64,000 nucleotides of DNA from the NCBI GenBank assembly GCA_937863685.1, contig CALMGM010000005.1, positions 310,001-374,000 on the forward strand. Direction: 5' to 3'. Shown in pieces: positions 1 through 64,000 of the stretch (positions are counted from its first letter, which is position 1; every line of letters starts with the position of its first letter). Below the pieces are notes generated by a model. It did not search any database. It was not told where the DNA came from and saw only the letters and a list, made by a program, of their open reading frames with translations. The DNA is from an uncultured bacterium. GTDB lineage: Bacteria > Edwardsbacteria > AC1 > EtOH8. The position numbers were made by a program, and so were the translations under genes.

Positions 1-134
1 GCCGCATGGTTTCTTAAGTACCTGGCGGCAGTGGAATAGATGGCCCGCTGGTACCTTTTCATCAGCTGGCTATAATAGGCGTCCTGGCCGGACAGCACCT
101 TATCTATCAGTTCTTGATCTGTGAGTGTTTCCAA
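1..134 (-). CDS. Sigma-70 family (ECF-type) RNA polymerase sigma factor, N-terminal part only
   Basis: Partial gene running off the left edge. From a TTG at 134 the frame reads LETLTDQELIDKVLSGQDA, then YYSQLMKRYQRAIYSTAARY and LRNHA. This is the characteristic start of sigma region 2 in ECF-type factors: an acidic D-x-E-L-I helix, a Gly-Gln/Asp turn, then an aromatic Y-x-R-Y...A-x-x-Y-L core-binding helix. An in-frame stop (TAA) lies four codons upstream and the only start-like codon between is the TTG, so the start is fairly constrained. No clear Shine-Dalgarno is visible. The regulon and any anti-sigma factor lie outside the window. The call rests on about 44 residues. Confidence 0.7.
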   Translation of the reverse strand, partial: METLTDQELIDKVLSGQDAYYSQLMKRYQRAIYSTAARYLRNHA

Positions 135-174
135 ATTATATACCGCTTAAAACCATGCTTTATTCCCTAATAAT

Positions 175-198
175 AAAAGGCGGAACGCTCCGCCTTTT
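175..198 (-). terminator. Hairpin terminator downstream of tRNA-Ser(GCT)
   Basis: A perfect 10-bp stem (AAAAGGCGGA / TCCGCCTTTT) with a 4-nt loop. On the minus strand it is followed by TTTTATTATT. It would end the tRNA-Ser(GCT) transcript before the sigma-factor gene. Confidence 0.75.
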
Positions 199-227
199 AT
201 AAATTTCCTGATGTGATCCGTATTTTA

Positions 228-321
228 TGGCGGAGAGGCAGGGATTTGAACCCTGGATACAGCTTTAAGACCGTATAACGGTTTAGCAAACCGTCGCCTT
301 CGGCCACTCGGCCACCTCTCC
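228..321 (-). tRNA. tRNA-Ser(GCT), reads AGC/AGU
   Basis: Full cloverleaf with encoded CCA. The acceptor stem is GGAGAGG / CCTCTCC with discriminator G. The D-arm starts TGGCCGAGTGG as in class II serine tRNAs. The anticodon loop TTGCTAA has GCT in the middle, a long variable arm follows, and the T-arm contains GGTTCAAATCC. The length including CCA is 94 nt, as expected for a serine tRNA. Confidence 0.95.
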
Positions 322-340
322 GCATTAAATAGTCATGTTA

Positions 341-369
341 ATTATAACGTTTTTTAGTCTGAAATTCAA
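341..369 (-). promoter_or_regulatory. Sigma-70-type promoter of tRNA-Ser(GCT)
   Basis: On the minus strand TTGAAT (364-369), a 17-nt spacer and a perfect TATAAT (341-346). The predicted start is about 12 nt before the tRNA 5' end at 321. Confidence 0.6.
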
Positions 370-420
370 GACAATGCTTCCGGGTAAGCAATTTACATTT
401 AAGCCTTGCCCAATCATTTA

Positions 421-441
421 ATGGCGGAAGCGAGAGGATTT
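421..441 (-). repeat. Duplicated 3' end of tRNA-Ser(TGA)
   Basis: 21 nt identical to 535-555, covering the CCA end, discriminator, 3' acceptor strand and start of the T-arm. Beyond it similarity fades: the T-loop reads CAGGTGCAAAA instead of CAGGGGTTCAAA. It is either a decayed tRNA copy or a tRNA-end direct repeat of the kind left by integration at a tRNA 3' end. The two copies are only 114 nt apart, so nothing sizeable lies between them now. Confidence 0.7.
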
Positions 442-493
442 TGCACCTGCGGCGCATCCGCCGTCTATTTGATTGTATAATTCCTGCCGGCGG

Positions 494-528
494 AGAACCC
501 CGTGGCCTGCATCCACACCAGGGGTTCT
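494..528. repeat. Imperfect inverted repeat beside tRNA-Ser(TGA)
   Basis: AGAACCCC (494-501) pairs with GGGGTTCT (521-528) and GTGG with CCAC inside, leaving a 4-nt bulge and a 7-nt loop. It starts 8 nt past the tRNA 3' end. No T-run follows on the minus strand, so a terminator role is uncertain. Confidence 0.4.
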
Positions 529-535
529 TACAGCA

Positions 536-623
536 TGGCGGAAGCGAGAGGATTTGAACCCCTGGTGCCTTGCGGCACAACGGTTTTCAAGACCGCCGCC
601 TTCAACCACTCGGCCACGCTTCC
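536..623 (-). tRNA. tRNA-Ser(TGA), reads UCA and related codons
   Basis: Acceptor GGAAGCG / CGCTTCC, discriminator G, encoded CCA. The D-arm is TGGCCGAGTGGTTGAAGG, the anticodon loop has TTGAAA (anticodon TGA), the long variable arm has a GTGCC...GGCAC stem, and the T-arm is GGGGTTCAAATCC. The layout matches bacterial serT-type tRNAs. Confidence 0.95.
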
Positions 624-650
624 ATTATGGCATTATCTCCTGATTTTTTA

Positions 651-679
651 ATTTTATCACCTAATAATAATAATGTCAA
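651..679 (-). promoter_or_regulatory. Promoter of tRNA-Ser(TGA)
   Basis: Minus strand: perfect TTGACA (674-679), a 17-nt spacer and TAAAAT (651-656, five of six consensus), about 28 nt before the tRNA start at 623. Confidence 0.65.
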
Positions 680-713
680 TTACTTTATTTTTATAAGACT
701 TTCGATACAAACA

Positions 714-740
714 ACAAAAAAGGGCAACCAATGGTTGCCC
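714..740 (-). terminator. Rho-independent terminator of the peptide-precursor operon
   Basis: GGGCAACC...GGTTGCCC hairpin, followed on the minus strand by TTTTTTGTTG. It lies 21 nt after the stop of the last precursor gene (761) and so closes the three-gene transcript. Confidence 0.85.
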
Positions 741-760
741 ATATAAAATTGAAATGGTGA

Positions 761-928
761 TTACTCAATTTCTACGGTAAACATTTCTTTCTTCATAATT
801 GGCTCTTCCGGCTGGCCATAGCAATAACCATTGCTATCCATCGAATCACCAAACGCCCCCTGTGTAACGCCCTCGATTTCAACGCCGCCCTTTACCGTTA
901 ACAGCTCGTCTCTATTCAGTTCTTTCAT
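761..928 (-). CDS. Double-glycine leader peptide precursor 1 (55 aa)
   Basis: Small secreted-peptide precursor. The N-terminus MKELNRDELLTVKGG is a typical double-glycine leader (conserved L/E/L pattern, GG at 14-15) of the kind C39 peptidase exporters cut. The predicted mature part is 40 residues, acidic, with one Cys in GYCYGQPEEP and ending in MFTVEIE. It keeps the leader of its two neighbours but has a different, longer core, so it may be a second product or an accessory peptide. The SD AAGGAG sits 6 nt before ATG. It is last of three tandem genes and is followed by a strong terminator. Function (bacteriocin, signal or other) cannot be told from sequence. Confidence 0.8.
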   Translation of the reverse strand: MKELNRDELLTVKGGVEIEGVTQGAFGDSMDSNGYCYGQPEEPIMKKEMFTVEIE

Positions 929-962
929 GGTTTCTCCTTGTTTAAATGGGTTTGGTTAAAAA

Positions 963-1079
963 CTAATAGTAGTCACCATATGAAGTACCACGGCCATAAC
1001 TCCAATCGGTTTCATCCGGTTCGACGATGTCCTCGCCACCCTTTACTTTTAACAGCTCGTCTCTGTTCAGTTCTTTCAT
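963..1079 (-). CDS. Double-glycine leader peptide precursor 2 (38 aa)
   Basis: Leader MKELNRDELLKVKGG, then a predicted 23-residue core beginning EDIVEPDETD and ending SYGRGTSYGDYY. The core is acidic at the front, rich in Tyr-Gly at the back, and has no Cys, Ser/Thr-Cys pairs or other obvious lanthipeptide pattern. GGAG precedes the ATG. It is a close paralogue of precursor 3: the ATGs are 149 bp apart and the spacer sequence is also similar, so the pair arose by tandem duplication. It is presumably exported by the C39 ABC transporter encoded divergently at 1516. Confidence 0.82.
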   Translation of the reverse strand: MKELNRDELLKVKGGEDIVEPDETDWSYGRGTSYGDYY

Positions 1080-1111
1080 ATTTTCTCCATAGTTAAACTG
1101 CTTGGTTAAAA

Positions 1112-1228
1112 TTAATAATAACTACCATATGTTATTGCACGACCATAAGCGATATCGGTCTCATCCGGCTCTACTATATCATCGCCGCCCAATATCTTTA
1201 ACAGCTGATCTCTGTTCAGTTCTTTCAT
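1112..1228 (-). CDS. Double-glycine leader peptide precursor 3 (38 aa)
   Basis: First gene of the leftward precursor operon. Leader MKELNRDQLLKILGG, predicted 23-residue core beginning DDIVEPDETD and ending AYGRAITYGSYY. Compared with precursor 2, the DIVEPDETD stretch, YGR, YG and the terminal YY are fixed and the residues between vary. That pattern suggests selection on a scaffold. The SD is strong (GGGGGAGAG). The transcript would start about 45 nt upstream from a TTGACA-18-TATAAT promoter. No modification enzyme gene is found beside it, so the product may be unmodified or modified by an enzyme encoded elsewhere. Confidence 0.82.
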   Translation of the reverse strand: MKELNRDQLLKILGGDDIVEPDETDIAYGRAITYGSYY

Positions 1229-1272
1229 GGGTTCTCTCCCCCTTTCCTTTTAAAATACATTGTTTTAAATCA

Positions 1273-1301
1273 TTGACAAATTATACTAAATTAAAGATAA
1301 T
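1273..1301 (+). promoter_or_regulatory. Rightward promoter towards the exporter genes
   Basis: Perfect TTGACA (1273-1278), 17-nt spacer, GATAAT (1296-1301). It overlaps the leftward promoter almost completely, so the two polymerases would exclude each other. The start would be about 208 nt before the exporter ATG. Confidence 0.55.
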
Positions 1302-1309
1302 ATTGTCAA
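1280..1309 (-). promoter_or_regulatory. Leftward promoter of the precursor operon
   Basis: On the minus strand both elements match consensus exactly: TTGACA (1304-1309) and TATAAT (1280-1285), with an 18-nt spacer. The outer ATTGACAA (1272-1279) and TTGTCAAT (1303-1310) also form an inverted repeat that could be an operator. Confidence 0.7.
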
Positions 1310-1515
1310 TAACTATTTTTACTGACCACTAACATGATTGATAATAGTATTCATAAGTGGTTGTTTTATAATGGCTTGCTTTTGAAAATAACTATATGCT
1401 ATTCATGATTTCCCGACCTCAGGGACTTTTCCCTTGTAAAATATCCCGGCATTTGATAAACTACACCATATTTATAATCGCAAAAGTATAGCGCTGTTAT
1501 TACAAATTTAATAAG

Positions 1516-3705
1516 ATGAAGCCATTGTCTTTTCCTTTTTACCACCAGCATGATGCCATGGATTGCGGCCCGTCCTGTTTAAGGATGATTGCCAAGCATT
1601 ACGGCAAAATATACTCCCTGGAGTTTTTGCGCAACAAATCCTTCATCACCCGGGAGGGTGTATCCCTGTTGGGAATAAGCGACGCCGCCGAGTCCATCGG
1701 ATTTAGGACCATTGGAGCCAAGGCTACCTATGAGCAATTGAAAAAAGAAGCCACCCTGCCGGCCATCGCCCACTGGATGCAGAATCATTTCATCGTGATA
1801 TACAAGATCAAAAAAGATAAGATATTTGTGGCGGACCCGGCTCACGGACTGTTGAACTATCGGAAGGATGAATTTTTAAAAGGCTGGATCGGCACCGGGG
1901 AGAATGAAGGAATTCTTCTTTTGCTGGAGCCCACCCCGCATTTTTATCAGAAGGATGACGAAGCCCCAAAAAGCAAGAGGGGGTTCCGTTTTCTTTTTTC
2001 CTACCTGTTTCCCTACCGCAAATTCATCACCCAGCTTTTAATCGGAATGGTGGCTGGCAGCCTGCTACAGCTGATATTTCCCTTTCTGACCCAGTCTTTG
2101 GTGGATTTCGGAATAAGCAATCAAAATATCGGATTTATATATACCATCCTTGCCGCCCAGCTGATGCTGTTCCTCAGCCGGACCACGGTCGATCTGATCA
2201 GGGGGTGGATCTTGTTGCATATCGGCACCCGGGTCAATATCTCGATCATTTCCGATTTTTTGATAAAATTGATGAAACTGCCTCTGTCGTTCTTTGATAC
2301 TAAATTCATCGGAGACATTCTTCAACGCATCGGAGACCATAGAAGGGTGGAAAATTTTCTCACTTCCTCGACATTGGGGCTGCTTTTCTCGATGGTCAAT
2401 TTGATCATCTTCAGCATTGTTATGGCGGCATACAGCCTGAAGATCCTTTTGGTTTTTTTGATGGGCAGCGTTTTGGTCATCGGTTGGGTGCTGATATTTA
2501 TGAAAAAAAGGAGCGAACTGGATTACAAACGGTTTCGCCAGCTATCCCGGAATCAGAGCAATCTGATACAGCTCATCCAAGGCATGCCGGAAATAAAACT
2601 TAACAACAGCGAAAAGACCAAGCGCTGGGAATGGGAACGGATCCAGGCGGGGTTGTTCAAGATCAACATGAAGGGTTTGGCCATCAACCAGTACCAGCAG
2701 GCCGGTTCTTTGTTTCTTAACGAATTGAAAAATATTCTGATCACCTTCTTGGTGGCCCGGGAGGTGATCTTAGGACATATGACGCTGGGCATGATGCTGG
2801 CCATCTCTTATATTCTGGGGCAGATGAACAGTCCCATAGACCAGTTGATGGGCTTTTTTCAGACCGCCCAGGATGCCAAGCTTAGCCTGGAACGATTGGA
2901 GGAGATCCATCTTCACCAGGAAGAGGAAGATCCGGATGTTGATAAAATCACCATGATGCCTGCGGATCGAAGCCTATTGGTCAATAATATAGGTTTTCAA
3001 TACGAGGGTCCCCAGTCTGAATTCGTCCTGAAAGATCTGAACTTAAGCATTCCCCAGGGAAGGGTCACCGCCATCGTTGGCCCCAGCGGAAGCGGAAAAA
3101 CCACTCTAATGAAACTGCTGCTAAAGTTCTATGAGCCCACCGAAGGTGAAATACGCTTGGGAGATATCAATCTATCCGGCTTCAATACCAGCCTGTGGAG
3201 GCAGAAGTGCGGTGTCGTTATGCAGGATGGATATTTATTTTCAGACACCATAGCCAAAAACATAGTAATGAGCGATGAAAATATTAACCGCGATAAACTT
3301 CTTAATGCTGTCAAGGTGGCAAATATCCAGGACTTTATCGAGACCCTCCCCCTTTCATATACCACTAAGGTGGGGCAGGACGGACACGGGCTTTCCCATG
3401 GTCAAAAACAGCGGTTGCTTATTGCCCGGGCAGTATATAAAGACCCGGATTACCTGTTTTTTGACGAAGCCACAAGTTCTCTTGATGCCAATAATGAAAG
3501 TGTGATCATAAAATATCTTGAGGATTTTTTTAAGGGAAAAACTGTAGTGATAATAGCACACCGCTTGAGTACCGTACAAAAAGCAGATCAGATCGTTGTT
3601 TTGGACAAAGGCCGAATATTGGAACAGGGCACACATCTCGACCTTATAAAGAACAAAGGCGCATATTACAATTTAATACGAAATCAACTGGAGCTTGGAT
3701 CGTAA
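1516..3705 (+). CDS. Peptidase C39-domain ABC exporter for double-glycine peptides
   Basis: Inner-membrane exporter that removes the double-glycine leader and pumps the peptide out (PCAT family). The C39 peptidase domain covers about residues 1-135 with Gln11, catalytic Cys17 in DCGPSC, His91 in NHFIVIY and Asp107 in ADPAHG, so the catalytic set is complete. The ABC membrane domain spans about 165-450. The nucleotide-binding domain has Walker A GPSGSGKTT (522-530), a signature reading LSHGQ (626-630, His for the usual Gly), Walker B YLFFDEAT (646-653) and switch His682. Length (729) is normal for the family. It is divergent from the three precursor genes, and its stop overlaps the next start by one base. 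No strong SD is visible before ATG. Confidence 0.93.
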   Translation: MKPLSFPFYHQHDAMDCGPSCLRMIAKHYGKIYSLEFLRNKSFITREGVSLLGISDAAESIGFRTIGAKATYEQLKKEATLPAIAHWMQNHFIVIYKIKKDKIFVADPAHGLLNYRKDEFLKGWIGTGENEGILLLLEPTPHFYQKDDEAPKSKRGFRFLFSYLFPYRKFITQLLIGMVAGSLLQLIFPFLTQSLVDFGISNQNIGFIYTILAAQLMLFLSRTTVDLIRGWILLHIGTRVNISIISDFLIKLMKLPLSFFDTKFIGDILQRIGDHRRVENFLTSSTLGLLFSMVNLIIFSIVMAAYSLKILLVFLMGSVLVIGWVLIFMKKRSELDYKRFRQLSRNQSNLIQLIQGMPEIKLNNSEKTKRWEWERIQAGLFKINMKGLAINQYQQAGSLFLNELKNILITFLVAREVILGHMTLGMMLAISYILGQMNSPIDQLMGFFQTAQDAKLSLERLEEIHLHQEEEDPDVDKITMMPADRSLLVNNIGFQYEGPQSEFVLKDLNLSIPQGRVTAIVGPSGSGKTTLMKLLLKFYEPTEGEIRLGDINLSGFNTSLWRQKCGVVMQDGYLFSDTIAKNIVMSDENINRDKLLNAVKVANIQDFIETLPLSYTTKVGQDGHGLSHGQKQRLLIARAVYKDPDYLFFDEATSSLDANNESVIIKYLEDFFKGKTVVIIAHRLSTVQKADQIVVLDKGRILEQGTHLDLIKNKGAYYNLIRNQLELGS

Positions 3706-4928
3706 TGGCGGAACCGCGCTTTGAGTTAAGAAGCGAAGAGGTGCAAGATATCCTCAGCTATATTCCACATTGGATCATACGCTGGGGAATAACTGTAATA
3801 TTCTTAACCATATTAATTTTAATTTTCGTCAGTTGGATTATAAAATATCCTGATTCCATACCTGCAACGATAGTTTTAACCACAAAAAATCCGCCCATCA
3901 GCGTTATTGCCAAGAGCAGCGGAACTTTGAAATTATTTGTAAGCGAAAATCAATATGTAACCAAAAACACCTACCTGGCGACCATTGCCAATCCCGATAG
4001 CATGCCCGACATCTTTGAGTTTAAAAAGCAAATCGAGGCTTTTAGAAACATTATCGCCCTGCCCGACAGCGAGACATCCGAACAGGTAAACGACAACAAC
4101 CATAGCCGACAACAGGTCGACTATACCGGATTTCTCCAAAATTATTTTACTGGCAAATATTTTAACCAGGCCAATTATCAGGCCGACAAAATAAAAACCG
4201 TTCTGGCGCAAATAATTTATTATAAGGATTTAAACCGCAAACTGGTACAGCAAAAAAATATTTTATCTCGGGATCTCCTTATTTCAGAAAAGAAGCACCA
4301 AGACGACCAGACCCTGTTCAAGCAGCAGTTGATCTCTGAAGAGGATCGAAATAAGTCCGAAAGCGCCTACCTGCAAAAGCGATATGCCCTGGAACAATCT
4401 AAAAAGGAAATTATTAACAATAAAATAACTTTAGTTGAATATCAGAAGACAGCTTTGGAATTCATAAATCAGCTGACTGTATGGGAAGATCAGTACATAC
4501 TCAAAACCCCGGTCGAAGGTTATGTTTCTTTTTACAAATTCTGGAGCGACAATCAATTTGTAAACGCCGGTGAAGAAGTGATGGCCATTGTGCCTGATTG
4601 CAATGACATAATCGGGAAGATATTCCTGCCTCAGGCCAGCTCCGGGAAAATCAAGATATCACAAAAGGTTAGAATAAAATTCGACAGCTATCCTTATGCC
4701 GAATACGGCTCTGTGGAAGGGCTGGTTGAAAATATTTCCCTGGTATCCCGCGAAAATAAGTATGTGGTGGATGTCGGTTTTAAAAACGGGCTGAACTCAA
4801 GTTATAATAAAAAGATCAGTTTCAAACAGGGGATGCTGGGGAAGGCTGAGATCATAACCGAGGACCTGCGATTGCTGGAGCGATTATTTTATAAATTTAA
4901 ATATCTTTTTACTGATTATTTAAAATAA
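3705..4928 (+). CDS. HlyD-like periplasmic adaptor of the peptide exporter
   Basis: Membrane-fusion protein of a type I-like secretion path. There is one N-terminal transmembrane helix at about residues 25-45 (rich in I/L/F), then a lipoyl/beta-barrel half (SVIAKSSGTLKLFVSENQYV), a long alpha-helical hairpin at about 130-260, and the returning barrel half (LKTPVEGYVSFYKFW). 407 residues is typical. The start overlaps the exporter stop (TAATG), implying translational coupling. In Gram-negative relatives such adaptors join an outer-membrane TolC-like channel. None is encoded next door, so a shared channel elsewhere is inferred. Confidence 0.85.
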   Translation: MAEPRFELRSEEVQDILSYIPHWIIRWGITVIFLTILILIFVSWIIKYPDSIPATIVLTTKNPPISVIAKSSGTLKLFVSENQYVTKNTYLATIANPDSMPDIFEFKKQIEAFRNIIALPDSETSEQVNDNNHSRQQVDYTGFLQNYFTGKYFNQANYQADKIKTVLAQIIYYKDLNRKLVQQKNILSRDLLISEKKHQDDQTLFKQQLISEEDRNKSESAYLQKRYALEQSKKEIINNKITLVEYQKTALEFINQLTVWEDQYILKTPVEGYVSFYKFWSDNQFVNAGEEVMAIVPDCNDIIGKIFLPQASSGKIKISQKVRIKFDSYPYAEYGSVEGLVENISLVSRENKYVVDVGFKNGLNSSYNKKISFKQGMLGKAEIITEDLRLLERLFYKFKYLFTDYLK

Positions 4929-4955
4929 AAAGACCGCCGTTACGGCGGTCTTTTT
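4926..4955. terminator. Bidirectional terminator between HlyD and M28 peptidase genes
   Basis: AAAAAGACCGCCG / CGGCGGTCTTTTT stem with a 3-nt loop. It has A and T runs on both sides and lies between two convergent genes. Confidence 0.9.
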
Positions 4956-4970
4956 GTATGGGGTTTTTTA

Positions 4971-7900
4971 TTACTTCAACACTAACATCTTCCGGCTTTG
5001 GGTATTGTTTCCGGTGCTTAAGCGATAGATGTACACCCCGGCGCTGACCTGTTTATTATTGTTATCTTTCCTGTCCCATCTGAGAGTATAGCTCCCAGCC
5101 GGCTGTTCCCCAGTGACCAGGGTTTTTACCAGTTGCCCGGCTATGTTGTAGATGTTCAGTTTGATCTGCCCGGCCCTTGGCAACTGATAACTGATGGTCG
5201 TAACTTTGGCAAACGGGTTGGGCGCGTTCTGGGACAACCTGAACTCTGTTATCCGGTTTCCTGTTTCCGGTTTGCCCGCCACCCCGGTAAGCGGTTCGCC
5301 GAACTCCGCCATCACTTTCTGGGCCGCCAGCTTTACCTGCTCCTTGTCCATGAAGTACAGCGGGAAACCAAAGAACACCGTCTTGCCCGAGTCCCGCACC
5401 GCGCAGGCCCTGCCTTCGTAAAGACTGCCGTCGTTCTTCATGTCAATTGAGTAGATCGTATCGGCTCCAGCCAATGGCGTCAACGCCTCGATGGATCGCA
5501 TCGTTTTGCCGTATACAGTTACTGGATATTTTAACGTATCCACCGTTATGCTCGGATAACCTTTTAACCCTAAAGCTGTTTTGAAAGAATCGGTCGTCCC
5601 GGATAGCTCTGCGTGGGATATCTTAAATTCATCGTATATCAAGCTTCCCGTGCTAAAATTTACCGGATAAGATATATTGTTTCTTATGTCCCCGGTCGGT
5701 TTCCAGCCCGCAAACCATAGTTTACCGCCAGCATCAAGATAGCTCTTTATATCATCAACACAGTCATAGGCAAAAAAGTAAGTATTATCATCACCCAGCC
5801 ACACCACGCTGGAATATGGAACAATGTCTGCCAGAAACGGCTTTTGGGCGTTGCCGCTGTATTCATACTGTTCGTGCTTGTAATCCGAAAAGATATAATT
5901 ATAAAAGCTGTCCTGCTGGGCATCCCGGGGCCAACTCCCGCTCGTCCAGTTATTGGTCTCATCAATCACCAGTACCCCCTGGTCCAGGGTAATGGGACGG
6001 CCATAGGTCGAGTCAGACATTTTGCTGAGATTTCCAAAACCATCAAACGCCTGTAACCGGTAATAATACTTATTGATGCCGGATAAGCTGCTGTCAGTAC
6101 AACTGGTGCCGGGGCCTAATATGATATCTAGGCTATCAAAAGTACTTTGGTTTATTTTACGATACAATACATACCCGGCGATATTCTTTGTGCTGTCAAA
6201 TGGCCACGAAAGGGTGATCCCGTCTTTAATCGGCGTTGCCGACAGCGCTAAAGGGGCATAGGTATAACTGTCTATAGAGTCGGAAAATGGACTGACATTC
6301 CCGCCAGTATCAAAAGCCCTGAGCCGATACCAATATCTGGAGCTTTCTGATGGCACGCTGTCAATATAAACCGTATCGGCAATCAGGGGTATATTCAGGC
6401 TGTCCCAATTTCCCAGATCAATTTTTCTATACATTCGATACCCGGCCAGATCAAGTTCTCCGCTACGCCAGGCAATATTGATACTTTTAATCATGGGTGT
6501 AACAGATAATCCGGCTGGTGGTACTGGAGTTATCCGCGGGATCCCCGTTATCTCGCTTATCAGGGGGCTCTCCTTTCCGTCGTCATTGATTGCCGACAAT
6601 CCGATATGATACAGACTATCGGCACTCAAGCCGCCAATAGTGTCAGAAATGCCCGTGATCTGCATGGAATCAGAATAACTGCCAGAGTTTTTGCCCCAGT
6701 ATATCTTGTAACCTGAAATATTACTTGCCGTGTTCGGCTGCCATTGCAGGTATAGTTGCGCTCCATTTCCCACATCCGTGACTGTTAGGCCGCTAACTTT
6801 TTGTGGATAGTTGGCAAATGTGCCCAAAAGTCCCATGCCGGCCTTAATGATGCTGGTGCAATACCTCATGTTCATGTAGGTTGTACTGTCATTGGTCAGA
6901 TGCCACTGAGGGCTGAATAAATATTCTTCACTATAGGTGACAGGGTATCCCCTGGTAAAAAAAGACCAACTGTCACTACCGCTTGAATTGTCATTTACAT
7001 AAACCGGCGTTAGGTTGGTGTCTGCGGTTAACCCGTACCACTGCGCACACTGTCCGGAAATGCTGGCATAAACTTCGGATCCGTCGTAGGAATAACAATT
7101 AAAAAGGTTGCTATTTCCCAGATTGCCGATCATGTCAAAATTAAGCATGGTGGCAATGTTCATGCCTTGGGCTTGGGCTTGCGAAGCAAAATAATCACAT
7201 CCGTAAAGGCCCCATTCCTCACCGTCAAACGCCACAAACTTGACGGTGGCTGCCGGAGGATTGGCCGCCATAACCATGGCAGCCTCCAACGCGGCAGTTG
7301 TTCCGGACGCATTATCATCTGCTCCCGGCGCCCAGGGATTGTAAGGCCAGACCGAAGAGTCATAGTGCCCGCCGATAACATAAACCGTATTTACATCCTT
7401 GGTGCCTGGTATTGTGGCAACAACATTTTTCATCCATACAACCGAATCAACCGACGCATTTAAATCAGCATCGGTGAAGGAATCTATTTGGACATCAGCA
7501 ATACCCAAATCAAGAAATTTCTGCTGGATCCATTTGGCCACGGAATCGTGATTTGAGGCCATGATTGACCTGGTGTTGAAGGCTTGAAAGGTATCTATAG
7601 TAGCTCTCACATGTGCGGTGTCTATCAGATGAGTCAGGGCTGCCACTACTGTATCACGGGTTAAGTTGCTGTTCCGGACCACAATTGAAGAAGGTATTAT
7701 CATTGGCTGGGAAATAAAATTCTTGACCATGTAGTCCCGCCCGCTTTTGACACCGGCGGCAGCTACTTTATCGGACTCCACCAGCAACATGTCTTTTCCC
7801 GAATAAACAGCTTTTATGGCCGGCATTGGGCTGTTTCTTTTCAGATGCACCCAGAATAGGTTTTCCGATGGACCGCTGTAGATCCGGTTGGACTCCAAAA

Positions 7901-8114
7901 CCGCGATATTGTCCAATTTTGACAGTTGTTTCCCTATCAATGCCTGTTGGCCGGAAATATGATATACCGGCCATTTCAGGGTACCAGCCAGCCGGTAAAT
8001 ATCGGTTCCCGGAGCAAACTTTACCAGGTACAGGTCTACCGGTGAAGCCAAAGCCGTCACAACCGAAACGACCAGCAACGCCAGGATTAATGATGATAGA
8101 TTTCTCGTCCTCAT
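4971..8114 (-). CDS. Secreted M28-family zinc aminopeptidase with FN3 and C-terminal sorting-type domain
   Basis: Exported metallopeptidase of 1047 residues. Signal peptide about 1-23 (LILALLVVSVVTALAS). The M28 catalytic domain at about 165-435 shows His250 (GGHYDSS), Asp267 (GADDNASG), Glu299-Glu300 (DGEEWGLYG) and Asp327 (LNFDMIG), the expected two-zinc ligands plus base. Three fibronectin type III repeats follow (about 438-705), then a domain of about 220 residues opening VLVIDETNNW whose role is unknown. The tail from about 955 begins LSQNAPNPF and folds as the FlgD-Ig/type-A sorting-like module used for surface secretion in FCB bacteria. SD AAGGAAG precedes ATG. Likely a surface or extracellular scavenger of peptides. 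Confidence 0.88.
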   Translation of the reverse strand: MRTRNLSSLILALLVVSVVTALASPVDLYLVKFAPGTDIYRLAGTLKWPVYHISGQQALIGKQLSKLDNIAVLESNRIYSGPSENLFWVHLKRNSPMPAIKAVYSGKDMLLVESDKVAAAGVKSGRDYMVKNFISQPMIIPSSIVVRNSNLTRDTVVAALTHLIDTAHVRATIDTFQAFNTRSIMASNHDSVAKWIQQKFLDLGIADVQIDSFTDADLNASVDSVVWMKNVVATIPGTKDVNTVYVIGGHYDSSVWPYNPWAPGADDNASGTTAALEAAMVMAANPPAATVKFVAFDGEEWGLYGCDYFASQAQAQGMNIATMLNFDMIGNLGNSNLFNCYSYDGSEVYASISGQCAQWYGLTADTNLTPVYVNDNSSGSDSWSFFTRGYPVTYSEEYLFSPQWHLTNDSTTYMNMRYCTSIIKAGMGLLGTFANYPQKVSGLTVTDVGNGAQLYLQWQPNTASNISGYKIYWGKNSGSYSDSMQITGISDTIGGLSADSLYHIGLSAINDDGKESPLISEITGIPRITPVPPAGLSVTPMIKSINIAWRSGELDLAGYRMYRKIDLGNWDSLNIPLIADTVYIDSVPSESSRYWYRLRAFDTGGNVSPFSDSIDSYTYAPLALSATPIKDGITLSWPFDSTKNIAGYVLYRKINQSTFDSLDIILGPGTSCTDSSLSGINKYYYRLQAFDGFGNLSKMSDSTYGRPITLDQGVLVIDETNNWTSGSWPRDAQQDSFYNYIFSDYKHEQYEYSGNAQKPFLADIVPYSSVVWLGDDNTYFFAYDCVDDIKSYLDAGGKLWFAGWKPTGDIRNNISYPVNFSTGSLIYDEFKISHAELSGTTDSFKTALGLKGYPSITVDTLKYPVTVYGKTMRSIEALTPLAGADTIYSIDMKNDGSLYEGRACAVRDSGKTVFFGFPLYFMDKEQVKLAAQKVMAEFGEPLTGVAGKPETGNRITEFRLSQNAPNPFAKVTTISYQLPRAGQIKLNIYNIAGQLVKTLVTGEQPAGSYTLRWDRKDNNNKQVSAGVYIYRLSTGNNTQSRKMLVLK

Positions 8115-8183
8115 GGGCTTCCTTGTTTTAATGATTATAATATTTAGGGTTGTTATTATTATACATCCTGTTGATAGATAAGT

Positions 8184-9038
8184 CTATCCCCTGCCCATGG
8201 CCCTCAGTTTTGCCACCCTCTGCTCGATCGGAGGATGGGTGGAAAACAGACTCATCAGGCTTTTGCCCGAAAGCGGATTGACGATGAACATATGAGCCGA
8301 AGAAGGATTGGCCTGGATGGGCCGCACCTGAGCCCCCCTCTGCAGTTTCTCCAAGGCATCGGCTAATCCGTAGGGATTTCCGGCTATCTCGGCACCCCCG
8401 GCGTCGGCTTCATACTCCCGGGTGCGTGATATCCACATCTGCACCAGCAGGGCGGCCAAGGGAGCCAGAATGGCCATCAGGATGAATCCGACGGCTCCGC
8501 CGCCACTATCTCGGTCATTGTCCCGCCCGCCGTACCCGCCGGACATGGCGGCCCAGCCAGCCATCCGGGCGATCATAGTGATGGCACCGGCCAAGGTGGC
8601 CACTATCGAGGCGATCAGTATGTCGCGGTGCCGGATATGGGACAATTCGTGGGCAAGCACCCCTTCCATCTCCGTCCGGTTAAGAAGGCCCATTATGCCC
8701 TCGGTCACCGCCACGCTGGCATGGCTGGAATTACGCCCGGTGGCGAAGGCATTGGATGACGATGACGGAATGACAAATATCTTGGGCATGGGTATTCCGG
8801 TCCTGGTGGTCAGACCCCTGACGATTGAGTGCAGTTCCGGAGCCTCGGCCTCGGATACCTGCCTGGCCCGATAGCTCATCAAGGCCAACTTATCGGAGAA
8901 CCAGTAGGCAAAAAGATTCATCCCCCCGGCAAATGCCAGGGCCGTGATCATTCCCTGCCGGCCAGCGAGATACTGTCCGATAAACACCAGAATAATCGTC
9001 AACACGGTCATTAAAAAAATTGTTTTTAGGGTGTTCAC
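8184..9038 (-). CDS. htpX: HtpX family zinc metalloprotease
   Basis: Inner-membrane M48 protease for quality control of misfolded membrane proteins. Two hydrophobic helices near the N-terminus (about 6-48), zinc motif HELSH (130-134), further hydrophobic segments at about 140-200, and the third ligand Glu in REYEADAGG. 284 residues is standard. The start is GTG at 9038 with GGAGG nine bases upstream. A glycine-rich cytoplasmic loop (SGGYGGRDNDRDSGGG) is present, as in several HtpX proteins. Confidence 0.93.
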   Translation of the reverse strand: MNTLKTIFLMTVLTIILVFIGQYLAGRQGMITALAFAGGMNLFAYWFSDKLALMSYRARQVSEAEAPELHSIVRGLTTRTGIPMPKIFVIPSSSSNAFATGRNSSHASVAVTEGIMGLLNRTEMEGVLAHELSHIRHRDILIASIVATLAGAITMIARMAGWAAMSGGYGGRDNDRDSGGGAVGFILMAILAPLAALLVQMWISRTREYEADAGGAEIAGNPYGLADALEKLQRGAQVRPIQANPSSAHMFIVNPLSGKSLMSLFSTHPPIEQRVAKLRAMGRG

Positions 9039-9062
9039 AAAATGAAGCCTCCGATACAGAAT

Positions 9063-9419
9063 TCATTTATCGAGGAATCTGGCTATATTTTCCTTCAGTT
9101 CGTCAAGGTTGCTCGATTTTACGATATAGGCATCGGCCAGCCAGGAGGAGAAATCCGTCTTATATGCCGGGTAGGCGGTATTTATGATGATGGGTATCTT
9201 GCGGTTGGTCTCCCTCATCCAGCGTAGCATCTCCAGTCCGCCATCTTGAGCGGTAAGCTTAAGATCCAGGATCACCAGGTCCACCTGATTCTGGGAGAAC
9301 TCCTTCTTGGCCTCATCCAGGGTCGCTGCGCAGATGACTTTATACCCTGAAGCTGCAAGATCCTGCTGGTATAGAATACGGATATTCTCCTCGTCGTCGA
9401 TCACTAAAATAATCTTCAT
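9063..9419 (-). CDS. Single-domain response regulator (receiver only)
   Basis: 118-residue CheY-like receiver. Acidic pair Asp8-Asp9, phospho-acceptor Asp52 in VILDLKL, Thr81 and Lys101 in the expected places, and no output domain. I prefer the ATG at 9419 over one six codons earlier because GGAGG (9425-9429) sits at the right distance. It lies directly downstream of the histidine kinase at 9459, so the two probably form a two-component pair whose output is by protein contact rather than DNA binding. Confidence 0.92.
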   Translation of the reverse strand: MKIILVIDDEENIRILYQQDLAASGYKVICAATLDEAKKEFSQNQVDLVILDLKLTAQDGGLEMLRWMRETNRKIPIIINTAYPAYKTDFSSWLADAYIVKSSNLDELKENIARFLDK

Positions 9420-9458
9420 GGTGGCCTCCGGCATCAAAAGTTATTATTATACCTTTGG

Positions 9459-11084
9459 TTATATCAGAGGGATGCTGATGGTGAAGGCAATCCCGCCTTC
9501 AAGCCGAGGTTCGGCTATGATCTTTCCTCGATGGCTGGTTATGATCTTTTTGCTCACCGCCAGACCTATTCCGCTGCCGCCGTTCTTGGTGGTGAACCGG
9601 GGCTCGAATATCCTGTCCAAATGATCTCCGGGGATCCCGATCCCTGTATCGGAGATCATTATCTCAATATTGTTGGGTTCGGTTCTTCTGGTTTCGATCT
9701 GCAGCAGGCCGCCGGATGGCATGGCGTGAATGGCGTTTTTGAATATGTTGAAAAAGACCTGTGGCAGCTGCAGTTTATCCAGCCAAACCTGATGTTCCGG
9801 GCAGTTATAAAGTGCTTCTATTTTGATCTTCTTTTCGTTGAATTCCGGCAGCAGCAGTTTAAGACAATCGTCAAGGATCACATTGATATCGGCCTGAACC
9901 AGCTCCGGTTCCTTGAAGCGGGCCATCTCCAGGGTCTCGGAAAGTACTGCCTCCAAACGTTCGATCTCCGAGCTTATTATCCTCAACTGTTTTTCAAAAG
10001 GATGGCTGTCCGGTTGCTGTTTGATCATTGAATTTATGAAACCGCCGATGGATACCAACGGCGTTCTCATTTCATGGGCCAGGGTGGTGGCAATCTCGCC
10101 GATGGAAGCCATTTTTTCGGCTTTTATCAGCCGGTCCTGACTCTCCCTCAATTCATTCATCTTCATCTGCAGCTGCTTGTAGAGCCTGGCGTTGCGGATG
10201 GCGCTGGCTGCCTGCCCGGCAAATATCTCCAGCAGGGTCAGGTCGCCTTGAAGTATGGGCTCACGAGTGATCGAGTTATCCGCCATTAACACTCCCAAGG
10301 GTTCGTTCTCAGCTATCAGGGGGACGATCACAAAATTGCTGACCCTGAGGACAGCGGCAAAGGTCTGCGCCCCGGGCGTGGCATAGGCATCGATCACCAA
10401 AAAGGACTTCCTTTGGTTGATGGCCCGAATGGCGACATTATCGCAATCATCCACCGGCACCTTTATCGCCCGGACCAGCCGGTTGACATATTCGTTGCCG
10501 TCAATTTCATGATGAGGCCTCATGGCCAGCTCCTTGAAACTGGCGGGGCTGTTCTTGAGTTCGTCCCAGATCTTGGCCGCCTCGTCCGGCCCGGTAGGGC
10601 CGACCGCCATCGCCCCCACCAAGGTTTTGCGGCTATCATCCAGCATCAGCAAAAAAGCGCGGTTAAGCCTCAGTGCCTCGGCGGCCGTGACCCCGGTCAA
10701 GATTATATGCAGGATCTGTTCCATATCCAATGTGGCCTGCAGGGCCTTGGTCACTTCATTGAGCATGGCCAGATTCTGGATATTCTCTGTCAGGGCTTGA
10801 TTGGATCTTACCATCTCATCGTGGAAAGATCCCATTTCTTCCAGCAGTTTTAACAGCGTATCCGACATCAGGTGGTCATCCGCTCTGCGGCCAGTGCCTC
10901 TTTCGATGATATCCCGAAAGTGCTTACATTCGCGGCAGTGCCGGTAAAGCCGGTTGCGTAATGACAGATACTGGCCGTCAAAGCCCGGCCGGGATTCACT
11001 GAGCCAGCAATGTTTGCCTCCCCTGCGGCGGACCGGACATTCTTTCTGCTGACAATTTCTGTCTTCCCAGCACTTGGTACTCAT
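9459..11084 (-). CDS. Cytosolic sensor histidine kinase with Cys-rich N-terminus and GAF domain
   Basis: 541 residues, no membrane helices. The N-terminus has a spaced Cys set (C5, C11, C16, C26, C50, C53), the CWE..C...CP type seen in some redox- or metal-sensing kinases. A GAF-like domain at about 105-300 follows, then a short coiled coil. The HisKA helix has phospho-acceptor His337 in LAHEMRTPL. The ATP-binding domain shows the N-box (NIFKNAIHAMPSGG), G1 (SDTGIGIPG) and G2 (GGSGIGLAVS). The downstream receiver at 9063 is the likely partner. The ligand is unknown; the Cys cluster hints at metal or redox input (inference). Confidence 0.88.
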   Translation of the reverse strand: MSTKCWEDRNCQQKECPVRRRGGKHCWLSESRPGFDGQYLSLRNRLYRHCRECKHFRDIIERGTGRRADDHLMSDTLLKLLEEMGSFHDEMVRSNQALTENIQNLAMLNEVTKALQATLDMEQILHIILTGVTAAEALRLNRAFLLMLDDSRKTLVGAMAVGPTGPDEAAKIWDELKNSPASFKELAMRPHHEIDGNEYVNRLVRAIKVPVDDCDNVAIRAINQRKSFLVIDAYATPGAQTFAAVLRVSNFVIVPLIAENEPLGVLMADNSITREPILQGDLTLLEIFAGQAASAIRNARLYKQLQMKMNELRESQDRLIKAEKMASIGEIATTLAHEMRTPLVSIGGFINSMIKQQPDSHPFEKQLRIISSEIERLEAVLSETLEMARFKEPELVQADINVILDDCLKLLLPEFNEKKIKIEALYNCPEHQVWLDKLQLPQVFFNIFKNAIHAMPSGGLLQIETRRTEPNNIEIMISDTGIGIPGDHLDRIFEPRFTTKNGGSGIGLAVSKKIITSHRGKIIAEPRLEGGIAFTISIPLI

Positions 11085-11106
11085 GAGGGTGAGAATAATA
11101 TTGGTT

Positions 11107-12069
11107 TTAGCTGACTTTTATTATCCGGTCCGGGGGGCCGCCGCCGGTATCGTCCAACTCCTGATGCCAACCGTTATCCAAGCCGTATCCTTCCACCCAG
11201 GCCAGGGCCTGCCTGTATTCTTCCTGGCTGATAGGCCTCCCCAGTTCGTTGCCTTGGTTTGCCTTATGGGCCGGAAAGAACTGAGACATAAGGGACAGAT
11301 GAACATGAGGAGATATTTGGGTTGATAGAAATTTTAAGGCATCCTTCGTTTGCGATAGCCCATTTGGCAACACCAGATGTCTTACCAGCATGCCTTTAAA
11401 TGCGATTCCTCCGTCATCCACCTTTAGTTCGCCCACCTGCCGCCACATTTCCCGCAACGCCGCTTTATTAACCGCCGGATAATTCCCTGCTCCGGAATAT
11501 CTCTCCGCTGCCCCGGGGTCGGTATATCTGATATCCGGCATATAAATATCGACACTGCCCTCCAGCAACTTTAGGGTGTCCAGAGAGTCATATCCGCTGG
11601 TGTTATAGACCAATGGCAGATTGAAACCATGCGGGATGGCTATCTCCAGGGCCATCAAGATCTGGGCAGCCATATGTGATGGTGTCACCAAATTGATGTT
11701 GTGACACCCTCTCTCCTGAAGCTCCAGCATCATCCCGGCCAGCCTTTCGCAAGAAACCTCCCGCCCCTGTCCCTGCTGGCTAATCGGCCAATTCTGGCAG
11801 TAGCAGCAGGCCAGGTTGCAATGGCTGAAGAAGATCGTACCCGAGCCGCGTGTCCCCGATATAGGCGGTTCCTCTCCGTGATGGACGTTATAGCTGGAAA
11901 TCTTTGGCAGAAAACCGGATCGGCAGAAGCCGAGATGACCCTGCAAACGATTGACCATACATTTGCGGGGGCAGAGGACACATGAATCCATGGACTCATG
12001 GGCCATCCTGCTTCTTTTCTGCAGCCGACCGGTTTTGAAAAGCCCAATATAGCCCGGTTTATAATCCAT
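11107..12069 (-). CDS. Radical SAM protein, pyruvate formate-lyase activase-like
   Basis: 320 residues. The radical SAM cluster motif is C84-N-L-A-C88-C-Y-C91 (HCNLACCYCQNW), i.e. CX3CX2C. An extra N-terminal Cys set (C30, C33, C37, C49 in the CVLCPRKC region) matches the subgroup annotated as PflA-like/COG1313 proteins, whose substrate is not settled. No glycyl-radical enzyme gene is nearby, so a true PFL-activating role is doubtful. An alternative in-frame ATG lies 21 codons in. No strong SD was found for either. Confidence 0.82.
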   Translation of the reverse strand: MDYKPGYIGLFKTGRLQKRSRMAHESMDSCVLCPRKCMVNRLQGHLGFCRSGFLPKISSYNVHHGEEPPISGTRGSGTIFFSHCNLACCYCQNWPISQQGQGREVSCERLAGMMLELQERGCHNINLVTPSHMAAQILMALEIAIPHGFNLPLVYNTSGYDSLDTLKLLEGSVDIYMPDIRYTDPGAAERYSGAGNYPAVNKAALREMWRQVGELKVDDGGIAFKGMLVRHLVLPNGLSQTKDALKFLSTQISPHVHLSLMSQFFPAHKANQGNELGRPISQEEYRQALAWVEGYGLDNGWHQELDDTGGGPPDRIIKVS

Positions 12070-12121
12070 CTGAAAATATAATGTTTCTCAACGCTTTTAA
12101 GTGGCACAAGACAACCGCAGG

Positions 12122-14266
12122 TTATAGGAATTCCACAAAGCCGGCCATCACTTTTTTCCTGACCCCTCCCTGAAAGACAATGGAAAGCTTGATCTCATCT
12201 CCCTCTCCCTCGGAATCCACCACCTGACCCGGGCCCCAGATCTCATGATGCACCCGCTTGCCCTTGAGATTTTTTACTGGAACCGCGTCTGGCTCATCAC
12301 GGAATACCACGTTAACATCGCCGATGTATTTTTCGCCCCTGGGCGTATTGCAATCCAAATTATCCCTAGGCAGCTCGGCAATGAAGCGGGAGGGTGAGGA
12401 CTGCATCAGCCCGCCGAAGCGCCGGCGTGACATGGCATGGCAAAGCGTCAGTTTATTCTGAGCTCTGGTGATGGCCACGTAGAGCAGCCTCCGCTCCTCC
12501 TCCAACTCTTCCCGGGTGTCGAAAGAAGCGCTGTGCGGCAACAGACCCTCTTCAAGCCCGGTGATGAACACGCAGGAGAACTCCAGTCCCTTGGCATTGT
12601 GAATGGTCATCAGGGTCACTGCCTCGGCGGAATCGTTCCAGCGGTCGATATCGGCTACCAGGGATACTTCTGCCAGAAAAGCCGACAAGCTCTTGTCCTC
12701 CGAGCGCTCACAGAATTCGTTGGCGGCCGAGGCCAGCTCTTGAACATTCTCGGTCCGGCTGTCGGCCTCGATCTTATCCAGATACTGGCTGCCGATGAAT
12801 TTTATATAACCCGATTGTTCGATGACATTTGTAATCATCTCCTGGGCATTCAAGGAATCTTTTAAGGCTATCAGCTTTTCCAAATCGCTTACGAACCCGC
12901 TGACAGCCGATTTTATGCCCGGCCCCAGTCCGGGCACCTGGTCGTTTCCCTTAAGGGCATGGAACAGGGAACTATCCCTCTCGGCAGCATAGGATTCAAC
13001 CCTGGCCAGGCTGGTATCGCCGATGCCCCGGGGTGGAAGGTTGATGATCCTTTTAAGGCTGACGGCGTCTGCCGGGTTGACCACCACCCGCAGATAGGCC
13101 AGGATATCCTTGATCTCCTTGCGTTCGTAGAATTTCAGCCCGCCCACTATCAGATAGGGAACTGCCGCACGCCGCAAAGAATCCTCCAGGGCCCGGCTCT
13201 GGGCGTTGGTGCGGTAAAGTATCACGCAGTTCTTCAAAGCGTCCTTGCTCCCATATTCCCTGACGGCCCGGCAGATCTTTTCGGCTTCGTCCTGTTCGTC
13301 CCAGGCGCACCACAACGAGATCTTCTCCCCGCGGGGATTGTCGGTCCACAACTCCTTGCCTTTGCGGCCGACGTTATTCTTTACCACCTCGTTGGCGCAT
13401 TCCAGAATGACCCCGGTGGACCGGTAATTCTGTTCCAAACGAACGACCTTGGCCTCGGGAAAGTCCTTTTCGAACTCCAATATATTACGGATATCAGCCC
13501 CCCTGAATCCGTAGATCGACTGGTCGTCATCGCCCACCACGCACAGCTGCCGGTGTTTCTGGGACAACAGTTTTACCAGCATATACTGGGCGTGGTTGGT
13601 GTCCTGGTACTCATCCACCAGGATGTGTTTGAATTTTTGGCTGTAATCGGCCAGGATCTTTTGGCTCTGGGACAGTATCTTTACGGTGTTGAATATCAGA
13701 TCGTCAAAATCCATGGCTTGGCTCTTAAGCAATTCCTTCTGGTAGAGGTGGTAGACCTTAGCCACTTCTTTTTCGAAGAAATCATACGCCATCTTCTGGT
13801 ATTCATCCGGCCCCACCAGGCTGTCTTTGGAGCTGGAGATGCGCGATATCACCGCTTTTACAGGTACTTTGCGCTCCGGAATGTCCAGATCCTTCATGAC
13901 CTTTTTCATCAGGGCCAGTTTGTCGTTCTCATCGTAAATGGTGTAATCGCGCTGGTATCCCAGAAGATAGCCATCCTTACGAAGCAGCCTGGCGCAGACT
14001 GAATGGAACGTTCCCACCCACAAACCATCCACCTTCCGGTCCAGCAGCCGGGCCACCCGGGTTTTCATTTCGCCGGCCGCCTTGTTGGTAAAAGTCACCG
14101 CCAGAATATCCCGGGGGTCGCAGTTCCCCTTATCCACCAGATAAGCCAATCGGTAGGTCAGCACCCGGGTCTTGCCGGAGCCGGCCCCGGCCAGTATCAG
14201 GAGCGGCCCGTTGCGATAGGTTACCGCCTCTTTTTGTTCGGGATTGAGTTTATTAAGAATGTCCAT
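12122..14266 (-). CDS. pcrA: UvrD/PcrA-type superfamily 1A DNA helicase
   Basis: 3'-5' DNA helicase for repair and removal of recombination intermediates. 714 residues with the full set of SF1A motifs: Q-motif (LNPEQKEAV), Walker A GAGSGKT near residue 30, VTFTNKAAGEMK (Ia), VDEYQDTN (II), VGDDDQSIYGFRGA (III), LEQNYRS (IV), TIHNAKGLEF (V) and VAITRAQ (VI). The short C-terminal Tudor-like tail contains VHHEIWGPGQVVDSEGEG, typical of PcrA/UvrD. The ATG at 14266 is chosen over an adjacent TTG at 14269. Confidence 0.93.
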   Translation of the reverse strand: MDILNKLNPEQKEAVTYRNGPLLILAGAGSGKTRVLTYRLAYLVDKGNCDPRDILAVTFTNKAAGEMKTRVARLLDRKVDGLWVGTFHSVCARLLRKDGYLLGYQRDYTIYDENDKLALMKKVMKDLDIPERKVPVKAVISRISSSKDSLVGPDEYQKMAYDFFEKEVAKVYHLYQKELLKSQAMDFDDLIFNTVKILSQSQKILADYSQKFKHILVDEYQDTNHAQYMLVKLLSQKHRQLCVVGDDDQSIYGFRGADIRNILEFEKDFPEAKVVRLEQNYRSTGVILECANEVVKNNVGRKGKELWTDNPRGEKISLWCAWDEQDEAEKICRAVREYGSKDALKNCVILYRTNAQSRALEDSLRRAAVPYLIVGGLKFYERKEIKDILAYLRVVVNPADAVSLKRIINLPPRGIGDTSLARVESYAAERDSSLFHALKGNDQVPGLGPGIKSAVSGFVSDLEKLIALKDSLNAQEMITNVIEQSGYIKFIGSQYLDKIEADSRTENVQELASAANEFCERSEDKSLSAFLAEVSLVADIDRWNDSAEAVTLMTIHNAKGLEFSCVFITGLEEGLLPHSASFDTREELEEERRLLYVAITRAQNKLTLCHAMSRRRFGGLMQSSPSRFIAELPRDNLDCNTPRGEKYIGDVNVVFRDEPDAVPVKNLKGKRVHHEIWGPGQVVDSEGEGDEIKLSIVFQGGVRKKVMAGFVEFL

Positions 14267-14317
14267 CAATTTTTTTCCGTGATGATAGTTTTTCTGGCCT
14301 CAGCGCTTTTAAAATGC

Positions 14318-15163
14318 TTATTTCCCTTCATGCAGGCTGGCTAATGGCACCTCCAGGATAATTTCCACTTCACTGTCGCTGACATAACGTGTGGACCGCA
14401 CCTGACTGCCAGGGATGGCTGCAGATCCTCCGGATAGTGATATCTTTTTCAGGGCCACCGCCAGCTTTTTATAGGCATCCACCTTGGCCAGTCTTAGGGC
14501 CGTAAGCTTTGGCAGTGCCTCGTACCCCGGGGCGTCTATCCTGGTTTTACTCCGCCCTATTCCCCTAACCAGTATAAAATTTCCCTCAATCCAAACGTCC
14601 TTCGAGGTAGTTATGTCCGGGATCAGACTCTCGCTGGTGCTGTACTCTAAATCTATTTGCTCGATAATGAACCTTCCGTCGTTGATAAAGGGAACGCCCC
14701 CGTCGGCAAATAAAAGGATCTTGAACATATTCTTGGGGCCCAGATAGTCTATCCGCCCGTCGTTCGAGGTGGTATACAGGTGCTTGGGGCTGTGCGATTC
14801 CCACAAACCGTTGCCGTTGGCTGCCTCCCATAATCTCCAGTGGGGGTCCAGCTTGATGTTTCGAATGGAAAGGCCATCGAAGGCCGTACCGTAATTGTAT
14901 ACGTATATTTTGAGACGTTTTTTATTCAGGTTCCTGAAGTTCAATTTAGCCCTTATCCGGTCGGCCGAAGCCGGAAGCTGAAACTGATAGACTGCCGCAC
15001 CATGTGAGAAGAAACCTTTCAGCACAGCATGGTCCCCGGAAACGCTGGTCTGGCGTGATTCTTCGGAAAAATTTTTGCCGGCGCTGTTTGTGATATTTTG
15101 GGCCGCAGCTATCGAAAAAAGCAACGTCATCCCAAGAAAAACATTTATATAACTTTTGAACAT
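14318..15163 (-). CDS. Secreted protein with LPP20-like C-terminal region
   Basis: 281 residues with signal peptide FLGMTLLFSIAAAQ. The first two thirds looks like an all-beta domain without a recognised family. The C-terminus (LTALRLAKVDAYKKLAVALK, then VRSTRYVSDSEVEIILEVPL) resembles the LPP20/FlgT-N type of envelope domain, in which an Ala-rich helix is followed by a beta hairpin. ATG at 15163 is used because AGGAGG stands five bases before it. A good promoter lies at 15190-15218. It is probably periplasmic or surface associated; no function is assigned. Confidence 0.75.
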   Translation of the reverse strand: MFKSYINVFLGMTLLFSIAAAQNITNSAGKNFSEESRQTSVSGDHAVLKGFFSHGAAVYQFQLPASADRIRAKLNFRNLNKKRLKIYVYNYGTAFDGLSIRNIKLDPHWRLWEAANGNGLWESHSPKHLYTTSNDGRIDYLGPKNMFKILLFADGGVPFINDGRFIIEQIDLEYSTSESLIPDITTSKDVWIEGNFILVRGIGRSKTRIDAPGYEALPKLTALRLAKVDAYKKLAVALKKISLSGGSAAIPGSQVRSTRYVSDSEVEIILEVPLASLHEGK

Positions 15164-15189
15164 ACTTCCTCCTTGATGATTTACATATA

Positions 15190-15218
15190 ATAATAGCACC
15201 GTAATTTCATGCTGTCAA
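15190..15218 (-). promoter_or_regulatory. Promoter of the secreted protein gene at 14318
   Basis: Minus strand TTGACA (15213-15218), 17-nt spacer, TATTAT (15190-15195). It gives a 5' UTR of about 20 nt. Confidence 0.65.
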
Positions 15219-15257
15219 CGGGATTATTATATGCAATATTTTAGTTGTTTATTTTGC

Positions 15258-15286
15258 TTGACTTGTGGTATTTCCCCTGATATTAT
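15258..15286 (+). promoter_or_regulatory. Promoter of the sigma-54 activator gene
   Basis: TTGACT (15258-15263), 17-nt spacer, TATTAT (15281-15286), about 58 nt before the ATG. So the activator itself appears to be made by the housekeeping sigma factor. Confidence 0.65.
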
Positions 15287-15350
15287 TAAAAAGTGCAACC
15301 GGTGTGTTATAAAATACAATCATACTTAGTTCTTATCAAGGAGAACTGAA

Positions 15351-16853
15351 ATGGAAAATATTCCCGAGACAAACAACGATTTTGAGTTTCTTTATTCCCT
15401 TAGCAAAGCGCTGTCATCAACACTAGACCAGCCCCAGCTGTTGGATATGATAATCGAGGCAGCTAAAGCTCTGACCTTGGCCGAGGCCAGCTCTTTGCTG
15501 CTGCTGGATGAAAATACCCAAAGGCTTCATTTCGCCCATGCCACCGGACAGGTTTCGGAGGAATTGAAAAAGCTTTCGGTTCCTATGGGCCAGGGTATCG
15601 CCGGCTGGGTTGCACGGGAGAAAAAGCCCCAGATAGTGAATCAGACAGATAAGGACGAACGCTGGTACAAGGGAATTGACGAAAAGACCAAATTCAACAC
15701 TCGCTCTCTGCTTTGCGTCCCGCTGGTGCTGGACGATAAAACGGTCGGGGTCATCGAAGTGTTGAACAAGCAGGAGGGGCAGTTTTTTGACCAGCGGGAC
15801 CAGGACCTTCTGTTGAAAGTGGCTGAGATGGCGGCCCGGGTGCTGGAGAATGCCGATAAATATCACAAGCTTCAGACAGAGAACCTCCAGCTCAAGGATG
15901 ATATTGCCAGCCGTTACACTATAATCGGGGAAAGCCCTTCGATCCAGGAGGTGCTGGGACTGGCACAGAAGGTAGCCCTAAGCAATACCACGGTTTTGTT
16001 ACAAGGCGAGAATGGCACCGGAAAGGAACTGCTGGCAAGGTATATCCACAACCAAAGCCCCCGCCGCGACAAGGCTTTTATAGCAGTCAACTGTGCCGCC
16101 ATCCCATTAGAGCTTCTGGAATCGGAGCTTTTCGGTCACGAGAAAGGTTCATTCACCGGGGCCATCAATCTAAGACGGGGCCGGTTCGAACTGGCCCACC
16201 AAGGCACCATCTTTCTGGACGAGGTGGGGGACCTGCCGCTGGCGGTCCAGGCCAAAATCCTGAGAGTGTTACAGGAACGGGAGTTCGAGCGATTGGGAGG
16301 CAGCGAGACCATCAAGGTAGATGTCCGGATTGTAGGAGCCACCAACCACGATCTGGTCCAGCAGGTCCGGGAAAACAGGTTCCGGGAGGACCTGTATTAC
16401 CGCTTGAACGTTTTCCAGATATTCCTGCCGCCATTGAGGCAGAGGCGTGAAGACATTCCGGTTCTGGCCGATCACTTTCTGAAATATTTCTGCCACGAGA
16501 CCAAAAAGAATATTGGCGGATTCTCTGCCGATGTGATCAGCTCCATGCTGGAATATAATTGGCCGGGGAATATCCGGGAATTGCAGAATGTCATCGAACG
16601 GGCGGTAGTGATATCTTCAAGCAAGGTTATCGACAATATAATGCTCCAGGATATCAAAGTGGGAAACAAAAATGACCTTGACCTGCCAGCCAACCTTGCT
16701 TGGGATGAGGCCCAAAAGATCTTCAAAAAGGAATACTTGGTAAAGGCGCTGAATGCCAATAGCTGGAATCAACGGAAAACTGCCTTAGCCTTGAAAATAC
16801 AACCCACTTATTTATCAAGGCTTATAAAAGAATTAAATATATCCAAGTTGTAG
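15351..16853 (+). CDS. GAF-domain sigma-54-dependent transcriptional activator
   Basis: Enhancer-binding protein of 500 residues. A GAF sensor domain occupies about 25-165. The AAA+ domain (about 190-420) has Walker A GENGTGKE (219-226), the sigma-54 contact loop GSFTGA (266-271) and Walker B GTIFLDEVGDL (285-295). A Fis-type helix-turn-helix is at about 462-498 (NQRKTALALKIQPTYLSRLI). SD AAGGAGA precedes ATG. No receiver domain is present, so activity is presumably set by a small ligand bound to GAF (inference). The adjacent consensus -24/-12 promoter at 16965 makes the downstream operon its probable target. Confidence 0.93.
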   Translation: MENIPETNNDFEFLYSLSKALSSTLDQPQLLDMIIEAAKALTLAEASSLLLLDENTQRLHFAHATGQVSEELKKLSVPMGQGIAGWVAREKKPQIVNQTDKDERWYKGIDEKTKFNTRSLLCVPLVLDDKTVGVIEVLNKQEGQFFDQRDQDLLLKVAEMAARVLENADKYHKLQTENLQLKDDIASRYTIIGESPSIQEVLGLAQKVALSNTTVLLQGENGTGKELLARYIHNQSPRRDKAFIAVNCAAIPLELLESELFGHEKGSFTGAINLRRGRFELAHQGTIFLDEVGDLPLAVQAKILRVLQEREFERLGGSETIKVDVRIVGATNHDLVQQVRENRFREDLYYRLNVFQIFLPPLRQRREDIPVLADHFLKYFCHETKKNIGGFSADVISSMLEYNWPGNIRELQNVIERAVVISSSKVIDNIMLQDIKVGNKNDLDLPANLAWDEAQKIFKKEYLVKALNANSWNQRKTALALKIQPTYLSRLIKELNISKL

Positions 16854-16854
16854 T

Positions 16855-16938
16855 TTATAACAACATTATAATTTTTGTTTATCTAAATGGATAGCTTTAT
16901 TATTGATTTTAATTTGACTTATTTATAACATATTATAA
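16855..16938 (+). promoter_or_regulatory. Putative upstream activator sites for the sigma-54 promoter
   Basis: Two similar AT palindromes: TTATAA-N5-TTATAA at 16855-16871 and TTATAA-N4-TTATAA at 16923-16938. They are centred about 128 and 60 nt before the predicted transcription start and are in the right zone for enhancer sites of a Fis-type activator. The surrounding DNA is AT-rich, so chance is possible. Confidence 0.4.
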
Positions 16939-16964
16939 AACAAGAAGTTACCGTAATTAATATT

Positions 16965-16980
16965 TGGCACATCAATTGCA
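16965..16980 (+). promoter_or_regulatory. Sigma-54 (-24/-12) promoter
   Basis: TGGCAC-ATCAA-TTGCA, an exact match to the RpoN consensus TGGCAC-N5-TTGCA with GG and GC separated by 10 nt. It stands between a sigma-54 activator gene and the operon starting at 17018. Predicted start near 16991. Confidence 0.85.
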
Positions 16981-17017
16981 TATATATTCTTATGAATTCT
17001 TCAAACATAGGAACATT

Positions 17018-17389
17018 ATGTATAGTTCAAAAGATTTTCCGGAGCTAAGTTTATTCATCAAGGATACGGTTGACTGTTTTGAAAAATGGAATATCCTGAT
17101 ACATTACAGCCGACAACCCAAGGCACAGGAAACCATCTTCAGCCTGACCAAACTGACCGGGCGCACCGAAGAGGCAATAAAAAAAGCCATAGACGAACTG
17201 CTTATGCAGGGGGTGCTGTATTCCAATGAAAATTGTAATGACAATTACCATCTGTCATCCGAGAAAGCTCCGATAATCGAAAAATTAAAAAGCGGCATGA
17301 CCGATAAATCTACCCGCCTTCGACTGCTGATGGTGGCCGTAGAATCCATAAGAATAAAAAGCAATACCGTCAAAGGAGATAAAAAATGA
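17018..17389 (+). CDS. Small winged-helix-like protein
   Basis: 123 residues. The middle (IFSLTKLTGRTEEAIKKAID, then ELLMQGVLY) reads like a winged-helix recognition segment: helix, turn, helix and a short wing. Cys residues are few, with one near residue 20. I start at ATG 17018 (AGGA upstream) because an earlier in-frame TTG at 16964 overlaps the sigma-54 promoter. The stop overlaps the ATG of the next gene (ATGA), so it is translationally coupled to the large secreted protein and may regulate it. No named family recognised. Confidence 0.7.
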   Translation: MYSSKDFPELSLFIKDTVDCFEKWNILIHYSRQPKAQETIFSLTKLTGRTEEAIKKAIDELLMQGVLYSNENCNDNYHLSSEKAPIIEKLKSGMTDKSTRLRLLMVAVESIRIKSNTVKGDKK

Positions 17390-20300
17390 AAAAAATAGCG
17401 TTAATCGTTTTATTTGTTGCCGCCATTGCATGTACAGCTCATGCCGTCAAGGACACCTGCAAAATATTTTTGTGGGACAACGACGCCGGCGAGACCGCCC
17501 AGGAAGCCCCGGCCGCCGTCATGGACAAGAATTATAACTCATGCTACGTTTGGGCCGACAAGCGGGATGGGGACTGGAATATATACGGCCGTCTTTGGGG
17601 CCGCAAACCGGAGGCTTTGTCAAACAGCTTTATGATAAACGAAAAGGATAAGGTGCTCCGCGATCAAAAGGCCCCGGATATGGCCGGAAAAACCGGAGAG
17701 TATGTCTTCGTAGTATGGCAGGATTCGATAAGCAAAGAGCCGTACTGGCAGATCTACGGCCGGAAGATGCGGCCTTCCGGCGAGCCCATGTCCGATCAGT
17801 TCCTGATAAATCGGGTGGTGGCCCGAAATGCCAAATTTCCCAAGATCGCCATAAATCCCAAAACTCAGGAATTTGTAGTGGTCTGGCAGGATGACCGCAA
17901 CGGTGATTGGGATATTTATGGCCGTGTGTTCGACGCGGACTGCAAGCCGCTGTCAGATGACGTGAGAATATGCGAAGATCCTGATAAAAAACATCAGGTT
18001 CTGCCTGTGGTTTGCGCAAGTGAAAAAAGTTATGAGATTGCCTGGCAGGACCACCGGACCGATCCCCGCCCCAGCATCTATATGCGCCATATGAAACCCG
18101 ATCTGAACCCCTATGCTGCCGAAGCAACGGTCAATGATAATGTTGAGGTCGCGCATCTTACCCCGGCCATAGCCGCCTCTGACACAGGGTTCTTCACCAT
18201 CACCTGGATCAATTTCACCAATAATCCCAAAGGAAGCATTTATGCTCAGCGCTTTGATCCCGATGCCAAGCCGATAGATAAGAATTTTCAGGTCAACCTG
18301 ACACCATCAGGTGTGCCGTGCCGCATCCCTTCGATCACCATGGGCATTGATAACATGTCCTTTTGGGTCAGTTGGGCTGACTCCACCGGCAGCACCGATC
18401 GCTACCAGATAAAGGCCCGGTACTTTGATTATTTGGGACGTTGGGAAAGCGTGAAACTGGTGAATGAGAACCCGGCCAACGGCCAGCGAGCTCCGTCGGT
18501 TTGCCGTTTCGGGGAATATTTCTCGGTGGCCTGGCTGGATTCCAGCCGCACCGCCGGGCTGGGAGACATCTTCGGCCAATATTTCACCAATTCCACCAAA
18601 GACGAAAAGGACAGCCTGAAGACAGTCGGAGTAAATTACAACTTAAACAGTGATCCCGCTACCGGCCGGAAGATCTGGTATCATCCCAAAAAGAATTATG
18701 ACAATCCATCCACCCCCGGCTGGAACGAGGACCCCATCGCCGAACCGGATTCCATCTATGTTCCACTTGACTCGGCCTATGTCCGGGCATTTAACGAACG
18801 CAACATACCCAACCAGATATTTGTTCAGATCACCGATACCGATATCCTAGAATACGCATGGCGGAAACAAGGAAAACTGAACAGCAGCGACGCTTATGAT
18901 ATCTGCTTCATGGACCTGGGCTATGCCGAGGACGGCAGCACGGCCGGTGTTATCCAGGCAGAACAGCAGGATTCCTTGGAAGATTTTGCTACGGATAGTT
19001 TGAGCAGTTTGATCGTGGCCGGAAACGATTTTGGCGAAATGTATAATACCACCACCTTGTTTTCGTACTTTGGATCCAAATATATCGGACCTGGCAACTC
19101 ATCCGAAATCGGCAATATTCAGAAAATAAACGGCATTGCTGGCACTTTTACCGAAGGAATGCTTTTTGATTATCCTTTCCAACAGGACCCGGATAACTCA
19201 GTTGATATTATTGGGCCCGCGGCCTCTGGATCTCAACTTGTTATGGAAAGCGATGGGCCTGGTAAAATTATTTACGGTCGGGCTACAACCTATGGCGATT
19301 ACTATAAAGATAGCAAAGCTTCTACTCATAAGAACGTATATTTAACCTTCTCTATAGGTTCTTTGAGCAACGGGGTTCATCCCAGCACCGCTTCCGAACT
19401 GACCCGCCGGATATTGGCGTACCAGGGGTTCAACGTGGAACCGGAGCCGATCGTGGACTTGGTGGATTCGGTATACACCGGAATCACTGAGGGATCTGTA
19501 CAGCTTTCATGGACGGATGTCAGCGATGATGCCTTGACCGAGGCTACCTCAAAATACTGGTTAAAATATACAAAATATAACGCTGGGGCCTCTGATCTTG
19601 GGAAAATGAGCACGGAAACCGACTTTATAGATACCGGATTAACTTATTTTCAAACATGGATTCCTACAGCCCCTAAGACCCGGGTGACAAAGAATATTTA
19701 CGGCTTCGCTCCGGGAGATACCTTGATATTTGCCTTAAAAGCTGGAGATGAAAGTTCTCCCACCAGGTGGGGCACCTTGGGCACCGAGCCCAGGGTCGTG
19801 GCATACGGCGATACAATTACTCCGCATACAGTTCGGCTAGGTTATACCTACGGGTGTGTCAACGATTTTGCAAAAAGCGAGCGGATCGACACCCGGATCG
19901 GAACCGTGGGGTCAAGAGATACGCTGTTCACAACTTGGGATGGCTCCAACCTTTACTTGGGTTACAGCAGAAATGATTGGCGAACTGCAGGGGATCTTCT
20001 CCTGTATTTTGATACCCGAACGGGTGGTGCCGATTCCACTTATAAATACAATGGCACTGTTTCTGCTGGTTTTGATGTCAATTTCCATCCGGATTTTTGC
20101 CTCGTTATTGAAGGCACTTCTGCTGTCTTGAAAAAAGCCACCGGCATTAATACCTGGGTGGACTCCATCGCTTCTTACAGCACCTCATATTTATCGCTGG
20201 ACAGCATCAATAAATATACCTACCTTGAGGTTCAGGTGCCTTTTACTTGTTTAAAATATACCGTGGGCAATGTATTTAAGTTTTTAGCGGTTTGCCAGTA

Positions 20301-21024
20301 TGAAACCAATGACAACCCGTGGAACGCTTTTCCCATAACCAATTCCATCACCACAAAAGGCGCTAAGGTCCCGGCCAAATATGGCTCTTATTACGAATTC
20401 AACAGCCTAGCCTCCGGGGTTTCCCCCCGGGTGGTGGCCACTCCCCTGGCAGTGGAACTTTCCCTGTTTACTGCCGCCTACGAACAGGGAAGCGTAAATC
20501 TATTCTGGCAAAGTGGTCTGGAGGAAGACCATAATCTGTGGCTGGTGGAGCGTTCTTCTGACGACGGAAACAATTACGCTAGGATTGACACGATTGCTGG
20601 TACGGGTTCCGGTTCAACCTACAACTATACCGACAATACTGCTGAGGCAAACAAAATCTACCTGTATCGCCTGGGCGCCCAGGATAATCTGGGCACAATA
20701 GAATGGTATGGCCCGGTAGAGGTGAGAGTTCCCAAGCTGGCCGATTCCCATTTATACACCCTAAAAGCCATGCCCAATCCCTTTACTGGCAGCTGCCAAA
20801 TAAGCTATAGCATAAATCAGTCGGGAAGAATCGCCTTAAAGGTATATGATATCTGCGGGCATCTGGTAAAGACCATATTTGACGAGATCAAACAACCCGG
20901 CAGTTACGCCGCCATCTGGACCGGCACCGATGACAATGGCCGGAACCTGGCCAATGGCGTATATTTCTACCGCCTGACTTCCGGACAAAGTTGTCTGACC
21001 CAGAAGATCACGATGCTAAGATAG
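17386..21024 (+). CDS. Large secreted multidomain surface protein with sorting-type tail
   Basis: 1212 residues. Signal peptide 1-21 (IALIVLFVAAIACTAHA). The first 400 residues hold repeated blades with the pattern W-x-D-x-R-x-GDW-x-IYGR and VVWQD, suggesting a beta-propeller of six or so blades. An FN3-like module follows near 695-790, then a region at about 820-1010 with features of a CBM9/DOMON-type beta sandwich (LFTTWDGSNLYLGYS, LLLYFDTRTGGADS). The tail starting at AMPNPFTGS is the FlgD-Ig/type-A sorting-like module. It is controlled by the sigma-54 promoter at 16965 through the coupled upstream gene. Substrate and role unknown; adhesion or polymer binding is conceivable. Confidence 0.8.
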   Translation: MKKIALIVLFVAAIACTAHAVKDTCKIFLWDNDAGETAQEAPAAVMDKNYNSCYVWADKRDGDWNIYGRLWGRKPEALSNSFMINEKDKVLRDQKAPDMAGKTGEYVFVVWQDSISKEPYWQIYGRKMRPSGEPMSDQFLINRVVARNAKFPKIAINPKTQEFVVVWQDDRNGDWDIYGRVFDADCKPLSDDVRICEDPDKKHQVLPVVCASEKSYEIAWQDHRTDPRPSIYMRHMKPDLNPYAAEATVNDNVEVAHLTPAIAASDTGFFTITWINFTNNPKGSIYAQRFDPDAKPIDKNFQVNLTPSGVPCRIPSITMGIDNMSFWVSWADSTGSTDRYQIKARYFDYLGRWESVKLVNENPANGQRAPSVCRFGEYFSVAWLDSSRTAGLGDIFGQYFTNSTKDEKDSLKTVGVNYNLNSDPATGRKIWYHPKKNYDNPSTPGWNEDPIAEPDSIYVPLDSAYVRAFNERNIPNQIFVQITDTDILEYAWRKQGKLNSSDAYDICFMDLGYAEDGSTAGVIQAEQQDSLEDFATDSLSSLIVAGNDFGEMYNTTTLFSYFGSKYIGPGNSSEIGNIQKINGIAGTFTEGMLFDYPFQQDPDNSVDIIGPAASGSQLVMESDGPGKIIYGRATTYGDYYKDSKASTHKNVYLTFSIGSLSNGVHPSTASELTRRILAYQGFNVEPEPIVDLVDSVYTGITEGSVQLSWTDVSDDALTEATSKYWLKYTKYNAGASDLGKMSTETDFIDTGLTYFQTWIPTAPKTRVTKNIYGFAPGDTLIFALKAGDESSPTRWGTLGTEPRVVAYGDTITPHTVRLGYTYGCVNDFAKSERIDTRIGTVGSRDTLFTTWDGSNLYLGYSRNDWRTAGDLLLYFDTRTGGADSTYKYNGTVSAGFDVNFHPDFCLVIEGTSAVLKKATGINTWVDSIASYSTSYLSLDSINKYTYLEVQVPFTCLKYTVGNVFKFLAVCQYETNDNPWNAFPITNSITTKGAKVPAKYGSYYEFNSLASGVSPRVVATPLAVELSLFTAAYEQGSVNLFWQSGLEEDHNLWLVERSSDDGNNYARIDTIAGTGSGSTYNYTDNTAEANKIYLYRLGAQDNLGTIEWYGPVEVRVPKLADSHLYTLKAMPNPFTGSCQISYSINQSGRIALKVYDICGHLVKTIFDEIKQPGSYAAIWTGTDDNGRNLANGVYFYRLTSGQSCLTQKITMLR

Positions 21025-21034
21025 CGGTTCAAAC

Positions 21035-21068
21035 AAAAAAAGCGGCCCCATTACGGGGCCGCTTTTTT
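21035..21068. terminator. Bidirectional terminator between convergent genes
   Basis: GCGGCCCC / GGGGCCGC stem with 5-nt loop, flanked by seven A on the left and six T on the right. Confidence 0.9.
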
Positions 21069-21072
21069 GTTC

Positions 21073-24000
21073 TCACAATCCGTTTATCCTGACATCATAA
21101 AATTGTTGACGCAACTCCTCCGGCAAATTAGCTTTTATGTCTTCCAGTATCTCCACAGCCCTTGTTTTTTCTAGTTGGGCTTGATCCGAGAGTTCTTTTA
21201 ATTGATACAATTTCCCTGCATAGTTGTGTGCTTTCGATTGAAGTTCTGGAGATTCTGTTTTATCAGCCATATCCCGAGCATCTTTCAAATAATCTTCCGC
21301 TTCTTTGATATTACCGTCGATCAAAGCTTTTTGTACATACAATAAATAAATGCGGCCCAGCAATATTTTATCCTTCAACTCCTGGGCAAGAACCAAAGAT
21401 TCGGACAACGGTTGAACCATTTCGGCCTTTTCATTCTTACTCATAAACAAATGTGCCATATTTAAAAGGCCATAAGCCATCTCTCTTTTATTTTGTGTTT
21501 TTTCGGCCAGGCCTAATAAACGAGTAGCATGCTCTTCGGCGCCTGCAAGATCCCCGGTATCAATTTTAAATTCCACCAGTGCACGTGCAGCCGCAAGAAT
21601 CACTTCGGGGTCGCGCACCTGACGAGCTTCTTCTAAAGCTTCAGTTATATTTCTAGCAGCCTGTTCAATCTGGCCTAAAAGATGATAAAGAGCACCGAGG
21701 TTGGCTTTAATATAGGCCTGCATGCGTGGATCACTCATTTTAACTGAGATAGATGTCGCCTGTTTAAATTCAGATAAAGATTCGGCGTATTTCCCCTGTA
21801 AAGCTAGGTCCTGTCCTAAATTCCTCCTGATTTCCACTTCATTAGTTGAATCTTTGATTTCCAAGGATATCTTCAGAGCAGCAGTATGTTGTTCGATTGC
21901 GGAGTTGGCTTCTCCCCAGATCTGGTGAATAGAGCCTATATTGCTGTAAATATTCATTTGCTGGGCTATTTCTCCGATTTCTCTGGCGGATTTTAACGCT
22001 TGGTCGTAGTTGCCCTGGGCATTCAGATAATTTCCCAGAATAAATTGAATGTTTCCCATATTAAAACCAGCCAAAGATTCTATCCTGCGATCGCCGATTT
22101 TTTGTGCGGTGCTTAAAGCAGCTTTGAAATGTATTTCGGACTTTTCAATTTCTCCAGTCATTAAAAACAGATTGCCTAGATTATTATTATATGCTGCAAT
22201 TCCTTCAAGATAATTTATTTCCTGGGCCAACTTCAAAGCTATTTGGTTATAATCCAGTGATTTATTTACATCGCCAATTAATTCATATGCTTGGGCCAAA
22301 TTAGAATTTAACCTGGCAATGTGTTTTTTCCCTGTTTTTTCATCAAATACTTTTAAGGCCAATTGAAAATTTTCTATGGCTTTTGCCGCATCGCCTCTTC
22401 TTAAATACGAAAGCCCCTGATTCTGTAAAGCCAGAGCCTGCGATTCTTTATCTTCATTACAGCGAGTATCTTTTAAAATCTTTTGCCAGACAGACTGGGC
22501 TCGTTCCGATTGACCCAGCATATCATAGGTTATACTTGCTGTAAGCAAATATTTTCTTTCAGCCTTATATTCTTTTTCCTTGCGCGCAATCCTGGCGGCC
22601 TTGTTGAAGTTCCCAAGAGCCTTTTCACGCTGCCCAATCAGCCGGTAAATTGCCCCCTGAGCTCCCAAGACCTCGGCCGTTTCCAGCAACATCTCTTTGG
22701 TCTGTTTTATGACTTTAAGCACGAACAAACATTTTTCGTAAAATTCTACGGCCTCCGGATTGGCATAAAGCCCGCGGGACTTATCTCCCGCCCGGTGCAA
22801 ATAGGATACCGCCTTATCCTGGTGGCTGCTATTGTAATAGTGGTGGGCCAGATCCTCCAGATGAAAGAACAGATTGTCACGATACTCGTTCTCCAGGGTC
22901 ATGGCTACCTTACCGTGAAGTTCCTTTCTCCTCTGTTTGAGCAAGGTGGAGTAAGCCGCCTCGTGTGTGGTGGTGGAATGAAATTCGTAGACCCGCCTGG
23001 TATCTATCAGCTTGGAATAAAGCAGGCCCTCGAAATGTTCCAGGTTATCCAGCAGGGATTGGATCTTTTCTTCCGGCTGCTTAAGCAGCTTGGCCAGAAC
23101 CGTTCGGTCGAATTCCTTGCCAATAACCGCCGAATACTGCAGGACCCTTCTCATCTCCTCTCCCAGCTTGTCGATCCTTCCCAATACCACCGAAGCCACG
23201 GTATTGGGAAGGGTCATTTTTCCGAATCTTTTGGAAGGAACCAGACTTTCCCCCTCGCGCTTCACCAGCCGCCGTGAAATCAGATGCCGGATCACTTCCT
23301 CGATGAACAACGGGTTCCCCTCGGTCCTTTCCAAAAGCTTGTTCAACACCTGATCCTCAACATCCGAAACTGCCGCCAGGGCCGAGACCATCTGCCAGGC
23401 TTCCTGTTTTCCCAACGGCTTCAGGTTAATATTAAGGCAATAGGATTTGCCGATAAAGGGAAGGGCCAGCTCCGGCCGAAAATCGGCACAGATCAATAGC
23501 GACTGTTCGGCGACAGCATCCACCAAATGCTCCAATAGTTCCAGGCTTAGAGTGTCGGCCCACTGCAAATCCTCAAAGGCAATAACCAGCGGTTGTTTTT
23601 TGGACAAGCGAAGAAAAAGCTCCCGAATACCTTCGAAAGTTTTTCGCTTGCGTTTTTCGGGATCCAACCCATCTATTTCGGGAAAAGACAATCCCAGCAA
23701 AGATCCTAAAAACGATTCGAAATCTCCCAGATCCAGCATATGAAGTATTTCCTGGACCTTTTCAAGTTTCTTTTCATTGCTGTCCTTTTCCTCGATGTTG
23801 AATACCAGGTTCATCTGCCTGATAAACGGCAGATAGGCCACGTTATTGGAATAGGAATGGCATTTCCCTTTGGTGAATTTGAATCCCTGGTCCCTGGCCA
23901 GCAATTCCAGTTCCTTGGCGATCCTGGATTTACCCACCCCGGGGTCCCCGGTGATGGCCACCACCTGCCCTTTTGAGTCCTTGGCCCTGGCGATGGCCTG

Positions 24001-24837
24001 GTTTATGCCATCCATCTCGGCCATGCGTCCCACCAGCTTGATGCTGCCCGCCCTCAATGTGCTGGCCTGGCCGGCCTGATCCATCCGACCCTGGATCAGA
24101 TAGACATTCTGAGGCTTGGATTTTCCCTTCACCATCACCGGTTTGAGCTTCTTCAGCTTGATCTTGCCTTTTACCTGCCGGTAGGTATTCTCCCCAATGA
24201 CACATTCCCGGGCGGTGGCCACTTTCTCCAGCCGGGCCGCCAGATTGACCCCGTCGCCGATGACGGTATATTCCATTCTTTCCTTGGAGCCGACATTGAG
24301 GGCCACTACTTCGCCGGTATTCAGACCGATGCTCATAGCCAGGTCCATTTTTCTCTCGGCGCTGAAGCGGTCCATGGCCTCCAGCATTTCGATGGCTGCC
24401 AAGCAGGCCCGCAAGGGGTCGTCCTCATGGGCCACCGGAGCGCCAAAAAGCACCATCAGCGCGTCTCCCATGAATTTATCGATGTGACCGCCGTAGCGGG
24501 AGGCTATCTCGACCATGGTGTCGAAGTACTGGTTGACCACCTCCACCACCTGCTCAGGATCCATGGTTTCCGACATAGCGGTAAAGCCCGACAGATCCCC
24601 GAAAAGAACTGTGACCTGGCGGCGCTCCCCTTCCACCTTGACTCCGTCCGGGTTCAGCAGGATCTTATCGATCACCCTTTTGGGAAGGTATTTTTGTATG
24701 GAGGATATAATCTTCTCCACCTGACCCAGCTTGTCAAAAACAGCCTGTTCCAGATTTCCCTGCAACAAGCTGTTTCCCCGGCCGGTTATATGATCCAGCT
24801 TTTCCAGTATTCTTTTTATCAATTCCTGCTGTTCCAT
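21073..24837 (-). CDS. Class III adenylyl cyclase fused to AAA ATPase and TPR array
   Basis: 1254-residue signalling protein, no membrane helices. The cyclase domain at about 70-250 has metal ligands Asp81 (LFGDLSGFT) and Asp125 (KFMGDALMVLFG), substrate-binding Lys121, Thr191 (class IIIb style) and the transition-state pair Asn198/Arg202 (VNLAARLE), so it should be active. A STAND/AAA module follows with Walker A GDPGVGKS (297-304) and an AFEDLQWAD-type Walker B. From about 700 to the end there are many tetratricopeptide repeats. I start at ATG 24837, five bases after AAGGAG, seven codons inside the longest frame. It is followed by CNB-domain genes, which would read its cyclic nucleotide. 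Confidence 0.9.
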   Translation of the reverse strand: MEQQELIKRILEKLDHITGRGNSLLQGNLEQAVFDKLGQVEKIISSIQKYLPKRVIDKILLNPDGVKVEGERRQVTVLFGDLSGFTAMSETMDPEQVVEVVNQYFDTMVEIASRYGGHIDKFMGDALMVLFGAPVAHEDDPLRACLAAIEMLEAMDRFSAERKMDLAMSIGLNTGEVVALNVGSKERMEYTVIGDGVNLAARLEKVATARECVIGENTYRQVKGKIKLKKLKPVMVKGKSKPQNVYLIQGRMDQAGQASTLRAGSIKLVGRMAEMDGINQAIARAKDSKGQVVAITGDPGVGKSRIAKELELLARDQGFKFTKGKCHSYSNNVAYLPFIRQMNLVFNIEEKDSNEKKLEKVQEILHMLDLGDFESFLGSLLGLSFPEIDGLDPEKRKRKTFEGIRELFLRLSKKQPLVIAFEDLQWADTLSLELLEHLVDAVAEQSLLICADFRPELALPFIGKSYCLNINLKPLGKQEAWQMVSALAAVSDVEDQVLNKLLERTEGNPLFIEEVIRHLISRRLVKREGESLVPSKRFGKMTLPNTVASVVLGRIDKLGEEMRRVLQYSAVIGKEFDRTVLAKLLKQPEEKIQSLLDNLEHFEGLLYSKLIDTRRVYEFHSTTTHEAAYSTLLKQRRKELHGKVAMTLENEYRDNLFFHLEDLAHHYYNSSHQDKAVSYLHRAGDKSRGLYANPEAVEFYEKCLFVLKVIKQTKEMLLETAEVLGAQGAIYRLIGQREKALGNFNKAARIARKEKEYKAERKYLLTASITYDMLGQSERAQSVWQKILKDTRCNEDKESQALALQNQGLSYLRRGDAAKAIENFQLALKVFDEKTGKKHIARLNSNLAQAYELIGDVNKSLDYNQIALKLAQEINYLEGIAAYNNNLGNLFLMTGEIEKSEIHFKAALSTAQKIGDRRIESLAGFNMGNIQFILGNYLNAQGNYDQALKSAREIGEIAQQMNIYSNIGSIHQIWGEANSAIEQHTAALKISLEIKDSTNEVEIRRNLGQDLALQGKYAESLSEFKQATSISVKMSDPRMQAYIKANLGALYHLLGQIEQAARNITEALEEARQVRDPEVILAAARALVEFKIDTGDLAGAEEHATRLLGLAEKTQNKREMAYGLLNMAHLFMSKNEKAEMVQPLSESLVLAQELKDKILLGRIYLLYVQKALIDGNIKEAEDYLKDARDMADKTESPELQSKAHNYAGKLYQLKELSDQAQLEKTRAVEILEDIKANLPEELRQQFYDVRINGL

Positions 24838-24854
24838 TGCTACTCCTTTGTTTT

Positions 24855-25193
24855 TCACTCACTGAGCGTAACTTTGGATTTCTTTACCCTGCGATCATCT
24901 TCATCCATGGCTCTCAGCAGTTTTTTCATCTGAAACTCCTGACTGGTGAAATAGTCGTGCTGTTTCTCCACCCAGCATTGGATCCTCTCCGAAAGCTCCA
25001 TCACCTGCTCGGAGGCCAGGTCTCCATCCTTTTGGGCATCGATGATTTTATCCAGCAGTTTCGGGCCCAGATCCAGATCGCTTTCCCTTTTTAATCTTTC
25101 CAAAAAAACCACCAATTTAAGATAATAAGCATAGTTCTTTTTTTGGGCTGGGGTGGCATGAGTCTTGGCTGTTTTCGAGAGAGGTTTATTCAT
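24855..25193 (-). CDS. Small protein of unknown function in the cyclase operon
   Basis: 112 residues, highly charged and probably all helical (PAQKKNYAYYLKLVVFLERL, WVEKQHDYFTSQEFQMKKLL). No signal peptide, Cys cluster or recognised domain. It lies 17 nt upstream of the cyclase start and downstream of a CNB gene on the same strand, so co-transcription is likely and a role in tuning the cyclase is possible but unproven. Confidence 0.65.
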   Translation of the reverse strand: MNKPLSKTAKTHATPAQKKNYAYYLKLVVFLERLKRESDLDLGPKLLDKIIDAQKDGDLASEQVMELSERIQCWVEKQHDYFTSQEFQMKKLLRAMDEDDRRVKKSKVTLSE

Positions 25194-25228
25194 ATCTGTT
25201 GCTCCAATCTGCAGATAGCCATTATTTC

Positions 25229-25257
25229 TTGACAGAAAAGGCTTCTTTTGCTATGCT
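25229..25257 (+). promoter_or_regulatory. Possible antisense promoter beneath the CNB gene
   Basis: TTGACA (25229-25234), 17-nt spacer, TATGCT (25252-25257). It points right, antisense to the CNB gene at 25273 and towards the CNB gene at 25764. It may be chance. Confidence 0.35.
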
Positions 25258-25272
25258 ATATGATGACCGGGT

Positions 25273-25728
25273 TCAGTTGTCCTTATCCCTGAACTTTTCA
25301 TCGGTAGTCCGGAGACGATGCAACGCCACTTTGACCAGGGTTATCAGAAGCTTGGAAGTTATCCGGGGATCTGTTTCCAGCATCTGTTCAAAGACCTTCT
25401 TGGTGATTACCACCAGTTCCCCATCTTCGGCTATCCTGGCAGTAGCTGAACGGGGCTGGGAGTCCAGCAGGGACATCTCACCGAAATAGCTGCCCGGCCC
25501 GAGAGTGGCCAGCAATAGTTCGTCTTTGTCCTTCAGGTTCTTATATATCCCTACCTTGCCCGAGTGGATGAGATACATCACCTCACCCGGAGTGCCTTCA
25601 AAAAACAGGGTTCTGCCGGCTCGGTAGGACCTTAGGAAGATCAGTTTGGATATTCGTTCCAGTTCCTCCGGGGTAAGGGCACTGAACAAGTTATTGCCCT
25701 TAAGAACGTCAATTATATTGGTCATCAT
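25273..25728 (-). CDS. Single-domain cyclic-nucleotide-binding protein
   Basis: 151 residues comprising one CAP_ED/CNB fold and a helical tail, with no DNA-binding domain. The phosphate-binding cassette FGEMSLLDSQPRSATA carries the conserved Glu and Arg that contact the cyclic phosphate and ribose. Start at 25728 with GAGGAGG just upstream (a second ATG follows immediately). It is divergent from another CNB gene with only 35 bp between their starts, and upstream of the cyclase on the same strand. Likely a cAMP-responsive switch acting through protein contacts (inference). Confidence 0.88.
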   Translation of the reverse strand: MMTNIIDVLKGNNLFSALTPEELERISKLIFLRSYRAGRTLFFEGTPGEVMYLIHSGKVGIYKNLKDKDELLLATLGPGSYFGEMSLLDSQPRSATARIAEDGELVVITKKVFEQMLETDPRITSKLLITLVKVALHRLRTTDEKFRDKDN

Positions 25729-25763
25729 GGCCTCCTCACAAAAATATACGAAAGGATAAGTAA

Positions 25764-26222
25764 ATGGATGAAGTAACCGGTCTTAGGCAATGTCTTTTGT
25801 TTCAAGAACTGACCGATGAAGAATTCACTAAAATTACCCAGATAATGTCCACCGAAGCCGAAAGTTTCATGCCCGGGGCAATGATCTGTCAAAAGGATGC
25901 ACCCGGGGACAGTCTTTATATGGTAAAAAGCGGCAAGGTGCAGATCAGCCTGCCATCCGATCAGACGGACATTATCTTGGCCGAACTCGGTCCGGGAAAA
26001 TTCTTTGGCGAAATGTCATTGCTGGATAAATCGCCCAGATCGGCCAACGTAGTATCCCTGGAACAGACCGAGATATTCGTGCTTACCAGAAAACACATTG
26101 CTTATCTGGTGGAGAAGGAATCCAAGATCGCTGCCAAAGTGATGCTGGCCTTGTCCCGGGTACTATCTGCCAGAATCAGGGTATTGAATGAGCGGATCGA
26201 AGGTATCCTTTCGGCCGGGTAA
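25764..26222 (+). CDS. Second single-domain cyclic-nucleotide-binding protein
   Basis: 152 residues, one CNB domain with cassette FGEMSLLDKSPRSANV, again with the binding Glu and Arg intact and no output domain. SD AAGGA is nine bases before ATG. It is similar in architecture to the divergent neighbour but clearly not a recent copy. It ends two bases before the convergent PHP gene. Confidence 0.87.
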   Translation: MDEVTGLRQCLLFQELTDEEFTKITQIMSTEAESFMPGAMICQKDAPGDSLYMVKSGKVQISLPSDQTDIILAELGPGKFFGEMSLLDKSPRSANVVSLEQTEIFVLTRKHIAYLVEKESKIAAKVMLALSRVLSARIRVLNERIEGILSAG

Positions 26223-26224
26223 TT

Positions 26225-26917
26225 TCATACTTGAAACATTCGATCCTCGGGAATGTTCAATTCCTTGACCATGGCCAAAGAATAATCCAAACGGCATGCC
26301 GTTTCCCGGCAATGGCCGTCGGAACCCAGAGAGAATCTGGCCCCGGCCGCCAGGGCATCGCTTACTATTTCCGGATACGGCAGTTCCCAGCGGGAGTTGA
26401 TCTCCAAAGCAAAATCGTATTTCAGAGCCAGCGCAATAAGCCGCTGGCTCCATTCTTTATCAAGGATTCTGCCGGCTGCTGGCCTGAGTTTTAACGGAAG
26501 AAGCCCGGGATGGGCCAGTATATCGAATCTGTGCTGCCGGGCCTTTATTTCGATCAGATCCAGCATCTTATTTATCAATACCGCGGAGGGCGGCAGCCGA
26601 GCTTCGCTGTCAAAAAAATTCAAATCGCCAATCGAATGCACGCCCCCGATCAGATAATCGCATCTATCCAGCAATTCCCGGGAGATACTGACCTTGGTTC
26701 CAAGGTCCAGTTCGGCTGATTTTAACACCGGAAGTCCTTCCAGAGCATTAAGATATTGCTCAAATTGATCGTTGCCGTTTATCTGAAAGCTGCCTTCGCC
26801 GCAGTGGTCGGAGATGCCCGCCTGATATCCCTTGGCATAGGCCAGGGAGTATACTTCTTCCGGAGTAAGCTTCCCGTCGGATAATTTTGTATGAATATGA
26901 AGGTCTTTTATGATCAA
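26225..26917 (-). CDS. PHP-domain phosphoesterase (histidinol-phosphatase-like)
   Basis: 230 residues with the PHP metal motifs: DLHIHTKLSDG at the N-terminus, ISDHCG, a middle His in DILAHPG and GSDGH near the C-terminus. The size fits small PHP enzymes annotated as histidinol phosphatase or as nucleotide/sugar-phosphate phosphatases. No histidine biosynthesis gene is nearby, so the substrate is open; a link to nucleotide second messengers is only suggested by context. The start is TTG at 26917, and an in-frame stop lies immediately upstream. Confidence 0.82.
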   Translation of the reverse strand: MIIKDLHIHTKLSDGKLTPEEVYSLAYAKGYQAGISDHCGEGSFQINGNDQFEQYLNALEGLPVLKSAELDLGTKVSISRELLDRCDYLIGGVHSIGDLNFFDSEARLPPSAVLINKMLDLIEIKARQHRFDILAHPGLLPLKLRPAAGRILDKEWSQRLIALALKYDFALEINSRWELPYPEIVSDALAAGARFSLGSDGHCRETACRLDYSLAMVKELNIPEDRMFQV

Positions 26918-27002
26918 TTATTAAGACCGCTTCTATTGTATAACTTATTCTTGCCAGAAGTCAATTATAAAATCAGACTGGCGTTCAAATTATTCCCGTT
27001 TT

Positions 27003-30000
27003 CTAGTAATTGACCTTGTGTCGTGTATCGCTCATTCTCCGGCTTGAGGTCCGCTCCAAGCTTTTGGCAAAGTACAGCTGTTCGCCCAGAAGATTTTTAA
27101 AATCATCTTTATGAAGCCGAAGCACTAGGCATTCCGTCCGGGCCACTACATCAGCCGTGCGCGGGACATCAAGCAGCAGGGCTATTTCGCCGAAATATTC
27201 CCCGGGGCCCAGCTCGGCCACTTTGTTCTTCTGCCCTTCCCTGGTCACCAAAACGTCCAGCCGGCCCTCTTTTATTATAAAGAAGCTGTCGCCGATCTCC
27301 CCCTGTGAGATCACCGGCTGCCCTGGAGCATATCGCTCCGGAACCAGCCGGGAGGCAGCCATGGCCACCTGGGCCGGGGCAAATTCGGCAAATAACGGCA
27401 GTCTTATCAGGAACCCCCGGTTTTCGATCAGGCGGTCTATCCGGAGAGACAGATCCACCTTCTTGCTCATCAGGGCCTCAAAATCATTCCTTTCCAGGAC
27501 CAGCAGTGAACAATCAGCCACGGCCTTTACCGAAGCGGTGCGGGGAACGTTTTTGATCAGGGCGATCTCCCCGAAATAATCCCCGCGGGATAACCTGGCC
27601 GCCATCAGGTCTGGCTCCCCCTGGCGGATGATCAGCACCTCCACCTGGCCGGATTTGACGATATAGAACTTGTCCCCCTGCTCCCCCTGGCGGATGATCA
27701 TCTCCCCGGAACGGACCCTTTCTTCCTTAAGATGGGAGTAAAACAGAGCGGTCTCCTCTTCGCCCAGCTCCCAAAATTTTGCCACTCCGGCAATCACATT
27801 CTGGGCGTCGCGCTTTTCCTGTTTGAGGTTGGCTACCGCCATATCCTTGGCCCATAAAGAATCCTTCATTAAATACTGCTGGGCGATCTCCCGTTCCTCC
27901 CAATAAAGGCTCTGATAGGCTGTTTTTATGGTATTATGGGCAAAATAGACGCCCACTTCATGGAACAGGTAGTTCAATATTTCATCCAGCATTCCGCTGA
28001 AGGCCCGGCTCCGCTCCACGATGCCGGTGTTGCGTTCGAATCGTTCCTCGCTTTCGTTGCCGTAGAGCCGGATGGGCCATTTCTTTTCGATCATGATCAG
28101 GTTGAGCCGGTCATCCATGGCCCGGGCCTGGCCCTCTCCGAAGAACGAGGCAAAATAATTACGGGACATTCGGTATATCTTTATGGCGGCCTGCCGCATC
28201 CTTCTCTTCTCGGAAGCCGCCGGTTCAAAAGTGGCGCTTTCCGGCAGCCACCTGGCGCTTTTTATGATAAGATACAGCCAGAATACGGCGAACACCAGTA
28301 GCAGGGCAGTAAGGAATCCGAAATTATACAGCGAAAACAATAGTATGGTGTTCCAGGAAATAATCCCCAGCAGGAAATATATCCAAAAATACTCCAGCGA
28401 CGATCCAATATTATGCCACACCAGGGACAACAGCATCAACAAGGCCGCGGAGGAAAATAATATGGCCAGAGTGCGCATAGTGGACATCCCGTGAAAGTGC
28501 CCAACCAGCACCAGTGTCCCGAACCACAGCCCCCCCCATAATACCCTCTGCCACTGCCGCCAGCGGCGCAGGCTGGAAAACGAGAATTGGGTGTAGATGG
28601 CGACAAACAGCGCCGCCGAACCCACCAGCCAGATTGCCGGCCGGAAGCCGACCGGCAGTATTTTGATGAACAAGCTGCCCAATGCCGCTAACAAAAGCCC
28701 CAGCAGGACCAGCCATAGCGAAGAACCCTGGTAATATGCGTAAACCCGCTGGGAAAGCGCCCCCAGCCCCAGGGCGAACAGGATTGCGATGACCGTTCCC
28801 GGCCAGCCTCCGATATGGCTGTAGATAAATGAGCCCAGCAGGCAGAAGCCGAACAGCACCCCGGCCATTATTGCCGGCTGGTTGTATATCCTGTCGGTGA
28901 AGCCCTTCCAGAGATTCAGAGCCATCAGCCTTATCTTCTTGTAAGCCGCCCCCAGCACTGCCAGGGCGATCGCTCCGGCCCCCAATAAAAGGATCAACCG
29001 CAGCTGCTGACTAGTGGCATTGAGGAATTGGCTGCCCACCTGCTGGGCCCTTATCCGCCAGAAATATCCCACAATTACCAGGGCCAAGGCCGACCAAACA
29101 ATGGCCGCCAGGCCGTAGGCCGTAAAGACCTTGTCCTGCCAGTCAAAAGTTTCCTTGGACCTGATCTTGGGCCACAATTGTTTTTTGACAAAATTGGCAG
29201 CCCTGGCCTTCAGGCCCGGTATCTCCAGCCAGTCCATCAACACATAATAACCGTCCAGCTCCAGCAGTGGATTGAGATTAAGAAATACCGTCAGATAGGA
29301 AAGGAAAGCAAATTTATACAGCAGGGGATTGATAAAAAGATGGGGAAACAGCAGGATCACTCCCGACATGATCCCGGCGATAAAAGCCTGGGAAAACGGG
29401 CCGATCAGTGATATCAGGAGTCTTTTCCGTTTTGGCAGCAGCCAGGAATCGGTTATATCGACATAGAAAGAGGGGAAAAAAGTATTGATTATCACCCCGC
29501 CGCTGTTGATCCGTCTGCCGTAATGTTTGCAGGCCAAGGCATGGGACAGTTCATGGGCCACGATGGAAACATAATTCAACATTACCAGAATCACCAGCCC
29601 CAAAACCACCGATCCGGATGATTTGAGCAGACTGTATCCGCCGGTCCGGAACAAAAAGGCAAAGATGAAAAAACCCGCCAAGGACAATATCCCGGCGATT
29701 ATCTGCACCGGCCGGAAATAGAACACCCGGAAACCTTTTTTGTACAGCCAGGTGATGCCGCTGTCAAGGCCTGCGATCGGCCATTGCCGGCGGGGCAGGG
29801 ATTTCATGAAATCTACCATTTTGATGACCGGCTTATCCAGCTTGATAATCTTTAGAAGCCGGTCATAGAATGACCTGGGACTTTCGGAGAGAAATCCTCC
29901 TTTGAAAAGCTCCTGCACCAGCGTCCCCAGCCGGGAAAAGGCCAAGGCCCCGTACTTCCTGAAATATTCCACCAGAACTTCCTGGACCATCCGGCTGCCG

Positions 30001-30218
30001 TCCAGCAGGGAAAACAGAAAATGATCCTTGACCGATAAGCGGATATAGCCTTCTCCTCCGGGGGATCGCAGAACATAATAATCCTTGCCGTCGCGGCTGA
30101 CAAACCGCACCTCTTCGCACCCCGGGCGGACCGCCGGGCGGCTTTTGGCAAAATCCATCTTGTCGGTCAGTTTATGCCAGAATGATGATGCGGGAGGATT
30201 ATTTATTTGAGGGTCCAT
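27003..30218 (-). CDS. PqqD-like / M50 membrane protease with two C-terminal CNB domains
   Basis: 1071-residue integral membrane protein. Residues about 40-115 resemble the PqqD/RRE-like start found in peptide zinc-metalloprotease proteins. The M50 (site-2 protease-like) core follows with HELSH (222-226) in a membrane helix and a second metal ligand Asp322 in LLELDGYYVLMDW. About a dozen further hydrophobic helices run to about 670. Two CNB domains close the protein, with cassettes FGEIALIKNVPRTASV and FGEIALLLDVPRTADV, both with the binding Glu and Arg. The design implies an intramembrane protease or peptide-processing enzyme gated by cyclic nucleotide. It lies in the same cluster as the cyclase. 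Confidence 0.85.
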   Translation of the reverse strand: MDPQINNPPASSFWHKLTDKMDFAKSRPAVRPGCEEVRFVSRDGKDYYVLRSPGGEGYIRLSVKDHFLFSLLDGSRMVQEVLVEYFRKYGALAFSRLGTLVQELFKGGFLSESPRSFYDRLLKIIKLDKPVIKMVDFMKSLPRRQWPIAGLDSGITWLYKKGFRVFYFRPVQIIAGILSLAGFFIFAFLFRTGGYSLLKSSGSVVLGLVILVMLNYVSIVAHELSHALACKHYGRRINSGGVIINTFFPSFYVDITDSWLLPKRKRLLISLIGPFSQAFIAGIMSGVILLFPHLFINPLLYKFAFLSYLTVFLNLNPLLELDGYYVLMDWLEIPGLKARAANFVKKQLWPKIRSKETFDWQDKVFTAYGLAAIVWSALALVIVGYFWRIRAQQVGSQFLNATSQQLRLILLLGAGAIALAVLGAAYKKIRLMALNLWKGFTDRIYNQPAIMAGVLFGFCLLGSFIYSHIGGWPGTVIAILFALGLGALSQRVYAYYQGSSLWLVLLGLLLAALGSLFIKILPVGFRPAIWLVGSAALFVAIYTQFSFSSLRRWRQWQRVLWGGLWFGTLVLVGHFHGMSTMRTLAILFSSAALLMLLSLVWHNIGSSLEYFWIYFLLGIISWNTILLFSLYNFGFLTALLLVFAVFWLYLIIKSARWLPESATFEPAASEKRRMRQAAIKIYRMSRNYFASFFGEGQARAMDDRLNLIMIEKKWPIRLYGNESEERFERNTGIVERSRAFSGMLDEILNYLFHEVGVYFAHNTIKTAYQSLYWEEREIAQQYLMKDSLWAKDMAVANLKQEKRDAQNVIAGVAKFWELGEEETALFYSHLKEERVRSGEMIIRQGEQGDKFYIVKSGQVEVLIIRQGEPDLMAARLSRGDYFGEIALIKNVPRTASVKAVADCSLLVLERNDFEALMSKKVDLSLRIDRLIENRGFLIRLPLFAEFAPAQVAMAASRLVPERYAPGQPVISQGEIGDSFFIIKEGRLDVLVTREGQKNKVAELGPGEYFGEIALLLDVPRTADVVARTECLVLRLHKDDFKNLLGEQLYFAKSLERTSSRRMSDTRHKVNY

Positions 30219-30241
30219 GCTTTGGTGATTTTTTAGATTAA

Positions 30242-30850
30242 TTATTTTCTATAGAGTCCCTGTTTACTGATGTATTGTCCGACCCTGCCAGGCACCAGGA
30301 ATTCTATGCTGGAACCCCGGGACGCTCTTTCCCTTATATTTGAAGCGCTTATTTCTATAAGCGGAATGGGCAGCAGGATGATCTTTTTCCTCCATTTGAC
30401 CTGGATATCGGCGGTCCGGTAACCGGGGCGAACCATGACCACCACCCGGGCCATTTTGAAGATTCCCTCCGGATCCCTCCAACTGGACAGGGTCAACGCC
30501 TGATCCAGTCCCATCAACAGATATAATTCCGAATCAGGATAAATGCTCCGGACCTTCTTCAGGCTTTCCACGGTATAGGAGGCACAATTGGAAGAAAGTT
30601 CGATATCGGAGACAGCAAAATGTCTGCTGCCGGCGATGCCCAGCTTCACCATTTTATACCTGTCCAGCGGCGGGGATATCTTCCAGTTGCATTTATGGGG
30701 CGGCTTCCCTGCCGGGACAAAGACCACCTGTTCCAGCTCCAGGGATTCCAAAGCGTTCTGGGCGGCTATCAGATGGCCGTAATGGAGCGGATCGAAGGTT
30801 CCCCCGAAAAGCCCCAGCCGGCTCTTCTTATTTTTTCGGGTAGCTGCCAT
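30242..30850 (-). CDS. nadD: Nicotinate-nucleotide adenylyltransferase
   Basis: NAD synthesis enzyme joining NaMN and ATP. 202 residues, nucleotidyltransferase motif GGTFDPLHYGHL at 15-26 and the C-terminal ISASNIRERASRG (the usual I-S-S-T/S-x-I-R) motif. Also FVPAGKPPHK, typical for NadD. It sits ten bases downstream of the bamD-like gene. Confidence 0.93.
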   Translation of the reverse strand: MAATRKNKKSRLGLFGGTFDPLHYGHLIAAQNALESLELEQVVFVPAGKPPHKCNWKISPPLDRYKMVKLGIAGSRHFAVSDIELSSNCASYTVESLKKVRSIYPDSELYLLMGLDQALTLSSWRDPEGIFKMARVVVMVRPGYRTADIQVKWRKKIILLPIPLIEISASNIRERASRGSSIEFLVPGRVGQYISKQGLYRK

Positions 30851-30860
30851 GCCGATCTGG

Positions 30861-31574
30861 TTACTTTATTCCTTCAATTTTGGTGCTGTCGGACACTGTC
30901 TCAGGTTTGGCCGGAATTGTTTTTATCAATAACGGCTCAATCTGCTGCAGCATCTTTTCGGCTTTACCGGCCCAGGGAGTGTCCTGATAATCCTTGACCA
31001 CTCCCTGGAAATATATCTTGGCCGGAGCGTACTGCTTCATCTTGAAATAGATCAGCCCCGACTCATAATCCTTATGGGCCAGTTTTTCATTTATCTGCAG
31101 CAGCAATTTTTGACAGTCCTCCCGGCTTTGGCCATCGGGATATTTTTCAAAATACAGTTGAACGGTACTTTTGGCCTTTTCGGCGGTCTCGTTCTGGTCC
31201 AGGGCGTAGTTGGGTGACATTTTATAATAGGCATATGCCATACGGTACAGGCCCTTTTCGGCAACTGAGCTGGAGGGGTAATCGGAGGTCAGATGCCGGT
31301 ATTCGTCTATGGCCGTTTCGTAGTCCCTGGTCAACAAATAACACTCACCAAGATAAAAGGAGGCTTCGGCCGCCACCCTGGTGCCGGAGTAGTTATAAAC
31401 GATCTCTTTGAAATCATCGATGGCATCAACGTATTTTTTGTTATTGAAATATTCCAGGCCTCTGGCGAAAGTGTCCTCGGCGTCAAGCTTGGCCACCGCT
31501 TTTCTGCCGCCGCAGGAGACCATTGACAATATCACCAATAACATCGCCGTTGCAGAAAGGATCCTCTTGTGCAT
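30861..31574 (-). CDS. bamD: BamD-like outer-membrane assembly lipoprotein
   Basis: 237 residues. Signal peptide with lipobox SMVSC (lipidated Cys21), then TPR-like repeats (ARGLEYFNNKKYVDAIDDFK, FYLGECYLLTRDYETAIDEY, SGLIYFKMKQYAPAKIYF). In BamD these form the periplasmic scaffold of the beta-barrel assembly machine. SD AAGGAG is present. Supports an outer membrane in this organism. YbgF/tol-type TPR lipoproteins are the main alternative. Confidence 0.82.
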   Translation of the reverse strand: MHKRILSATAMLLVILSMVSCGGRKAVAKLDAEDTFARGLEYFNNKKYVDAIDDFKEIVYNYSGTRVAAEASFYLGECYLLTRDYETAIDEYRHLTSDYPSSSVAEKGLYRMAYAYYKMSPNYALDQNETAEKAKSTVQLYFEKYPDGQSREDCQKLLLQINEKLAHKDYESGLIYFKMKQYAPAKIYFQGVVKDYQDTPWAGKAEKMLQQIEPLLIKTIPAKPETVSDSTKIEGIK

Positions 31575-31609
31575 CTATCGCTCCTTGTTTAATGAGATTA
31601 TATTATTTT

Positions 31610-33148
31610 TCACTGTCCCCAGACGTTGCGGTCCAGGCTGCGGTATTGTATGGCCTCGGATATCTGTGCCTGGGAGATATTTTCCGACCCGTCAAGATCG
31701 GCGATGGTGCGCGACACCTTGAGGATCCGGTCATAGGCCCTGGCCGACAGGCCGAATTTGTTTATGGCGTTTCGCAGCAGCTCTTCACTGGACCCATCGA
31801 TGGTACAGTACTTGCGAATGTCCTTTGACTGCATATGGGCATTGCAGAAGATGTTCCTTCGGCCTTGGAATCTTTTCAGCTGCAGGTCCCGGGCCCGGTC
31901 GATCCTGGACTGAATGGCCGCGGAAGACTCCCCCGGTTCCTTTTGGGTCAGCTCCTGGTACTTGAGGGCCGGCACCTCTATGTGGATGTCTATCCTGTCC
32001 AGCAGCGGCCCGGAGACCTTGGACATGTATTTTTGGATGTTTTGGGGGCTGCAGTTGCATTCGTGGTTGGGATCGGTGTAATATCCGCAGGGACAGGGAT
32101 TCATGGCCGCGGCCAGCATGAAAGAGGCCGGAAAGGTCAGCGACATGGCCGCCCGGGATATGGTCACTTTGCCGTCCTCCAGCGGCTGACGCATCACCTC
32201 CAGCACGTTCTTGTTGAACTCCGGCAGCTCGTCCAAAAAGAGCACGCCGTGATGGGCCAGGGAGACCTCGCCCGGCCGGGGATGGGCACCCCCGCCTATC
32301 AGTCCGGCATCGCTGATGGTATGGTGGGGTGTCCGGAAAGGACGGGTGGCCACCAAAGCCGAGTCGGCCGGCAGCAGTCCGGCCACGCTGTGGATCTTGG
32401 TGGTCTCTAAAGCTTCGACCAGCGACATCCTGGGCAGGATGGTGGGCAGCCTTCGGGCCAGCATGGTCTTTCCCGAACCCGGAGGCCCGATCATAAGTAT
32501 GTTATGCCCTCCGGCGGCCGCCACCTCCAGGGCCCTTTTGACATGGGCCTGTCCCTTGACATCGGAAAAGTCCACCTGATAAACGGCATTGTCGCTAAAT
32601 ATCCTGTCCAAGTCGACCCGGTGGGCCTCAATAACAGCCTCTTTATTGAAAAAAGAAACCGCCTGTCTGAGGGTCTTTACCGGATAGACCTCGATTCCCT
32701 CCACGATGGCAGCCTCTTGGGCGTTCTCGGCCGGCAGCATCAGCCCTTTGAATCCGGCATCCCTCATGGCCGCCGCTATCGGCAGGCCGCCCCGTACCGG
32801 CCTTAAGCTGCCGTCCAGGGATAGTTCCCCCAGTACGGCGATCTTGCTGAAATCGTCGCCCAGCACCTGCTCGTGGGCTGCCAGTATTCCCAAGGCTATT
32901 GGGAGGTCAAAGGCTGAGCCTTCTTTTTTTATGTCAGCCGGCGCCAGGTTGACTGTGATCCGCTTCAAGGGGAAGACGAAGCCGGAGTTCTTTATGGCGC
33001 TCTCCACCCGTTCCCGGGACTCCTTGACCGCATTGTCCGGCAGCCCCACCATGGCAAATCCCGGGAGGTTGGAGCCGAGATCGGTCTCGATCTCCACCGG
33101 GTAGGCATCTATTCCCAGCACCGCCGAGGATATAAGTTTGGAAAGCAT
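31610..33148 (-). CDS. comM: YifB/ComM family Mg-chelatase-like AAA ATPase
   Basis: 512 residues. N-terminal Lon-like/ChlI-type domain (about 1-170, [20 protein letters not shown]), AAA+ core with Walker A GPPGSGKT, Walker [12 protein letters not shown], and a Cys cluster ([17 protein letters not shown]). C-terminal helical domain. ComM is a helicase that helps branch migration in natural transformation; many genomes without competence also carry it. The family begins [17 protein letters not shown], which fixes the start at 33148, twelve codons inside the longest frame. Confidence 0.9.
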
Positions 33149-33202
33149 AATTACAGTTATTCTGTGATCGCTGCCCTGCACCATATGCGCAGGTAATGGT
33201 TT

Positions 33203-34057
33203 TTACTCTTTCCTCTCGTCCGGCATGAACTGCTCAGCAAAGTATTTGACGTGCTCAATGGTCAATAGTTTATTAAGCACCATTATCACTACAATAACGA
33301 CGGCTCCCGGCATTAGTTCCGCCTTGCCATGGGCAGCCACCAGGGTGGAAAGAGCCATAATGAAGAGCACCAATTCCACCAGGGCCCCCTGCACACCAAA
33401 CCAGAAATGGCCGGTGATGAAATATCCTCCGCCCGGTATCAGCAGGGCTTTTTTGATCAGCCCGGCCGGGGTCTTGAACTTAAGTCGGCAGGAGGAACAC
33501 AGATAATTGCCCTTGGCCAGGGGTTTGGCGCAGCGAGGGCAAAGGAAATGCCTGTCCCGCCGGTCGGTAGGTTGGCCGCCGGGAAGGTATCGCGGCAGAA
33601 AGGTTTTTATTTTTTTGAAATCACCGGCGCTGTTGATGGTGAAACTCTCCTTTCGCCCGTTCTTATAAACGATCTCGAAAGCGCCGTTAAGTATTCCTTT
33701 TATGGTATATTTATCGATGTCGCCATAGCGGACTTGCGCCAGGCTGTGTTTTGGCTTGCCGTTCATGGCCGTTGGCAGGTAGAGAATGCGCCGGTCGGTG
33801 AATACCAAAGCGCAGCCTTTTAGATAGTACACATGCCAGCCTTTGAAGAACATGTCGAGCTTGGACATCGGTGCTATTGCCGTCGCGGCATACAATATCC
33901 TCTCTTCGGGCTCTAGGAATTTCCTGACGAACGGCCCAAGCTTGGCCAGCAATTTGGTCTGCTGCTTCCGGATCTTTTCGGAAAGCTCGCCCTTATCATT
34001 GGAGAAACATATGTTCCGATCCAGGGGCAGGGCACTCAATATGGTCTCGTTTTCCAT
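33203..34057 (-). CDS. PH-like and zinc-ribbon membrane protein of unknown function
   Basis: 284 residues. A region at about 45-175 (EERILYAATAIAP, ALVFTDRRILYLPT, YTIKGILNGAFEIVYKNGRK) looks like a bacterial pleckstrin-homology fold. A zinc ribbon (CPRCAKPLAKGNYLCSSC) follows, then two or three hydrophobic segments near the C-terminus. Start ATG 34057 with AGGGA six bases upstream. Nothing shows its job. Confidence 0.68.
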   Translation of the reverse strand: MENETILSALPLDRNICFSNDKGELSEKIRKQQTKLLAKLGPFVRKFLEPEERILYAATAIAPMSKLDMFFKGWHVYYLKGCALVFTDRRILYLPTAMNGKPKHSLAQVRYGDIDKYTIKGILNGAFEIVYKNGRKESFTINSAGDFKKIKTFLPRYLPGGQPTDRRDRHFLCPRCAKPLAKGNYLCSSCRLKFKTPAGLIKKALLIPGGGYFITGHFWFGVQGALVELVLFIMALSTLVAAHGKAELMPGAVVIVVIMVLNKLLTIEHVKYFAEQFMPDERKE

Positions 34058-34101
34058 GGTTCCCTCATTATGTAACGATACATCCGGGACAGCAGGGAAT
34101 A

Positions 34102-34836
34102 TCAGCTTTGATAATATTTGAATAGATCCGATCGGATGATATTCCATTTATTTAGGCGGTATAGTAGCGCTGTTCTCAGACATCCCGCCCCATACATCAG
34201 GCTCCGGCCGAAGTTTATGGAGGAGGCCTCCCGGAAGTATTTGGTGGGGCAGGTCACCTCGGCCACCCGGAAATCGTGGTACAGAATCTGAGACAGCATT
34301 TGGTTGTCGAACACAAAATCGTCGCTGTTGTCCTGCCAGCTTATCCTCTCCAAAACTGCCCGGCTGAAGGCCCGGTATCCGGTATGGTATTCCGAAAGCT
34401 TCTGTCCCATCATGATGTTCTGGACCATGGTCAGCAGACGGTTGGCATAGTATTTATACCGGGGCATGCCGCCTTTAACTGCCCTGCCGCCCAGTATCCG
34501 GGAGCCCAGCACCACATCGTATTCCCCGGACCTTATCAGGTCGATCATGGCCGGGATCAGCTTGGGAGTGTACTGGTAATCTGGGTGCAGCATGATGACT
34601 ATGTCGCCCCCCAGCTCCAAAGCCTTTTTATAGCAGGTTTTTTGGTTCCCGCCGTAGCCCTGGTTCCTCTGATGGATATGGGTCTCAATGCCCAGTTCGC
34701 AGGCCACGGCCACCGTCCGGTCGTTGCTGGCGTCATCGACCAGGATGACCTTATCCACCACGGACAGTGGTATCTCCCGGTAGGTATCGGCCAGCGTTCT
34801 GGAGGCATTATAAGCTGGAAGGACTACAACTACCAT
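34102..34836 (-). CDS. Family 2 glycosyltransferase (DPM1/polyprenyl-phosphate type)
   Basis: 244 residues. GT-A fold opening VVVVLPAYNASRTLADTY, DDAS (donor loop), and a HPDYQYTP segment in place of the usual DxD region, as seen in a DPM1-like subgroup. No membrane helices. It would transfer a sugar from a nucleotide donor to a lipid carrier or glycan. ATG 34836 is preferred; a TTG three codons earlier abuts the yraN stop. Confidence 0.82.
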   Translation of the reverse strand: MVVVVLPAYNASRTLADTYREIPLSVVDKVILVDDASNDRTVAVACELGIETHIHQRNQGYGGNQKTCYKKALELGGDIVIMLHPDYQYTPKLIPAMIDLIRSGEYDVVLGSRILGGRAVKGGMPRYKYYANRLLTMVQNIMMGQKLSEYHTGYRAFSRAVLERISWQDNSDDFVFDNQMLSQILYHDFRVAEVTCPTKYFREASSINFGRSLMYGAGCLRTALLYRLNKWNIIRSDLFKYYQS

Positions 34837-34845
34837 CTTTACCAA

Positions 34846-35220
34846 TCATCTGGGATTGATACGAAAAGCATCTTCGATATGCTCCATTGTCTTTTGCCCG
34901 CTGGTGAACTTTACCGATACCACGTCAAAGCGACAGTCGATCTTTCCGTAAAGATTTTTCAGATATAGGTATTTTTTGGCCAAGCGGCCGATCTGCTTCT
35001 GCTTGCTGATGCCTACCGCCTGGGCCGGTTGGCCATATTTCTCGGAGAACCGGGTCTTGACCTCGACAAACACCAGCACCCGCCCGTCCCGGGCGATTAT
35101 GTCGATCTCTCCATCCCGCCCGCAATGCCAGTTCATTTCTTCAATGCCGTACCCTTTGTCCAATAAAAAAGAGACCGCCATTCCCTCTCCCAGCTTTCCG
35201 GCGGACGGCGTCTCCTTCAT
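34846..35220 (-). CDS. yraN: YraN/UPF0102 family nuclease-fold protein
   Basis: 124 residues with the family signature GRDGEIDIIARDG...LVFVEVKTR, a restriction-endonuclease-like Asp/Glu-x-Lys centre. Overlaps the rnhB stop by 4 bp. The family commonly follows rnhB in this operon. The biological role is not established. Confidence 0.9.
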   Translation of the reverse strand: MKETPSAGKLGEGMAVSFLLDKGYGIEEMNWHCGRDGEIDIIARDGRVLVFVEVKTRFSEKYGQPAQAVGISKQKQIGRLAKKYLYLKNLYGKIDCRFDVVSVKFTSGQKTMEHIEDAFRINPR

Positions 35221-35870
35221 TTTGATACTCCCATCAATGATTTTACCGGCTCAAAGCTCCTGCGGTGGATGGCGCATGGACCGTATTTGATCAAAGCGGC
35301 AACATGATACCTTGTGCCGTATCCCTTGTGCCTATCAAACCCGTAATAGGGAAACTCCTGATGATGGGTCTTCATCAGCGAATCCCGCAGGCATTTGGCG
35401 ATTATCGATGCCGATGCCACCGCCAGGCTCAGGGAATCACCGCCGATGACGGCCCGGACCGCCTCCGGGTTGATATTTCTGGGCAGTACCCGGGGGATCC
35501 GGTTGCCATCGACCAGAATCAGGTCGGGTCTGAGATTCAGGGAGCACAGGGCAAAAGACATGGCCTTAAGCGAAGCCTGAAGGATATTGATCCGGTCGAT
35601 CTCCTCGGGGGAAACGATCCCGACACCCACCGCCAGCGAACCACGGACCACCAGCCCGAAAGCCCTTTCCCGTTGTTTTGCCGTGAGTTTTTTGGAATCG
35701 TCCACGCCCGGCAGGTCAACTCTTTCTCCCAGGATCACCGCAGCGGCCACCACCGGACCAGCCAGCGGACCCCGACCGGCCTCGTCCACCCCGGCGATAA
35801 GCCGGCAGCCCTGCCGGCGCAAAGAACCGTCAAACAGGGCCAGCTTAGTGCCTTCCGCCCGGCTGGTCAT
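35217..35870 (-). CDS. rnhB: Ribonuclease HII
   Basis: Removes ribonucleotides from DNA. 217 residues; motif GVDEAGRGPLAGPVVAAAVI near residue 23 gives the Asp-Glu pair, the other acidic residues occur in LVDGN and in the IIAKCLRD region, and there is a C-terminal YGFDRHKGYGT. Starts six bases after the rplS stop and is in the ffh-rplS operon. Confidence 0.95.
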   Translation of the reverse strand: MTSRAEGTKLALFDGSLRRQGCRLIAGVDEAGRGPLAGPVVAAAVILGERVDLPGVDDSKKLTAKQRERAFGLVVRGSLAVGVGIVSPEEIDRINILQASLKAMSFALCSLNLRPDLILVDGNRIPRVLPRNINPEAVRAVIGGDSLSLAVASASIIAKCLRDSLMKTHHQEFPYYGFDRHKGYGTRYHVAALIKYGPCAIHRRSFEPVKSLMGVSK

Positions 35871-35876
35871 TTTAAG

Positions 35877-36257
35877 CTATTTTACCGCGGGAGCAAGAGC
35901 TGCGGTTTCCTTCTTCTGGGCCACTTTGGCTGCCTTGCCGGTCAGTTTGCGCAGGTAAAAAAGCTTGGCCCTCCGGACATCACCCTTCTTGACCACTATT
36001 ACGGCGGCGATGTTGGGAGAATGAAGCGGAAATATCCTCTCCACCCCCACTCCGCCGGATATCTTCCTGACGGTGAATGAAGAACCCAAGCCCCGTCCCC
36101 TCTTCTGAATGACCACGCCCTGAAAGGCCTGCAGTCTTTCTTTGTCTCCTTCGATGACCCTGACCTGTACCTTGACGGTGTCCCCGGCCCGGAACTCCGG
36201 CAGGTCGCTTTTCGCCTGTTCGGCCTCTATGCTCTTGATCACTGCTTGCTTGTTCAT
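35877..36257 (-). CDS. rplS: 50S ribosomal protein L19
   Basis: 126 residues. Recognised by [54 protein letters not shown] and the RRAKLFYLR terminus. A short Ala/Lys-rich tail follows. Position after trmD is the classic order. Confidence 0.97.
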
Positions 36258-36300
36258 AATGCTTGCTCTAAACCTCCTGATTGTTCATTTATTATTATTG

Positions 36301-37010
<710 letters not shown>

Positions 37011-37014
<4 letters not shown>

Positions 37015-37535
37015 CGCAGGCCTTCCGCATCCCTGATGATAATCACCTTGTTATCCAGGTCGATCTCCTGGATGATGTCGCCTCGGGCCGGGATGTAAAA
37101 CTCCCCCTCCGGCCCCTTGACCAGGTAGATGTCGCCGGAGGGCATCTCCTCGATCTGCGACAGCACTCCCAGCGGCCGGCTGTCCTGGGAGACCACATTG
37201 AGTCCCAGAAGCTGAAAGGTATAGTACCTTCCGGGCTCCAGCGGCTCCAGCCGGGAGTCCGGTATCGCCAGTTCCGCCCCCCGCCAGGGATCGGCCTGCT
37301 CGACGCTGGATATCTCGGTCAGCTTAAGCAGCCCGTATCTGTTCTGGGGGGTAAAGCTTTCCACCGTCATTTCCTGGATCCGGTTGGCCAGGACCAGCAG
37401 CAGGGACTCGCCGGGCAGAAACCTTTTGGGATTGTCCGTCTCCACCCGGATCTTGAACATTCCTTTAAGGCCGTGGCTTTTCATTATCGTGGCCACCACC
37501 ACCAGGTCATCCTTATTTAGGTCCTTGAAAGGCAC
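37011..37535 (-). CDS. rimM: 16S rRNA processing protein RimM
   Basis: 174 residues. N-terminal RimM barrel (VATIMKSHGLKGMFKIRVET) and C-terminal PRC barrel (YYTFQLLGLNVV...LGVLSQIEEMPSGDIYLVKG, split here at the dots). Helps 30S maturation with S19. The start is GTG at 37535 with GGGATAAG close upstream. Confidence 0.94.
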
Positions 37536-37577
37536 CTTATCCCGGCTCTTTTGCAGGATCCGGACGAACCGTCCCGT

Positions 37578-37811
37578 TCACTCGATTATCTCCAGTGATG
37601 TCCTCTTGCCCAGTTTGGTCCCGGCGGCCGAAAGCAATGTCCTCAGGGACTGGGCGGTCCGGCCCTTCTTGCCGATCACCTTTCCGATGTCCTCCTTGGC
37701 CACCCTCAGCTCGAACACGGTGACGCTGTTCTTGGTCACCTCGCTGACGCTTACCTTGTCGGGCTGGTCCACCAAGGACTTGGAAAGAAATTCCACTAAA
37801 TCCTTCAACAT
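37578..37811 (-). CDS. khpA: KH-domain RNA-binding protein KhpA
   Basis: 77 residues, a single KH domain with the GKKG loop (VIGKKGRTAQSLRTLL). Usual partner of KhpB/EloR in other bacteria. Its place between rpsP and rimM is widely conserved. Confidence 0.93.
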   Translation of the reverse strand: MLKDLVEFLSKSLVDQPDKVSVSEVTKNSVTVFELRVAKEDIGKVIGKKGRTAQSLRTLLSAAGTKLGKRTSLEIIE

Positions 37812-37817
37812 AATTCG

Positions 37818-38162
37818 TTAATCCTTTTTCTTTTTGGCGGCCAGTCTTTCCTTGTGGGTTTTCTTGGTCTTGGCCGTGGCAAAGGCAACCTTCACGTTCT
37901 TCAGATCTCCGCCATCCTGAGCCTGTTTCTCGGCCAGCTTGATGACCCGCATGACAGTGCTGGAGGCGATGGCCCCTTTCTTGATCCACTCCCGGGCCTT
38001 CTCCAGATCGATCCGGGCCTCTATCGGCTTGGCGGCCGGACGATAGTATCCCAAAGTATCCAGCTGGGCGCCGTCACGTTTGGACCTGGTGGTTGCCACC
38101 ACGATTCTGTAGGCTGCCAGCTTGTTGCTTCCGCCCCGGGACATTCTGATTGATACCGACAT
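37818..38162 (-). CDS. rpsP: 30S ribosomal protein S16
   Basis: 114 residues, somewhat longer than the typical 80-90 because of a Lys-rich tail (KTHKERLAAKKKKD). The core SIRMSRGGSNKLAAYRIVVA and LGYYRPAA are diagnostic. ATG 38162 is used because GGGAGGTG sits nine bases upstream; an earlier GTG at 38174 overlaps that SD. Confidence 0.95.
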   Translation of the reverse strand: MSVSIRMSRGGSNKLAAYRIVVATTRSKRDGAQLDTLGYYRPAAKPIEARIDLEKAREWIKKGAIASSTVMRVIKLAEKQAQDGGDLKNVKVAFATAKTKKTHKERLAAKKKKD

Positions 38163-38260
38163 TTGGTTTGACACCTCCCTTGGTTGTAGTGATTGTTGAT
38201 TTTATTGATTATTTAAAATTTAATTATCGTGACTAAATTATCATCAATGTATGACCATGC

Positions 38261-39580
38261 TCAAAATCCCTTGGGCATCTTGAAGCCCCGGCCCTTCGAA
38301 TTCATCATCTGCTTCATCATCTTCTGGCTCATCTCGAACTGGCTCAACAGCCGATTGACCTCCTGAACGCTGGTCCCGCTGCCGGAGGCGATGCGCTTGC
38401 GGCGGCTGCCGTTGATGATCTGGGGCCGGGTCCTCTCCTGCGGTGTCATGGAGCCGATGATGGCCTCTATCCTGCTTAGGGCCTTATCGTCGATCTCGGC
38501 ATTCTGGGGAAGTTTGGCCGCCCCGGGGATCATGGCCATTATCTCCGACATCGAGCCCATCTTCTTGATCTGCTTCATCTGCTGGGAGAAGTCCTCCAGG
38601 GTGAAGCTCTGCTTGCGGACCTTCTCCTCCATCTTGGCGGCCTGCTTCTGGTCGAAGACGCTCTGGGCCTTCTCCACCAGGCCCACCACATCGCCCAGGC
38701 CCAGGATCCGCGAGGCCATCCGTTCGGGATGAAAAGCCTCCAGGGCGTTGAGCTTCTCGCCCAGCCCTATGTACTTGATGGGCTTCCCGGTGACGGCTCT
38801 CAAAGATAGGGCAGCCCCGCCCCGAGCATCGCCGTCCAGCTTGGTCATGATCACCCCGGACAGATCCAGCTGCTGGCTGAACTCGGCCGCGATGTTGACC
38901 GCGTCCTGCCCGGTCATCCCGTCCACCACCAACAGGACCTCATGGGGCTTGACCGCGGCTTGTACCGCCTTCAGCTCCTCCATCATCGGCTGGTCTATGT
39001 GCAGGCGTCCGGCGGTGTCCAATATCAGCCAGTCGGCCAGGCGTTTGACCGCCTCGTGCTGGGCCGAGCGGCAGATGTCCACCACATCGGTAGTATCTTT
39101 TTTATAGAAATCGCAGCCCACCTGTTTGGAGAGTATCTCCAACTGTTCGATGGCGGCCGGGCGGTAGACGTCGGCCGCGGCCAGCATCACCCGGCGGCCG
39201 GGCTGCAGCAGGCTTTTGGCCAGCTTGGCGCAGGTGGTGGTCTTGCCCGAGCCCTGCAGACCGCAGACCATCACCACGGTGGGCGGCTGGGAGGCCATGC
39301 GCAGGGGCTCGTTCCTGGTGCCCAGGGTGGCCGAAAGCTGTTCGTGGACTATTTTAATGAACTGCTGGCCGGGGGTGATGCTGTTGAGCACCTCGGCTCC
39401 CAGGGCCTTTTCTTCTATTGCCGCGACAAAATCCCTGACCACCTTGTAATTGACGTCGGCTTCCAGCAGAGCTCTTTTGACCTTCTGGGAGGCTTCCTTT
39501 ATATTATCCTCGGAAAGCTTGCCCTTTCCGGTGAGATCTTTGAACAGACCAGTGAGTTTTTCTGATAAGGAGTCGAACAT
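38261..39580 (-). CDS. ffh: Signal recognition particle protein Ffh
   Basis: 439 residues. N domain, SRP-GTPase G domain with GLQGSGKTTTCAKLA, DTAGRLHID, TKLDGDARGGAALS, and the Met-rich M domain ending MMKQMMNSKGRGFKMPKGF that binds SRP RNA and signal peptides. Head of the ribosomal operon. The SRP RNA gene was not found in the window. Confidence 0.97.
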   Translation of the reverse strand: MFDSLSEKLTGLFKDLTGKGKLSEDNIKEASQKVKRALLEADVNYKVVRDFVAAIEEKALGAEVLNSITPGQQFIKIVHEQLSATLGTRNEPLRMASQPPTVVMVCGLQGSGKTTTCAKLAKSLLQPGRRVMLAAADVYRPAAIEQLEILSKQVGCDFYKKDTTDVVDICRSAQHEAVKRLADWLILDTAGRLHIDQPMMEELKAVQAAVKPHEVLLVVDGMTGQDAVNIAAEFSQQLDLSGVIMTKLDGDARGGAALSLRAVTGKPIKYIGLGEKLNALEAFHPERMASRILGLGDVVGLVEKAQSVFDQKQAAKMEEKVRKQSFTLEDFSQQMKQIKKMGSMSEIMAMIPGAAKLPQNAEIDDKALSRIEAIIGSMTPQERTRPQIINGSRRKRIASGSGTSVQEVNRLLSQFEMSQKMMKQMMNSKGRGFKMPKGF

Positions 39581-39609
39581 TATTATGTGAAATGTATAAA
39601 ATGCTAATT

Positions 39610-39921
39610 TTATTTATCTATGTATTTCTCAATAAAGTCTTTTAAGTCTACGGCATCTCTTGCTTCAATATGTAAATCATGACGAGGCAAACCGGGACAA
39701 ATACAACGTATTCTTAAATTATTACCTACTTGATAATATAAATAACAATAATTAATTGACGCAGTGACAAGCATCAACGGCTTGTCGCATTCTGGGCATT
39801 TCGCATTGTTTATTGCATCTAAATTACCCACCCACATACATTTTTCGTTATTACAAATATATGCCTTATCGCTTGATATATTTTCCCGTGCCGTGTTATC
39901 TTTTACTGAATTATTGTTCAT
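39610..39921 (-). CDS. AT-rich zinc-ribbon protein of unknown function
   Basis: 103 residues. A treble-clef or ribbon-like Cys set, CNNEKCMWVG...KCPECDK, near residues 23-52, then YCYLYYQVGNN and a C-terminal acidic helix. Codon use is strongly AT-biased (AAT, TTA, ATA), unlike its neighbours. Directly follows the AT-rich gene at 39946 with 24 bp between, so the two form one cassette. No family recognised. Confidence 0.6.
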   Translation of the reverse strand: MNNNSVKDNTARENISSDKAYICNNEKCMWVGNLDAINNAKCPECDKPLMLVTASINYCYLYYQVGNNLRIRCICPGLPRHDLHIEARDAVDLKDFIEKYIDK

Positions 39922-39945
39922 TATCCTGTATCAACCTATTTAACT

Positions 39946-40683
39946 TTACCTTTTCGCTCTTCCATGCATAAAACTTATAAGTCGTTTTAATATTGGCGTT
40001 TTTCCTATAGGATTCTTTTGCAAGAAAGGCTGGATTATTTGTTGATGCGCTTGCCAGATTCTTAACCCAATAACAGACATTTTATTTGCAATTGGGTTAT
40101 TCCTATTTATGCCATACATACAAGAATTATTGTATATATTGCTATCCTCTGTATTTTCATGCCATATAGTATGCAATAATTCTTGTCCAATAGCTATTCC
40201 ATCCTTAGCAGCTAAACGTAATGCTATTTCTGTTTCGCCTTTGATTGAGTAGCCCTTTGTCTCGTCCTCTTTTAAGCCTAAAATGTATTTTGAAAAGTTA
40301 TGGTAAGTTGGTCTTTCATTAAACAAAATCTTATAGCTATCAAATAATTTACCATAACATCTTTCATTTTCAAATTTCAAATAGCCTTTTGAGTTTAGTA
40401 TCTTACGATCGTCTGGCGTGTAGTAATAATAAATGTAAGAAATGAAACATAGTGCCGTAGTCTTAAACCAAAACAACACATCCTGACCATTTAATTCAAT
40501 ATTATAACTTAAGGTAACGGATTTTGGTTGTTCACCAAATAACAATATACTTAATGTTCTTTCAGATGCATCAATAATTGTAAACCACAATTCCCTTAAA
40601 TAATAATCGTCGATTTCCTTTGTTTTATCAATAATTGGCAATATTACTTCGTTTATTACTTCTATATATTTATCACGTTCCAT
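39946..40683 (-). CDS. AT-rich protein of unknown function
   Basis: 245 residues from ATG 40683; a TTG start 27 codons earlier is possible. Mostly helical, with a hydrophobic aromatic stretch (LCFISYIYYYYTPDDRK) near the middle and a possible active-site-like IAIGQELLHTIWHE further on. No signal peptide. AT content far above the flanking ffh and ferritin genes indicates recent acquisition. I recognise no family. Stand-alone enzyme, toxin or defence role are all open. Confidence 0.6.
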   Translation of the reverse strand: MERDKYIEVINEVILPIIDKTKEIDDYYLRELWFTIIDASERTLSILLFGEQPKSVTLSYNIELNGQDVLFWFKTTALCFISYIYYYYTPDDRKILNSKGYLKFENERCYGKLFDSYKILFNERPTYHNFSKYILGLKEDETKGYSIKGETEIALRLAAKDGIAIGQELLHTIWHENTEDSNIYNNSCMYGINRNNPIANKMSVIGLRIWQAHQQIIQPFLQKNPIGKTPILKRLISFMHGRAKR

Positions 40684-40810
40684 TTTTGTCTTATTTCCCA
40701 CTAATGATATTAAAGTTCGCCTGAAATACAAAACGCCGTCAGTTGTACTGCGATAATTCCTCAAGTTCCGCCAGGAATTTGGCGTTGCACGGCTGTTTTA
40801 ATCCCTTTTT

Positions 40811-40836
40811 AACCACCAAGACACTAAGGCACAAAG
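40811..40836 (+). repeat. 26-bp repeat, left copy of an inverted pair
   Basis: Begins AACCACCAAGACACTAAGG and is the exact reverse complement of 42814-42839. The pair brackets the ferritin and FprA genes. Repeats with similar CCACCAAGACAC wording occur dispersed in many environmental genomes. Confidence 0.85.
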
Positions 40837-40871
40837 TTTTTCTAATTATCCGGGGCTTTGACCACATCACG

Positions 40872-40899
40872 ACCCTCTCCAAATTAATTTGGAGAGGGT
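40872..40899. terminator. Perfect 28-bp palindrome after the ferritin gene
   Basis: ACCCTCTCCAAATT followed by its exact complement. It begins 20 bases past the ferritin stop. Strong hairpin but without a T-run, so it may stabilise the mRNA end or be a REP-like dispersed element rather than a true terminator. Confidence 0.5.
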
Positions 40900-40918
40900 G
40901 GCTGTAAGCCGGGTGAGG

Positions 40919-41407
40919 TTATTCCCGCTTGCCCAGCTGGCGGTCCAGCATGAACAGCGAGCCCTTGGAATCCCCCAGCATCTTGATCTGGTTGACTATC
41001 TCCAGGGTCTGGGCCTCCTCCTCCACCTGCTCGTCCACGAACCATTTGCACATGCTGGCGGTGGCGTGGTCGCCTTCCTTGTTGGCCAGGTTGACTATCT
41101 CGTAGATCATCCCGGTCACCTTCTGCTCGTGCTTATAGGCGTCCTCGAACACGTTGAGCAGATTGCCCCACTTGGCCGGCGGGGGGTCGATGGCCTTGAG
41201 CACTATCTGAGAATTCGTCTCCTCCAGGAATTTATAGAACCTCATGGCGTGGGCCATCTCCTCCTTGGCCTGGAGCTTGAACCACTGGGCCGCCCCGTTG
41301 AGGTTCTGGTCGTTGCACCATACCGCCATCCCCAGGTACAGGTAGGCCGAATACATTTCGGCTTGTATCTGCTTATTGATGATATCCTGAACGTTCTGCT
41401 TGATCAT
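40919..41407 (-). CDS. ftn: Ferritin
   Basis: 162-residue bacterial non-haem ferritin: four-helix bundle with ferroxidase ligands in QAEMYSAYLYLGMA, KEEMAHAMRFYKFL and the EQVEEEAQ helix. Stores iron as ferric mineral and lowers Fenton chemistry. ATG 41407 is used since AGGAG precedes it; the frame extends 35 codons upstream without support. Downstream of FprA and the rubredoxin/flavin reductase genes, as part of an oxidative-stress operon. Confidence 0.94.
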   Translation of the reverse strand: MIKQNVQDIINKQIQAEMYSAYLYLGMAVWCNDQNLNGAAQWFKLQAKEEMAHAMRFYKFLEETNSQIVLKAIDPPPAKWGNLLNVFEDAYKHEQKVTGMIYEIVNLANKEGDHATASMCKWFVDEQVEEEAQTLEIVNQIKMLGDSKGSLFMLDRQLGKRE

Positions 41408-41532
41408 GGCGCTCTCCTTAGGTTTGAAAAATTTCCGGTTTACCGTTTGATGTCTGCATCTATCGGCCTCATATAATATTAGATGCTCTGTCCATCCAAA
41501 CGATTCAAACATTTTAAAACCATTTCAAACAG

Positions 41533-42711
41533 CTATGCAAGCCCGATCGATCTATGTTTCTCTAGTATCTCATCAGCCAGTTTATCCAGAGCAGCGAAAT
41601 CCTCTTCCCTTGGCGCGCCCTTGATATAGACCGGCTCCAGCAATTCGGCTTTGAGGTTGGCCAGCAGGGATTTGATGGTCTCCACCGCCTTGCTGCCCCA
41701 GCCGTAGGACCCGATGATGCCCAAAAACTTGGTCTTGGGTCTCAAGGCCCCCACCAGCGCCGCGGCATACAGCCCCTGGGGATGCGGCCCCACCAGGGCG
41801 GTGGAGGTGGCCAAAACGACCGTGGCGGCGTCCACCAGCGAGGTCGCCAGTTCACCGATATCGGTCTTGGTCAGGTTGAACGGCTTGACGGCGATGCCTT
41901 TTTTGACCAGGGCTTCGGTAAGATGCTTGACCATGGCCTCGGTGCTGCCGTGCATGGAGACCCAGGGGATCACCACTTCGTTCTTGGCGTTCTCCGAGCT
42001 CCAGTCCTTGTAGGCATCCACGATGTAGAACGGTTTTTTATATATCGGACCGTGGGTGGGGGCGATCAGATCAACATCCATGGTATCCAGCTTCTGCAGG
42101 TGCTTGACTATGGAGGGCCGGAAGGGCATCATGATCTCGGCGTAATACCGCTTGGCGCCCTCCATTACCGTTTCGTCACAGGCGAAGATATCGGTGGTGG
42201 CCAGGTGCGAGCCCAAGAAGTCGCCGGAGAAGAGGACCTTGTCCTCCCTCAGATAGCTGAACATGGTCTCAGGCCAGTGCACCCAAGGAGCCAGCATGAA
42301 TTCAACGGTCTTGTCGCCCAACGAAAGGGTGTCCCCGTCCTTGACCACCTGAAAGCGGCTTTCCGGGATGTGCAGCAGGTCCATCAAAAACCCCTGGCAC
42401 TTCTCGTTGGTGACAACCACCGCCTGAGGAAATTTTTCGGTCAGGAATCCGATGGAGCCGGAGTGATCCTGCTCGGCATGGTTGCAGACAATATAATCCA
42501 GCTGCCGGAGGTCATGCTCGGACAGGTTGGCCAGCAGTTCCTCGTACTTGGCCGGGTCCACCGAGTCCACCAGGGCGGTCTTCTTGCTGCCTTTTATCAG
42601 GTAGGAATTATAGCTGGTGCCGTGGGGCAGCGGGATCAGCTCATCAAAAAGCCTTCGATCCCAGTCCTGCACTCCGACAGTGTATATGTTCTTCTTTAAT
42701 TCTCTGATCAT
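41533..42711 (-). CDS. fprA: FprA-family flavodiiron protein (O2/NO reductase)
   Basis: 392 residues. Metallo-beta-lactamase-like diiron domain with His78-x-Glu80-x-Asp82-His83 (HAEQDHSGS), WVHWPETM and SGDFLGSH ligands, then a flavodoxin domain binding FMN (WVSMHGSTEAMVKHL, GSYGWGSKA). Reduces O2 to water or NO to N2O with electrons from rubredoxin. Start 42711 fits family alignments (MIRELKKNIYTVGVQDWD). The partner rubredoxin and flavin reductase lie immediately upstream. Confidence 0.95.
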   Translation of the reverse strand: MIRELKKNIYTVGVQDWDRRLFDELIPLPHGTSYNSYLIKGSKKTALVDSVDPAKYEELLANLSEHDLRQLDYIVCNHAEQDHSGSIGFLTEKFPQAVVVTNEKCQGFLMDLLHIPESRFQVVKDGDTLSLGDKTVEFMLAPWVHWPETMFSYLREDKVLFSGDFLGSHLATTDIFACDETVMEGAKRYYAEIMMPFRPSIVKHLQKLDTMDVDLIAPTHGPIYKKPFYIVDAYKDWSSENAKNEVVIPWVSMHGSTEAMVKHLTEALVKKGIAVKPFNLTKTDIGELATSLVDAATVVLATSTALVGPHPQGLYAAALVGALRPKTKFLGIIGSYGWGSKAVETIKSLLANLKAELLEPVYIKGAPREEDFAALDKLADEILEKHRSIGLA

Positions 42712-42813
42712 CTTATTCAAATCCCATACGCAAAGCCGATATAAAGTCGGCAAGATTATTAACGCCTATCGAATCGCAAAGCCGCCAAAAGCGTTAAGAC
42801 ATGGATCCTTTAT

Positions 42814-42839
42814 CTTTGTGCCTTAGTGTCTTGGTGGTT
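42814..42839 (-). repeat. 26-bp repeat, right copy of the inverted pair
   Basis: Exact reverse complement of 40811-40836. It lies seven bases past the rubredoxin stop, between that gene and fprA. Confidence 0.85.
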
Positions 42840-42845
42840 TTTCTC

Positions 42846-43007
42846 TCAGTCTTCGGCCTCAAAGGCGTCCTTGGCGGCGCCACAAACCGGGCAGACCCAA
42901 TCGTCGGGCAGGGATTCGAAACTGGTCCCGGGCTGGATCCCATTATCGGGATCGCCGACAGCCGGATCATACTCGTAGCCGCATACGGTACAGGTATACT
43001 TTTTCAT
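42846..43007 (-). CDS. Rubredoxin
   Basis: 53 residues with CTVCGY (Cys6, Cys9) and CPVCGA (Cys39, Cys42) around one iron, plus the conserved [12 protein letters not shown] and [11 protein letters not shown]. Start at 43007 with GAGGAG nine bases ahead. Electron carrier for the flavodiiron protein encoded next. Confidence 0.96.
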
Positions 43008-43046
43008 CTTGTTCTCCTCTTTGTTGGGGCAATTCATGAATTGCCC

Positions 43047-43556
43047 TTACTTTGCGATATACGTCGGAGCGTTCTGCTGGGTCTTGCCGCCCTTGATGCG
43101 GTGATAGTACTCGTAGGTCATGGGCCGGCCCTCGGCCAAAACTTCCGCCTCCACTACTTTTCCGATGAACAAGGTATGCGTCCCCAACTCCACCGACTGA
43201 ACCACCTCCAGATCGAAATGGGCTAGGCTGTCCTCCAGTATCTTGGGGTTGCCGCTGGAGCAGATCTGGTATTTGATCCCGCTGAACTTGTCCACCTGCC
43301 GCCCGCATTTGAAACCGAAGGTCCCTATCATGGTCAGCGGGGTTTCCTCGGCCAGGACCGATATGGAGAACTTTTTTGAGCTCTTGATGAATTCGTTGGT
43401 CAGATTCTGGCAGTTGATGCTGACCGCCATCAGCGGGGGCTGGGCCGTCACCTGAAATACGGTATTGGCGATCTGGCCGTTAAGCTTGCCGTCCCTGAAG
43501 CTGGACACCACATACATCCCGTAGCTGATACGATTGAAGGCTTTGGCGTCCATCAT
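43047..43556 (-). CDS. Flavin reductase-like FMN-binding protein
   Basis: 169 residues of the flavin reductase/flavoredoxin fold (FNRISYGMYVVSSF, GQIANTVFQVTAQPP, SISVLAEETP, GTFGFKCGRQVDKFSG, LEVVQSVELGTHTLFIGKV). In Moorella-type high-molecular-weight rubredoxin the same domain is fused to a rubredoxin; here they are separate adjacent genes. Presumed to feed NAD(P)H electrons to rubredoxin. Overlaps the rpe stop by 4 bp. Confidence 0.88.
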   Translation of the reverse strand: MMDAKAFNRISYGMYVVSSFRDGKLNGQIANTVFQVTAQPPLMAVSINCQNLTNEFIKSSKKFSISVLAEETPLTMIGTFGFKCGRQVDKFSGIKYQICSSGNPKILEDSLAHFDLEVVQSVELGTHTLFIGKVVEAEVLAEGRPMTYEYYHRIKGGKTQQNAPTYIAK

Positions 43557-44209
43557 TCGCCTCTGATGGCTTTTATCTGGGCCGCCCGGTCCTGATGCTT
43601 GAAAATGGCCGCTCCGGCCACCAGCACCTCGGCCCCGGCCTTTCTGGCCTGATGTGAGGTTTCGGGATTGATCCCGCCGTCGATGGATATTAGGGCGTTG
43701 GTCTTTCCCTGTTCTTTCAGGACGGACAGTTGCCGCACTTTATCCAGCACCTCCGGCATGAACTTCTGCCCGCCGAACCCGGGGTGAACGCTCATCACCA
43801 GGAAAAGATCTATCCCTTCGATGGCCGGCAGAGCCTTATCCAAAGGCGTTTCGGGATTGACCGACAGGCCGACCTTGACGTTGAGCTGTTTGATTCTCTC
43901 CACCGCAGCAGGCAGGTCTTCAATGACCTCGGCATGAATGGTTATGTAATCGGCTCCGGCCTTGGCAAACTCCGGAGCGTACTTCAGCGGATCGCTGATC
44001 ATCAGGTGCGCATCCAGCGGAAGCCGGGAGACCCTTTTAATGGCTTCGACGATGAAGGGGCCGAAAGTGATATTGGGCACAAAATGTCCGTCCATCACGT
44101 CCAAATGCAGCCAGTCGGCCCCGCCCTGTTCTATTGATTTGATCTCGCTCTTTAGATCTGCAAAATCCGCCGACAGCAGAGAGGCCGCTATTTTGGTCAT
44201 TCGGATCAT
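43553..44209 (-). CDS. rpe: Ribulose-phosphate 3-epimerase
   Basis: Pentose-phosphate TIM barrel, 218 residues. SLLSADFADL, LHLDVMDGHFVPNITFGP, DAHLMISDP, MSVHPGFGGQKF and ISIDGGI give the metal and phosphate sites. Start two bases after the stop of the PASTA gene. Confidence 0.96.
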   Translation of the reverse strand: MIRMTKIAASLLSADFADLKSEIKSIEQGGADWLHLDVMDGHFVPNITFGPFIVEAIKRVSRLPLDAHLMISDPLKYAPEFAKAGADYITIHAEVIEDLPAAVERIKQLNVKVGLSVNPETPLDKALPAIEGIDLFLVMSVHPGFGGQKFMPEVLDKVRQLSVLKEQGKTNALISIDGGINPETSHQARKAGAEVLVAGAAIFKHQDRAAQIKAIRGE

Positions 44210-44211
44210 CT

Positions 44212-44949
44212 CTACTGGGTGCTGACCGCCAGGTTGACTGTATCGCCCTGCTTGATGACGAAACCGGGCTGGGGCGCCTGCAGCATGATGGTTCCCGGCT
44301 CCAAAGCCTGGCCGGAGATGTATTTTATCTGGCCTATGGCCAGCCCCTGGGCCACCAGCTGGCCCTGGACCTCGGCCAGCTTGCGCCCCACCAGGTCGGG
44401 CATCAGCATCTTGCCGGTGGAACCCTTGCTCAAGGTGAGTTTGATGGCGCTTTTCTTGGCCAGCAGGGTTCCGGCCGCCGGGGTGGAGGACACCACACAG
44501 CCCAGGGCGATGGAATCGCTGGAGATGCTGTCCACCTCGGTCACCGCCAGACCCAACCGGTCTATCAGGTTGATGGCCCGCACCGATGACAGGCCGGCCA
44601 GGTAGGGCACCGAGACCTTCTCCTCGCCCCGGTTGATGATCACCCGCACCTTGCGCCTTTTCTTGACCATCATTCTGGGCTCGGGATCCTGGGAGATGAT
44701 GGAACTGTCCGGCAGACCGGCGTCATAACGCCATCCGGCGTTCACCAGTTCCAGCTCCCGGGCCTGCAGTATCTCCTGGGCCTGCCTGATGTCCATGCCC
44801 CGGACATCGGGCACCTCCACCACCGAGCCCTGGCGGACGATAAGGGGCATCAGCACGAAATTGGCCAACAGAAAACCGGTCAGAAAAACCAGCAGCACCC
44901 AGATCACATTGCGCCACAGCCGGGGCAGTTTATTAAAGGATTTAAACAT
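44212..44949 (-). CDS. Membrane-anchored PASTA-domain protein
   Basis: 245 residues. One N-terminal transmembrane helix (IWVLLVFLTGFLLANFVLM), then three PASTA repeats (VPDVRGMDIRQAQEIL, VPYLAGLSSVRAINLI, MPDLVGRKLAEVQGQL). There is no kinase domain before the helix. PASTA repeats bind muropeptides or peptidoglycan in kinases and PBPs. Three bases separate it from the next PASTA gene upstream. Confidence 0.88.
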   Translation of the reverse strand: MFKSFNKLPRLWRNVIWVLLVFLTGFLLANFVLMPLIVRQGSVVEVPDVRGMDIRQAQEILQARELELVNAGWRYDAGLPDSSIISQDPEPRMMVKKRRKVRVIINRGEEKVSVPYLAGLSSVRAINLIDRLGLAVTEVDSISSDSIALGCVVSSTPAAGTLLAKKSAIKLTLSKGSTGKMLMPDLVGRKLAEVQGQLVAQGLAIGQIKYISGQALEPGTIMLQAPQPGFVIKQGDTVNLAVSTQ

Positions 44950-44952
44950 CTA

Positions 44953-45687
44953 TTATTCCGGTTCGACGTCGGTGCTTATCCAAAGGTTGACATTGGAACC
45001 CTTGGCAGCCTTGGATCCCGGCGAGGGGTCCTGCCTGATCACCAGGCCCGGGTCCTGTTCCTCGTCGTAGACATACCTGACACCACCCACGTTAAGCCCG
45101 GCCTGCTTGATCATCTCCTGGGCCCGGGACCGTCCCCAGCCCCGCACCGACGGCACCGCCACCTCGCCGGCTCCGGCGCTGACCACCAGGTCCACCGGGC
45201 TGTCCTTGGACACCTTTAGCCCGAACACCGGGTTGCTGGAGATCACCCCGTCCTTCTCCACCGTGTCTGATGGCTGCATCGTCACCTGTCCCAACTTGAG
45301 CCCGGCCTGCTGCAGCACCACCGTGGCCTGGGCCATCGGAAGGCCCTTCATGTTGGGCACCTCGGCTCCAGCGCTGTTGGGCCACACCTTGACGGTCCAT
45401 CCCTTGCGGACCTTGCTGCCCGGAACCGGGTCCTGTTTGCTGACCGTTCCGTCCGGCACGGTGGGATCGCTGATGGATGTCTCTTCGTACATCCGAAATC
45501 CGCGGCCCTCCAGAAGTGATTTGGCGATCTCTACCTTCTTGCCGGTGACATCCGGCACCTCGGACATCTCCAGGATCGGCTGGATGAAAGCCCAGAATAG
45601 GATAGTGGTGACCAGGCCGCTCAGGGCCCCTGACAAGATCGCTACCCATACGTTCTTCTTGTTGCTGGTCTGTTCGTATATCGGCAT
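44953..45687 (-). CDS. Second membrane-anchored PASTA-domain protein
   Basis: 244 residues. Short cytoplasmic start, transmembrane helix (VAILSGALSGLVTTILFWAF), three PASTA repeats (VPDVTGKKVEIAKSLL, VPNMKGLPMAQATVVL, VPSVRGWGRSRAQEMI). Again no kinase. With its neighbour it fills the place where a PASTA Ser/Thr kinase and phosphatase often lie between rsmB and rpe. SD GGAGG precedes the ATG. Confidence 0.88.
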   Translation of the reverse strand: MPIYEQTSNKKNVWVAILSGALSGLVTTILFWAFIQPILEMSEVPDVTGKKVEIAKSLLEGRGFRMYEETSISDPTVPDGTVSKQDPVPGSKVRKGWTVKVWPNSAGAEVPNMKGLPMAQATVVLQQAGLKLGQVTMQPSDTVEKDGVISSNPVFGLKVSKDSPVDLVVSAGAGEVAVPSVRGWGRSRAQEMIKQAGLNVGGVRYVYDEEQDPGLVIRQDPSPGSKAAKGSNVNLWISTDVEPE

Positions 45688-45714
45688 AAATTCCTCCTGG
45701 ATTGGTTAATAATA

Positions 45715-47034
45715 TTATTTTCTAATTAAGCGGGCGGCAAAAGCTCCGTCCATTTTATGAAGCGGCGGCCGGGTGGCCATGAACCCGTCCTGTACCAAAG
45801 TGGCCGGAAGATATTTTTGGGCCGCATCAAGTGAAAATTCCGGGTGGCAGGCAAGAAACCCTTCTATCTGGTCTTGGTTCTCTTCCGGAGTCACGGTGCA
45901 GGTGCTGTATACCAGTGTCCCGCCCGGTTTGACCAGCTTCGCGGCATTGTCCAATATCCGGCTCTGCAGTTCGGCCATCCGCAATATATCCGATTCCTTG
46001 ATCCTCCATCTGAGATCCAGCCGCCGCCGGATAACGCCCAGTCCGGTGCAGGGCACGTCGGCCAGGACCAGGTCGAAACTTTGTTTGAATTTTATCTCCG
46101 CGGCATCGCCGTTGATCAAACACCATGAATCCAGGCCCAGCCGGGTGAAATTTTCTTTTACCCTTTTCAGCTTTTGCCGGCTGATGTCCAGGGCGAATAT
46201 GTCCGTCCCGCCGCCGGCCTGTTCGGCCGCCAGAGAGGCCTTGCCGCCGGGGGCGGCGCAAAGATCCAGTATCCGGTGGCCGGACCGGGCCCGGTAAAGC
46301 ATCCCGGCCGCCTGGGCGCTTGGATCCTGAAAATAGAAATGCCCCCGGACAAACAGCTCATTATCAACAAGCCCGGAAGGATTATTTATCTCTATGGACT
46401 GGGGAAGAATTTCCGACAAACCGGGTTCAAATCCGCCGGCCTTTAGTTGCTCAAACAGAACCTCGGCTGATATTTTCAGCCGGTTGGCCCTTACCACCAC
46501 TGGGGCCGGAGAGTTGTCAAACTCCAGCATCTTTAAAGCATCCGGCCAGCCAAACTGCCGGGCCCATCTTTGGATCAGCCATTCGGGGTGGGAATATTCT
46601 ATCGCAGTATCTTTTATTTTATCCCCGGTGTCGGGCTTTTTTAGATACTTTTCATGTCTAATTATATCCCGCAGGACGGCATTTGTCAAGCCAATTATCT
46701 CTTTCCGGCCAAAGCGCTTAACTAATTCAACGCTCTCGTTCACCGCGGCAAAAGACGGGATTTTATTCAAAAAGGCAATTTGATACAATCCCAATCGCAA
46801 TATATTGGCTTCCATGGAATTAAGCGACCGAATGCCTCTCTTGAGAGACCCATCCAGAAGCCAATCCAGCTTGGCTCTCTGCCGGAGAACTCCGGAGACC
46901 AGTTCTCTGGCCAGATTTTGATCGATTCGGGAAATCCCCGCCCGCCCGATATGTTTTCGCAATATACTGTCGCTGAATTCAGTGTTTCTGTCAACAGCCG
47001 ACAGGATATTCAAAGCGGTCTCCCTGGCAGTCAT
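45715..47034 (-). CDS. rsmB: 16S rRNA (cytosine-967-C5)-methyltransferase
   Basis: 439 residues. N-terminal NusB-like RNA-binding domain (ALNILSAVDRNTEFSDSIL...), C-terminal SAM domain with LDLCAAPGGKASLAAE, the catalytic DVPCTGLGVIRRR and YSTCTVTPEEN Cys residues. Start 47034 follows AAGGAA and overlaps the DUF116 stop by one base; a longer frame running upstream is spurious. Confidence 0.94.
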   Translation of the reverse strand: MTARETALNILSAVDRNTEFSDSILRKHIGRAGISRIDQNLARELVSGVLRQRAKLDWLLDGSLKRGIRSLNSMEANILRLGLYQIAFLNKIPSFAAVNESVELVKRFGRKEIIGLTNAVLRDIIRHEKYLKKPDTGDKIKDTAIEYSHPEWLIQRWARQFGWPDALKMLEFDNSPAPVVVRANRLKISAEVLFEQLKAGGFEPGLSEILPQSIEINNPSGLVDNELFVRGHFYFQDPSAQAAGMLYRARSGHRILDLCAAPGGKASLAAEQAGGGTDIFALDISRQKLKRVKENFTRLGLDSWCLINGDAAEIKFKQSFDLVLADVPCTGLGVIRRRLDLRWRIKESDILRMAELQSRILDNAAKLVKPGGTLVYSTCTVTPEENQDQIEGFLACHPEFSLDAAQKYLPATLVQDGFMATRPPLHKMDGAFAARLIRK

Positions 47035-47789
47035 TAAATTTCCTTTCCGAACAGGGATAGAAAACCTTTTTTTATCCTCTCCATATCCACTGTCGTATTG
47101 ACGCAGGGACCGTAGGGGCGTTGATTCAATATCCCATAGACCGGAATAGGATAAGCGTCCTGTATGCCGGAAACCAGATCCCTCTCGCAGGCCACCGCCA
47201 TTATCAGGGTCGGCTTTATATCCACTATCAGCTTTCTGGCCAGCGTTCCACCGGTGGCTACCGCAACCGCGGCGTCTGTCTTTTCGGACAATCCTACCAA
47301 TTCGGAAATGACGCACTTCCCGCATCTGCGGCAGTTTCGAACATCGGCTGTCACCCGATGCTGGCAGTCGTTTAATTGAAGGCAATGCGGCAACAATATC
47401 ATTATCCGCCCGGGATCGATCCGTTTTCTGGTGGCCCGAACCAGGGAGTTGTTGAATTCCACAAAAGACTCTCCCACCCTCTCCCGGCCGATCCCCAACA
47501 GAAACCCCAGAAAAAGGTTTATGGGATAGAGTACCTTGACCGTCACCTGCTTCTTCCCGTGGGGGAAAAGGAAATCTTTTTCGGTTATGGCCGACAAAAA
47601 AAGCAGAAACAGCCCGCCGCTGACCACCAGCAGGAATAATGATGCCGCGGCCCCGGCCGTATAAAAGGACCATTGGGCCAGCATCTGCAGGCGAGGCATC
47701 ACCAGCCAGAAAAGCATTACTACCCCAGTTCCCAGGATGACCAAACTGACGAAGGACAGGGCTAAAAATAATCTTTTGCCGCCGTTCAT
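47034..47789 (-). CDS. DUF116 membrane protein
   Basis: 251 residues. Two N-terminal membrane helices (about 8-30 and 42-66), then a soluble domain with LLPHCLQLNDC and a Cys cluster NCRRCGKC, and AVATGGTLARKLI. This matches DUF116 proteins, often found beside fmt and rsmB; function unknown, Cys pattern suggests metal binding. Confidence 0.85.
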   Translation of the reverse strand: MNGGKRLFLALSFVSLVILGTGVVMLFWLVMPRLQMLAQWSFYTAGAAASLFLLVVSGGLFLLFLSAITEKDFLFPHGKKQVTVKVLYPINLFLGFLLGIGRERVGESFVEFNNSLVRATRKRIDPGRIMILLPHCLQLNDCQHRVTADVRNCRRCGKCVISELVGLSEKTDAAVAVATGGTLARKLIVDIKPTLIMAVACERDLVSGIQDAYPIPVYGILNQRPYGPCVNTTVDMERIKKGFLSLFGKEI

Positions 47790-48730
47790 AACAACATATC
47801 GCCTATAACCGGTTTATATCCCCGGATGAACTCATCCCCGCTCATCGCTTTTTTCCCCTGTGGTTTTACTTCCGTCAAGATGACCGCCCCGCCCAGGGTT
47901 TTGATGACCGGTCCTTTGTTTTTATCCACGGCCACTACTTGTCCCGGAACTTCTTTGGTATTCTGTATTCGGTATTCTGTATTCAGCAGGGTCGCCAGCA
48001 CTTCGAGCCTCTTCCCCTTGAAAACGGTAAAAGCCCCTGGCCTGGGTGTCATTCCGCGTATCTGGTTGTATATCTCCCTGGACGCCCTTTCCCAGTTGAT
48101 ATGCCCGTCATCAGCGGACAATTTCGGGGCGAAAGTTACCAGCGCCTCATCCTGTTTTTTGAATCCACAATCTCCTGTCTTCAGAACTTCTAAACTTCTG
48201 GAGATCAGCTCTGCCCCCAACACAGCCAGTCTGCCTTCCAGCTCTTCGGCATTTTCATCAGGGCTGATCGGCACTGCTTCCTGCAGAATAATATCACCGG
48301 CATCCATTCTGCTGTTCATCAGAATACTGGTGACCCCGGTCACGGTGTCCCCGTTGAGCAGGGCATGGTTGATGGGCGCTGCTCCCCGGTATCTGGGAAG
48401 CAGCGAGGGGTGCAGGTTAACCGCGCCGTATTTCGGGATATTCAGGATATCGTTGGGGAGTTTGAGCCCGTAAGCCACCACTACTAATACTTCAGGATCA
48501 AGGGTTGAAACAGTTTGAATTATTTGATCCGTTTTAAGAGCAGCCGGTTGGTACACCGCAATGCCCAACTCCAAGGCTTTTTGTTTGACCGGGGTAAAAG
48601 CTATGCTACGGCCCCGGCCCGACGGCCGGTCCGGCTGGGTAAAAACAGCTAAGATCTCGTGTCCTTTTTGATGAAGGGCCTCCAGGGTGGGGACGGCAAA
48701 TCCCGGAGTGCCCATGAAAATTATCCGCAC
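47786..48730 (-). CDS. fmt: Methionyl-tRNA formyltransferase
   Basis: 314 residues. MRIIFMGTPGFAVPTLEAL start, VVVAYGLKLP, NLHPSLLPRYRGAAPINHAL (catalytic Asn/His) and SRMDAGDIILQ. Forms initiator fMet-tRNA. The C-terminal domain contains an odd stretch NTEYRIQNT coming from a 14-bp tandem repeat (47957-47984). Overlaps neighbours at both ends (ATGA with DUF116). Confidence 0.95.
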   Translation of the reverse strand: MRIIFMGTPGFAVPTLEALHQKGHEILAVFTQPDRPSGRGRSIAFTPVKQKALELGIAVYQPAALKTDQIIQTVSTLDPEVLVVVAYGLKLPNDILNIPKYGAVNLHPSLLPRYRGAAPINHALLNGDTVTGVTSILMNSRMDAGDIILQEAVPISPDENAEELEGRLAVLGAELISRSLEVLKTGDCGFKKQDEALVTFAPKLSADDGHINWERASREIYNQIRGMTPRPGAFTVFKGKRLEVLATLLNTEYRIQNTKEVPGQVVAVDKNKGPVIKTLGGAVILTEVKPQGKKAMSGDEFIRGYKPVIGDMLL

Positions 48731-49710
48731 TTTGTATCACCGTTATTGCTGTTGCCAGGCTTGCGCCCCCCGTAGATCAGCCACAGCAGGCCTCCCAGCA
48801 GGGAGATGGCGATAGCTACCAAGTGGTATAAAAATCCCAGCGACAAGGCTGCCGACTTATCCACTCCGGCCCGGCCGAAGAATATTATAAAAGCGCCCTC
48901 CTGAAGTCCCCAACCGTTGATGGATAAGGGGATCATGCTCACTGCGGCGATCACCGGCATATACAGGAAGAATGGGATCATGGAGATCTCTATTCCCAGG
49001 GACAGGGCGATCAGATAGGCGGTTATCACCACAAAGACCTGGACCGTCAGCGAAAGGAAGAAAGCCCACAGGATCTCTTTGGGATGGGTGCGATAAACGT
49101 AGATCGCGTGGTAAAAATCTATAATATTATGCTCGATCCTCTGCACCAGCGGCAGCTTCAATATCCAGCGGAATTTCTTCACCAGCGATTTGTTCAAGAA
49201 TAAAACCACGGACAGCAGCGCCGCCAAGATGCCGATCACCAGAGCCTTCAGCAGGCTTACTTCCTGGCCGGTCTTAGCCACTAGGATCAGACCGATGATG
49301 CCGGTGACGATCACGCCGAAAAGACCTATGAACCGGTCCACCAGCACCGAGGCCAAGGCCTCTGGTTTGCTTTTGCAGTCCTCGGCTACCAAATAGGCCC
49401 GGGCCAGGTCGCCCCCCACTGTGGTGGGCAGAAAATTGCCGAAGAACAGTCCGTTCAAAAAATACCGCAGCAGGTTCCAGTATCCGCTCTTTATTCCCCG
49501 GGCCGAAAGTAAAAGCTGCCAGCGCCAGTTGCAGATGGCGTTGACCGCGAAATAGGCGGCCAGCGATGATAACAGCAGCCAGATGTTCAGAGACCGGAAT
49601 GATTCCAGCAGCTGCTGTCTATCTACTTTCAGCATTATCCAGCCGATCAGGCCCAGGCTGATCAATATCCTTAGAACCAGCAAGGAGGATTTCTTTATCT
49701 TTTCTTTCAT
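48721..49710 (-). CDS. Lysylphosphatidylglycerol synthase TM / UPF0104 flippase-like protein
   Basis: 329 residues with seven or eight membrane helices (LLVLRILISLGLIGWIM, FGVIVTGIIGLILVA, and so on) and the family motif NGLFFGNFLPTTVGGDLARAY near residue 90, then the C-terminal INGWGLQEGAF. Members act as lipid flippases or unknown membrane proteins; next to a glycosyltransferase, so a cell-envelope lipid or glycan role is inferred. Confidence 0.85.
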   Translation of the reverse strand: MKEKIKKSSLLVLRILISLGLIGWIMLKVDRQQLLESFRSLNIWLLLSSLAAYFAVNAICNWRWQLLLSARGIKSGYWNLLRYFLNGLFFGNFLPTTVGGDLARAYLVAEDCKSKPEALASVLVDRFIGLFGVIVTGIIGLILVAKTGQEVSLLKALVIGILAALLSVVLFLNKSLVKKFRWILKLPLVQRIEHNIIDFYHAIYVYRTHPKEILWAFFLSLTVQVFVVITAYLIALSLGIEISMIPFFLYMPVIAAVSMIPLSINGWGLQEGAFIIFFGRAGVDKSAALSLGFLYHLVAIAISLLGGLLWLIYGGRKPGNSNNGDTKCG

Positions 49711-49716
49711 AGGCTT

Positions 49717-50745
49717 TTACAGCTGGTTAGCCGCGCGCTTGCTCTGCAAAAAATATTTTACTGCAATACTGCCTCGGTGCATTTTTTCCATGATAATGCG
49801 GTCGTTTACAGATCTTATATTTTGCACCTCGCGGTGTTTCTTCCAGACCATCCTGGGGTTTTCAATTACCCAAAGTGTTGCCTGAACTATTGCTTTTGCC
49901 CACTCCAGATTGCCGGAGATCAGGGCTTTTATGAAAGCCATCATCTCCAATGCCTGCCGCAGGGGCCAGACCCACATCAGGCTGGCCGGCGAATAGTTCT
50001 TCCACAGCATCAAAAGGCTGTTGCGGTGGTTAAGGTACATCTTGCGGAAATTGCCGGCCGGCAGGGAGCCTCCGGATAAATGATAGATCACCGAGTTGGG
50101 GACGGAGATGACCCGGAACCCTGTCAGGTGCATCCGCCAGGCCAGATCTATTTCCTCCATATGCATGAAAAAATCTTCGTCCAGCAGACCGGTCTTGTCC
50201 AGCGCACTGCGGCGGTATATAGAAGCCGAACCCGAGGCCCAGAATATATCCCTGATTTTCCCGTTGTACTGCCCGCTGTCCTTTTCTTTGCTCTCGAAAA
50301 GTCTGCCCAGGCAATAGGGAAAACCGAAGATATCCATCATGCCGCCGGCCCCGCCGGAATAATCGAACAGGCTGCGGTCTTTGAGCCACAGGATCTTGGG
50401 TTGGGCGGCGGCCACCGTCTGGTCCTGGTCCATTTCAAAGACCAGCCGGGTCAGCCAGCCGGGTTCGACCTCGGTGTCGTTGTTCAAAAGAACCACGTAA
50501 TCCTCTGTGGTCGAACGAATGCCCAGATTGCATCCTCCGGCATATCCCAGGTTTTTTTCCGAAGCAATTATCTTTATCCCGGGATGATTTTTCTTGGCCC
50601 ATTGGGGGCTACCGTCGGACGAGGCATTGTCAACCAGATAGATGCAGTAATCATCATAATCGGTCCTGGACAGTGACGACAGGCAGTCGGCCAGCATCTG
50701 CTGTCCGTTGTGGTGCGGTATTATCACCGCTACTGAGGTTGGCAT
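49717..50745 (-). CDS. Family 2 glycosyltransferase, rhamnosyltransferase-like
   Basis: 342 residues. VAVIIPHHNGQQMLADCL, VDNASSDGS, EKNLGYAGGCNLGI, LLNNDTEV (DxD-type site) and FMHMEEIDLAWRMHLTGF are typical of WbbL/RfbN-like cytosolic transferases making O-antigen-like glycans. True start at 50745; the longer frame upstream lies over the phosphoesterase gene. Confidence 0.9.
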   Translation of the reverse strand: MPTSVAVIIPHHNGQQMLADCLSSLSRTDYDDYCIYLVDNASSDGSPQWAKKNHPGIKIIASEKNLGYAGGCNLGIRSTTEDYVVLLNNDTEVEPGWLTRLVFEMDQDQTVAAAQPKILWLKDRSLFDYSGGAGGMMDIFGFPYCLGRLFESKEKDSGQYNGKIRDIFWASGSASIYRRSALDKTGLLDEDFFMHMEEIDLAWRMHLTGFRVISVPNSVIYHLSGGSLPAGNFRKMYLNHRNSLLMLWKNYSPASLMWVWPLRQALEMMAFIKALISGNLEWAKAIVQATLWVIENPRMVWKKHREVQNIRSVNDRIIMEKMHRGSIAVKYFLQSKRAANQL

Positions 50746-50750
50746 GGCGG

Positions 50751-51491
50751 TCAGATCCCTATCGCCAGGCGCTCGGCCAAGCGGGCCGGCAGGCCTGCCC
50801 GGATGATCTTTTCCTGGGCGGAATAGATATCGTACTCCACCCGCCGTATTGTCACCTCCATCCTTTCCCGGTCGAAGACGGCATAGGATGCCCGGGGATC
50901 GCCGTCCCGGGGCTGTCCGGTGCTGCCCACGTTGATTATGTATCTCCGGTCCTTCTCCAGATGAACGTATTCCCGGCCGGCGATGCTGCATTTGCCATGG
51001 GGGTCGCACTCCCAAAATACCGGTTGGTGAGAATGCCCCACGAAACAAAGCCGTTCGGAAAATTTCTCGAACTGGTATTCAGCCTCATCCAGCGACAGGA
51101 TATACTGCCAAGCCTCTGGGCGGTTGGGGGTGGAATGGACCATGATGAACTTCTCTCCCTGGACGAAGGGATTCAAGAACAGCGGCAGTTTCTTCAGGAG
51201 GTCCTTCTCTCTGGCATTCAGTTTTTTTCCGGTCCACTCCGCCGCTTTGCGGGCATTCAGGTTGAAACTGGAAAGGTCCAGCAGGCCTACCGCCCCGTGA
51301 TCGTGATTGCCGGCAGTGATCATGTCGGTAAGTCCGCATATCTCCGCCAGACACCCGGAGGGGTCGGCCCCGTAGCCTACGATATCGCCCAGGCAAAAGA
51401 TGTCCTTTATGCCTTTCTGCCTGATGTCCTCCAGGACTGTGGTCAGAGCCTCATGGTTGCCGTGGATATCGGAAATTATGGCGCATCGCAT
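50751..51491 (-). CDS. Calcineurin-like metallophosphoesterase
   Basis: 246 residues. ISDIHGNHEAL, GDIVGYGADP, TAGNHDHG, MVHSTPN and VGHSHQP give the dimetal centre of the YfcE/MJ0936-like family. Start ATG 51491 overlaps the nusB end region, with AAGGA upstream. Substrate unknown. Confidence 0.9.
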   Translation of the reverse strand: MRCAIISDIHGNHEALTTVLEDIRQKGIKDIFCLGDIVGYGADPSGCLAEICGLTDMITAGNHDHGAVGLLDLSSFNLNARKAAEWTGKKLNAREKDLLKKLPLFLNPFVQGEKFIMVHSTPNRPEAWQYILSLDEAEYQFEKFSERLCFVGHSHQPVFWECDPHGKCSIAGREYVHLEKDRRYIINVGSTGQPRDGDPRASYAVFDRERMEVTIRRVEYDIYSAQEKIIRAGLPARLAERLAIGI

Positions 51492-51492
51492 C

Positions 51493-51912
51493 TTAATTTT
51501 CCTTCTTAACCATATCCTTGAATATCTTATCCAGCACGCCGTTGATGAAGCGGCTGGATTCCTCATCCCCGAACTTCTTGGCTAGTTCGATGGATTCATC
51601 GATTGCCACCTTGGGAGGCACCTGCTCCTGAAGAACTAGCAGCTGGGCCACTCCTAAGCGGATGATGTTGCGGTCTATCAGGGCCATCCGGTTGATGGCC
51701 CAGTTCTCGGCCGCTTTCATGATGGCATCGTCGATCTGAACCATATTATCCAGCACGGCCTGGACCAGGATCCCCGAGAAATCGATCACTTCCTGGTCCT
51801 CGGGATTCCTCTGTTTAAGGTCATATAGCGCCTTCTCCGCCGGGTCTCCGGTGATGTCAACCTGGTACAGGGCCTGCAGCGCCAGTTCTCTTGATTTTCT
51901 TCGGGATCCCAT
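51493..51912 (-). CDS. nusB: Transcription antitermination protein NusB
   Basis: 139 residues, all-helical. [20 protein letters not shown] at the start, [19 protein letters not shown] and [27 protein letters not shown] (conserved terminal block, shown in part). Last gene of the rib operon, a common arrangement. Confidence 0.94.
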
Positions 51913-51919
51913 CTGTTCC

Positions 51920-52384
51920 TTATATCTTCTTGTACAGGTCGGTCAACTCTATGGCCGACAGGGCCGCCTGCCAGCCCTTGTTGCCAGCCTTGCTGCCGGC
52001 CCGGGCCAGGGCCTGGTCCAGATTGTCGGTGGTGATCACCCCGAATACCGTGGGCACTCCGGAACTCATGGAAACCTGGGCCACCCCCTTGGCCACCTCG
52101 GCCGCTATGTAATCGAAATGCGGGGTATCGCCGCGTATGACGGCACCCAGACAGATCACCGCCTGGTATTTTTTGGATGCGGCCACCCTGGCGGCCGCCC
52201 CTGGTATCTCGAAAGATCCCGGCACCCAGACCAGTTCTACGTTGGAATCGCTCCCGCCGTGCCTTATTATGCAGTCCATGGCCCCGTCTACCAGACGCTG
52301 GCTCACCAGGTCGTTGAACCGGGACACTACCAGGCAGAACTTTTTGTCAGCCGCGCTTAAATGACCTTCGATAACTTTAGGCAT
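51920..52384 (-). CDS. ribH: 6,7-dimethyl-8-ribityllumazine synthase
   Basis: 154 residues. [47 protein letters not shown] (catalytic His) and [19 protein letters not shown], split among motifs. A 176-nt spacer separates it from ribBA, longer than elsewhere in the operon; it holds only a weak CACAGAA/TTCTGTG inverted repeat. Confidence 0.96.
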
Positions 52385-52560
52385 TTTATCCCTCCTTAAA
52401 AATGAATGTTCTTATAGAGAGCTGTATAAAAGTATTTTTGCCACAGAAGCACTGGGTTTTGAAATGATACTCACGAAACGGTCAGAAGGGGACCCTTTCC
52501 TTGGGATTTTCAACAATTCTGTGATTTAGTGATTGGTTTCGTAGAGATCTTCTTTATTTA

Positions 52561-53787
52561 TCAATTGAGGCAGAAATCCTTATCCAGCAGATGCCCCATC
52601 TTGTCGCGCTTGGTCCTCAGATAACGGACATTGGCAGGATTGCAGGGCACCTGCACAGCAATGCGTTTGACGATCTTCAGGCCATAGCCCTCCAGCCCCG
52701 CAATTTTATCGGGATTGTTGGTTATCAGCCTTATGCTGGACAATCCCAGGTCAGCCAGGATCTGGGCTCCGATTCCGTAATCCCGCTCGTCGGCGGCAAA
52801 ACCCAGCGCCAGGTTGGCCTCGATGGTGTCCATCCCCTGATCCTGCAGCTTGTAGGCTTTCAGCTTGTTGAACAGCCCGATGCCCCGCCCCTCCTGCCTC
52901 ATATAAAGAAAGACCCCCTGCCCCTCCTGGTCGATCATCTTCATGGCCGCCGACAGCTGGTCGCCGCAGTCACAGCGGCTGGAACCCAGGATGTCCCCGG
53001 TCAGGCACTGCGAGTGCACCCGCACCAGAACGTTTTTACGGTTCCTGACCGTGCCCTTTATCAGCGCCAGATGGTGGTAATTCTCGACCACATCTTCATA
53101 GACCGCCAGCCGGAACTGGCCGTATTTGGTGGGCAGCTTGGTCTCCAGCACCGGCATCACCAGCTTTTCCTTCTTGCGGCGGTATTCTATCAGGTCCTTG
53201 ATGGTGGTGATCTTGAGTTTGTGTTTCAAGGCGAAGGCGAACAGTTTCTCCCCCCGGGCCATGGTGCCGTTGTCGGAGATGATCTCGCAGATCACCCCTG
53301 CCGGGTACAATCCGGCCAGCCGGGCCAGGTCCAGGGCCGCTTCGGTATGCCCGGCCCGGCGCAGAACGCCGCCCTCGGCCGACATCAGCGGAAACACATG
53401 CCCGGGCCTGGCCAGGTCGGAGGGGTTGCTTTTGGGATTGATCAGCGCTTTGATGGTGGCCGCCCGGTCGTGAGCCGAAATGCCGGTGGTGGTGCCTTTT
53501 ACGGCATCGACCGAGACCGCAAAATTGGTTCCTAGTTTGGCGGTGTTCCGTTCCACCATCGGCCCCAGATCCAGTTGCTCCAGCCTTTGCTGAGAAAGCG
53601 AGGCGCAGACCAGCCCCCGCCCTTCCTTGGCCATGAAATTCACCGCGGCCGGTGTTACCTTGGCCGCCGCCATCACCAGGTCGCCCTCGTTTTCGCGGTT
53701 CTCGTCGTCCACCACTATGACCATCCTGCCGGTCCGGATGTCGCGGATGGCCTCGGGTATGGAATTGAATTTAAAGCCCTTCTTCAT
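52561..53787 (-). CDS. ribBA: Bifunctional 3,4-DHBP synthase / GTP cyclohydrolase II
   Basis: 408 residues. RibB half (about 1-205) with [16 protein letters not shown] and HDRAATI; RibA half with [20 protein letters not shown] (zinc Cys residues), [10 protein letters not shown] and RLITNNPDK. Supplies both riboflavin precursors. Overlaps ribE by 4 bp. Confidence 0.97.
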
Positions 53788-54374
53788 TGTCGGTCCTTGT
53801 GTAAAAGTGATTCGGTATATTTGACCATCATATCGAATTCAAGGTTTACCTGCTCCCCGGTTTTTCTGAATTTTAAATTGGTATGCTCCAGGGTATGAGG
53901 AATGACGGCTATCCAGAACCCGTCATGTTCCCTGCGGGAGACCGTCAGGCTGATGCCGTCCACCGCCACCGAGCCCTGGTCGATTATATATTTGGAATTC
54001 TCCGGGCTCAGGGATATTTTGATCTCTGTTCCGCCCGATTTGTGGATGATCTTGGCTATTTTTGTGCTACAGTCGACATGCCCGGACACAAAATGGCCGC
54101 CAAACCTGTCCTCTGCCTTCAGGGCCCTTTCCAGATTGACCGGGGCAGCGACTTTGATCCCGGAAAAGGAGGTTTTGCTGATGGTCTCCCGGCTGAGGTC
54201 GGCCGAAAACCCTCCGGGAAATATTCTGGCCGCTGTCAGGCAGGCCCCGTTGACGGCAATGCTCTCGCCCAACACCAGGTCGGACCACTCAGCGTAAATA
54301 TCTACTTGCAACGAATGGCCGGTATTTCTGATGGCCTTAATCTGGCCGATTTTTTCTATTAATCCGGTGAACAT
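53784..54374 (-). CDS. ribE: Riboflavin synthase alpha subunit
   Basis: 196 residues made of two lumazine-binding barrels: [41 protein letters not shown], and the second-copy [11 protein letters not shown]. Dismutates the lumazine to riboflavin. Confidence 0.95.
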
Positions 54375-54375
54375 A

Positions 54376-55482
54376 TCAACTCCCCGAAAGATAAGCCTCT
54401 ATCAGAATATCGTTACCGATAGCCCGGGTCTGCAGATCGCGAAGTTTAAAAGCTTCTGTGATATTTTTTAGGCCCAACTGCCCGAAAGGCGGGATTCCGT
54501 CTTCGCCGATGATATTGGGCGTATAGAAGAAGCTCAGCTTGTCGACCAGCTTCGCTTTTAAAAACGATGTGGCCAGGCCGCTGCCGCCCTCGACCAAAAG
54601 GTTGCAGTATTCATGAAGCCCCATCTGGCGCAGCAGTTCTTTTATGTCCACCATCCCGTCCGGCAGGGCCCGGATGGTCCAGATCTCGATCTCCTTTTTC
54701 TCCAGTTCGGATCTTTTGGCCTGATCTGCCTTTTCGGTGGTTATCATCACCGTTTTGGCCGTGGTCTGATCGAAGGCCCTGGAGGTTAGCGGGCTCTTAA
54801 GAGTGCTGTCGATAACGAACCTGGTGGGCTGTTTATTGTCGGGGTTGTCCACCAGACGGACGGTCAGCTCGGGATCGTCCTTGATCACCGTGCCGCTGCC
54901 CACCATGATAGCCTCGGACTCCAGCCGCATTTGGTGCACCAGCTTCAGAGAGGCCTCGGACGACAGGCCTCGTGATTGGCCGCCCGGGGCGGCGATCCTG
55001 CCGTCCAGGCTTAAGGCCATTTTCAGAACGGTGAATGGATATCCGGTGACCATGTATTTCTGGTAGACTTCGTTCAACCCTCTTGCTTCTTTCTCCATCA
55101 CTTTTCCTATCGTTTCGATTCCAGCTTTCCTGAGTTCTTCGGCGCCACGGCCGCTGACATTCGGGTTGGGATCGTCCGCCGCATAAACCACCGCCTTGAT
55201 GCCGGCCTTGATGATGGCTTGGGTGCAGGGCGGAGTGCGCTTCTGGCAATGGCAGCATGGCTCCAGGTTGACATACAGGGTGGCGCCAGTGGCCTGATTT
55301 CCTGCCTGAGCCAGCGCCTCGGCCTCGGCATGCATCTGTCCGGCCTTTTTGTGATAACCCTGACCCACCACCCGCCCGTTCTTGACTATTATGGCGCCGA
55401 CCATGGGATTGGGCCAGGTTTGACCCCGAGCCTTTGACGCCAGGTCGAGGGCCATTTGCATATATTTTATTTGATCTTCCAT
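54376..55482 (-). CDS. ribD: Bifunctional riboflavin deaminase/reductase
   Basis: 368 residues. Deaminase domain with zinc ligands His51 (MHAEAEAL), Cys76/77 and Cys86 in EPCCHCQKRTPPC, one residue longer than the usual spacing; reductase domain from about 145 (PFTVLKMALSLDGRIA, LLVEGGSGLATSF). First gene of the operon behind an FMN riboswitch. No good SD is visible: the region before ATG is the terminator T-run. Confidence 0.95.
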   Translation of the reverse strand: MEDQIKYMQMALDLASKARGQTWPNPMVGAIIVKNGRVVGQGYHKKAGQMHAEAEALAQAGNQATGATLYVNLEPCCHCQKRTPPCTQAIIKAGIKAVVYAADDPNPNVSGRGAEELRKAGIETIGKVMEKEARGLNEVYQKYMVTGYPFTVLKMALSLDGRIAAPGGQSRGLSSEASLKLVHQMRLESEAIMVGSGTVIKDDPELTVRLVDNPDNKQPTRFVIDSTLKSPLTSRAFDQTTAKTVMITTEKADQAKRSELEKKEIEIWTIRALPDGMVDIKELLRQMGLHEYCNLLVEGGSGLATSFLKAKLVDKLSFFYTPNIIGEDGIPPFGQLGLKNITEAFKLRDLQTRAIGNDILIEAYLSGS

Positions 55483-55488
55483 AAGAAC

Positions 55489-55525
55489 AAAAATCCCCGA
55501 AAAAGCCTAATGACTCCTTCGGGGA
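55489..55525 (-). terminator. Terminator of the FMN riboswitch expression platform
   Basis: TCCCCGAA (55494-55501) pairs with TTCGGGGA (55518-55525); on the minus strand the stem is followed by TTTTTGTT and then the ribD start. Expected to form when FMN is bound. Confidence 0.75.
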
Positions 55526-55580
55526 AATCAAAACGGATGACCCTTAAGCAAGAAAATACTCGCATTCAGGTCCCGTTAAA

Positions 55581-55766
55581 CCTTCTTTCATCCGGACTTT
55601 CCCCCTCCGCTCAACCACTGAAAGAGCAGTTAATTATGGGTATTGTGGAGGGACCGTCGGCCCCGGTATTTCACCGGGTCAATCCATAATGGATTTGCGG
55701 GCTTTGTCCGCCAGGCTGATTTTGCGGACCTACCGCCGATCGGGGAATCTCACCCCGCCCCGAAGG
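55581..55766 (-). ncRNA. FMN riboswitch (RFN element)
   Basis: Minus strand shows the conserved RFN blocks in order: CCTTCGGGGCGGGGTGAGAT, CCCGATCGGCGGTA, AAAGCCCGC, CCGGTGAAATACCGGGGCCG, ACGGT, and AGTCCGGATGAAAGAAGG closing the P1 stem with the first block. Senses FMN and shuts off ribD-ribE-ribBA-ribH through the terminator at 55489. Confidence 0.95.
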
Positions 55767-55773
55767 TATGGTA

Positions 55774-55802
55774 AATATATCCTATTATCAGGTTAAAGTC
55801 AA
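55774..55802 (-). promoter_or_regulatory. Promoter of the riboflavin operon
   Basis: Minus strand TTGACT (55797-55802), 17-nt spacer, TATATT (55774-55779), with the predicted start right at the riboswitch 5' end. Confidence 0.75.
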
Positions 55803-55826
55803 TAATCAAATGGCATAAAAGACAGC

Positions 55827-56732
55827 TTACTGCTCCAGCAGGCTGTCCGTAAAGACCTGCGGATCGAAAGGCAGCAGGTCCTCCAGCCCCTCACCGATAC
55901 CGGTGAAAAGCACCGGGATCCTCAGCTCCTGGGCGATGGCCAGCACTATGCCGCCTTTGGCGGTGCCATCCAGCTTGGTCAGGATTATGCCGTCTATCCT
56001 GGCTGCCTGGGAGAATAATTTTGCCTGGCTGACGGCGTTCTGCCCGGTGGTGGCGTCCAGTACCAGCAATGTGAGGTGCGGGGCCCCGGGCATCTTTTTC
56101 CCTATGGTGGAATATATCTTGCCCAGTTCGTCCCGCAGATGCTTTTGGGTATGCAGCCGGCCGGCGGTGTCTATCAACAGGTGGCTGACCTTGTGAGCGA
56201 CAGCCGATTCCACCGCATCATAGGCCACACTGGCCGGGTCGGCCCCGGCTTGGCTGCCGATGAACTCGACCCTCAGCCGGTCGGCCCATTTTTTAAGCTG
56301 CTCTATGGCGGCCGCCCGGTAGGTGTCACCGGCGGCCAGCATCATCTGATGCCCCTGGTCTTTCAGGTAATGGGCCAGTTTGGCGATGGAGGTTGTCTTG
56401 CCCGATCCGTTTACTCCGATGATCAGCCACACCTGCGGCTTTATTTCGGATTTTGAAATTTGAAATATTAAATTTGAATCCAGCGAAAGTATGCCCAGCA
56501 TCTCTCCCTTAAGCCGTTCCAGGGCAGTTATCCCGGCCGGTCCGTTCTTGACGGCATTGATCAGCCTTTCGCTGGCCGATATACCCACATCGGCCAGGAT
56601 CAGCTGTTCTTCCAATTGGGATAATTCCAGGGCCGACAGGGATTTCTTTCCGGTTATCGTCCCTACTGTTTTCTGCCAGAAGCCGGACCTGGTCCTGTTC
56701 AGGCCGTCCTTGATGGTTTTGATCAGGGACAC
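55827..56732 (-). CDS. ftsY: Signal recognition particle receptor FtsY
   Basis: 301 residues, NG domain only without a long acidic A region. GVNGSGKTTSIAKLA, GDTYRAAAIEQL, DTAGRLHTQ, TKLDGTAKGG. Docks ribosome-SRP complexes at the membrane. The start is GTG at 56732, three bases after the CorA stop; a longer frame upstream overlaps that gene and lacks family similarity. Confidence 0.94.
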   Translation of the reverse strand: MSLIKTIKDGLNRTRSGFWQKTVGTITGKKSLSALELSQLEEQLILADVGISASERLINAVKNGPAGITALERLKGEMLGILSLDSNLIFQISKSEIKPQVWLIIGVNGSGKTTSIAKLAHYLKDQGHQMMLAAGDTYRAAAIEQLKKWADRLRVEFIGSQAGADPASVAYDAVESAVAHKVSHLLIDTAGRLHTQKHLRDELGKIYSTIGKKMPGAPHLTLLVLDATTGQNAVSQAKLFSQAARIDGIILTKLDGTAKGGIVLAIAQELRIPVLFTGIGEGLEDLLPFDPQVFTDSLLEQ

Positions 56733-56734
56733 GG

Positions 56735-57649
56735 CTACCACTTTTTGAAGCGCCAGAACAGCATGAAGGCCACCACCGAGACCAGGGCCAGACTCATCAC
56801 CATCCAGAAGGCCCCGGGGTGCCAGGAGAGGGGTATGCCCACGTTCATGGAAAAGGCGCTGACCACAAAAGTGGGCACCATGATGCCGATGGTGATGATG
56901 TTCAGGGTCTTCATCAGCACGTTGAGGTTGTTGGAGACTATGGATACCCTGGCGTCCATCAGCCCGGCCAGGATATTGGAATAGATCTCCGCCTGACGAT
57001 AGCACTGGTTGTTCTCGATGATGATATCGTCCAGGAACTCCATCTCCTCCTGGGACAGGCCGAGCTTGGAAGCATTGACCTTCATTTTCTCGATCAGCAT
57101 GGAGTTGGAGTTGATGGCATTCAGGTAATAGACCAGGCTTTTTTCCAGGGTGAAAAGGTTAAGCAGATACTTGTTCTCCATGGAGGAGCTGATCTTGCCC
57201 TCCAAAGAATCGGTGATCAGGTTGATGATCTTGAGGTGTTCCAGGTAGTGATAGATGGAACGGTAGATCATCTTCAGCAGCAGGTCGGACAGGGAACAGA
57301 CCCGCTGGAACTGCTTGCCTTCGAATAATGAAACCTCCTCCGGAGCCACGATCACCAGGCGCTGCCGGAAAAGAAAAACCCCCACCGACGAGACCTTGAA
57401 CAGGAACTCATCCTGCGAGGAATAGTTCTTGGGGCGTTTGAAGATCAGGGCTGAATGGTCAGGCTCGAACTCCAGACGGGACAGCTCGTCGGGGTCCAGG
57501 GCCGAGGCCAGGGTGTGCTCGTCGATCTTCAGTTCGTTGATCAGGTGTTTTTTTTCCTGGTCGCTGGGATTGGTGTATACCCAGATGGTGCCCTGGTCGT
57601 CAGAACAATCGACCACCTGGCAGTCTTTTATTTGACATATCCTCAGCAT
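56735..57649 (-). CDS. CorA-family divalent metal transporter
   Basis: 304 residues. Long cytoplasmic domain, stalk helix, and two C-terminal membrane helices (ITIGIMVPTFVVSAFSMNVG and FWMVMSLALVSVVAFMLFW). The signature GMN tripeptide after the first helix reads SMN, so metal selectivity may differ from classic magnesium CorA. Confidence 0.85.
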   Translation of the reverse strand: MLRICQIKDCQVVDCSDDQGTIWVYTNPSDQEKKHLINELKIDEHTLASALDPDELSRLEFEPDHSALIFKRPKNYSSQDEFLFKVSSVGVFLFRQRLVIVAPEEVSLFEGKQFQRVCSLSDLLLKMIYRSIYHYLEHLKIINLITDSLEGKISSSMENKYLLNLFTLEKSLVYYLNAINSNSMLIEKMKVNASKLGLSQEEMEFLDDIIIENNQCYRQAEIYSNILAGLMDARVSIVSNNLNVLMKTLNIITIGIMVPTFVVSAFSMNVGIPLSWHPGAFWMVMSLALVSVVAFMLFWRFKKW

Positions 57650-57668
57650 CGGCTTTCACCAGATCGTT

Positions 57669-60600
57669 TTAATTATTGTCGAATTTTACCGAGACCACCT
57701 TTGAGGTGCCGGGCTTCTCCATGGTCACCCCGTACAGCCGGTCGGCCACCTCCATGGTCCGCTTGTTGTGGGTGATCACCAGGAACTGGGTGCCGGTGGC
57801 AAAATCCTTGAGCATGGCGCAGAAGCGCTGGACATTGGCGTCGTCCAACGGGGCATCCAGCTCATCCAGCACGCAGAAGGGAGCCGGCTTGACCAGGTAG
57901 ATACCGAACAGCAGGGCGGTGGCGGTCATGGCCTTCTCCCCGCCCGACAACAATCGGATGGATTTCATGCTCTTGCCTTCGGGGGTGGCCAGTATCTCGA
58001 TCTCCGCCTCCAGGGGGTCCTCGCTGCCAGCAAGCTTCAGATCGGCCTCCCCGCCGATGAACAACCGCTGAAAGATCTGGGAGAAACCCTTCCTGATGGC
58101 CTCGAAGGTCTCCAGGAACATGGCCCGGGCGGTCTCGTCGATCTTCTTGATGGTGTTGGCCAGGTCCTCCTTGGCTGCCAGCAGATCGTCCCGCTGTTTG
58201 ACCAAGAAGCCACAGCGCTCCTCCTCCTCCTGCAGTTCCTGGAAAGCGGCAAAGTTCACCGGGCCGAGTTTTTTCAGACGGTGCCGCAGATCCTCGATCC
58301 TGCCCCGGCTCTCCTCCAGATTTATTTCCTCCGGGACTGGCAGGGTCTGAACATCGGTTTCGTATTCGCTCTTCAGCCGGTGGGCGATATTATCCAGGTC
58401 GTTGCCCACCGAACCCAGTTCTATCTGGGCCTGGGAAAGCTTGTTCTGGAGCTCATCGCTCTCCAGGCGGCTGCGGTGCATCACCGATTCGGCCTGCTTC
58501 AACCGATTCAGCGATCCCTGGCTCTGCCTCTGCATCTCCTCCCGTTTGCCCAGCAGTATCTTGCGCTGGGTAGCGCTCTGCTCGACCTCCAGGCTCAGCT
58601 TTTCGGCCTCCTGTTGCAGCTGGGCAATTGCGGCATAGCCGGACTGGTCCTCGGCCCGGAAATTTTGGATCCTTTCCAGGGCTTCGTTCTTCCTTTGCTC
58701 CAGGTTGGACGCCTCCTGCCGCAGCCGTTCCCTTTCCGACTGGGCCTCGGACAAGGCGATCCTCTGTCGGTTCACTTCCTGGGCCGCCTGGTTGCGTTTC
58801 CCCTCCTTTTGCGACACCTCCTGGTCCCGCTGTCCCAGCAGGCCGCTTTCGTCCTTGTTGCTTTCGCTTATCTCCAAGAAGGATTCCCGGGCCCGGTTCA
58901 ATTCCGATTCCAAGCTGGTGATCTCACCCTGCAATGCCTGGGACTGCTCCTCCAGCTCTTTCAACCGGTGATTGTTGCTTTCCATCTGGGATTTTCCCTT
59001 GGCCAGGGACGATTCGGAAACCGTGATATCCTTCTGGTACTTTTCGGCATCCCGGTCGACATTCTCCAGTTGAGCTACCATTTCTTCCAGCTGGTCCTTC
59101 AATCTCTGGATGCCGTCTACCTCCTGCCTTACCTTTCCCTCCAGGGAGGATATCTCGGAGCCCAGTTTTTCGATCCGCTCCTTTCTCTGCAACAGTCCGA
59201 TCTGGCCCTGGGGAAGATCCCCGGCCTCGATGGCGCCGGCCGGATGCAGCACTTCGCCGGACAGGCTGACCAGACGCATCCCGGGATATTTGTCGGAATA
59301 TTCCCAGAAATTATCCAGGCAATCCACTATGGCTGTATCCTGTAGCAGGTAATTGAGAATGCTTTGAATCTGGGGCTGGCAGCGGACGAACCCGATGGCC
59401 GCCCCCCGTATCCCCGGTCCGGAGATCTCCCGGCTTTTATCTTTTTCCGCTGTCGCTGAATGGGCTATCAGGGTGGCTTTGCCGGTTCTTTCGGATTTCA
59501 AAAGGCCCAAGGCTTTTTTGATGTCATCCCGGTCTGCCACCGCCAGCCACTGCAGTTTCTCGGCCAGGGCGGCCTCTATCGCTGCCTGGTAGCCGGACTC
59601 GGCTTCTATCATCTCGGCCAGAGGGGCAATGGAGCCCGAGAAATCCTGCCGCCGGGAAAGCAGATGCTGGGCTCCCTGCCCATAACCCTCATATTTCTGC
59701 TGCAACTCGGACAACAGTTCCTTTTCCTTTTGCAACCCCGAAAGTTTTGACGACATCTCCCGCAGGGTGTCGTTGGAGCCCAGCATCTGCTTCTGCCATT
59801 CGCCGCTCTTCTGCTTAAGCCGGATCTTCTCCTCGTTCAGCACCTGGATGGCCTTTTTCTGGGCGTCCATCCTGTCGTTCAGTTCGGCCAGTCTCAGATT
59901 CCCATCCTCCAGCTCCTGACGCAGCGTTCCGGCCTCCCTCCGGGATTTGTCAATCTGGGTCACCCGGTTCTCGTAACGATTCTCCAGCAGGGCCAGTTGT
60001 TCCTTGCCATCGGCCTCCTGCTTCAATGATTCGTACAATTCTTTCCGGGCCTCGCTCATGGCCAACTTGGCCGAGGTCAGGTCCGATTCCAACCCGGCCA
60101 GCTCCGATTCCCTTATCTTCAGCTGCTCGGTTCTGGCGACGATATCTCCCGATGAGCGTTGCAGGTTCTCCTGCACTGCTTTTATCTGGTCTTCATGCTC
60201 GCTGATAGAAGCCAAAAGCAGTTTGATCTCTTTTTCGCGGCGCTCCATGGATTGCTCGATGCCGGAACGTCTTTCCTTGATCACTGCCTGGCTGTTCTCC
60301 CGAAGCTGCAGCTGTTCGCTGATGATGGATATCTCTCCCTGCAGTTCCTCTATCTTCCCCTCGTTCAGTTCCAGGGACTCCCTGGCGGAGGATATCTCCC
60401 CCTCCTGCGCCTCCAGCTTGGCCGATAGTTCGCTGCGGGCATCCTGCCATTGGGATATGTTTTCCTTTAATTCCCGGGCCTGGGCGTTAAGACGGTCACG
60501 GTCCAGGGCCGCCACCTTCAGGTCTATCTCCTTAAGCTCCTGGCTGAATTTGTCGTACACCCGGGCCTTGCTGGCCTGGCGTTTCAAGGAGCGCAGCCGT

Positions 60601-61199
60601 TTCTCCACCTCGCTGACGATATCCTGCAGGCGCAGCAGATCCTCGGTGGTGGCCTCCATCCTTCGCTGGGCGGTCTTTTTCTGCAACCGGTACTTGGCCA
60701 CCCCGGCCGCCTCTTCGAACAGGCTGCGCCTGATGGAAGGGTCTTCGGACAGGATGGTGTCGATCATCTTGGACTCTATCAGGGAGTAGCTGTCGGCCCC
60801 CAGGCCGGTGTTCAGAAAAAGGTCCACTATGTCCTTAAGCCGGCAGGCCTGGTTATTCATAAGGTATTCGCTTTCCCCGGAACGGAACAGTCTTCGGGTG
60901 ACCGAAACCTCATTGTATTCCACCGGCAACTGTCCGTCCTCGTTGGAGAAGATCAGCGACACCTCGGCCATGGAAAGCGGCTTCTCGTCCCTGGCCCCGC
61001 TGAAGATCACATCCTCCATCTTGTCGGAGCGCAGCATCTTGGTGCTCTGCTCGCCCAGGCACCATCGGATGGCGTCTATCACGTTGGTCTTGCCGCAGCC
61101 GTTGGGACCGACGATGCAGGTGATCCCCGAGCCGATCTCCAGGCTTATTTTCTGGGGAAATGACTTGAAACCGAACAGTTCTAATCTGGAAAGGTACAT
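57669..61199 (-). CDS. smc: Chromosome segregation protein SMC
   Basis: 1176 residues. Walker A GPNGCGKT (31-38), two very long coiled coils, hinge at about 500-660 (GAAIGFVRCQPQIQ, SLSGEVLHPAGAI), signature LSGGEKAMTATALLF and Walker B FCVLDELDAPLDDANV. Condensin core; ScpA/ScpB genes are not in the window. Confidence 0.96.
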   Translation of the reverse strand: MYLSRLELFGFKSFPQKISLEIGSGITCIVGPNGCGKTNVIDAIRWCLGEQSTKMLRSDKMEDVIFSGARDEKPLSMAEVSLIFSNEDGQLPVEYNEVSVTRRLFRSGESEYLMNNQACRLKDIVDLFLNTGLGADSYSLIESKMIDTILSEDPSIRRSLFEEAAGVAKYRLQKKTAQRRMEATTEDLLRLQDIVSEVEKRLRSLKRQASKARVYDKFSQELKEIDLKVAALDRDRLNAQARELKENISQWQDARSELSAKLEAQEGEISSARESLELNEGKIEELQGEISIISEQLQLRENSQAVIKERRSGIEQSMERREKEIKLLLASISEHEDQIKAVQENLQRSSGDIVARTEQLKIRESELAGLESDLTSAKLAMSEARKELYESLKQEADGKEQLALLENRYENRVTQIDKSRREAGTLRQELEDGNLRLAELNDRMDAQKKAIQVLNEEKIRLKQKSGEWQKQMLGSNDTLREMSSKLSGLQKEKELLSELQQKYEGYGQGAQHLLSRRQDFSGSIAPLAEMIEAESGYQAAIEAALAEKLQWLAVADRDDIKKALGLLKSERTGKATLIAHSATAEKDKSREISGPGIRGAAIGFVRCQPQIQSILNYLLQDTAIVDCLDNFWEYSDKYPGMRLVSLSGEVLHPAGAIEAGDLPQGQIGLLQRKERIEKLGSEISSLEGKVRQEVDGIQRLKDQLEEMVAQLENVDRDAEKYQKDITVSESSLAKGKSQMESNNHRLKELEEQSQALQGEITSLESELNRARESFLEISESNKDESGLLGQRDQEVSQKEGKRNQAAQEVNRQRIALSEAQSERERLRQEASNLEQRKNEALERIQNFRAEDQSGYAAIAQLQQEAEKLSLEVEQSATQRKILLGKREEMQRQSQGSLNRLKQAESVMHRSRLESDELQNKLSQAQIELGSVGNDLDNIAHRLKSEYETDVQTLPVPEEINLEESRGRIEDLRHRLKKLGPVNFAAFQELQEEEERCGFLVKQRDDLLAAKEDLANTIKKIDETARAMFLETFEAIRKGFSQIFQRLFIGGEADLKLAGSEDPLEAEIEILATPEGKSMKSIRLLSGGEKAMTATALLFGIYLVKPAPFCVLDELDAPLDDANVQRFCAMLKDFATGTQFLVITHNKRTMEVADRLYGVTMEKPGTSKVVSVKFDNN

Positions 61200-61244
61200 T
61201 TCTATCCCTGATTCATTATCTTTATTAACTTGTTTTAACGTATA

Positions 61245-61273
61245 AGTTTAACAGATATCTCCTGTGTCGTCAA
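61245..61273 (-). promoter_or_regulatory. Probable smc promoter
   Basis: Minus strand TTGACG (61268-61273), 17-nt spacer, TAAACT (61245-61250), about 45 nt before the smc ATG. Confidence 0.45.
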
Positions 61274-61320
61274 TGAAAATATACGTCCCTAAACAGACAC
61301 GCCGGCGGACAACAAACAAA

Positions 61321-61342
61321 AAGCCGGAATAAATTCCGGCTT
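61321..61342 (-). terminator. Terminator after the lipoprotein pair
   Basis: AAGCCGGAA / TTCCGGCTT stem, 4-nt loop, followed on the minus strand by TTTGTTTGTT. Confidence 0.75.
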
Positions 61343-61348
61343 AAAACC

Positions 61349-62324
61349 ATTTTTTATCATATTATTCGGTGTCGGTTCGGAAGATCAGGATGTCGTAATA
61401 CTCCAGCAAATAAAGGTATTTCCTGTCTGCCGATTGATATACCGCCAGAGGATATTGGCCCGATGGCAGGTAGGTCACCGGCTGCCAGGAGGACAGATAC
61501 AATAAAACTATATTGCCAATCGGCAAAGGGCCGGGATTGCCGGGTACCGGCACATCGGTTGTCACCACCCAGACATAAGCCCCGTCGCCGGAAAAACAGG
61601 CCCCCCTTACCACTTGGCCATACAATAAAGTCGGACCGCTGACCGCAGCCCAGCTGCTGATATTCACCGGGACAACCGTCAACTCTTCCATCCCCATATT
61701 GCAGAACCCCAAAATATCCCAGCTGTTATTGTAGAATATGGCTCCGGGATATGATCGCGTCGGCAATTCGTTCGTGACGGCGCCGCTCTGGAAATCAATC
61801 CTCAGGAACTTTTGTATGTCCTTGCAGGTCACATACAGATATCTCCCGGCGGGGTCTAGGGCCACGTCCGTCGGCTTTCCGGCCAGATTTATAAACCTCA
61901 CAAAACTGTCGGCTTTGGCATCTATTATACCCAGGCTCCGGTCGGTGCTGTCGGCCGTTATCGCCCAATTGCCATCCTGCGAAAAAATGATTTGGGTGTA
62001 GCCCATCGGACGGGGGGCGACGACCCGTTTGACAATGCCCTCGGTTGACAGGTTTATGGCTATGATCGTATCCTGGCATTCTACATATATCCGGTTGGCC
62101 GCAGAACTGGCGGCTATCTGTCCCTGCCCGGTCTTGCCGGTCTCGATATAGTTTTGCCATACTGCATCGGAGTCGCTTATCTGGTATGCCGATAGCCCGG
62201 TCAGCCAGTTCGAATGCGTGACATAGGCCTTCCCTATCCCGGGCAGATAGGCCATATCGGATGCCGCACTTATGGGCAAGGTTACCTTTTTTATCACCCG
62301 ATAGTTCATGGGAGGCAAAGAGGC
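61349..62324 (-). repeat. Copy 1 of a ~976-bp near-identical tandem repeat
   Basis: Matches 62592-63567 at a fixed offset of 1243 bp with about three base differences, all near the 5' (gene) end. It covers the propeller part of the lipoprotein, its stop codon and 12 bases resembling the next gene's start. Confidence 0.9.
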
Positions 62325-62603
62325 CGACAGATGTTTGGTAATCCCTGGTTCGATGTCCACATGCTGGGTCCATACCTTATACCCATAGTGCATCACATCG
62401 ATCTGATGTCTCCCCACCGGTATGCCGTCTATTTTAACCGGAGTAACACGCTTGGTATTTATTCCGTCGATCACCACTTCGCATGGCGTCGGTGAAGAAA
62501 CGATATATACGGCCCCGAAATCGGGATATACCGGCTGGTGCTGACAGCTAAGCATGCCAAACAGCGCCATAACGCATATTAATATAAGTCTATTTTTTAT
62601 CAT
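61362..62603 (-). CDS. PEGA plus beta-propeller lipoprotein (copy 1)
   Basis: 413 residues. Signal peptide with lipobox FGMLSC (lipidated Cys20), a PEGA-like domain at about 25-95 (VYIVSSPTPCEVVIDG, GRHQIDVMHYGYKVW), then a YncE-like beta-propeller (MAYLPGIGKAYVTHSN, GNWAITADST, GRYLYVTCKDIQKFLRI). Surface or periplasmic lipoprotein of unknown binding partner. The ATG is one base beyond the stop of the upstream paralogue. From about residue 110 onward the protein is the same as copy 2 except Ile/Val once. Confidence 0.82.
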   Translation of the reverse strand: MIKNRLILICVMALFGMLSCQHQPVYPDFGAVYIVSSPTPCEVVIDGINTKRVTPVKIDGIPVGRHQIDVMHYGYKVWTQHVDIEPGITKHLSASLPPMNYRVIKKVTLPISAASDMAYLPGIGKAYVTHSNWLTGLSAYQISDSDAVWQNYIETGKTGQGQIAASSAANRIYVECQDTIIAINLSTEGIVKRVVAPRPMGYTQIIFSQDGNWAITADSTDRSLGIIDAKADSFVRFINLAGKPTDVALDPAGRYLYVTCKDIQKFLRIDFQSGAVTNELPTRSYPGAIFYNNSWDILGFCNMGMEELTVVPVNISSWAAVSGPTLLYGQVVRGACFSGDGAYVWVVTTDVPVPGNPGPLPIGNIVLLYLSSWQPVTYLPSGQYPLAVYQSADRKYLYLLEYYDILIFRTDTE

Positions 62604-63567
62604 ATTATTCGGTGTCGGTTCGGAAGATCAGGATGTCGTAATACTCCAGCAAATAAAGGTATTTCCTGTCTGCCGATTGATATACCGCCAGAGGATATTG
62701 GCCCGATGGCAGGTAGGTCACCGGCTGCCAGGAGGACAGATACAATAAAACTATATTGCCAATCGGCAAAGGGCCGGGATTGCCGGGTACCGGCACATCG
62801 GTTGTCACCACCCAGACATAAGCCCCGTCGCCGGAAAAACAGGCCCCCCTTACCACTTGGCCATACAATAAAGTCGGACCGCTGACCGCAGCCCAGCTGC
62901 TGATATTCACCGGGACAACCGTCAACTCTTCCATCCCCATATTGCAGAACCCCAAAATATCCCAGCTGTTATTGTAGAATATGGCTCCGGGATATGATCG
63001 CGTCGGCAATTCGTTCGTGACGGCGCCGCTCTGGAAATCAATCCTCAGGAACTTTTGTATGTCCTTGCAGGTCACATACAGATATCTCCCGGCGGGGTCT
63101 AGGGCCACGTCCGTCGGCTTTCCGGCCAGATTTATAAACCTCACAAAACTGTCGGCTTTGGCATCTATTATACCCAGGCTCCGGTCGGTGCTGTCGGCCG
63201 TTATCGCCCAATTGCCATCCTGCGAAAAAATGATTTGGGTGTAGCCCATCGGACGGGGGGCGACGACCCGTTTGACAATGCCCTCGGTTGACAGGTTTAT
63301 GGCTATGATCGTATCCTGGCATTCTACATATATCCGGTTGGCCGCAGAACTGGCGGCTATCTGTCCCTGCCCGGTCTTGCCGGTCTCGATATAGTTTTGC
63401 CATACTGCATCGGAGTCGCTTATCTGGTATGCCGATAGCCCGGTCAGCCAGTTCGAATGCGTGACATAGGCCTTCCCTATCCCGGGCAGATAGGCCATAT
63501 CGGATGCCGCACTTACCGGCAAGGTTACCTTTTTTATCACCCGATAGTTCATGGGAGGCAAGGAGGC
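62592..63567 (-). repeat. Copy 2 of the ~976-bp near-identical tandem repeat
   Basis: See 61349-62324. Outside this block the two genes differ clearly (PEGA region and signal peptide), so the border of identity is sharp. Confidence 0.9.
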
Positions 63568-63849
63568 ATATAAGTGCTTGGTGGTGCTTCCCTCAATAAT
63601 GACGATTTCCGACCATACTTTATATCCGAAATGGCTTGCCGAGATCCTATGTGCTCCGAGCGTTATGCCGTCTATTTTTGTTGGGGTGAATCGGTTGGTG
63701 GTCTTTCCATCGATCAGCACTTCGCAAGGCGTCGGCGACGACGTTATGTATATCGAGCCGTAATTCGGATATACCGGTTGGTGCTGACAGCCGGCCACCA
63801 AGCCCAATTCCGCCAGGGCAATCATCGCCATAAATAAACGGCTTGCCAT
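62605..63849 (-). CDS. PEGA plus beta-propeller lipoprotein (copy 2)
   Basis: 414 residues. Signal peptide with lipobox LGLVAGC (Cys21), PEGA-like domain (YITSSPTPCEVLIDGKTTNR, HRISASHFGYKVW), and the same propeller as copy 1. Its N-terminal 105 residues differ from copy 1 at many positions, while the remainder is virtually identical. Lies 14 bp downstream of a probable outer-membrane barrel gene and may act with it. Confidence 0.82.
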   Translation of the reverse strand: MASRLFMAMIALAELGLVAGCQHQPVYPNYGSIYITSSPTPCEVLIDGKTTNRFTPTKIDGITLGAHRISASHFGYKVWSEIVIIEGSTTKHLYASLPPMNYRVIKKVTLPVSAASDMAYLPGIGKAYVTHSNWLTGLSAYQISDSDAVWQNYIETGKTGQGQIAASSAANRIYVECQDTIIAINLSTEGIVKRVVAPRPMGYTQIIFSQDGNWAITADSTDRSLGIIDAKADSFVRFINLAGKPTDVALDPAGRYLYVTCKDIQKFLRIDFQSGAVTNELPTRSYPGAIFYNNSWDILGFCNMGMEELTVVPVNISSWAAVSGPTLLYGQVVRGACFSGDGAYVWVVTTDVPVPGNPGPLPIGNIVLLYLSSWQPVTYLPSGQYPLAVYQSADRKYLYLLEYYDILIFRTDTE

Positions 63850-63863
63850 AAAGCATTCTTTTT

Positions 63864-64000
63864 TCAGAATTTTATAATAAACCCGGCGCGGTACAGGCGG
63901 GGCATTCCGCTTAAGGCCGGATTGGAGGAGTATAGCTGCTGGTAATAATACATGCGGTTCAATTGCTCTTCCACCGTAAACACCCCGTTCCCGTCGGTAT
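63864..64000 (-). CDS. C-terminal end of a probable outer-membrane beta-barrel protein
   Basis: Partial gene running off the right edge. The last 45 residues include VEEQLNRMYYYQQLYSSNPA and end MPRLYRAGFIIKF. The alternating aromatic final strand with terminal Phe is the beta-signal recognised by the Bam machinery, as in TonB-dependent receptors whose last lines read LPR.Y..GF...F. Assignment to that family is inference from a short stretch. Confidence 0.6.
   Translation of the reverse strand, partial: TDGNGVFTVEEQLNRMYYYQQLYSSNPALSGMPRLYRAGFIIKF

Follow-up and report, generated by a model that had tools for sequence, protein, structure and literature searches.

M50 metalloproteases are known from RiPP maturation, with EpeP, TglG and TmoG as examples (review PMC10885120). 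The nearest precedent for a module of nucleotide-binding type on an intramembrane protease is the group of site-2 proteases (S2Ps) with a CBS domain such as SpoIVFB, whose CBS domain is non-essential for cleavage (PMC11486902). A canonical cAMP- or cGMP-binding CNB domain is defined by a Glu and an Arg in its cassette together with the coupled beta2-beta3 Gly (PMC2246266); the main text of the same CNB survey mentions neither protease nor peptidase. A literature search with CNB and M50, PqqD and M50, and daptide, covering subscription journals thinly, returned no description of the architecture reported here and no cAMP-switched intramembrane protease. As far as we are aware, direct switching by cAMP is not known for any intramembrane protease.

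The window, i.e. the whole stretch of 64,000 nucleotides that was analysed, encodes a protein in which a PqqD/RRE-like domain, an M50 core, an extra transmembrane (TM) region, a linker domain and two CNB domains are fused (Table 1). We give about an even chance to the view that in Edwardsbacteria this fusion is a cAMP-controlled, RRE-equipped intramembrane M50 protease. An earlier, sequence-only reading had placed a cyclase-AAA-TPR protein, two stand-alone CNB proteins and a PqqD-like/M50/CNB-CNB fusion within 9 kb, and all of these open reading frames are present. It had missed a 112-aa protein and a PHP protein as well as two parts of the fusion, its extra TM region and its linker domain.

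Table 1. Features of the fusion gene and its surroundings, in window coordinates
Feature	Position	Strand	Basis or remark
Class III cyclase-AAA_16-TPR protein	21073..24858	(-)	Pfam; probable start ATG 24837
112-aa protein between CNB1 and cyclase	24855..25193	(-)	conserved 10/10
CNB1, stand-alone, intact cassette	25273..25728	(-)	conserved 10/10 (L080 copy incompletely aligned)
CNB2, stand-alone, intact cassette	25764..26222	(+)	conserved 10/10
PHP-domain protein, member of cyclase block	26225..26917	(-)	PF02811; beside CNB2/CNB1/cyclase in 10/10
PqqD/RRE-M50-TM-linker-CNB-CNB fusion, 1071 aa	27003..30218	(-)	orthologue in 10/10 family genomes
Fusion: PqqD/RRE-like winged helix, residues 35-106	29901..30116	(-)	model, PDB fold match, TIGR04248 in N-type homologues
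Fusion: HELSH zinc/catalytic motif, residues 222-226	29541..29555	(-)	HExxH in 31/31 aligned fusions
Fusion: NLNPLLELDG motif, residues 314-323, third zinc ligand D322	29250..29279	(-)	P-x4-DGY in 31/31 aligned fusions
Fusion: extra membrane region, residues 404-654, ~8-10 TM helices	28257..29009	(-)	full-length model, hydropathy
Fusion: linker domain, residues 667-800, motif AYxSLYWEERE	27819..28220	(-)	alignment; no Pfam match
Fusion: CNB-A, residues 826-918; G848, E884, R893	27465..27743	(-)	Pfam, alignment
Fusion: CNB-B, residues 953-1046; E1011, R1020	27081..27362	(-)	Pfam, alignment
nadD, usual upstream neighbour of fusion	30242..30850	(-)	similarity to window gene, adjacent in 8/10 genomes

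Protease core, RRE-like domain and CNB pair of the fusion

Orthologues of the fusion occur in all ten family genomes with 54-87% identity; the closest named relative is a Candidatus Edwardsbacteria MAG with 86% identity over the fusion. The M50 site-2-protease core (HELSH, NLNPLLELDGYY) gave a weak, sub-threshold match in Pfam with E = 0.058. With the NCBIfam model daptide_HExxH it scored 134.9 bits (3.7e-39), which is below the curated cut-off of 300 bits, and with YydH/LiaK 61.3 bits (1.1e-16), again below the curated cut-off of 225 bits. The second M50 motif with its Asp zinc ligand (NxxPxxxxDG) is present, and HExxH and NPxxxxDG are kept in the fusions of all ten Edwardsbacteria.

An AlphaFold2 model of the PqqD-M50 part, calculated from a 31-sequence alignment, had a mean pLDDT of 86 and a pTM of 0.78, with HELSH in a predicted TM helix. 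Its best fold match in the PDB was the M. jannaschii site-2 protease 3b4r (prob 1.00, E = 2e-3), which was also retrieved by a profile search with the fusion (1.4e-7). Motifs and S2P fold together mark the fusion as an M50 (site-2-type) metalloprotease with predicted activity. The N-terminal domain of the model consists of three strands followed by three helices, the order of PqqD and RRE domains, and matched the fold of TbiB1 (prob 0.98-0.99), an RRE whose structure was determined together with its leader peptide. The same domain is matched by TIGR04248 (PqqD-related ScmD) in N-type homologues, in which the CNB domains precede PqqD-M50. Thus the domain is RRE-like by fold, and leader-peptide binding is a putative function.

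The model of the full-length fusion (pLDDT 75.6) displays a helical membrane region, the linker domain and the CNB pair, with about 14 readable TM helices versus 13 peaks in a hydropathy scan, so that the topology is provisional. Its pTM of 0.42 makes the relative placement of the domains unreliable and the coupling path unreadable. The alignments behind both models contained solely sequences of the window and of the loci.

Pfam detected PF00027 twice in the fusion (E = 2.7e-50) and once each in the stand-alone proteins CNB1 (4e-27) and CNB2 (4e-23). That all four CNB domains keep Glu and Arg, as had been noted before, is correct, and the Gly is present in all four as well. Among the Edwardsbacteria fusions Gly, Glu and Arg were found in 10/10 CNB-A and in 9/9 readable CNB-B domains, the tenth being masked sequence. 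The tandem CNB resembles PKA regulatory subunits by fold, and PKA and PKG are among the best matches by sequence. With intact cassettes in the readable family members and PKA/PKG regulatory domains as nearest solved relatives, binding of a cyclic nucleotide by the CNB pair is plausible. From this ligand we assume that the pair is cytosolic.

The cyclase block and its distance from the fusion

The cyclase protein was assigned by Pfam (PF00211, 2.8e-30; AAA_16, 1.3e-24; TPR) and has an orthologue in all ten family genomes. Translation probably starts at the conserved ATG at residue 8 rather than at the GTG at 24858. D88, D132, K128, T198, N205 and R209 were invariant among 8 aligned orthologues, as were K310/S311 and E429/D430 of the AAA domain; the earlier description of the cyclase as catalytically complete is borne out. 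K128 aligns with a Lys in the adenylyl-cyclase chain of 6fht and with a Glu in 2w01; we take 6fht to represent adenylyl cyclase activity and 2w01 to be the guanylyl cyclase Cya2. With two metal-binding Asp, an adenine-type Lys and the transition-state Asn and Arg, the protein has the hallmarks of a class III adenylyl cyclase, and cAMP is its predicted product. The score with the TOMM kinase/cyclase model TIGR03903 was 297.6 bits against a cut-off of 705.75 bits, the match beginning at profile position 281. Other cyclases are encoded in the genome, which has five matches to PF00211 and 10 to PF00027. The 112-aa protein had no family match in Pfam, NCBIfam or PADLOC. On the far side of the cyclase, at 17386-21024 (+), lies a gene that is convergent with the cyclase gene wherever the family contigs continue; it codes for a large protein, probably secreted and with a C-terminal tail resembling FlgD.

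Gene maps showed two conserved blocks. Block A (PHP, CNB2, CNB1, 112-aa protein, cyclase) is present in 10/10 family genomes. Block B comprises the fusion, nadD, a BamD-like gene and yifB, the fusion adjoining nadD in 8/10; these gene names are tentative, being taken from a reading of the sequences. The four genomes of the window's genus have the two blocks side by side; in G005 roughly 6 kb separates them, and in the remaining five (G004, G006, G007, G008, G009) they are unlinked. The contigs of G008 and G009 are short, and the genes beside either block there exclude the other block. Because the two blocks are separate in these maps, the fusion and this cyclase do not form a fixed pair. Block A would be a cAMP module of its own, which may contribute to the pool that the fusion senses. 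The conserved cyclase-fusion neighbourhood which the sequence-only reading had looked to thus holds in the genus and nearly so in G005, but not in half of the family.

These maps bear on two further explanations. One takes the 21-30 kb region as a single dedicated pathway in which the cyclase specifically drives the fusion protease. The adjacency in the genus and the short distance in G005 are what it would predict, but the five unlinked genomes, the conservation of block A without the fusion and the further cyclases of the genome make it very unlikely. The other is a Pycsar-like anti-phage pair, in which the product of the cyclase would activate a CNB-bearing membrane effector. PADLOC indeed matched the cyclase to PycC (1.3e-29) and the CNB domains of the fusion to PycTIR/effector models (8.8e-23), and the homologous locus L167 has a two-gene layout. 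Yet the PADLOC matches span just the shared cyclase and CNB domains, and the adenine-type residues of the cyclase argue against a cyclic-pyrimidine product. Furthermore, the fusion is no patchy island, occurring in 10/10 family genomes and beside nadD in 8, and it shares no operon with the cyclase: CNB2 lies between them on the + strand, and the two are unlinked in 5/10 genomes. We regard a Pycsar-like function as extremely improbable.

No RiPP cluster was seen around the fusion, the neighbours being nadD, the BamD-like gene, yifB and PHP. At the start of the window a short ORF at 761-928 (-) with a leader-like LxxVKGG segment lies beside a C39-peptidase-type ABC transporter at 1516-4928 (+) and an HlyD-like gene. 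A link of the fusion to this peptide locus at 1 kb, raised as a possibility by the sequence-only reading, was rejected: full-length orthologues of the C39-ABC exporter were found in just 4/10 family genomes, and these lie on different contigs or at a great distance from the fusion.

Homologues beyond the family

When the linker domain was used to search 350 Chloroflexota genomes, 24 gave a match, and 20 loci were then read; in this sample the domain, with its AYxSLYWEERE motif, is found in frames about as large as the fusion. Twenty Chloroflexota proteins (19 of the read loci and L002) have intact protease motifs and have lost the cassette Arg in both CNB domains. The loop Gly is mostly lost too in both CNB domains of these proteins, while a further Chloroflexota protein, L129, retains a canonical CNB-B. 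The zinc motifs are invariant throughout the 10 Edwardsbacteria and 20 Chloroflexota proteins. Loss of the Arg as a consequence of cyclase loss was ruled out, the respective genomes carrying 4-19 cyclase domains. No cyclase was located near the fusion in the Chloroflexota loci read, and the sampled neighbourhoods contained no RiPP cluster; they comprised a PurL-like protein, an SDR, sugar-binding/LacI-type proteins and a response regulator. Neighbours were searched for about 9 kb on each side where the contigs allowed, by BLAST with the window proteins, so that distant cyclases could escape.

The sequence-only reading had named homologues without the Arg as evidence against control by cyclic nucleotide. 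They exist, yet in the tree they form a single derived clade (100/100), and the cassettes of the family are intact. The clade is relevant to the main rival explanation, in which the CNB pair would serve as a structural element, for dimerisation or for targeting: its members retain the CNB fold without the Arg, and in a related case SpoIVFB lacking the CBS domain still processes Pro-sigmaK (PMC11486902). However, Edwardsbacteria and the C-type fusions L161 and L162 retain two fully canonical cassettes, and drift would not preserve them. We consider a structural role unlikely, although it is the most serious of the rivals.

In a wider sample PqqD-M50 was present in 47/386 genomes, and part of the 47 were read. 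The C-type fusions L161 and L162 have intact active-site motifs as well as cassettes; HlyD-type proteins were also among those read. N-type proteins (L163, L164, L167, L003-L006, L181-L185) group together in the tree (98/99), apart from the C-type; the positions of the long-branch rows L166, L170, L186, L008 and L169 were not trusted. That CNB domains are combined with PqqD-M50 in several other bacterial lineages, and in two orders, speaks for selection of this combination. A class III cyclase is encoded in 49/50 genomes carrying a CNB-M50 protein, so that missing co-occurrence, the second finding named beforehand as adverse, was not encountered. Such cyclases are common in general, and the support is weak because Chloroflexota with degenerate CNB domains also have many cyclases.

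At least five relatives combine canonical CNB domains with a broken M50 site (L165, L167, L170, L185, L186). L170 (3-2195) and L186 (2629-5439) are PqqD-M50-CNB-CNB proteins without HExxH and are likely pseudoproteases, as judged from their sequences. At L165 (9037-10742) an unfused, overlapping gene pair codes for a stand-alone CNB protein with an intact cassette, followed by a PqqD-M50 protein with HQLVH, where the catalytic Glu is lost. At L167 (9328-12926) a cyclase gene immediately precedes a CNB-CNB-PqqD-M50 gene whose motif reads QELGH, its first His being replaced by Gln; this layout resembles the Pycsar-like two-gene arrangement.

The broken sites could mean that the CNB domains sense a cyclic nucleotide while the membrane part is mainly an RRE-guided receptor or exporter, with proteolysis being secondary. 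The extra TM region of the fusion would fit, and EpeP is believed to have a dual role, cleaving its peptide and also exporting it (PMC10885120). On the other hand, the invariance of the zinc motifs in the Edwardsbacteria and Chloroflexota proteins speaks against a secondary role of proteolysis, and we rate this explanation as quite improbable. Activity at either end was lost separately, so across the superfamily proteolysis does not strictly require cyclic-nucleotide binding, nor binding proteolysis. The preservation of both sets of motifs in Edwardsbacteria suggests that here both functions are in use.

Proposed mechanism and comparison with known systems

Taken together, control of the protease by cyclic nucleotide, as put forward in the sequence-only reading, retains a real architecture, plausible binding and a CNB/PqqD-M50 pairing that recurs in two orders, but it loses the 9-kb cluster as one pathway. 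For the cAMP-controlled protease that we favor, we infer three things: cAMP as the ligand, gating of the protease by its binding, and the RRE-like domain as the binding site of a substrate. The fusion would reside in the cytoplasmic membrane with the cytosolic RRE-like domain for substrate recognition at one end and the tandem CNB, similar to a PKA regulatory subunit, at the other. cAMP from the class III cyclases of the cell would bind to the CNB pair, and the movement so caused would reach the membrane part by way of the conserved linker domain. This would switch whether a membrane-associated protein or peptide that the RRE-like domain recognises is cleaved or released.

A more general view is possible, if somewhat doubtful: a widespread, so far undescribed superfamily of second-messenger-gated intramembrane proteases, in which cyclic nucleotides gained control of RRE-M50 cores in two domain orders, perhaps through two independent fusion events, providing a direct switch from cAMP to intramembrane proteolysis. 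Were this so, cAMP would act on membrane proteolysis or peptide release at the post-translational level and not through CRP. The natural homologues with just one activity lost make the coupling directly testable.

With respect to known systems, the M50 core of the fusion is of the same type as that of YydH/EpeP (LiaK) and of the daptide HExxH proteases of RiPP maturation, and the daptide model covers the PqqD-like domain and the M50 core of several homologues. In contrast to these proteases, the fusion stays below the curated cut-offs, shows no RiPP cluster among its neighbours and adds the TM region, the linker domain and the CNB pair. The 'peptide zinc metalloprotease' type PqqD-M50-HlyD (e.g. 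L007, L083, L085, L168) has the PqqD-M50 core in common with the fusion, but carries an HlyD-type adaptor in place of the CNB domains. TIGR03896, a bacteriocin-type transport-associated protein, matches the CNB pair below cut-off, whereas no protease domain is matched. SpoIVFB and the M. jannaschii S2P share with the fusion the S2P fold and a C-terminal cytosolic module of nucleotide-binding type (PMC11486902), yet this module is CBS instead of CNB, an RRE is lacking and the TM helices are fewer. Finally, the regulatory domains of PKA and PKG have the tandem of CNB-A and CNB-B with canonical cassettes and are about 24-31% identical to the pair of the fusion in fold matches. There the pair serves kinase regulation, whereas here it is joined to a protease.
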